Virus record (IMG/VR): IMGVR_UViG_3300025141_000902
Location: 1 to 21,653 of that record
Origin: a virus
Length of the DNA: 21,653 nt
Strand: one strand, 5' to 3'
A program made the position numbers and the translations under genes. How positions within the stretch are numbered: position 1 is the stretch's first letter; every line of letters begins with the position of its first letter. Shown here piece after piece: positions 1-21,653 of the stretch. Under the pieces are notes generated by a model. It saw nothing but the letters and a program-made list of their open reading frames with translations. It ran no database searches and was not told where the DNA came from.

Positions 1-2
1 CA

Positions 3-470
3 GCAGTACACCCAGTACCTGAAAAGATTCAGGCGGAAGCTAGTAAGATTGCTAAGACTTGGATTGGATTTGACGCACACCCCGTGCTTAAAGCCGCAAT
101 CCTTGAGCGCTCCGTCTTCTTTGTCCTGCTCCCGATCTTCAGGTTCCTCGGGGACACTGGTCTTCGCACCATTAGTGCCGACATCAGCAGGGACGAGATG
201 ACACACGTAGCTGCCCACACAATGGTGGCTAAGGAAGTCCATGCTAATACAACCTCAGCTATCAATGCACTGCGACGTGCAACAGTTAACTGGGTTGTTG
301 AACCACTCCAAGGTGAGGCTGAGAACAAGCACCTGTCTGCTAACTTCTGGCAAGCACAGAGTGACAGTCTCTATAAATCAGGTAAGGCAGTAGGCCTTGC
401 TGATACTAGAGCTAGCAGGATGCCAGCCTTCTTTGAAACTAACAATGTAAATCTACCTCAGTATGCATGA
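3..470 (+). CDS. nrdB: Ribonucleotide reductase beta subunit, C-terminal part (5' truncated)
   Basis: The reading frame is open to the left edge of the window, so only the C-terminal 155 residues are present. Class I ribonucleotide reductase beta subunits hold the di-metal centre used to reduce ribonucleotides to deoxyribonucleotides. The visible hallmark is an E-R-S-V-F-F helix followed 30 residues later by ISRDEMTH, which fits the second metal-binding pair (E, then ExxH) of the ferritin-like fold. The C-terminus (NNVNLPQYA) is a short flexible tail, as in subunits that dock to the alpha chain. The stop overlaps the thyX start (ATGA), so the two are probably translationally coupled in a deoxynucleotide operon. 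The internal GTG at 84 is not the start. A different ferritin-like oxygenase is possible but less likely beside thyX. Confidence 0.75.
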   Translation, partial: AVHPVPEKIQAEASKIAKTWIGFDAHPVLKAAILERSVFFVLLPIFRFLGDTGLRTISADISRDEMTHVAAHTMVAKEVHANTTSAINALRRATVNWVVEPLQGEAENKHLSANFWQAQSDSLYKSGKAVGLADTRASRMPAFFETNNVNLPQYA

Positions 471-1105
471 CACACACAGCTGAACTTGTTTGGATAACTC
501 CAGACGCAGAAAAGCTCATTGGAAAAATTGCAAGGGTCTCTAACCCTGAGAATGAAGATAACCCTGACTATGAAAAGTTATTAAGATATCTAATCAAACA
601 CAAGCACTGGTCACCATTTGAGATGGCCAGCATGTGCGTGGAGATTGAGACTACCAGGGCTATCTCCCCTCAGATCCTGAGGCACCGAAGCTTTAGCTTC
701 CAAGAGTTCTCCCAACGCTACGCAGTAGCTATGGAGATAGAGCTGCCGAAATTACGACGGCAAGACAACGGTAACAGACAGAACTCCTTTGATGACCTTG
801 ATGCTCAGGAGAAAGTATTTGCTGAGCTGGCAATTACAGATCTCTTTAATGAAGCACAGCACTGCTATGAAGCACTGCTTGAAATGGGAGTGGCTAAGGA
901 ATGTGCCCGTGCTGTCCTACCACTGAACACTAAAACCAGAATGTATATGTCTGGAACTATCAGGAGTTGGTTACATTACTGTGACCTACGCTGTTGGCAT
1001 GGTACTCAATGGGAGCACACACAGATTGCTCTCAACATTTTGAATATACTGAAGGAACAAGTTCCCACTATCGCCGCAGCTATGTGGCCAAATAACAATG
1101 ACTGA
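467..1105 (+). CDS. thyX: FAD-dependent thymidylate synthase ThyX
   Basis: ThyX makes dTMP from dUMP with methylenetetrahydrofolate and FAD/NADPH and is common in cyanobacteria and their phages. The signature RHRxxSxxExSxRY is seen at residues 72-85 (RHRSFSFQEFSQRY). Further conserved parts are PLNTKTRMYMSGTIRSW near residue 155 and the C-terminal GTQWEHTQIA helix. The usual N in the signature (SxNExS) is Q here, a mild change. At 212 residues the length is normal for the family. The start overlaps the upstream ribonucleotide reductase stop as ATGA, and the stop overlaps the next start. Together with the reductase it supplies DNA precursors during phage replication. Confidence 0.96.
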   Translation: MTHTAELVWITPDAEKLIGKIARVSNPENEDNPDYEKLLRYLIKHKHWSPFEMASMCVEIETTRAISPQILRHRSFSFQEFSQRYAVAMEIELPKLRRQDNGNRQNSFDDLDAQEKVFAELAITDLFNEAQHCYEALLEMGVAKECARAVLPLNTKTRMYMSGTIRSWLHYCDLRCWHGTQWEHTQIALNILNILKEQVPTIAAAMWPNNND

Positions 1106-1337
1106 AGACAAGGAACGCAGGGCACGTTATGAAAATGCCCTAGGAGTTGCAAGAAAGCACGGCAACAAGATGTTTGAAGCTGCGATCCTGTTAGAGATCA
1201 GGCTGATGGATCAGGAGTCAACTGGTAAAACCATCACCCCTGACCCAGCAGAAATGGAAGCAGTTGATGAGGTTGCCTCAACTCTCAAGCAATTTAATAT
1301 TGAACTGCCCACACGTGACGAGCTTTATGACGTATGA
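1098..1337 (+). CDS. Small hypothetical protein (79 aa) behind thyX
   Basis: I do not recognise this protein. It is highly charged, starts inside the end of thyX (8-nt overlap) and so is very likely co-translated with it. Residues 1-40 look like two amphipathic helices (MTEDKERRARYENALGVARK, then EAAILLEIRLMD), followed by a more acidic segment ending PTRDELYDV. There is no membrane segment or cysteine cluster. The position between nucleotide-synthesis genes and a putative ssDNA-binding protein suggests a small accessory of the replication region, but nothing in the sequence gives a function. Confidence 0.75.
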   Translation: MTEDKERRARYENALGVARKHGNKMFEAAILLEIRLMDQESTGKTITPDPAEMEAVDEVASTLKQFNIELPTRDELYDV

Positions 1338-1367
1338 TTAGGACTGAAAACATTTATATCGTTTCTA

Positions 1368-2024
1368 ATGAATTTCATATGTGCAACTCTTGAGTTACGA
1401 AATTTGGGAGATAGTGTCCAAGCCTATGGGCTGGATTATTGCAGTGCTGACGCTGTTGTGCCCGCTAACAGCGGTGCTAGCGAGGTACGATTCAGACTAC
1501 TTTGCTACGAACGCCAAGGCCCTAAGCTCCAGGCCTTCCTTGATTGGAAGCCAGGCACCCGTGCCTTGATCACCGGCAACATTGTATTCAGTGATGACAC
1601 AGCAAAACCTTTGGACCTTATTGTTACAACGATTGAGACTTCTGTACCTCAAGAGATGTACTGCAATCAGGTTGTTCTTGGGAATGCGTTCTTCGGTTCA
1701 GATGAAATCAAGGAACGTAAGAACGGTCAAGTAGCCGTTAAGATTGGTACAACACTAGACAACAGCGACGTTACAACGTGGCTATTTATGGAGACACATG
1801 AATCAAGAAAGGAGAAACTCAGTGGCAGAATTCGGAAGGGTCGCCCAATCTGCGTCAATGGATATCTACGTGAATTTAGGAAGGAAGGTGACACGTCTCC
1901 TTACCGGGCTATCTGCGCGAACGACTTCAGTACTAGAAAGGACCGCGACCAATCTAGACGAGGTCCACAATCGTCGGGTACGGCATCGGGCTACACAGAG
2001 ACAGACCCCACCCCCGACTACTGA
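1368..2024 (+). CDS. Putative ssDNA-binding (SSB/OB-fold-like) protein
   Basis: 218 residues that read as two beta-rich halves followed by a disordered charged tail. Each half has OB-fold-like strands: EVRFRLLCYERQG and GTRALITGNIVF in the first, GQVAVKIGTTLD and KGRPICVNGYLREF in the second. The pattern of a basic strand followed by a (K/P)GxxxxVxG(Y/N) strand is typical of bacterial SSB. The C-terminus (roughly residues 190-218) is Ser/Gly/Asp/Pro-rich and ends TETDPTPDY, an acidic tail with a final aromatic residue like the partner-recruiting tails of SSB proteins. It is the last gene before a terminator. A second ssDNA-binding candidate lies at 2536, so the division of labour is unclear. 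The family assignment is inferred from layout rather than a firm motif. Confidence 0.55.
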   Translation: MNFICATLELRNLGDSVQAYGLDYCSADAVVPANSGASEVRFRLLCYERQGPKLQAFLDWKPGTRALITGNIVFSDDTAKPLDLIVTTIETSVPQEMYCNQVVLGNAFFGSDEIKERKNGQVAVKIGTTLDNSDVTTWLFMETHESRKEKLSGRIRKGRPICVNGYLREFRKEGDTSPYRAICANDFSTRKDRDQSRRGPQSSGTASGYTETDPTPDY

Positions 2025-2050
2025 TTACCCTGACTACTAAATAAACACTG

Positions 2051-2074
2051 GCCCCTAACTTAAGGGGCTTTTTT
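2051..2074 (+). terminator. Rho-independent terminator after the SSB-like gene
   Basis: A GCCCCT/AGGGGC stem with a six-base loop (AACTTA) is followed directly by a run of six T. It lies 26 bases after the stop of the SSB-like gene and before the ArdA-like gene, so it closes the nucleotide-metabolism operon. Confidence 0.9.
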
Positions 2075-2088
2075 ATTACCTAAAAATT

Positions 2089-2478
2089 ATGACAGTAACA
2101 CTAATGCCTGGATCACCTGTTGACTACTCTGACTTGTCAGCAGACGAGCAGAACTTGTACATGGAAATCACTGAGATGTTCGGTGAGAAGTGGACACATG
2201 AGCAAACCCTTGACTTCATGGGGGAGCTTGATCACTACAGCATCACAACTTTAGATAACTTACTTGATGCATTCTCGTATGTTACTGATTGTCAATACAC
2301 TGAGGACGGAGCTAAGGCTGAGTACGCAGAGTATTTTCACTGTGAATGTCTTGGTGAAGCTTATGCATATGAAAAGGTTGTTGTTGATTGGACAGCTACA
2401 TATGATTATGCATTGAAGTTTGATACCTTCATCATCGAGTTTGATGGTGACTTCTACTTCTTCAACAGTAACTATTAA
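2089..2478 (+). CDS. Acidic ArdA-like antirestriction candidate (129 aa)
   Basis: A very acidic protein rich in Asp, Glu and Tyr. ArdA proteins mimic B-form DNA and block type I restriction enzymes. Here the segment from about residue 62 on (AFSYVTDCQY, then AEYAEYFHCECLGEA, then VVVDWTATYDYALKFD, then DGDFYFFNS) resembles the C-terminal ArdA layout: an acidic helix with AEY, a VDWxATYxYAL helix, and a final beta hairpin ending in FFN. The first 60 residues (LSADEQNLYMEITEMFGEKW) are helical and less typical, and the protein is shorter than the about 165 residues of plasmid ArdA. It follows a terminator and so probably has its own promoter, fitting an early role. It could also be an unrelated acidic phage protein, since I rely on pattern memory. 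Confidence 0.45.
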   Translation: MTVTLMPGSPVDYSDLSADEQNLYMEITEMFGEKWTHEQTLDFMGELDHYSITTLDNLLDAFSYVTDCQYTEDGAKAEYAEYFHCECLGEAYAYEKVVVDWTATYDYALKFDTFIIEFDGDFYFFNSNY

Positions 2479-2501
2479 CCCCACAATTGTTATATCAGAT
2501 A

Positions 2502-2533
2502 GTTATATTTAAAGGGTCAAACCTTTATATAAC
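2502..2533. promoter_or_regulatory. Inverted repeat immediately before the 2536 gene
   Basis: The left arm GTTATATTTAAAGG (2502-2515) and right arm CCTTTATATAAC (2522-2533) are reverse complements apart from two extra T in the left arm, with a short central spacer. The right arm ends two bases before the ATG at 2536, and there is no Shine-Dalgarno sequence. As RNA this would be a hairpin touching the start codon; as DNA it could be an operator. Confidence 0.6.
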
Positions 2534-2535
2534 AA

Positions 2536-3273
2536 ATGACGCTAACGATTATGCCCCCTGAATTGGTGGCTGAAAAAGACAAAATTGAAACTAAAGAACC
2601 ACAACCCTATTGGAAACCAAGCTCACTTAAAGATGGAGAATCAGAAGAGTTCCGACTACTCGGATGCTACGAAACAGGACACGCCGTCACTGGATGGCAG
2701 TATGCCTCTGAGGTTCTGGATGATAAATCTGGCGAGCTTCGGTTTAATGGCTTTGTCGTCACTCGTTCTCATCCTGGTTCTCCTTCAGATATTGCCCGTG
2801 AAACAGACTGGTCCAAACCTGATCGGCCCAAGATCGACGGAACTTCAGTCAAGCCACGTCGGTTCCTTGCATGGGTGGCTACTTCAGCAGCTAGAGGACG
2901 CCTAGAAGTTATGTTTATTGAACAGAAGTCTTTGCGTGAACAACTCACTGAGATCTTGCAAGAGGATGAAGACTACACTTGGACTGAGGATGGCCTTGCT
3001 AATTTCTCAATTAAGATTAGCCGTAAAGGTACTGGGCTTGAGACTACTTACTCAATACTCCCGAAGGTCCGCGCTGTTCCTGACAAAATTAAAAAGGAAT
3101 GGGAGTCCCAAAAGATATCTATCTGGCTACCTAACTTTTTTGAAGGTGAAGATCCTTTCGCTGGTCGGAAGACTGGTGAAAAAGGTCTACCTGCTGGCGG
3201 AACAGACAAGCACGGGGCAACCGTGATGGCTAAGAAAATCAAACCTAAAACTAACGATAACACTGAATTCTAA
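2536..3273 (+). CDS. Putative phage single-stranded DNA-binding protein
   Basis: 245 residues with the layout of a phage replication ssDNA-binding protein (T7 gp2.5 / T4 gp32 role: coats single strands and recruits polymerase and helicase). A core of beta strands spans about residues 35-180 (EEFRLLGCYETGH, then PRRFLAWVAT, then LEVMFIEQKSLREQL). It ends with NFSIKISRKGTGLETTYSI (157-174), a GxGLxTxYxI strand pair that I associate with phage ssDNA-binding proteins. The last 40 residues are Lys/Gly-rich and end in the acidic-aromatic NDNTEF. It opens the replication cluster: stop and next start overlap (TAATG), followed by nuclease and primase-helicase genes. An inverted repeat sits right at the start codon. 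No Shine-Dalgarno sequence is present. Confidence 0.55.
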   Translation: MTLTIMPPELVAEKDKIETKEPQPYWKPSSLKDGESEEFRLLGCYETGHAVTGWQYASEVLDDKSGELRFNGFVVTRSHPGSPSDIARETDWSKPDRPKIDGTSVKPRRFLAWVATSAARGRLEVMFIEQKSLREQLTEILQEDEDYTWTEDGLANFSIKISRKGTGLETTYSILPKVRAVPDKIKKEWESQKISIWLPNFFEGEDPFAGRKTGEKGLPAGGTDKHGATVMAKKIKPKTNDNTEF

Positions 3274-3617
3274 TGTCCGAACAACTCGCAAATCTTCCAC
3301 CTGAACTTCAGGCACGCATCAACGCAATCGTCGAGCAGGCTAATGCTGCTCCACCTCAATCCGAGACACAGCATCAAGTAGCAATGGCCCCTCCAGCATC
3401 ATTGGCAACACGTCCACCATCATTGATGGATCACATTGTTGCATTACGCCAGGAGGTTTCTGTCCTATCTCAACAGACACAAGCAACTGCACAAGTAACT
3501 GAAGCTGTCGGGAATGCCGTTGGACAGTTGTATCAGATGTTTTGCTCACAAACCGAAACTACAACTTATAGCTCAGAGTTTCAAGCGCAGAGGTCGGGTG
3601 TAGAGGATGACTACTGA
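3273..3617 (+). CDS. Small hypothetical protein with acidic C-terminal tail (114 aa)
   Basis: Not recognised. The N-terminal part (residues 1-25) is helical. Residues 26-55 are Pro/Ala/Gln-rich and probably disordered. Residues 52-95 form a likely coiled coil (MDHIVALRQEVSVLSQQTQA and on). The end is disordered with the acidic-aromatic terminus GVEDDY. The start overlaps the stop of the ssDNA-binding candidate and the stop overlaps the nuclease start, so it is co-translated with both. The low-complexity linker plus coiled coil suggests an oligomeric adaptor or mediator of the replication/recombination set. That role is inferred from position only. Confidence 0.75.
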   Translation: MSEQLANLPPELQARINAIVEQANAAPPQSETQHQVAMAPPASLATRPPSLMDHIVALRQEVSVLSQQTQATAQVTEAVGNAVGQLYQMFCSQTETTTYSSEFQAQRSGVEDDY

Positions 3618-4362
3618 AAAACCATATAGGATTAGCACTCCGTCTGGTTATCGTAAATATCTCTGCAGTGGACTCTATATGCCCAGTGTGACTACAGTTC
3701 TTAGTGCTACTGAGACTGCGAAGTCTAAAGCTAGCCTTGCTACTTGGATTAAAAATAATCCTGGTGGCAGCGAGGCTGCTTCTACTAGAGGTACAGCAAT
3801 ACATCAATGCTGCGAGAACTATCTCAGAGGTTTGCCTCCCGCTTGCCCCGAAGAATATTTACCCTTCTGGAATGGTATAGATGAATACCTTAATTGGTTT
3901 GATGTCCTTCACTGGTCAGAGCGTCCCTTAAGAAAGGATTGGTATCACCTACGTTCAGACGACAAGGTGGTATCATATGTCTGGAGCACAGAGCATTTGT
4001 ATGCAGGATGTCCAGATTTAATTGGTGAGATAGGTGGAGTTAAAGTCATAGCAGACTTTAAAACAAGCAATGCCCCATACAGGAACTCGTTCCCCGACCG
4101 TGGGGATCGTATGGGGTTTGGAGGGTTCCGCAAATATACTAAATGTGCTCAGCAAATGGCAGCTTATCGGCTTGCTTTAGCTGAACGTACAGGTTTTAAA
4201 TGTGATGTAGGCCTTATAATTGTCGCCACTGAGGAGACAACACAAGGTATATTTATAGACGGAGATCAAATGGATCTTCACGAAAGTAGATTCCTTAAAC
4301 GGGCTCAACAATTTCACGATATGGAAGGTACTAATAATGAAGCTGAGGCTAGCAGTTCATAA
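3607..4362 (+). CDS. PD-(D/E)XK family exonuclease
   Basis: A Cas4/RecB-like nuclease probably acting in phage recombination or host DNA breakdown. Visible motifs in order: GTAIHQCCENYLRG at 62-75 (the GxxxH helix before the core), AGCPDLIGEIGGVKVIADFK at 133-152 holding the metal-binding D137, D150 and K152, and QMAAYRLAL at 183-191 (the QxxxY motif of the RecB-type family). No iron-sulphur cysteine set is evident. At 251 residues the length is normal for phage exonucleases of this kind. It overlaps the upstream gene by 11 nt and the primase-helicase by 26 nt, so the three are one translational unit. Confidence 0.85.
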   Translation: MTTEKPYRISTPSGYRKYLCSGLYMPSVTTVLSATETAKSKASLATWIKNNPGGSEAASTRGTAIHQCCENYLRGLPPACPEEYLPFWNGIDEYLNWFDVLHWSERPLRKDWYHLRSDDKVVSYVWSTEHLYAGCPDLIGEIGGVKVIADFKTSNAPYRNSFPDRGDRMGFGGFRKYTKCAQQMAAYRLALAERTGFKCDVGLIIVATEETTQGIFIDGDQMDLHESRFLKRAQQFHDMEGTNNEAEASSS

Positions 4363-6571
4363 GAGCTGCAAGAACAAAACTAACCCACAAAAGGTTGCCA
4401 AGGGTTGGTCCAATATCCTAGAAGATATTTCCTGGCTGGAAGGCTGGGTGAAGGCAGGTTACGGCTGGTGTTCAACTCACTTTATTGATCGCCACCGTAA
4501 GTCAGAAAATGCTAGTGGCAGTAACGTTATCGTTATTGACATTGATGGCGACACAACACTAGAGCAGTTCTGGAATACAGATACTGCTAGGAACTGGTGC
4601 GGTGCTACCTACACTTCTGCTAGTCACACCAACGAAGAGCATCGCTTCCGTGCTTTATTCCCATTGGAGATTGACTTAGCAACCATAGGTCAGCACAGAG
4701 CTGCCTATTGGCTAATTGTTGATCGTTTAGTAGCAGACCTTGGGATTGAAGCTCTTAAGGATAACTGCGGTCAAAAACCAGAGCGTCTATGGTATGGAAA
4801 TACTGAAGCTGAATTTATATTCAGTGAAGGCATTGTCCCTGCATTTCTGCTACAGGATATTGATTATATAGAACCAACTGACTTTACTAAATCAGATATA
4901 TCCGACAAGGATATTGAACGTTGTAAATGGCTGCTTGAGAACTTCCTGCTCCCTTCTGAGGATGGTGAATATGAGGCCCGTTACGTACCAGTCATGGCTG
5001 CGTGTGCCGCTATCGGCGAGGCGTTGTTTGACTGCTGGGTTGATTGGGTATTGCGTGGTCATCATGGGGAAAAGGAAGAGAATATTCGCCCTTACAAATG
5101 GAGAGGTCTCGGTAAACATAGTGGCCCTGCTAAACTGTATTCGCTAGCAAAGAAACAGGATGCCAACTGGACTAGTAAGTTACCAGCTAATCTAAGATTT
5201 GGTGCAGCTGGTTCGGCTGTGGGTTACACCGAAGCTGATCCAGTTGCCAGTTTCGATGAAGTCATATCCCATAGTAAAGGAGTAACGATGAATACTTCAG
5301 CAGATGAGATGCTTCCAGAGCCCGTACCTGATTCATCACAAGTCAAACGAACTAGAGGCAGACCTAAAAAGAGTAACGATGATGCTGCTAAGGAACGTGA
5401 GAATGATGTCAAACAGGTTAAAGAAATTCTTTCAGACTTAAGGAAGAATGAACTCACGGGTGCCATTGAATACACCAATGTAGATGGTAAGACTATTGCC
5501 CTTCAAGGGAATGACTTAGATCTGATGACGACTAAGCTTGCTTGTGAACACGGGATCTTTATCCCTGAACCACGAATCAAGTCAGCTATCCAATATGCAG
5601 CAGCTAAAAATAGCTACTGTCCTATCAGGAAATACCTTGATTCATGTAGTGCACATAGTAAGCCCCATCCCGATTGGGACAGGATTGGCGAAGTCTTCCT
5701 AGGCAACAAGCACCAGATTGCCACCCTCGCTATGCAGAGGATGATGATTGGAGCTGTAGCCAGGGCATTCAAGCCTGGTGTATCTATGAGCTGGCTTCCC
5801 ATCCTTGTGGGTGCCCAAGGCGTAGGTAAGTCTATGTTCAGTCGCAGCCTTGTGCCTGAAACATTGTTTACAGAGATCACCATACCTCTAGAGACATTGA
5901 TGAAGGAACAGTACAGACTGCATGTGGCTTGGCTACTTGAGCTTCCTGAGATTGATAATTACTTCAGTATCAGGAACATTGAGAACTTCAAGAACCTAGT
6001 TACAACTAGGTGTGATGAGGTTCGTTATCCCTATGCCTCCTTACCATCTAAACTACCACGTAGGTTTGTACTGATTGGTACAACCAACAGGAACCAGTTT
6101 CTGGTAGATAGTACAGGTAATAGACGCTTCGTACCTCTAGAGATTGCTGCTAACTTCTTAGTCCCTTGGCAGCGTCTGGTTACAGAGCGTGATTCAATGT
6201 GGGCAGCGGCGGTAAAGGCTTACCGTGAGGGTACTACCTACGAGTTTGATTCAGGAGAGATCGCAGCTATAGCTGATTACATTCAAGAATTCGGTGATCC
6301 CGATCCTTGGATGGAGAAGGTCACTCAGTTCATCAATCTTCGTAAAGAAGTCACCGCTGCACAAGTGCTGACTGAAGCACTAGACATTGATGCCCGGCAA
6401 CAGAGCAGACGAGAGTCCCGCAGGGTTGCAGATGTTCTGCAAGCTATGGGATGGAGGCGACTGGTAACTTCCCGTAAGGATAAGGCTACTGGTAAGTCTA
6501 AGTCTGTACGTGTCTGGCAAAGACCTAAAGATGATCCTCTATCTGAAGAACATATTCTCAACGACTTTTAA
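4337..6571 (+). CDS. Primase-helicase fusion (AEP/VirE-N-like plus VirE-type P-loop ATPase)
   Basis: 744 residues. Residues 60-165 look like an archaeo-eukaryotic-type primase/VirE-N domain: NVIVIDID (D68, D70), TYTSASHTNEEHRFRALFP at 91-109 with H97 and R103, and QKPERLWYG at 146-154. A linker of about 310-350 is charged and contains TRGRPKK (339-345), an AT-hook core. Residues 440-610 form a VirE/virulence-associated-E ATPase: Walker A GAQGVGKS (492-499), Walker B LLELPEID (533-540), and FVLIGTTNRNQFLVDSTGNR (577-596) with the sensor and arginine motifs. The C-terminal 90 residues resemble a winged helix (AAQVLTEALDI to LQAMGWRR), ending DDPLSEEHILNDF. It would prime and unwind DNA at the phage fork. 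The start lies within the nuclease gene end. Confidence 0.85.
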   Translation: MKLRLAVHKSCKNKTNPQKVAKGWSNILEDISWLEGWVKAGYGWCSTHFIDRHRKSENASGSNVIVIDIDGDTTLEQFWNTDTARNWCGATYTSASHTNEEHRFRALFPLEIDLATIGQHRAAYWLIVDRLVADLGIEALKDNCGQKPERLWYGNTEAEFIFSEGIVPAFLLQDIDYIEPTDFTKSDISDKDIERCKWLLENFLLPSEDGEYEARYVPVMAACAAIGEALFDCWVDWVLRGHHGEKEENIRPYKWRGLGKHSGPAKLYSLAKKQDANWTSKLPANLRFGAAGSAVGYTEADPVASFDEVISHSKGVTMNTSADEMLPEPVPDSSQVKRTRGRPKKSNDDAAKERENDVKQVKEILSDLRKNELTGAIEYTNVDGKTIALQGNDLDLMTTKLACEHGIFIPEPRIKSAIQYAAAKNSYCPIRKYLDSCSAHSKPHPDWDRIGEVFLGNKHQIATLAMQRMMIGAVARAFKPGVSMSWLPILVGAQGVGKSMFSRSLVPETLFTEITIPLETLMKEQYRLHVAWLLELPEIDNYFSIRNIENFKNLVTTRCDEVRYPYASLPSKLPRRFVLIGTTNRNQFLVDSTGNRRFVPLEIAANFLVPWQRLVTERDSMWAAAVKAYREGTTYEFDSGEIAAIADYIQEFGDPDPWMEKVTQFINLRKEVTAAQVLTEALDIDARQQSRRESRRVADVLQAMGWRRLVTSRKDKATGKSKSVRVWQRPKDDPLSEEHILNDF

Positions 6572-6576
6572 ATGAA

Positions 6577-6813
6577 ATGCTTGCAAATGATATCAAACTC
6601 GGCCAACGTGTCGTGCTCACTTCTAATGGAATGTTTGCTCTGATTGTTGGTATGCCTGAGTACTACACCCCCAGAGCAAAGTTAGTTCGTATAAAGTATG
6701 AGAATAGTACTCGTTTTGAGTACGTTATTAATCATATGATTGAGCCGCTTCCCTTGGAATCGCAGTACCCAGCGAACGGCGGCTCTTATGTTAAACCTGA
6801 AACCTCTTTCTGA
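6577..6813 (+). CDS. Small SH3-like beta-barrel protein (78 aa)
   Basis: Not recognised by name. The sequence alternates short strands: LGQRVVLTSNG, MFALIVGMPEYY, AKLVRIKYENS and RFEYVINHMIEPLPL. This looks like a KOW/SH3-type small barrel. The tail is short and uncharged. It begins five bases after the primase-helicase stop, so it belongs to the replication operon. The ATG at 6572 is out of frame with it. SH3-like barrels often bind nucleic acid or a protein partner, but no specific role can be read. Confidence 0.7.
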   Translation: MLANDIKLGQRVVLTSNGMFALIVGMPEYYTPRAKLVRIKYENSTRFEYVINHMIEPLPLESQYPANGGSYVKPETSF

Positions 6814-6815
6814 CT

Positions 6816-6959
6816 ATGGAATACAAAGTCACCATGAGCATTAACGCTGACACTCACCCACGGAAATGGCTCCTTGAATGCATTTATGACAATCTCAATG
6901 AAGGTGAAGACATCCTTGAATGGGAAATTGAACCTATGGAATTTATTGAAAATGGCTGA
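6816..6959 (+). CDS. Very short ORF (47 aa) between replication genes
   Basis: This frame runs ATG to TGA for 47 residues beginning MEYKVTMSINADTHPRKWLL and ending PMEFIENG. It starts two bases after the preceding stop and its stop overlaps the next start by eight bases (ATGGCTGA), so it fills the gap exactly, as expected for a real phage gene. The composition is acidic with a beta strand then an amphipathic helix. The pattern of an N-terminal strand, a WLL helix and an ILEWEIEPME strand is like small cyanophage proteins of unknown role. Confidence 0.65.
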   Translation: MEYKVTMSINADTHPRKWLLECIYDNLNEGEDILEWEIEPMEFIENG

Positions 6960-7758
6960 AGCGCAACCCAGTAAGAAACGTGGAGGTCATGTCTATGGCC
7001 GTCGTAATTTACGCATGAGTAATACAGCAGAAGAGGGTGAACTATGTATCTACGTAGGTCATTCCCTCGGAAGCTTTTCTACTCATTCCATGAGGTATGA
7101 CAGTCACCAAGCCTGTGTCCGCTGCGTTGCCGCTGCCCGTGAAGGTCGGATGTCGCTTGATATTGACAAGCTCCTTAAACGTTTCCGATCCAGAGCACTT
7201 AAATTCTGGAGCCAAGTAGACATTGGCTCTCCAGATGAATGCTGGCAATGGCATGGCTGCGTCAATACTAGAACTCAGCAGCCGCAATTTGCTTGGCGTA
7301 GGCACGCCATCAGTAGTTCCACTCAGCACCACCCTCAACGTGTTGCAATGTGGTTTGCTTGGGGTGACCTAGGCTTTACAGGAGTGAAAACTACATGCGG
7401 CAACAAGTACTGCTGTAATCCTTTCCATCTCATCCCACAAAATGTAGGTGTTTTCGTAGATCACGATAGTTATATTGATAGTTTTGAACTTGCTGTGCAA
7501 ATTCATACTCTCAAGCAGCAAGTTAATGAGTATGTAATGGAAGAAGCTATTAAGGAACAAGAGAAGGAAGATCAATCACAAGAGATTGATATGCGAACTG
7601 ACCTGCTTCTAGATCCTGATACTCCCTTTGGTGAGAGGTTTGCAGCTGTCGTAACTGATATGCTTGAAGGTAATCACATAAGCACAGCTGAGCCTGACGA
7701 TCCTGGCCTATATCGTAAGCCAGCTGAAGATGAGTCTAACGAGGATCTACCCTTCTAG
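6952..7758 (+). CDS. Degenerate HNH-type protein with SSB-like C-terminal tail
   Basis: The ATG at 6952 overlaps the previous stop; an upstream in-frame ATG at 6874 would run through the whole 47-residue ORF and is unlikely. Residues 55-58 carry CVRC, perhaps half of a zinc site with C32 and H37. Residues 84-162 match the phage HNH layout FWSQVD, PDECWQW, an HPQRVAMWFAWGDLG segment and CGNKYCCNPFHL, which family members use for DNA nicking. The His expected just before the first Cys of the last motif (HxCxxxxCxNPxHL) is Thr here (KTTCGNKYCCNPFHL), so nuclease activity is doubtful. From residue 185 the chain is acidic, and it ends SNEDLPF, very close to the bacterial SSB C-terminal peptide. 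Confidence 0.65.
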   Translation: MAEAQPSKKRGGHVYGRRNLRMSNTAEEGELCIYVGHSLGSFSTHSMRYDSHQACVRCVAAAREGRMSLDIDKLLKRFRSRALKFWSQVDIGSPDECWQWHGCVNTRTQQPQFAWRRHAISSSTQHHPQRVAMWFAWGDLGFTGVKTTCGNKYCCNPFHLIPQNVGVFVDHDSYIDSFELAVQIHTLKQQVNEYVMEEAIKEQEKEDQSQEIDMRTDLLLDPDTPFGERFAAVVTDMLEGNHISTAEPDDPGLYRKPAEDESNEDLPF

Positions 7759-7793
7759 TTTTATACAATAAAAAAAGACTAGCAAATTTGATC

Positions 7794-8099
7794 ATGAACG
7801 AAAAAGAGTTACAGGCAGAAGCGCTAAAGAATCTATATGTTGATTCTTTATCTGAGAATAGTACTCAGAATGCGACCCTTAATGAAGGGGCAGACCCAGC
7901 TATTAAATCTAACGAAACTCCTGCACCTCTTCCTACCACTGGCGATGGAGGGGATACAGGTAGTAACCGTGCTCTTGGTGTATCTAAAGAGAGAATGTAC
8001 TGCCTTAAGTTACATCCACATCCAGTAGGTCAATGTGCTGCTGGCCACAAATGTGTTCGACAATATATAGACGCAGCACCCCACAGACACCGCAAATAA
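7794..8099 (+). CDS. Small protein with disordered N-terminus and Cys/His cluster (101 aa)
   Basis: Unrecognised. The first 65 residues are a short helix (MNEKELQAEALKNLYVDSL) followed by Thr/Pro/Gly-rich disordered sequence. The last 35 hold YCLKLHPHPVGQCAAGHKCV and end APHRHRK. The CxxxHxH...C...HxC spacing looks like one small zinc site. I chose ATG 7794 over the TTG at 7788. It follows the HNH-like gene after 35 bases without a visible terminator. Possible roles are DNA or protein binding, but there is nothing decisive. Confidence 0.65.
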   Translation: MNEKELQAEALKNLYVDSLSENSTQNATLNEGADPAIKSNETPAPLPTTGDGGDTGSNRALGVSKERMYCLKLHPHPVGQCAAGHKCVRQYIDAAPHRHRK

Positions 8100-8129
8100 C
8101 ACTTATCCTAGACAGAGACACAGATTATT

Positions 8130-8564
8130 ATGTCAAGACGCACTGATCTACTGCAACAGCTTATCAAGTCCGAGAAGTTTGGTGAGGAAAAAGAGCAAGA
8201 GCAAAGGTTTCTAACAGCTACGGCTGAATTGATCCTTACTGACCTTGTTAATATTGCTCTCACTGGTGTGCAAAAGCATGGTGCTGGAACTTTAATACTT
8301 CACATCGATGGGAGAGATCCTAATCATGGAAGCGTCTTTGTGTCCGGTGACGATATTCAGCACGACATAGCTCAGGCTGAATCACTAGAAGATGAAGACA
8401 CACTAAAGTTCCTCCGTCAACTGATGGAAGAGATTGATGAAAATGACTGGTCTACTCATGTCCTTATAACTCTTATTAGTGATGCTGGAACAAGAACTTT
8501 TAATGTCGAAGCAGGCGGGAGCCAAGAGAGCCTCCGAGCGATCGCAGCAGAATTTACAGGATAA
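8130..8564 (+). CDS. Hypothetical acidic protein (144 aa)
   Basis: Not recognised. It has an N-terminal basic helix (SRRTDLLQQLIKSEKFGEE), then a hydrophobic helix (TAELILTDLVNIALTGVQK), a strand pair (GAGTLILHIDGR, GSVFVSGDDIQHDI), an acidic helix (DEDTLKFLRQLMEEIDE) and a last sheet (HVLITLISDAGTRTFNV). The mixed alpha/beta order suggests a compact soluble fold. It overlaps the next gene by 62 nt if that gene starts at 8503, a strong sign of co-translation. No catalytic motif is seen. Confidence 0.7.
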   Translation: MSRRTDLLQQLIKSEKFGEEKEQEQRFLTATAELILTDLVNIALTGVQKHGAGTLILHIDGRDPNHGSVFVSGDDIQHDIAQAESLEDEDTLKFLRQLMEEIDENDWSTHVLITLISDAGTRTFNVEAGGSQESLRAIAAEFTG

Positions 8565-9150
8565 ACTAGAAGAGAAAGGGCTAAAACTTCCTTTATATCC
8601 TACGCCACAATTACTTGATCGTGCCCGACTTGTTATGGGTAGCATTGATTTTGACCCTACCTCTGATCCCGTTCAGCAAGTCCTGGTTAACGCTACTTCG
8701 ATACCTTCTATAGAAGTTAATCCATTGCAAGAGCGATGGCATGGCAACTGCTGGGTGTCTCCAAAGGGTGCTGTCCGTAATTCAAGGATCTGGCTTACAA
8801 AAACTATTAATGAATACCGTAATGGTCACATCAATAGCTTTATGTTTTTCACCAGTGCATCTGAAATCCTCAGAGCTACCCCAGTGATCTGGGATTATCC
8901 AGTATGTATTCCATTTAAACGTATCAAACAGCTGCGAGCTACAGCTAATGGGTTTGAAAGTGTCTGTCCTTCTACTTGGAATGCTATTGTATATGGTCCT
9001 CCTATCGAAGCTGCTATCTCAAACATAGATAAAGTTAGCTTATTTCATAGTACTTTCAGAGATATTGGGCGCATCATCTACAGTGAATACGCTGGTGATA
9101 ATTGGCAAAAAGATCTTGAATATTATGATGAACATAAGGGTAACATTTAA
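8503..9150 (+). CDS. Phage Dam-like methyltransferase fold lacking the catalytic NPPY motif
   Basis: The layout follows the phage N6-adenine methyltransferase (Dam_phage) family: YPTPQLLDRARLVMGSIDFDPTSDP at about 32-56 (TP..L followed by the D-x-DP cofactor motif), ATSIPSIEVNPLQERWHGNCWVSP at about 64-87, then MFFTSASEI, PVCIPFKRIKQL and a WNAIVYGPP end. In active enzymes the strand after WxGxxWV reads (N/D)PPY, which grips the target base; here it is SPKG (residues 86-89). It is therefore probably not a working methyltransferase, or uses a different site. I chose ATG 8503 (MSKQAGAKR); the frame also allows 8482 and GTG 8479. The stop overlaps the next start (TAATG). Confidence 0.65.
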   Translation: MSKQAGAKRASERSQQNLQDKLEEKGLKLPLYPTPQLLDRARLVMGSIDFDPTSDPVQQVLVNATSIPSIEVNPLQERWHGNCWVSPKGAVRNSRIWLTKTINEYRNGHINSFMFFTSASEILRATPVIWDYPVCIPFKRIKQLRATANGFESVCPSTWNAIVYGPPIEAAISNIDKVSLFHSTFRDIGRIIYSEYAGDNWQKDLEYYDEHKGNI

Positions 9151-9563
9151 TGTCCAAGCATATATCCAAGGAGTGTTTTTACAAACTTCCTTCAGGAGCT
9201 ATGGTACATCCTTGTCGTCTCATCCACCGTGACGGCACTTTAATGTGGAAACATGCACTATTGCATCGAGACCACTTACTGACACTGCCTGAAACAGAAG
9301 CACAGGAGCAACACATAATTAAAACTGCTCAGCGTCTAGAGGAACTGAACAGCTGGTTATCCCAAGACTTAGAACCTTGGGAAGGCTTACGTATTAACAC
9401 TTGGTTCAATCCTCAAGAACCTGAATTAGCAGAAGGTATATCCTGTTACTTCCATCATTCTATTTTTTCTAATCTCAAAGTTATGGAAATAATGAAGCCC
9501 CATGTTCAAGAACATGAGGCACTTGAGACTAGAAGAAGTTCACTCTTCTTCCGACGCTGCTAG
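9150..9563 (+). CDS. Hypothetical protein (137 aa)
   Basis: Unrecognised. It overlaps the Dam-like gene by one base and runs 24 bases into the convergent DUF3310 gene. The sequence has several His and aromatic residues (VHPCRLIHRDGTLMWKHALL, then LHRDHLLTLPE), a charged helix (EAQEQHIIKTAQRLEELNSW) and a late basic end (RRSSLFFRRC). There is no signal peptide or membrane segment, and no clear catalytic motif. It is the last gene of the rightward early block, and transcription from both sides converges at its end. Confidence 0.65.
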   Translation: MSKHISKECFYKLPSGAMVHPCRLIHRDGTLMWKHALLHRDHLLTLPETEAQEQHIIKTAQRLEELNSWLSQDLEPWEGLRINTWFNPQEPELAEGISCYFHHSIFSNLKVMEIMKPHVQEHEALETRRSSLFFRRC

Positions 9564-9968
9564 CTTCTCAACCAATCGATTAAGATACCACTGTGCTTTC
9601 TTTGCATCCTGAATACAATTACCTTTCAACCACATCCGTAATAGGTACTTCAGTGCTTGTCCTTGCAACATCCCTTCAACAGGTGTGTCTGCATTCTTGA
9701 TAGCATCTTCAATGACATCAATCGCTTCTGCTGAACCACCTGTGTAATGAACTGGATGATTCACTAGATCAGGAGTGCTATAGCAGTTGTTGAAGTAATC
9801 CCAGTTTTTATCTGAATAAACAAGTTCTTTGTTGTCCATTGGCTTAGCTGTTACGTCCATTGTCCATTCTTTGTCTCTATCAAAGGTGTTCTCACCACGC
9901 ATCTCATCTCTCATCTCAAGGATCTTGCGAATCCTATCTCCTTTCTTTGGCTCATTGTAATTAGACAT
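9540..9968 (-). CDS. DUF3310 protein (T7 gp1.7-like)
   Basis: A 142-residue protein on the opposite strand to all its neighbours. Its second half has the DUF3310 signature: VNHPVHYTGGSAEAIDVIED, then GMLQGQALKYLLRMWLKG, then IQDAKKAQWYLNRLVEKLA. T7 gp1.7 has this domain and is described as a nucleotide kinase; many phages keep a copy of uncertain function. The first 65 residues are charged and probably disordered. It ends 24 bases inside the convergent 9150 gene and starts 60 bases from the divergent 10029 gene. A single leftward early gene here may be independently transcribed from the 9969-10028 gap. Confidence 0.85.
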   Translation of the reverse strand: MSNYNEPKKGDRIRKILEMRDEMRGENTFDRDKEWTMDVTAKPMDNKELVYSDKNWDYFNNCYSTPDLVNHPVHYTGGSAEAIDVIEDAIKNADTPVEGMLQGQALKYLLRMWLKGNCIQDAKKAQWYLNRLVEKLAASEEE

Positions 9969-9971
9969 GTA

Positions 9972-10026
9972 GTCACATATGATTGCTTCACTACCTAATA
10001 TAGAGATAAATGTATTGACATGTGAC
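9972..10026. promoter_or_regulatory. Divergent intergenic region bounded by an inverted GTCACAT repeat
   Basis: The gap between the leftward DUF3310 gene and the rightward 10029 gene starts with GTCACAT (9972-9978) and ends with its reverse complement ATGTGAC (10020-10026). AT-rich sequence (CTACCTAATATAGAGATAAA) lies between. The position fits two divergent promoters with a shared regulator site, but no good -35/-10 pair can be assigned. Confidence 0.35.
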
Positions 10027-10028
10027 CT

Positions 10029-10604
10029 ATGCCTAGTCCAAAAGGTGATCCAACCTACATCAAGGATAAAGAAAAATACTTTATGTCTGTTGCCAAGACA
10101 ATTGCCCTAGCTTCTACTCACCCTAAGTCGCCAGGAGGATGCATCATCGTTCGTGACCGTGAAATTATCGGTGACGGACGCAGTATCTACACTGCTTCCA
10201 ATGTTGAAATAGATCCAATTACTTATGCCATCGCTGCTACATCCAAGCGTGGCACTCCCACAACAGGAGCCAATGTTTACTCCACTCGTTACCCATTCTC
10301 ATCATCTATCTTTCAATGCTACGTGATGGGTATCAGGAAGATCATTGTGCTTGCTCATGATTGGGAGCCTTATTACAAGGATGAATTCAGAAGAGCTGCT
10401 CGTCTAGCACGAGAGCTTTCCCTCGCTATTGAACCTTTATTTGAAGATGATGACCAACGTTTCAACTCAAAACGCTTCAGTTCTAGAACAGCTGCAGGCA
10501 CACACGACGAGGATCTCTACACAGACCCAAACCATTTCACGCCCGACGACTTTGATCCACAGGATGCAGAGGAGATCCAAGATGAAGACACAACTACTGT
10601 TTGA
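10029..10604 (+). CDS. Deoxycytidylate-deaminase-like protein without zinc ligands
   Basis: The first 110 residues follow the dCMP/cytidine deaminase fold: YFMSVAKTIALASTHPKSPG at 17-36, CIIVRDREIIGDGRS at 38-52, YAIAATSKRGTPTTGANVYS at 66-85, and YVMGIRKIIVLAH at 98-110. Active enzymes have H(A/C)E at the start of the second helix and PCxxC before the next one. Here these positions read TYA (65-67) and PFSSS (89-93), so all three zinc ligands and the catalytic Glu are missing. The last 55 residues are an acidic disordered tail. It overlaps the exonuclease gene by 23 nt. It may bind a nucleotide or act as a regulatory or structural relic. The fold assignment is by pattern; the missing residues are seen directly. 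Confidence 0.6.
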   Translation: MPSPKGDPTYIKDKEKYFMSVAKTIALASTHPKSPGGCIIVRDREIIGDGRSIYTASNVEIDPITYAIAATSKRGTPTTGANVYSTRYPFSSSIFQCYVMGIRKIIVLAHDWEPYYKDEFRRAARLARELSLAIEPLFEDDDQRFNSKRFSSRTAAGTHDEDLYTDPNHFTPDDFDPQDAEEIQDEDTTTV

Positions 10605-11106
10605 CTTAGAAAGTACAGGGCTACTCAGGCGTGGTTCAAAGATTCACTGCATAGTTATGCGTGACATGAGTAACCCTGAAGAGCCTATGATGTTTGACCC
10701 TGACCCAGAGCGTGCGGTCATTACAGGAATTAAACAATTAGAGCGTGCTGATGTACTTATCGGCCATAATATAATTGGCTTTGACGTTCCCTTAATTAAG
10801 GAGCAGTACGACTTCAACTTCAAGGGTGACCTTGTAGATACACTGGTCCTTAGTAGAATTTTCTACCCCAATATCAGTGAACGTGATTATATGCGTAAGC
10901 CGTCAGGGATGCCTCAGAAGCTCTATGGAAGACACTCTCTGGAAGCCTGGGGATACAGACTGAAGTGCTTTAAGGGCGACTTCGGTAAGCAAGGCGGGGC
11001 CTGGGAGACGTACACACCAGAGATGCTCTCATACTGCGTCACTGATACAGAAGTAACACTCAGGCTATTTGAACTTATGCAGCGGAGGATACAGGACTAT
11101 GACTGA
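10582..11106 (+). CDS. DNA polymerase I-type 3'-5' proofreading exonuclease (stand-alone)
   Basis: 174 residues forming a DEDDy exonuclease domain. Exo I is FDLESTG at 7-13 (D8, E10), Exo II is IGHNIIGFDVPLI with the metal-binding Asp, and Exo III is SYCVTDTEVTLRLF near residue 155 with the YxxxD pair. The segment LVDTLVLSRIFYP and the SLEAWGYRL helix are typical of the T7-like polymerase exonuclease domain. The start at 10582 is chosen because it begins MKTQLLFDLES directly at the first strand; the longer frame from 10429 is a shadow of the upstream gene. It works with the polymerase encoded at 11235, from which it is separated by a 48-residue ORF. Confidence 0.9.
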   Translation: MKTQLLFDLESTGLLRRGSKIHCIVMRDMSNPEEPMMFDPDPERAVITGIKQLERADVLIGHNIIGFDVPLIKEQYDFNFKGDLVDTLVLSRIFYPNISERDYMRKPSGMPQKLYGRHSLEAWGYRLKCFKGDFGKQGGAWETYTPEMLSYCVTDTEVTLRLFELMQRRIQDYD

Positions 11107-11245
11107 AAACTATAGGTACACAGCTGAATTTATCCACTGGTTAAATGAATGCCCCTGCAGCTGGATATGGCTACAGCACGCTGAAGATAGTATTACCTAT
11201 AAATTTTTCCCTACCAAACTAGAGGAGGATGACGATGTTTCCTGA
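11099..11245 (+). CDS. 48-residue ORF between the exonuclease and polymerase genes
   Basis: ATG to TGA, 48 residues, starting inside the exonuclease end (8-nt overlap) and ending 11 bases inside the polymerase gene. Residues include FIHWLNECPCSWIWLQH and a tail ending LEEDDDVS. Trp/Cys content is high for its length. The Shine-Dalgarno sequence of the polymerase gene lies inside it. The exact fit between two genes that work as one protein elsewhere supports it being real and co-translated. Its role is unknown; a bridging or clamp-like helper is only a guess. Confidence 0.6.
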   Translation: MTENYRYTAEFIHWLNECPCSWIWLQHAEDSITYKFFPTKLEEDDDVS

Positions 11246-12539
11246 TTATGTATCACTAGAGATGCAGATGGCTGAGATCATGTCACAGCAGGAGGCCAGT
11301 GGCTTTCGCTTTGATATGAGTGCAGCTGAACGTGTTCGTAGTGAACTAGCAGCAGAGGCTGACAACCTCACAGAAGAGATCGGCAAACGTTTCCTGTATG
11401 TGCCAGGTAAAGTCTTTACCCCTAGACGTCAGGATAAACATAAAGGCTATGTCTCCGGTGCGCCGATGACAAAGTTACTAGACTTCAACCCTACTAGCAG
11501 GCAGCACATTGCCTGGGTACTAACCACATTCCGTGGTGCTCGGTTTCTTAAGGTCACCGACACAGGTAAACCTAAGGTTGATGAAGCGGTGCTCTCAGAA
11601 ATTAGAGACATCGCACTATCAGAAGAGAACACCAAGTTGCACGAAGAGTGCGGAATGTTTATACGTTTGCTGACATTACAGAAGTGGATGGGTCAATTAA
11701 GTGAAGGTACTAACTCCTGGTTTAATACAATTGGAGATGATGGTTGCATCCATCACTCCTGCTCATTAGCAACACAAACAGGACGTAACGCACATCGTGG
11801 TCCGAATCTAGGCCAAGTTGTAAGTGCACCCTGGGCACGTGAGCTATTCGTTCCCCATCCTGGCCACACGATGGTCGGGGCAGACCTTGAAGGCCTAGAA
11901 TTGAGGTGCTTAGGGCACTACCTTTTTAGGTATGATGATGGAAATTTCGCTTCAGTTGTACTCGATGGTGATATACACCAGCAAAATGCTGATCGTGTTG
12001 GATGCACACGTAAAGAGGTCAAAACAATTTGCTACGCGTTCATCTATGGGGCCGGCGATGTGAGACTTGGCCATAGCCTCGACCCTGCACTGTCTGACGC
12101 ACAAAAGAAATCTCTCGGAACGGACATTAGACGTAAGTTCCTCGACGCTATCCCAGGACTAGAGCCATTGATCCTTGCCGTTAAGGAGAAGGTGCGTGGT
12201 TCTGGAAGACTGAGAGGATTAGATGGGAGACCGATCTTCTGTACTGTTGAACACGCAGCACTTAACTATCTACTACAGTCAGCAGGTGCAATCCTCAGTA
12301 AGCGCTGGGTTGTTATAGGTCAACAAGACCTAGATGACGCAGGGTTTACCTATGATAAAGATTACACTCGCTGTGCTTACGTACACGATGAAGTCCAACT
12401 GTCAGTTATTCCTAGTGAAGCTGAACGCGTAGGCCAGTTGCTTGAACAAGCAGCGCCTAAGGCAGGTCAGTACTATAACTTTAAAGTACCGATCACAGCA
12501 TCAGCAGCTACTGGAGATACCTGGGCAGCTACCCATTAA
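11235..12539 (+). CDS. Family A DNA polymerase, polymerase domain only
   Basis: 434 residues. I chose ATG 11235 (MFPDYV) because AGGAGG at 11223-11228 stands six bases before it; the ATG at 11229 touches that site. Motifs: TGRNAHRGPNLGQV at about 182-195, motif A GADLEGLELR at 215-224 (catalytic D217), motif B RKEVKTICYAFIYG (R259, K263, Y267), and motif C YVHDE with H384, D385 and E386. The residue equivalent to E. coli F762 is Tyr, as in T7 polymerase. The proofreading domain is in the gene at 10582, so polymerase and exonuclease must pair in trans. It is the main replicative enzyme of the phage, acting with the primase-helicase at 4337. Confidence 0.95.
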   Translation: MFPDYVSLEMQMAEIMSQQEASGFRFDMSAAERVRSELAAEADNLTEEIGKRFLYVPGKVFTPRRQDKHKGYVSGAPMTKLLDFNPTSRQHIAWVLTTFRGARFLKVTDTGKPKVDEAVLSEIRDIALSEENTKLHEECGMFIRLLTLQKWMGQLSEGTNSWFNTIGDDGCIHHSCSLATQTGRNAHRGPNLGQVVSAPWARELFVPHPGHTMVGADLEGLELRCLGHYLFRYDDGNFASVVLDGDIHQQNADRVGCTRKEVKTICYAFIYGAGDVRLGHSLDPALSDAQKKSLGTDIRRKFLDAIPGLEPLILAVKEKVRGSGRLRGLDGRPIFCTVEHAALNYLLQSAGAILSKRWVVIGQQDLDDAGFTYDKDYTRCAYVHDEVQLSVIPSEAERVGQLLEQAAPKAGQYYNFKVPITASAATGDTWAATH

Positions 12540-12543
12540 GATC

Positions 12544-12741
12544 ATGAGTGAAGAAGAAGTACAGGATATGATTGATGGCGCCATCAGGCGTCACAATCGT
12601 AACGCTAGTATCATTAGCATCATCATTGGTTGGGTGATGCTAGCGGCATTTATGGATGGTCTACTAAGGCTACTAGGATTGATCCCACCTTTTATGGGAT
12701 TAGACATCAACCTACTACCACGTATCGCAGATTTAATATGA
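12544..12741 (+). CDS. Small membrane protein (65 aa)
   Basis: Starts four bases after the polymerase stop and overlaps the next start by four. Residues 1-18 are charged (MSEEEVQDMIDGAIRRHN). Then comes a hydrophobic stretch (ASIISIIIGWVMLAAFMDGL) and a second weaker one (LRLLGLIPPFMGLDINLL). That gives one clear membrane segment and possibly two. Such small proteins in phages can be holins or membrane anchors for replication, but nothing specific is seen. The N-terminal charged helix on the outside of the segment is all that can be stated. Confidence 0.7.
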   Translation: MSEEEVQDMIDGAIRRHNRNASIISIIIGWVMLAAFMDGLLRLLGLIPPFMGLDINLLPRIADLI

Positions 12742-13079
12742 ACCAAGCAGACATTGACGCTATCAACGAGATGGCAAGTGAGGCAGGCCATCGCCTTCGT
12801 TTAGAAGAAGGATGCCTCAGTGAATATTTCCATGATGCAGACTTACCTTTGCTTGATGGGGAGAACACCTTTGAACGAGAAGAGTGTATGGATCCAACGA
12901 TGCCTAGGTCTGAAAAGTCGTATGCTAAAGACGAAAAGGAACTTGAAGTTATTGTAGGGGCACAGCTACAGAATGTAGCGAAGGCTCTTAATGGTCATGT
13001 CATTTATCAGACTGTTGTTAACCAAGACGGCACCAGCTACAAGCGAATCATCATTGAGTATGAGATCAAGCATGACTAA
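12738..13079 (+). CDS. Small acidic protein (113 aa), source of the duplicated 3' end
   Basis: Not recognised. The first 65 residues are acidic and His/Cys-containing (MNQADIDAINEMASEAGHRL, then EYFHDADLPLLDGENTF). The last 45 form a strand-rich domain: ELEVIVGAQLQNVAKALNG, then HVIYQTVVNQDG, then SYKRIIIEYEIKHD. This last domain is repeated, out of any start codon, at 13911-14015. The start overlaps the previous stop; the stop overlaps by 14 nt the end of a convergent gene. There is no terminator between them. Confidence 0.75.
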   Translation: MNQADIDAINEMASEAGHRLRLEEGCLSEYFHDADLPLLDGENTFEREECMDPTMPRSEKSYAKDEKELEVIVGAQLQNVAKALNGHVIYQTVVNQDGTSYKRIIIEYEIKHD

Positions 13080-13791
13080 GAGCATATAACATTGCTTCCT
13101 CGTGCTCAGTCATATTGTTCTGCTCATTAGCTGTACCTGCAGCAAAGCCACCAGTACCACCCGCTGCAAGAGCAAGGGATCCCCACAGCAATGCTTGATC
13201 TAAATCTCTACCAAGATCTGTTTTTAATGAAGTGTCTATTACAAGCTGTTGATCAGGTGTTAGTCCACTAAGGTCTTGTACATAATCCTGCTTCAATTGC
13301 TCTGGTCCTATTGGTGAACTGTATTGATTAGTATTATTGGCAGGTCTGCTAGGAGCAGGCACAGGAGCAGGAGGTGTAGGTGCTGCTGGTGCTGACTCTG
13401 GAAACATTTCAACTAATTTAGTTTCTATTTCAGGCGGAAGGTTTGTCAGCCGCGGTGCATTGCTTGCCTGTCTCCTAGGTATTTCATGTAGACCTAGAGG
13501 ATAGTCAACACGAATATCTGCTCCATAGAATCTACGCATATCATCACCAATGGGTCCCATTGCTCCTACACTTGAATCTCTAGGATGGAATGCTCTTCCT
13601 CCATTGCCTGCCTGCTCTATTGCTTTGGCTCTTAGTGATTCATCTGAGAATAAATTAATGTCATATTGTTCTCCCTTACGAGCTATTGCCTCTTTTAACA
13701 TTTTTATTTCATTAAGGTTATTAACTTCAGAAATCCCCATAAAGCGAGCTGCTTCCCTTACGGCGGAATCTAAGTTTAAACGTCTAGCCAT
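13066..13791 (-). CDS. Hypothetical Ala/Pro-rich protein with C-terminal membrane-like segment (241 aa)
   Basis: Unrecognised, encoded leftward. The N-terminal 60 residues are helical and charged (NLDSAVREAARFMGISEV, then IKMLKEAIARKGEQYD). Around residues 128-152 is a run of Ala/Pro (SAPAAPTPPAPVPAPSRP). Near residues 203-224 is a Gly/Ala-rich hydrophobic stretch (LLWGSLALAAGGTGGFAAG), perhaps a membrane segment or amyloid-like structural element. Proline-rich linkers with a GG-type helix occur in small cyanophage virion proteins such as the one at 20181, so a structural role is possible. No Shine-Dalgarno sequence is visible. Confidence 0.65.
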   Translation of the reverse strand: MARRLNLDSAVREAARFMGISEVNNLNEIKMLKEAIARKGEQYDINLFSDESLRAKAIEQAGNGGRAFHPRDSSVGAMGPIGDDMRRFYGADIRVDYPLGLHEIPRRQASNAPRLTNLPPEIETKLVEMFPESAPAAPTPPAPVPAPSRPANNTNQYSSPIGPEQLKQDYVQDLSGLTPDQQLVIDTSLKTDLGRDLDQALLWGSLALAAGGTGGFAAGTANEQNNMTEHEEAMLYALSHA

Positions 13792-13799
13792 TACAATCG

Positions 13800-13830
13800 T
13801 TGCACATATCTTCTATTTTACCGCTACAAT
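13800..13830 (+). promoter_or_regulatory. Promoter candidate before the degenerate riboswitch copy
   Basis: TTGCAC (13800-13805) and TACAAT (13825-13830) are separated by 19 bases. The -10 box ends nine bases before the CGTTC of the riboswitch-like element, the same spacing (within one base) as TAGAAT has before the intact riboswitch. Both also share TCTTCTATT upstream. Confidence 0.5.
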
Positions 13831-13839
13831 TAAAGAGTA

Positions 13840-13885
13840 CGTTCATCAGCATTAGCTGACGCAAGGAAGTAAGGGTAACTGAACT
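13840..13885 (+). promoter_or_regulatory. Degenerate glutamine-riboswitch-like element
   Basis: CGTTCATCAGC, an ATTA loop and GCTGACGCAAG match the 5' half of the intact riboswitch at 15225 almost base for base (P1 left strand and P2 hairpin). The following GGAAGTAAGG resembles the conserved core of this riboswitch class. The P3 hairpin is missing, and the 3' end reads CTGAAC instead of GAAGGAACG, so P1 can only pair as GTTCA/TGAAC. Binding of glutamine is doubtful. It lies directly before a start-less gene fragment, not a peptide gene with an ATG. Confidence 0.55.
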
Positions 13886-13910
13886 TCTCGTAAGATCAAA
13901 GCTGCAGATT

Positions 13911-14015
13911 GTCGCTGACGCTCTTAACGGTCACATCATTTACCAGACCGTTGTTAACCAAGACGGCACTAGCTACAAGCGAATCATCATTGAGTATGAG
14001 ATTAAACACGACTGA
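13911..14015 (+). pseudogene. Start-less duplicate of the 3' end of the 12738 gene
   Basis: This frame encodes VADALNGHIIYQTVVNQDG and then TSYKRIIIEYEIKHD, against VAKALNGHVIYQTVVNQDG and the same end in the 12738 gene. In this 34-codon stretch about twelve codons differ and about ten of those changes are silent. The frame is open back to a TGA at 13857 and the weaker similarity goes on upstream (ELLVRSKLQ against EVIVGAQLQ), but it has no ATG, GTG or TTG start. It is therefore a truncated paralogue, joined to the degenerate riboswitch just upstream. Confidence 0.8.
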
Positions 14016-14021
14016 TATAAT
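14013..14021 (+). promoter_or_regulatory. Extended -10 promoter (TGATATAAT)
   Basis: A perfect TATAAT (14016-14021) preceded by TGA forms an extended -10 element 32 bases before the ATG at 14054. The only -35-like hexamer (TTGAGT, 13990-13995) is 20 bases away, which the TGn extension could tolerate. It would drive the 14054-15185 pair with the host sigma-70-type polymerase. Confidence 0.6.
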
Positions 14022-14053
14022 GAACTGCGTTAAAATTAAATTACAGGAATCTT

Positions 14054-14233
14054 ATGGATCAACAGAAGAAACTTGTCAAACAAGCTGAATCATTAATGAA
14101 GAAGCTGTTTGATTTATCTATGGATGAAGCAATCCACGGTAATGCCGATAGGTCTAATCGACTTAACCGCATTGCTGAACTTTCTCTTAAACGATACAGC
14201 CGAAGATACTATGCGTTTAGCAAACCAAGATGA
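14054..14233 (+). CDS. Small basic helical protein (59 aa)
   Basis: ATG to TGA, beginning MDQQKKLVKQAESLMKKLFD and ending RYSRRYYAFSKPR. It reads as helices with Lys/Arg and ends very basic, so RNA, DNA or partner binding is possible. AGGA at 14045-14048 is a well-placed ribosome site, and an extended -10 lies upstream. The stop lies 23 bases inside the next gene. This frame differs from that of the longer upstream extension of the next gene, so the first 34 codons of that extension are best read as a shadow of this gene. Confidence 0.75.
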   Translation: MDQQKKLVKQAESLMKKLFDLSMDEAIHGNADRSNRLNRIAELSLKRYSRRYYAFSKPR

Positions 14234-15185
14234 AGGCATCGTAGGCCGACTAGCTTCAGTATTAACTGGAGGCACAGTTCCTGCATCTGAAGTATTCGCA
14301 TCCTATATGGATGAAAGAGACGCTTACTTACTAGACCCTCTATCAGCAGCAAGGCAGCTAGGAAGCAGTCAGCCCTACTTAAGAACCTTAATGGATCTTA
14401 CAGCTCAAGAGCAAGAGAGCTTAATGCGAAAGGTTGATGCTGGTTCCGTTGAAATAGATAGAATGCTTAGAGGCTTCGGCCTTACTACTAATATGGCAGG
14501 CGTTCGTAAGCCTGTCTTTACTTACCCGCTTGCTGAAGACGCTCATCTGAAACGGAATTATGTTCCCGTTAAAACAAAAGGAGCTGACGGGAAGGGGACT
14601 ATGGTTGAGTTTATTAACTTAACTCATACACCGATGATGGACTGGGATACCCCAGGCCCACATCACAATGATGCTAATGTCACGATGAGGCATCTAGGAG
14701 ATATTGAGGACGCTACAAGAGCCTATGTAGATAAGCACCCGGAATCTGAACTGCGGATTTATCGTAGTCCAGGCGGCTTCCGTGCTTGGGAAATGTCAGA
14801 TCAAATGGGTGTTCAAGACTTTGCACCTAGAGCTGAAGAGCTTAAAGTTGATCCTGACTATGCACGGATATCATTAGATGGTGCTAATAAAACTGTAGGA
14901 GATACAGGTATCCAAGTTGATCCTCCTGGATTCCGTTCTAGAATCTCACATAAGCCTGGTAGAGTTGATTGGGTTGCACAACCACTAATGACAATAAGTG
15001 GAACAGAAGCAATGGAAGACCCCCGTGCCCGACAACTAATACAAGTGTTACACGATGATCCTATCAAACGAGGATACTTAGATAGTGATGGAATGTCTCC
15101 TGATGCTATCAAGTTAATTGAAGCTGAATTACCTACAGCCTCTCGTGCATTACAACAAGAATTAAGAAGACGATTTAGAATCTAA
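14211..15185 (+). CDS. Uncharacterised protein with RIYR-type domain (324 aa)
   Basis: The start is taken at ATG 14211 (MRLANQDEG), overlapping the 59-residue gene. The frame is open further up to an ATG at 14109, but that part is covered by the other gene. Residues 1-110 are helical (GRLASVLTGGTVPASEVF, then YLRTLMDLTAQEQESLMRK). A second part from about residue 130 contains ELRIYRSPGGFRAWEMS, then DPDYARISLDGAN, then PGFRSRISHKPGRVDWV. This order (RIYRxxxGxR, DPxYxR, FRxRxxxKPxR) recalls an uncharacterised family found in bacteria, and the xPGG strand also recalls archaeo-eukaryotic primases. I cannot decide between them. The intact riboswitch lies just downstream. Confidence 0.75.
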   Translation: MRLANQDEGIVGRLASVLTGGTVPASEVFASYMDERDAYLLDPLSAARQLGSSQPYLRTLMDLTAQEQESLMRKVDAGSVEIDRMLRGFGLTTNMAGVRKPVFTYPLAEDAHLKRNYVPVKTKGADGKGTMVEFINLTHTPMMDWDTPGPHHNDANVTMRHLGDIEDATRAYVDKHPESELRIYRSPGGFRAWEMSDQMGVQDFAPRAEELKVDPDYARISLDGANKTVGDTGIQVDPPGFRSRISHKPGRVDWVAQPLMTISGTEAMEDPRARQLIQVLHDDPIKRGYLDSDGMSPDAIKLIEAELPTASRALQQELRRRFRI

Positions 15186-15208
15186 ACTTAAATCCAATCT
15201 TCTATTGC

Positions 15209-15214
15209 TAGAAT
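15209..15214 (+). promoter_or_regulatory. -10 element of the glutamine riboswitch transcript
   Basis: TAGAAT sits ten bases before the CGTTC that opens the riboswitch, so transcription would begin at the 5' edge of the RNA. The matching arrangement at 13825-13830 supports it. No convincing -35 box is seen, so an activator may be needed. In cyanobacteria NtcA often plays that part, but no clear GTA-N8-TAC site is visible. Confidence 0.55.
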
Positions 15215-15223
15215 AAACCTAGT

Positions 15224-15279
15224 GCGTTCATCAGCATAAGCTGACGCAAGTAAGCTCAAGAGAGGAGCTGAAGGAACGG
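15224..15279 (+). promoter_or_regulatory. Glutamine riboswitch, downstream-peptide class
   Basis: The element has all parts expected of the glutamine-binding RNAs first named glnA and downstream-peptide. P1 is CGTTC (15225-15229) with GAACG (15274-15278). P2 is TCAGC (15231-15235), loop ATAA, and GCTGA (15240-15244). The conserved core is CGCAAGTA, and P3 is AGCTC (15253-15257) with GAGCT (15265-15269). The 3' conserved GAAGGAAC is at 15270-15277. The class is known from marine picocyanobacteria, metagenomes and cyanophage and controls short peptide genes, as here. It reports host glutamine, hence nitrogen status. Confidence 0.88.
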
Positions 15280-15306
15280 GAATATTCAACCCTACTGGAG
15301 TATTCC
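15279..15306 (+). promoter_or_regulatory. Shine-Dalgarno-sequestering hairpin (riboswitch expression platform)
   Basis: GGAATATTC (15279-15287) pairs with GAGTATTCC (15298-15306) with one G-U pair. The right arm includes most of the ribosome site GGAG (15297-15300), seven bases before the ATG at 15308. The left arm begins at the last bases of riboswitch P1, so folding of P1 and of this hairpin could influence one another. This fits control of translation by glutamine. Confidence 0.65.
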
Positions 15307-15307
15307 A

Positions 15308-15454
15308 ATGTCTACTGTTCAAGCAAAAGGACTCGTTAACGTCCGCAACAAAATGGTCCGTGCCCAGAAAGAAGCACGTGCTGCTCAACAACGTGAACTG
15401 CCTAATCAGACTACTGTAACTTTGTGTTATCGCGGTGTGCCTTACGTTCGCTGA
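15308..15454 (+). CDS. Riboswitch-controlled 48-residue peptide (YRG motif, DUF4278/PirA-like end)
   Basis: ATG to TGA with GGAG seven bases upstream. The N-terminal two thirds are basic and helical (MSTVQAKGLVNVRNKMVRAQ, then KEARAAQQREL). The end is TVTLCYRGVPYVR, containing the LxYRGxxY motif of the cyanobacterial DUF4278 family, to which the PII-interacting peptide PirA belongs. In cyanobacteria, glutamine riboswitches and nitrogen regulators control short proteins that adjust glutamine synthetase (IF17) or arginine synthesis (PirA). A phage copy could reset host nitrogen flow during infection; this is inference. A strong terminator follows, so riboswitch, peptide and terminator form a self-contained cassette. 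Confidence 0.85.
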   Translation: MSTVQAKGLVNVRNKMVRAQKEARAAQQRELPNQTTVTLCYRGVPYVR

Positions 15455-15462
15455 TACTTATG

Positions 15463-15488
15463 CCTCTCCTAATGGAGAGGTTTTTTTT
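15463..15488 (+). terminator. Terminator after the riboswitch peptide gene
   Basis: A perfect CCTCTCC/GGAGAGG stem with TAAT loop is followed by eight T. It lies eight bases after the peptide stop, ending a transcript of about 260 bases that starts at the riboswitch. Confidence 0.95.
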
Positions 15489-15601
15489 ATTTCCAATAAC
15501 TGAACTGTCTATTGTATTATTATTGCCTCCCCTAATCAATAGATAATACGTTAAACTTAATTAACGCAAACAATAAGTTTGCTCAATATATTACTTTTAT
15601 T

Positions 15602-15988
15602 ATGATTTCTATTATCTCAAAAGCTGCAGCAGTCGTATGTGTTAGCTGCCTTGGTGCAACTTCAGTCTTCGCTGCTCCTTATGTCAATGTAGAGAACAAC
15701 AGTGGTTTCTATGACAATGAATTCGGTGGTGGTTCCACTGACCTTCACCTTGGATTTGAAGCTAACCTTAGTGATTCCGTAGGTTTCTATGCTCAAGGTG
15801 GTCCTCAAATTCAGCACGTTAAAGATGCTGATTCTCAGACTGAATACTCAGGTAAGGTTGGCGCTAGTGTAGCGATCACTGATCACCTGGGAGCCTATGG
15901 TGAAGTTGCTGCTGTTACGAACAACAAAGAGTTCTCACCTGATACCTTGAATGTCGGCACCAAGCTTGGAGTTAAGTATACCTTCTGA
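15602..15988 (+). CDS. Small exported outer-membrane-like beta-barrel protein (128 aa)
   Basis: Residues 1-25 are a signal peptide (ISIISKAAAVVCVSCLGAT, cleavage after SVFAA). The mature part alternates strands typical of a small eight-strand barrel: YVNVENNSGFYDNEFGG, DLHLGFEANLSDSVGFYAQGG, YSGKVGASVAITDHLGAYGE and LNVGTKLGVKYTF. The final Phe after alternating hydrophobics matches the C-terminal signature of outer-membrane barrels. Such a protein could alter the host envelope (superinfection exclusion) or reach the virion surface. It stands alone between two terminators, so it has its own promoter in the AT-rich 15489-15601 gap, where I see no clear boxes. Confidence 0.75.
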   Translation: MISIISKAAAVVCVSCLGATSVFAAPYVNVENNSGFYDNEFGGGSTDLHLGFEANLSDSVGFYAQGGPQIQHVKDADSQTEYSGKVGASVAITDHLGAYGEVAAVTNNKEFSPDTLNVGTKLGVKYTF

Positions 15989-16002
15989 TATAACATCTAC
16001 AT

Positions 16003-16027
16003 CCCCTCCTAACGGAGGGGTTTTTTT
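16003..16027 (+). terminator. Terminator after the barrel protein gene
   Basis: A CCCCTCC/GGAGGGG stem with TAAC loop is followed by seven T. It is nearly the same as the terminator at 15463, with the same loop type. It has no A-run on its left side, so it acts rightward and not on the convergent 16038 gene. Confidence 0.95.
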
Positions 16028-16037
16028 ATGTTCTATT

Positions 16038-16370
16038 TTAAAACCCTGGTAGATCTAAATCAATCCCAAGTCCCTGCATATTATATTCCTTATAGATATC
16101 ACCAAGGCCTGAATCTGCAATACCTTCATTCTTAAGCTGATCACTGCGGCGATTCTGAGCACCTACATCACGCATACGATCCTGCTGAATATGACGACCG
16201 TGTCTCCACTCAGGACTCGTAGTACCACCAGTACCAGGTGTTGAAGTCTGGGTACGCTTCGGTGCATTTGTTTGCCACGCCTGCTGACCACGCCATGCTT
16301 TAACCTGCTTGAGAGCCTGTTGTCTATTTTTGTAGGCTCCACTCTGGTTATAATCAGAGCGGTCCCTCAT
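16038..16370 (-). CDS. Hypothetical Gln/Arg/Gly-rich protein (110 aa)
   Basis: The start is set at the internal Met (MRDRSDYNQSG) because AGGAGG lies six bases before it; the longer frame to 16412 has no ribosome site. The protein is polar and probably disordered for most of its length (YKNRQQALKQVKAWRGQQAW, then Thr/Gly-rich, then WRHGRHIQQDRMRDVGAQNR), ending in a hydrophobic tail (YNMQGLGIDLDLPGF). This composition is common in small cyanophage virion-associated proteins. No function can be read. Confidence 0.7.
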   Translation of the reverse strand: MRDRSDYNQSGAYKNRQQALKQVKAWRGQQAWQTNAPKRTQTSTPGTGGTTSPEWRHGRHIQQDRMRDVGAQNRRSDQLKNEGIADSGLGDIYKEYNMQGLGIDLDLPGF

Positions 16371-16454
16371 GTTTAGCCTCCTTCTATCAATAGGTTTATT
16401 TCTAAGATTCACAATGTCTAATAATACCTATCGTTACTTTTATATTATAAGAAA

Positions 16455-16679
16455 TTACTGAATACCAACTTGCTGCTTGAGTTCACTAACTGCTTTAGCG
16501 AAAGGTATCAGTGTCTTCATTGTTTTCTCAATAATCTTATCTTCTTGTACAGCAGCAACAGCTTCCAGTACCTTCACTCTCTCGTCAAGGCTTACAATTG
16601 TCTTATGATCCTCTCGAATTTTTTTACCACATCCAATTGCAACAAGTACGGCAGCCAGGGGTCCGATTACGAATTCCAT
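16455..16679 (-). CDS. Small membrane plus coiled-coil protein (74 aa)
   Basis: Residues 1-18 form a membrane segment (MEFVIGPLAAVLVAIGCG), followed by a basic patch (KKIREDHK) and a coiled coil to the end (SLDERVKVLEAVAAVQEDK and on, closing SELKQQVGIQ). It has the same plan as the 80-residue protein at 17433, which suggests paralogues or two parts of one membrane device. In phages this plan occurs among holin/spanin-like and membrane-anchored proteins. No Shine-Dalgarno sequence is visible. Confidence 0.65.
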   Translation of the reverse strand: MEFVIGPLAAVLVAIGCGKKIREDHKTIVSLDERVKVLEAVAAVQEDKIIEKTMKTLIPFAKAVSELKQQVGIQ

Positions 16680-16713
16680 ATCTAGTTATTAACTAATCGT
16701 AGTCTAGCGGAAA

Positions 16714-17037
16714 TTACATCAACATAAGGGGGTCGTCATCTAGATCATCATTCTCGTATCCTTCGTCATCTATATTCGATGGAAGATTATCATCTGCCAT
16801 AGTCAATAGATCAACAAACGTTTCTTCACTTATGATTTCAGGCAGGCCGCCCTGTGTTTCTTCAATCTTAAAAATGATACCGTTTGAATGCAATGATTCC
16901 TGGATCCCATTCTTCTGCTCCATTCGAGAACGCAGCAACTTTACGGCAGTTTTCTCTAAAGCGTGACGACTCATGCGTGATACTTCATACCTCGCACGTT
17001 GTAAGGCGAACCGCTGCTCGATCGTCAAGGTGTTCAT
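16714..17037 (-). CDS. NblA-like protein with acidic C-terminal extension (107 aa)
   Basis: NblA is the small adaptor that delivers phycobilisomes to Clp protease when cyanobacteria lack nitrogen, and some cyanophages carry it. The first 50 residues follow the NblA pattern: LTIEQRFALQRARYEVSRMS (4-23) matches L(S/T)(I/L)EQxFxL....V..MS, followed by a helix ALEKTAVKLLRSRMEQKN in the position of the second NblA helix. At 107 residues it is longer than the usual about 60; the extra part is acidic and ends DDLDDDPLMLM. A GGAG lies nine bases before the ATG. It overlaps the HNH gene by 53 nt. Other helical-hairpin proteins remain possible. Confidence 0.5.
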   Translation of the reverse strand: MNTLTIEQRFALQRARYEVSRMSRHALEKTAVKLLRSRMEQKNGIQESLHSNGIIFKIEETQGGLPEIISEETFVDLLTMADDNLPSNIDDEGYENDDLDDDPLMLM

Positions 17038-17383
17038 TAACTAAATCTCCATCAACATAACGTTTGTTTTGAATCCACTCTTCTATTAATTCTTTTACCA
17101 CAGCATTGTAGAAGTCCTGCTGTTCATACCACTGTAGCCAATTATTAGAACCTTTTGCGTGATTACAGGATTTACATGCTGGCACTAGGTTAGAGCGTAA
17201 GTTGCTCCCGCCCTTTGATTTTGGTCTTAAATGGTCTAGTGTTGTTGCCCTTTGTTCTCTACAATAAGCACATAGCCCTCCGAATGAATAACGTATTGAA
17301 TTTCGGAACTGCTTTTTAGCAGAACCTGAGGAGAGACAGTTGAGGGAATAAAGGATTTCCCCCCAACTTTCTGCGTATTTCAT
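16985..17383 (-). CDS. HNH endonuclease
   Basis: 132 residues with a complete HNH core: CAYC (38-41), TLDHLRPKSKGGSNLRSNLV (48-67) holding D50, H51 and N65, and CKSCNHAKGSN (70-80) with the second zinc Cys pair and N74. The four Cys bind structural zinc and H51/N65/N74 form the active site. Stand-alone HNH enzymes of this size in cyanophages are either homing endonucleases or packaging helpers. With no terminase gene near, homing or genome-cutting is more likely. The end overlaps the NblA-like gene by 53 nt in another frame. Confidence 0.9.
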   Translation of the reverse strand: MKYAESWGEILYSLNCLSSGSAKKQFRNSIRYSFGGLCAYCREQRATTLDHLRPKSKGGSNLRSNLVPACKSCNHAKGSNNWLQWYEQQDFYNAVVKELIEEWIQNKRYVDGDLVNEHLDDRAAVRLTTCEV

Positions 17384-17432
17384 ACAGTTGTTATTCGCAA
17401 CTTACCTCAAATTCTAATGAGGGTATGAATCG

Positions 17433-17675
17433 TCAATGCCTGTTGCGGCTATTAGTAACTAATGCATCAAGTTTATTTTCAATACGTTCCATATGACCTT
17501 CCATACGATCAACCATAACTGCTAAGTCTTCTTTGCTTACATAAGCTTGAGCAATTCTCAATTCAATTTTATCTATACGCTTATCCAATTCAAGTATCCT
17601 ACCATAGATACGATTAGTTAAAACGAAACCGCCAGTCACCATAGCAACAAGGGCACTTACTCCTGCTTCTACCAT
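17433..17675 (-). CDS. Small membrane plus coiled-coil protein (80 aa)
   Basis: AAGGAG stands six bases before the ATG, so the start is firm. Residues 3-20 are a membrane segment (EAGVSALVAMVTGGFVLT), and from residue 24 there is a long coiled coil (RILELDKRIDKIELRIAQ, then VMVDRMEGHMERIENKLDAL). The plan matches the 74-residue protein at 16455. Cyanophages commonly carry one such short protein near their lysis genes; a holin or anti-holin type role is possible but unproven. Confidence 0.7.
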   Translation of the reverse strand: MVEAGVSALVAMVTGGFVLTNRIYGRILELDKRIDKIELRIAQAYVSKEDLAVMVDRMEGHMERIENKLDALVTNSRNRH

Positions 17676-17735
17676 TTTAAACTCCTTATAAGCAGGTTGC
17701 TTAACTAGTTAATCACTCTCTACATTTTACTAATT

Positions 17736-18497
17736 TCAGAGAGGTATCTCCTGCATAGCTTCCCACTTATCTTCTAATTCAATTAGCCCATAGTGCTGTG
17801 TCATTGAGTTTGATGAATGCCCCATCAGTGCTTGTTGAATTGTAAATTCAATCTTTGCTCTCATCATGCGTGCTCTGAAGTAATGTCTCAAAGCGTGGTA
17901 GTTACCTTTACAGTAACGAGCAATCCTATGTTGTTCTGCTTTTGATGATCGTTCCATCTTCCACTTCTTCGCATAAGGCAGCCACGAAGGATGAATAGGC
18001 ACCTCTCTTATGGAAGCGTCATTCTTCAAACGTCTTGCCTCTGTGTGATACAAGTCAATATAAGGGATGTCCGTTTCTATATGGATATCTCTTGACTCAA
18101 GTCCACCTAACTCTTCCAGTCGCATACCGTGTGCCCAGATTCCAAGAAAGAACGGGCAGTCATGTAGTCTTTCAAATTCCTCAAATCTTCTTGTCTTGTA
18201 GCGTCTTTTGGAAGGCTTGAGTCCAAACTTTAGTCCCTCCCATACATTGACTTCAAGTTTCCCCATGTGTTTCCCAAGCTTCCATAGTGCCTCTAGGTTT
18301 GCGATATCCTGCCTCAAAGTTCCATCGCAATGTTGATAAGGACGATTCTCTCTGAATTCCCGTGCGTCATCCACGGTGAATGTGGTGTAGTCCGCGTCCA
18401 GCAATGGCTTGGCGGAATTCAGAATTCTTATTTGGCTTGACTCTTCCCTTTTCTTAATCTTGAAACTGTATTGAATCAGGTCGTAGACGGTGTTCAT
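17736..18497 (-). CDS. int: Tyrosine recombinase (phage integrase)
   Basis: 253 residues. The start is at MNTVYDLIQY because AAGGAG lies six bases upstream; the longer frame to 18734 runs through a repeat array and has no ribosome site. The catalytic set is complete: R126 (AHGMRLEELGGL), K158 (RRLKNDASIREVPIHP), H201 and R204 (NYHALRHYF), H227 (LMGHSSNSMT) and the nucleophile Y236 (QHYGL). The N-terminal core-binding part is about 100 residues. It recombines phage and host attachment sites. The region just upstream has three direct repeats and two inverted repeats that look like an attP. Confidence 0.93.
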   Translation of the reverse strand: MNTVYDLIQYSFKIKKREESSQIRILNSAKPLLDADYTTFTVDDAREFRENRPYQHCDGTLRQDIANLEALWKLGKHMGKLEVNVWEGLKFGLKPSKRRYKTRRFEEFERLHDCPFFLGIWAHGMRLEELGGLESRDIHIETDIPYIDLYHTEARRLKNDASIREVPIHPSWLPYAKKWKMERSSKAEQHRIARYCKGNYHALRHYFRARMMRAKIEFTIQQALMGHSSNSMTQHYGLIELEDKWEAMQEIPL

Positions 18498-18570
18498 GTT
18501 AGGCTCCTTGAATATAAACCACTTCACACAAAACTTTACCAGATCAGAGCCGTTAGCGGGGGTTGTTTTT

Positions 18571-18650
18571 TGTGAGAAGCATCCCCTAGGCTTGTTCTGT
18601 GAAAAACATCCCGAAGACCTCGAATGGGGTGATTCTGTGAGAATCATCCC
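18571..18650. repeat. Three direct repeats upstream of the integrase gene (arm-type sites?)
   Basis: The 15-base unit TGTGARAAnCATCCC occurs at 18571-18585, 18598-18612 and 18636-18650, each preceded by TTYT or TTT. Starts are 27 and 38 bases apart. The third copy lies inside a hairpin-capable palindrome (GGGGTGATTC, TGTGA, GAATCATCCC; 18626-18650). Regularly spaced units beside an integrase resemble the arm-type binding sites of an attP, or operators of the int promoter. Confidence 0.75.
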
Positions 18651-18702
18651 GATGATCTTCAGTGCCTTGTCTACGACTGCTAAGTCTGGGTAAGCGTCTT
18701 GT

Positions 18703-18734
18703 GTGCTGTGGCTATGAAAAAGGTAGCACAGCAC
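18703..18734. repeat. Inverted repeat, possible attP core
   Basis: GTGCTGTGGCTA (18703-18714) and TAGCACAGCAC (18724-18734) are reverse complements with one extra G, separated by nine bases. Imperfect inverted arms around a 6-9 base spacer are what a tyrosine-recombinase core site looks like. It is not followed by a T-run on either strand, so it is not a normal terminator, although it does lie just after the end of the leftward 18750 gene. Confidence 0.4.
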
Positions 18735-18749
18735 CTCGCTTTTGTCAGC

Positions 18750-19019
18750 TCAACCGTTTGCCGTCAGATGTTCCATCTCTGCGTGCATCAGATCACTTAA
18801 GTGTGACACCTGTGAACAGGCACCGATGATTAACCCACGCTGATTAGGCGTAAGGTCTGCTGATTCTGCGTCTTCAGATAGCACAGAAGAGATACTCCCA
18901 AGGCACATAATAATTGCCGGTAATCCCCAACGTTCTACAAGTGAATGCATCGTAGAAAGCAGGGGGTCACTCCCATTCTCTACGGCTTCCCAAAAGTCGG
19001 CACGTTCTTGCGTATCCAT
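18750..19019 (-). CDS. Hypothetical helical protein (89 aa)
   Basis: Unrecognised. Mostly helix: QERADFWEAVENGSDPLLST, MHSLVERWGLPAIIMCLGSI (hydrophobic but short), a polar acidic loop (SEDAESADLTPN), then GLIIGACSQVSHLSDLMHAE. It ends MEHLTANG. It might associate with a membrane or be a small soluble bundle. It lies between the holin-like gene and the integrase region, on the same strand, with no ribosome site visible. Confidence 0.65.
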   Translation of the reverse strand: MDTQERADFWEAVENGSDPLLSTMHSLVERWGLPAIIMCLGSISSVLSEDAESADLTPNQRGLIIGACSQVSHLSDLMHAEMEHLTANG

Positions 19020-19061
19020 AAGTCACACCATTGATATCCCTATTGTAATAAACAATAGGCA

Positions 19062-19304
19062 TCAAGCACGGGGGGGCTCTTCCTTCTTCTTATCATCCTT
19101 GTCATCGTCCTCTTTACTATTAACCCTAGTGATGCCGTAGCTAGCTAGGACAGTGGTGACTAGTGAGCTGATGAAGGCTGCATCTACATTGGATGCATAT
19201 CCAAAATAGCTAGCAGTTAATACAGCTAACGCCCAAGTCAGTACCCCGGCTGGTGCCAGGTTCATAACGATATCTTTGATGATACCGTTCTTCTTATTGC
19301 CCAT
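19062..19304 (-). CDS. Putative holin (80 aa, two membrane segments)
   Basis: Starts at MGNKKNGIIKD; a Met ten codons earlier (19334) is possible and neither has a Shine-Dalgarno sequence. Two hydrophobic helices (LAPAGVLTWALAVLTASYFG and AAFISSLVTTVLASYGI) are joined by a short loop (YASNVD), then a very charged tail (SKEDDDKDDKKKEEPPRA). Two segments plus a charged C-terminal tail is the plan of class II holins, which open the inner membrane at lysis. The peptidase at 20720 would be its lysin partner. Confidence 0.55.
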   Translation of the reverse strand: MGNKKNGIIKDIVMNLAPAGVLTWALAVLTASYFGYASNVDAAFISSLVTTVLASYGITRVNSKEDDDKDDKKKEEPPRA

Positions 19305-19367
19305 GATTAAAAACTGGTCAAGAACTAGATACAATTAATGTAGTCGCTTAAATTTATGTAACTACAG

Positions 19368-19736
19368 ATGAAGTATCTCTTTCTATTATTGCTTATCCCT
19401 TCACCTGTATTGGCCCAATATGTTGCCCCAACATTTTCAACGGGCACGATGACACAAACTGTGACAGCAACTCAGACTATAACTGAAACAATTGCTATTG
19501 AGAGGGTTGGAGGAGCATTGACCACCTGGAATGGTGACAACATTAAAGCGGTGGATGCTAATGGCGCTGCTGCAGCTGTTGGAGCAACAGGAACCGTTTA
19601 TCAAATCGTAGATACAGCACTACCATGGCAATTAGATACTTTGACAAGAGCAGCGGGAGTGATAGAGACAGAAGACATCTCACGCACCATAGAAACAGAC
19701 ACGGTTACAAATACATTATCGGTGTTTGCTCAATAG
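19368..19736 (+). CDS. Small exported Thr-rich protein, probable virion/envelope component (122 aa)
   Basis: A signal peptide (MKYLFLLLLIPSPVLAQ, cleavage after VLA or AQ) is followed by Thr/Val-rich repeats (TGTMTQTVTATQTITETI) and GGALTTWNGDNIKAVDANGA. Low-complexity TQTxT sequence of this kind is seen in small cyanophage structural proteins. Its last 112 bases overlap the next gene in another frame. It diverges from the holin-like gene across a 63-base gap holding an inverted TGTAGT/ACTACA pair. Function is inferred from composition only. Confidence 0.65.
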   Translation: MKYLFLLLLIPSPVLAQYVAPTFSTGTMTQTVTATQTITETIAIERVGGALTTWNGDNIKAVDANGAAAAVGATGTVYQIVDTALPWQLDTLTRAAGVIETEDISRTIETDTVTNTLSVFAQ

Positions 19737-20191
19737 TATTAGCACTTGTTGCCCCAGTTAGGGCAGAAGATAGTACATCTGTAAGCGCTAATCCACAGGC
19801 AGCAATCTCAGGATCAGTGGCTAACCAGGCTGTACAAATTAACCAAGGTTCACTGAGCACACAGTCATTCGCTACTGGACATTATTGTAATGGCTCTGTT
19901 ATCAGCTTTACCCCTTACTTAATGCGTACCGAAAGTATGGCATCTAGCTTTAGCAGTAGTAATAACTTCGGAGCACAGGTGAGTTTATCTATGCCCCTGG
20001 ACGGTGGCTCAGTAGAGATGTGTAAGGCGCTTGCTAGAAGGAAGCTTGAAAAAGAGCGATTGGACTATGAGCTAGTCCGTGTTAAGGAATGCATTAACAT
20101 CTATAAGCAAGGATTTGCCTTTCACCCTGATTCGACTTTTGCTGTCATCTGTGCAGATGTAATTCCACTAGCGAACGCGCCTACTCCTTAG
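19625..20191 (+). CDS. Small exported cyanophage-type protein (188 aa)
   Basis: The frame has no ATG, GTG or TTG after 19625 before its signal segment, so the gene must start inside the 19368 gene. Residues 1-29 are basic (DKSSGSDRDRRHLTHHRNRH), then a hydrophobic segment (KYIIGVCSIVLALVAPVRA) with likely cleavage before EDS. The mature part has NQAVQINQGSLSTQSFATGH, two Cys pairs (C at GHYCNG, VEMCKAL, VKECINI and AVICADV) and a central helix (ARRKLEKERLDYELVRVKE). A family with the NQxVQxNQGS signature is common in T4-like and other cyanophages and is thought to be virion-associated. The end overlaps the convergent 20181 gene by 11 nt. Confidence 0.65.
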   Translation: MAIRYFDKSSGSDRDRRHLTHHRNRHGYKYIIGVCSIVLALVAPVRAEDSTSVSANPQAAISGSVANQAVQINQGSLSTQSFATGHYCNGSVISFTPYLMRTESMASSFSSSNNFGAQVSLSMPLDGGSVEMCKALARRKLEKERLDYELVRVKECINIYKQGFAFHPDSTFAVICADVIPLANAPTP

Positions 20192-20690
20192 CAATTGCTT
20201 TCCTTTTATTCTCCAACCGTTGCCTGGACCAGGTAGGCAGGGTCTTGCCCTTAGCTTTGGCGATTTTCTTCAGCACAGTTTTGATGACTGGATTAAGTAT
20301 CTTGACCACCTGTTTGAACATCGCAGTTGCCGCAAGGGTTCCACCCACTGATGCAACGGCAGCGATACTGGCGGTAGTGCCTGCTGTTACAAGGATCTCC
20401 TTAGGCGGCACTGGTATTTCAATACCTACTACAGGCACTTGAATTGTATTGAAGATGCCTTCAGGTAAATCTATCGGCGGCGCTTTAACTGGAGCCGGGG
20501 TGTTCAACTCCTTCTCCTCTTCAGGCTCCTCTTTCTCCTTAGTTCTAGTCGGAGCTACATCAGGCACGTCTTCACGATAAACAGGAATAGGCACCCACGT
20601 CGGTGGTGTGAAGTTAGGTAGCTTCAGATCGATACTAGGCACTCGTAAGTCTGTTGGTGCAGGTATTGGTATAGGTACTAGGGGTATCAT
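20181..20690 (-). CDS. Proline-rich virion-like protein (169 aa)
   Basis: The first 95 residues are Pro/Val-rich extended repeats (IPLVPIPIPAPTDLRVPSID, then PPTWVPIPVYREDVPDV) with a charged insert (TRTKEKEEPEEEKEL). From about 102 there is an Ala/Gly/Val helix (TAGTTASIAAVASVGGTLAA), and the basic end reads KKIAKAKGKTLPTWSRQRLE. The Pro-rich head, Ala/Gly helix and PTWSRQRLE-type end form a layout I associate with small cyanophage particle proteins. Its role is unknown. It converges on the 19625 gene and diverges from the peptidase gene across a 29-base gap. Confidence 0.65.
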   Translation of the reverse strand: MIPLVPIPIPAPTDLRVPSIDLKLPNFTPPTWVPIPVYREDVPDVAPTRTKEKEEPEEEKELNTPAPVKAPPIDLPEGIFNTIQVPVVGIEIPVPPKEILVTAGTTASIAAVASVGGTLAATAMFKQVVKILNPVIKTVLKKIAKAKGKTLPTWSRQRLENKRKAIAKE

Positions 20691-20719
20691 TTATCTATTA
20701 GAATATCTATAGTCATTTT

Positions 20720-21433
20720 ATGAAAAATATGAGTAATCTTTCGGTGTCAGAATTTCGTAATTTCTTTAAATACTACGCTGATTTACCACATCAGCAAGAT
20801 GCAATTGGCATTTTGTTTGATGATTTACCACTTTCATTGAAAGATGAAGAACATCCTTGGGTTAAGCGGTATAGGACTACACCTGAGAAGAGTGTTGCTG
20901 ATAATCCTTTGTCTGTCCCATATTTTTCACAGAGGGATAACCTAAGCGGTACTGGTTACCGTGAGTGTTTCAGTAGTTCATGTGCAATGGTTGCTAACTA
21001 TTGGTTGCCTGAAGTAATTACAACTGATGACCAATATAACGACATCCGTTCACAGTATGGAGATAGCACCGATGCACAAGCACAGGTGCGAGCCTTACGT
21101 TCCCTTGGGCTGAACGCAGATTTCATTAGCAACGGAACAATTGCAGGATTGAAGCAACAGATTGACGAGGGTTACCCGACCCCTGTGGGCTGGTTGCACC
21201 ACGGGCGGCCAGACAATCCTACGGGCAACGGACATTATGCCGTTGTCATCGGCTATGACGACGATGGCTTTATTCTGAATGATCCATACGGCGAATGTAA
21301 TCTATTTATTGGCGAATACAATATATCAAAAGATGGATCCAACGTTCATTACAGCTATGGGCTGTGGGTTAAACGCTGGATTGTTGAGGGTGATGGCAGT
21401 GGCTGGATGGTAAAAATCAGCGCTGAGAGATAA
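20720..21433 (+). CDS. C39-like cysteine peptidase, probable phage lysin
   Basis: 237 residues. The N-terminal 60 (EFRNFFKYYADLPHQQDAIG, ILFDDLPLSL) resemble the helical segment found in front of phage lysozymes and peptidases. From residue 67 there is a peptidase_C39-like domain: PYFSQRDN (67-74), catalytic C83 in ECFSSSCAM (82-90), GHYAVVIGYDDDGFILNDPY (171-190) with H172 and D188. The Cys-His-Asp order is complete. It probably cuts peptide cross-links of the host wall, either as endolysin or as a virion entry enzyme. A holin-like gene lies nearby at 19062. Confidence 0.8.
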   Translation: MKNMSNLSVSEFRNFFKYYADLPHQQDAIGILFDDLPLSLKDEEHPWVKRYRTTPEKSVADNPLSVPYFSQRDNLSGTGYRECFSSSCAMVANYWLPEVITTDDQYNDIRSQYGDSTDAQAQVRALRSLGLNADFISNGTIAGLKQQIDEGYPTPVGWLHHGRPDNPTGNGHYAVVIGYDDDGFILNDPYGECNLFIGEYNISKDGSNVHYSYGLWVKRWIVEGDGSGWMVKISAER

Positions 21434-21450
21434 AAGATATTACTTATATT

Positions 21451-21610
21451 TTAACTGTTTTCGAGTGCTTCAACTTTTGCTTCTAGGGTTTCGATCTTTG
21501 TGATTGCTTCTTGAAGTGCTGCTGTTAGCACTGGGACAAGTTTTGCATAATCTAGCGTTAGAGTCTCGTCACTATTGATGCCAACTACTTCAGGTATAAG
21601 TATTAGACAT
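21451..21610 (-). pseudogene. Frameshifted tail-fibre chaperone-like C-terminal fragment
   Basis: Leftward, ATG at 21608-21610 gives MSNTYT and then TGA. One base over, the frame reads PEVVGINSDETLTLDYAKL, then VPVLTAALQEAITKIETLEA and ends LENS. The pattern of a VVG strand, a DYAKLVPVL helix and a coiled coil is like the end of tail-fibre intramolecular chaperones (S74 peptidase type). A one-base shift at codon 5-6 is needed to join them. The S74-like frame itself has a TAA just upstream and no start. Confidence 0.55.
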
Positions 21611-21627
21611 AATTAATTAGTGTTTGT

Positions 21628-21653
21628 TTTAAAAAAGCCCCGCGTTGCCACGG
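21628..21653 (-). terminator. Partial leftward terminator at the right edge
   Basis: Read leftward, the end is CCGTGGCAACGCGGGG followed by CTTTTTT. CCCCG/CGGGG would make the stem if two or so more C lie outside the window. It would end a leftward gene beyond the edge. Confidence 0.6.

Follow-up and report, generated by a model that had tools for sequence, protein, structure and literature searches.

An NblA homologue with a conserved C-terminal extension in a lineage of uncultured ocean viruses

NblA is a small protein of cyanobacteria that delivers the light-harvesting antennae of the cell to a protease, and phage NblAs are already known, in the form of short, AMG-like versions of the host adaptor. 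To our knowledge, an NblA-like protein with a tail, in fixed pairing with an HNH gene and absent from the phage isolates searched, is undescribed so far. Mechanistically, NblA serves as an adaptor through which ClpC is brought to the phycobilisomes (PMC7966870, PMC7760959), with ClpC binding assigned to its N-terminal motif (PMC4103541). Among marine phages, the NblA of a podovirus-cluster cyanophage is active when expressed in S. elongatus, as related in PMC9602691, which cites Nadel 2019.

The window analyzed here is the whole virus record, a stretch of 21,653 bases, and carries on its minus strand a 107-aa NblA-like protein composed of a core and an extension, with the following features:

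16714..17037, minus strand: NblA-like gene with C-terminal extension (107 aa, ATG start, Pfam NblA match, 68 distinct homologues of the same architecture)
17047..17050, minus strand: GGAG, Shine-Dalgarno-like, 9 nt upstream of the ATG (assigned on the basis of sequence)
16882..17037, minus strand: NblA core, residues 1-52, with predicted helices 6-20 and 24-51 and the N-terminal LTIEQRFAL (ClpC-type motif)
16717..16881, minus strand: lineage-specific extension, residues 53-107, reading NGI.FKI.E..GLPEIISEETF..LL (helix 71-80) and then an acidic tail
16717..16791, minus strand: acidic tail, residues 83-107, with a hydrophobic C-terminus (from the composition of all intact homologues)

The first-pass annotation had recognized an NblA pattern in the N-terminal ~50 residues, and this was confirmed by the Pfam NblA model (PF04485), which matches residues 4-49 with 28.1 bits (E 2.8e-6; curated cut-off, 25) and is matched by 65 of the 67 intact relatives at E <= 0.01, part of them below the curated cut-off. 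A profile search against NblA structures had been set beforehand as a check and found NblA: the family profile has 3cs5 as its best match in the PDB (E 3.9e-5), a second NblA, 1ojh, is matched weakly in an identical register, and a phmmer search of the PDB with the window protein returned 3cs5 as the sole match. Profile-profile comparison of the family with cellular and phage NblA aligned 54 columns without a gap (E 1.4e-5). Scored singly against the cellular and phage NblA profile, family members reached a median of 15.4 bits and a maximum of 25.2, the best among 5000 core-shuffled copies being 16.9 bits. The NCBIfam NblA equivalog model (NF045916) gave 26 bits, far under its 100-bit cut-off, and a search of PHROGs placed the protein in no family and matched no phage structural family. 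Judged by these sequence comparisons, the gene product is an NblA homologue.

AlphaFold2, run with 67 sequences, predicts the two-helix core that had been expected, with helices 6-20 and 24-51 at a pLDDT of ~80-90, followed by a further short helix at 71-80; the tail is poorly ordered. As regards the dimer (four-helix bundle) of NblA, the model is a monomer with two core helices of good confidence. Foldseek searches of the PDB and of viral models with this model returned no NblA structure and nothing usable, which is taken as uninformative, not negative, because the query is a two-helix monomer. A chance resemblance of a short helical protein to NblA is highly improbable; the core is indeed short (~46 aligned residues), Foldseek adds no NblA structure and the same Pfam model gives weak matches in some control genomes, but the score above the curated cut-off, the breadth of the matches among relatives, the agreement in register of two NblA structures, the ungapped profile alignment, shuffled controls that seldom reach the real scores and the presence of the gene in phages of phycobilisome-bearing hosts (see below) all argue against it.

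IMG/VR was scanned twice and the genome contigs of GTDB once, which recovered 84 loci besides the window, and the family profile picked out 68 distinct proteins, all of 107–114 aa except for one in L084 that is apparently a fragment (67 aa) of a split gene. At 107 aa against about 60 for NblA, the protein is nearly double the usual length, as had been pointed out. The first-pass annotation had further described the added part as an acidic tail, which holds for the C-terminus, acidic and conserved lineage-wide, but not for the extension as a whole: of its ~55 residues only roughly 83-107 are acidic and residues 53-82 form a separate conserved segment. Invariant or near-invariant positions across the family include P66, E67, I68, S70, E71, T73, F74, L78, E95, D98 and D102, and the last 27 residues contain 10–14 acidic and 0–1 basic residues in every intact homologue. 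The core has a median dN/dS of 0.09, residues 51-82 one of 0.16 and residues 83-107 one of 0.20, figures that are rough because synonymous sites are often saturated. Purifying selection acts on residues 53-107. The low dN/dS and the 68 distinct homologues exclude both a freely drifting tail and a family restricted to the window, and from the alignment the acidic tail is a conserved trait of the whole lineage, not private to the phage of the window. A tblastn search of phage isolates produced no real match (best E 0.2, to Escherichia phages), the NblA-like gene with its extension being absent from the isolates of the searched collection.

Separately from this gene, one 67 kb relative (G013) encodes a possible second NblA-like protein of 72 aa (L133:6738-6956, minus strand; ...FxLPLEKELRLxVIKxEI...MKYQHLL...) with a weak NblA resemblance. 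The second short candidate is also found in G016, G010, G039 and L052, with the G039 copy matching PF04485 at E 1.6e-3, and relatives that possess it may encode two NblA-like proteins per phage.

The two ends of the NblA core have fared differently in the family. At the N-terminus, L4, E7, Q8, F10 and L12 are identical in 68 of 68 proteins, preserving the L-x-x-E-Q-x-F-x-L motif of the putative ClpC-binding end. At the other end, NblA positions 52, 53 and 56 correspond to L49, to M/L/A/H50 and to an invariant G53, such that the C-terminal "LLKxxW" of NblA is replaced by "LxxNGI.FK" and the extension; one Leu (L49) is retained and the Lys and Trp (W56) positions are changed. Work by Bienert in 2006 is said to have placed Leu51 and Lys53 of Anabaena NblA in this C-terminal, phycobiliprotein-binding end. 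As the phycobiliprotein-binding end is not conserved, the target of the NblA-like protein is not to be assumed, and because the antenna-binding end is replaced, a decoy or retargeted Clp adaptor becomes a serious, if tentative, rival to an NblA role: the core would dock on ClpC, and the extension would bring another substrate (e.g., a protein of host defence or regulation) or block the site of the host adaptor. Such blocking would protect antennae or phage proteins while phage psbA and hli keep photosynthesis going. The combination of an invariant N-terminal motif with a replaced C-terminal one speaks for such an adaptor, and the conservation of the new segment, with its invariant P, E, I, S, T and F, and the sustaining of photosynthesis by psbA and hli in these phages are in keeping with it. 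Against this, another substrate is conjecture and conservation does not reveal a target; the NblAs of the T7-like cyanophages S-TIP37 and S-SBP1 diverge in the C-terminal region too, and the podovirus-cluster marine phage NblA is, by the account in PMC9602691, active. A phage-made new Clp adaptor or anti-adaptor, with the ClpC end kept, the antenna end dropped and an acidic module that redirects or blocks host Clp late in marine Synechococcus infection, is in our estimation unlikely.

A cyanophage context had also been proposed for the window and is supported by its relatives, with psbA/psbD-type genes in 24 of 42 relative contigs (psbA in most of the larger ones) and hli-type matches in 23 of the 42, mostly under the cut-off of that broad family, the one that was checked being a clear phage hli. 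In a psbA tree of 19 genes and ten isolate phages, 18 of the 19 are Synechococcus-type, and their hosts should therefore possess phycobilisomes; the PF00124 match of G003, which clusters apart from all psbA, was taken as psbD and left out of the psbA count. The remaining psbA, from G032, groups with genes of Prochlorococcus phages in a placement that the tree does not resolve. Prochlorococcus has no phycobilisomes and is without nblA (PMC7439483). Low-GC members of the lineage include L058/G032 (0.386) and L052 (0.354), and, as the psbA of G032 is nearest to those of Prochlorococcus phages, some hosts of the lineage may lack phycobilisomes. The large terminase has its nearest isolate relative in Synechococcus phage S-EIV1, with 54% identity to G013. 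The window itself has no psbA, and its host is consequently judged from its relatives. Based on these marker genes, the hosts of these uncultured ocean viruses are probably mainly marine Synechococcus.

Contigs with an identical phage gene block are binned in MAGs assigned to TMED88, Rhodobacteraceae, Blastopirellula and Puniceicoccaceae (L016-L019), probably through misbinning. A non-cyanobacterial host, as the names Rhodobacteraceae, Blastopirellula and Puniceicoccaceae would imply, was rejected because the MAG matches are short phage contigs with the same gene block and the viral relatives have psbA, psbD and hli.

The gene sits in a block of minus-strand genes:

16985..17383, minus strand: HNH endonuclease gene (Pfam HNH/HNH_5), overlapping the start of the NblA-like gene by 53 nt
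16455..16679, minus strand: small ORF with membrane anchor and coiled coil, weakly holin-/spanin-like (weak matches to lysis families); next downstream gene, kept in 83 loci
16038..16412, minus strand: conserved ORF closing the block (81 loci)
17433..17675, minus strand: small membrane/coiled-coil ORF upstream of the HNH gene (phrog_12220)
17736..18734, minus strand: tyrosine integrase (PF00589, phrog_1)

Nearly all loci share the order HNH, NblA-like, small membrane-anchor/coiled-coil ORF and conserved ORF, and in 76 of 78 loci the start of the NblA-like gene shares 38–185 nt with the HNH gene. An independent search for the HNH gene returned 57 loci, with the NblA-like gene in 56 and the 57th ending at a contig edge. 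Never parted from HNH in the lineage, the NblA-like gene appears, from this synteny, to behave as a core gene and differs in this from the usual optional metabolic gene. Three large relatives (G013, G016 and G010) have packaging genes that can be recognised, and in these the NblA-like gene shares its strand with TerL, portal and capsid, opposite to ThyX, DNA polymerase and psbA; psbA is on the opposite strand also in the other contigs where both genes are seen. Within its set of structural genes, the lineage also has a gene for a sigma factor (L133:15631-16572, minus strand, in G013), and it may therefore itself direct late transcription.

The constant site, flanked in nearly all loci by the HNH gene and the holin-like one, the strand shared with TerL, portal and capsid and the acidic tail would suit a late protein associated with the virion, lysis or packaging, with a two-helix NblA-like core acquired by descent or convergence and no Clp role. 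We consider this quite unlikely, given that the NblA profile is significant in 65 of 67 relatives, that no phage structural family is matched and that position excludes one such function. A T7-like small terminase was ruled out because TerL is ~28 kb from the NblA-like gene in the 67 kb relative and is preceded by small genes of its own (encoding 178 and 95 aa), the 178-aa one staying beside TerL in G016 and G010. A reading in which the gene adjoins an endolysin was also dropped, because the single-linkage cluster behind it (cluster 11) mixed a C39 endolysin with a short ORF that shares only an N-terminal motif with it.

The window does contain the glutamine riboswitch that had been noted, in a unit of its own on the plus strand:

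15223..15282, plus strand: glutamine riboswitch aptamer (Rfam RF01739, 49 bits against a cut-off of 35), in a separate transcription unit
15308..15454, plus strand: 48-aa peptide downstream of the riboswitch, ending ...CYRGVPYVR, then a hairpin and a T-run

The aptamer is complete, as in the glnA/glutamine riboswitches of cyanobacteria and cyanophages; the window copy governs the other-strand 48-aa peptide, the unit closing in a terminator-like hairpin. Eight of the ten relatives scanned possess a glutamine riboswitch. Peptides with YRG..Y akin to the 48-aa peptide recur in relatives, with the G013 copy belonging to phrog_545, and further downstream of the peptide (15602-15988, plus strand) a gene of the cyanophage Phage_OMP family (PF24653) encodes a small beta-barrel protein of the outer membrane. 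The riboswitch does not regulate the NblA-like gene, as it is on the opposite strand and drives a separate peptide; the proposal that the gene and the riboswitch peptide give the phage two handles on host nitrogen therefore stays a hypothesis.

The reading we favour, with a probability of roughly 0.5, is that of a putative phage NblA that works via ClpC on the antenna and whose extension sets substrate choice or turnover. In an infected Synechococcus the core would dimerise and dock on ClpC through its N-terminal motif, and the extension, instead of the lost LLKxxW end, would decide the choice of antenna subunit for delivery or the lifetime of the adaptor. Expression would fall alongside that of the late genes, a timing suggested by gene arrangement, and phycobilisomes would be dismantled when the amino-acid demand of virions peaks or when light absorption needs trimming. 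The changed C-terminal end, the missed equivalog model, the lack of a structural match from Foldseek, the core-gene behaviour and the G032 psbA count against an NblA role. The family offers a natural, testable case of adaptor remodelling, with the extra segment as the possible setter of substrate, stability or Clp partner, and bears on whether phages direct Clp proteolysis of the host to ends other than antenna breakdown.

Among isolates, Synechococcus phage S-EIV1 (KJ410740) shares ThyX, a family A polymerase, HNH genes and the nearest TerL with the lineage, and a search of it with the family profile found no NblA-like protein. The freshwater cyanophages Ma-LMM01, MaMV-DC and PaV-LD likewise encode an NblA, but theirs are short and tail-less, score 45–52 bits against NblA and belong to other phage lineages; the nblA of Ma-LMM01 overlaps the neighbouring nrdA (PMC4103541), and the window gene is alike in overlapping a neighbour. 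Closer in habitat are the marine cyanopodovirus NblAs of the type of Nadel et al. 2019 (S-TIP37, S-SBP1), which share the NblA profile match and a related DNA polymerase with the lineage, whereas their NblAs have ~65 aa, are without the acidic extension and lie unannotated between exonuclease and nucleotide-metabolism genes (after the exonuclease, at ~12521-12661 (+) in S-TIP37, NC_048026, and ~10744-10890 (+) in S-SBP1, MT424636). With cyanobacterial NblA (PF04485; 3cs5, 1ojh) the family has in common the predicted helix-loop-helix core, ungapped over 54 columns, the L-x-x-E-Q-x-F-x-L motif, the MS at the helix turn and the conserved Met in helix 2. Cyanobacterial NblA is a single domain of ~60 aa, whereas all intact homologues of the phage family have 107–114 aa and possess, in place of LLKxxW, the LxxNGI.FK segment and a conserved acidic extension; the match to the equivalog model is below its cut-off.
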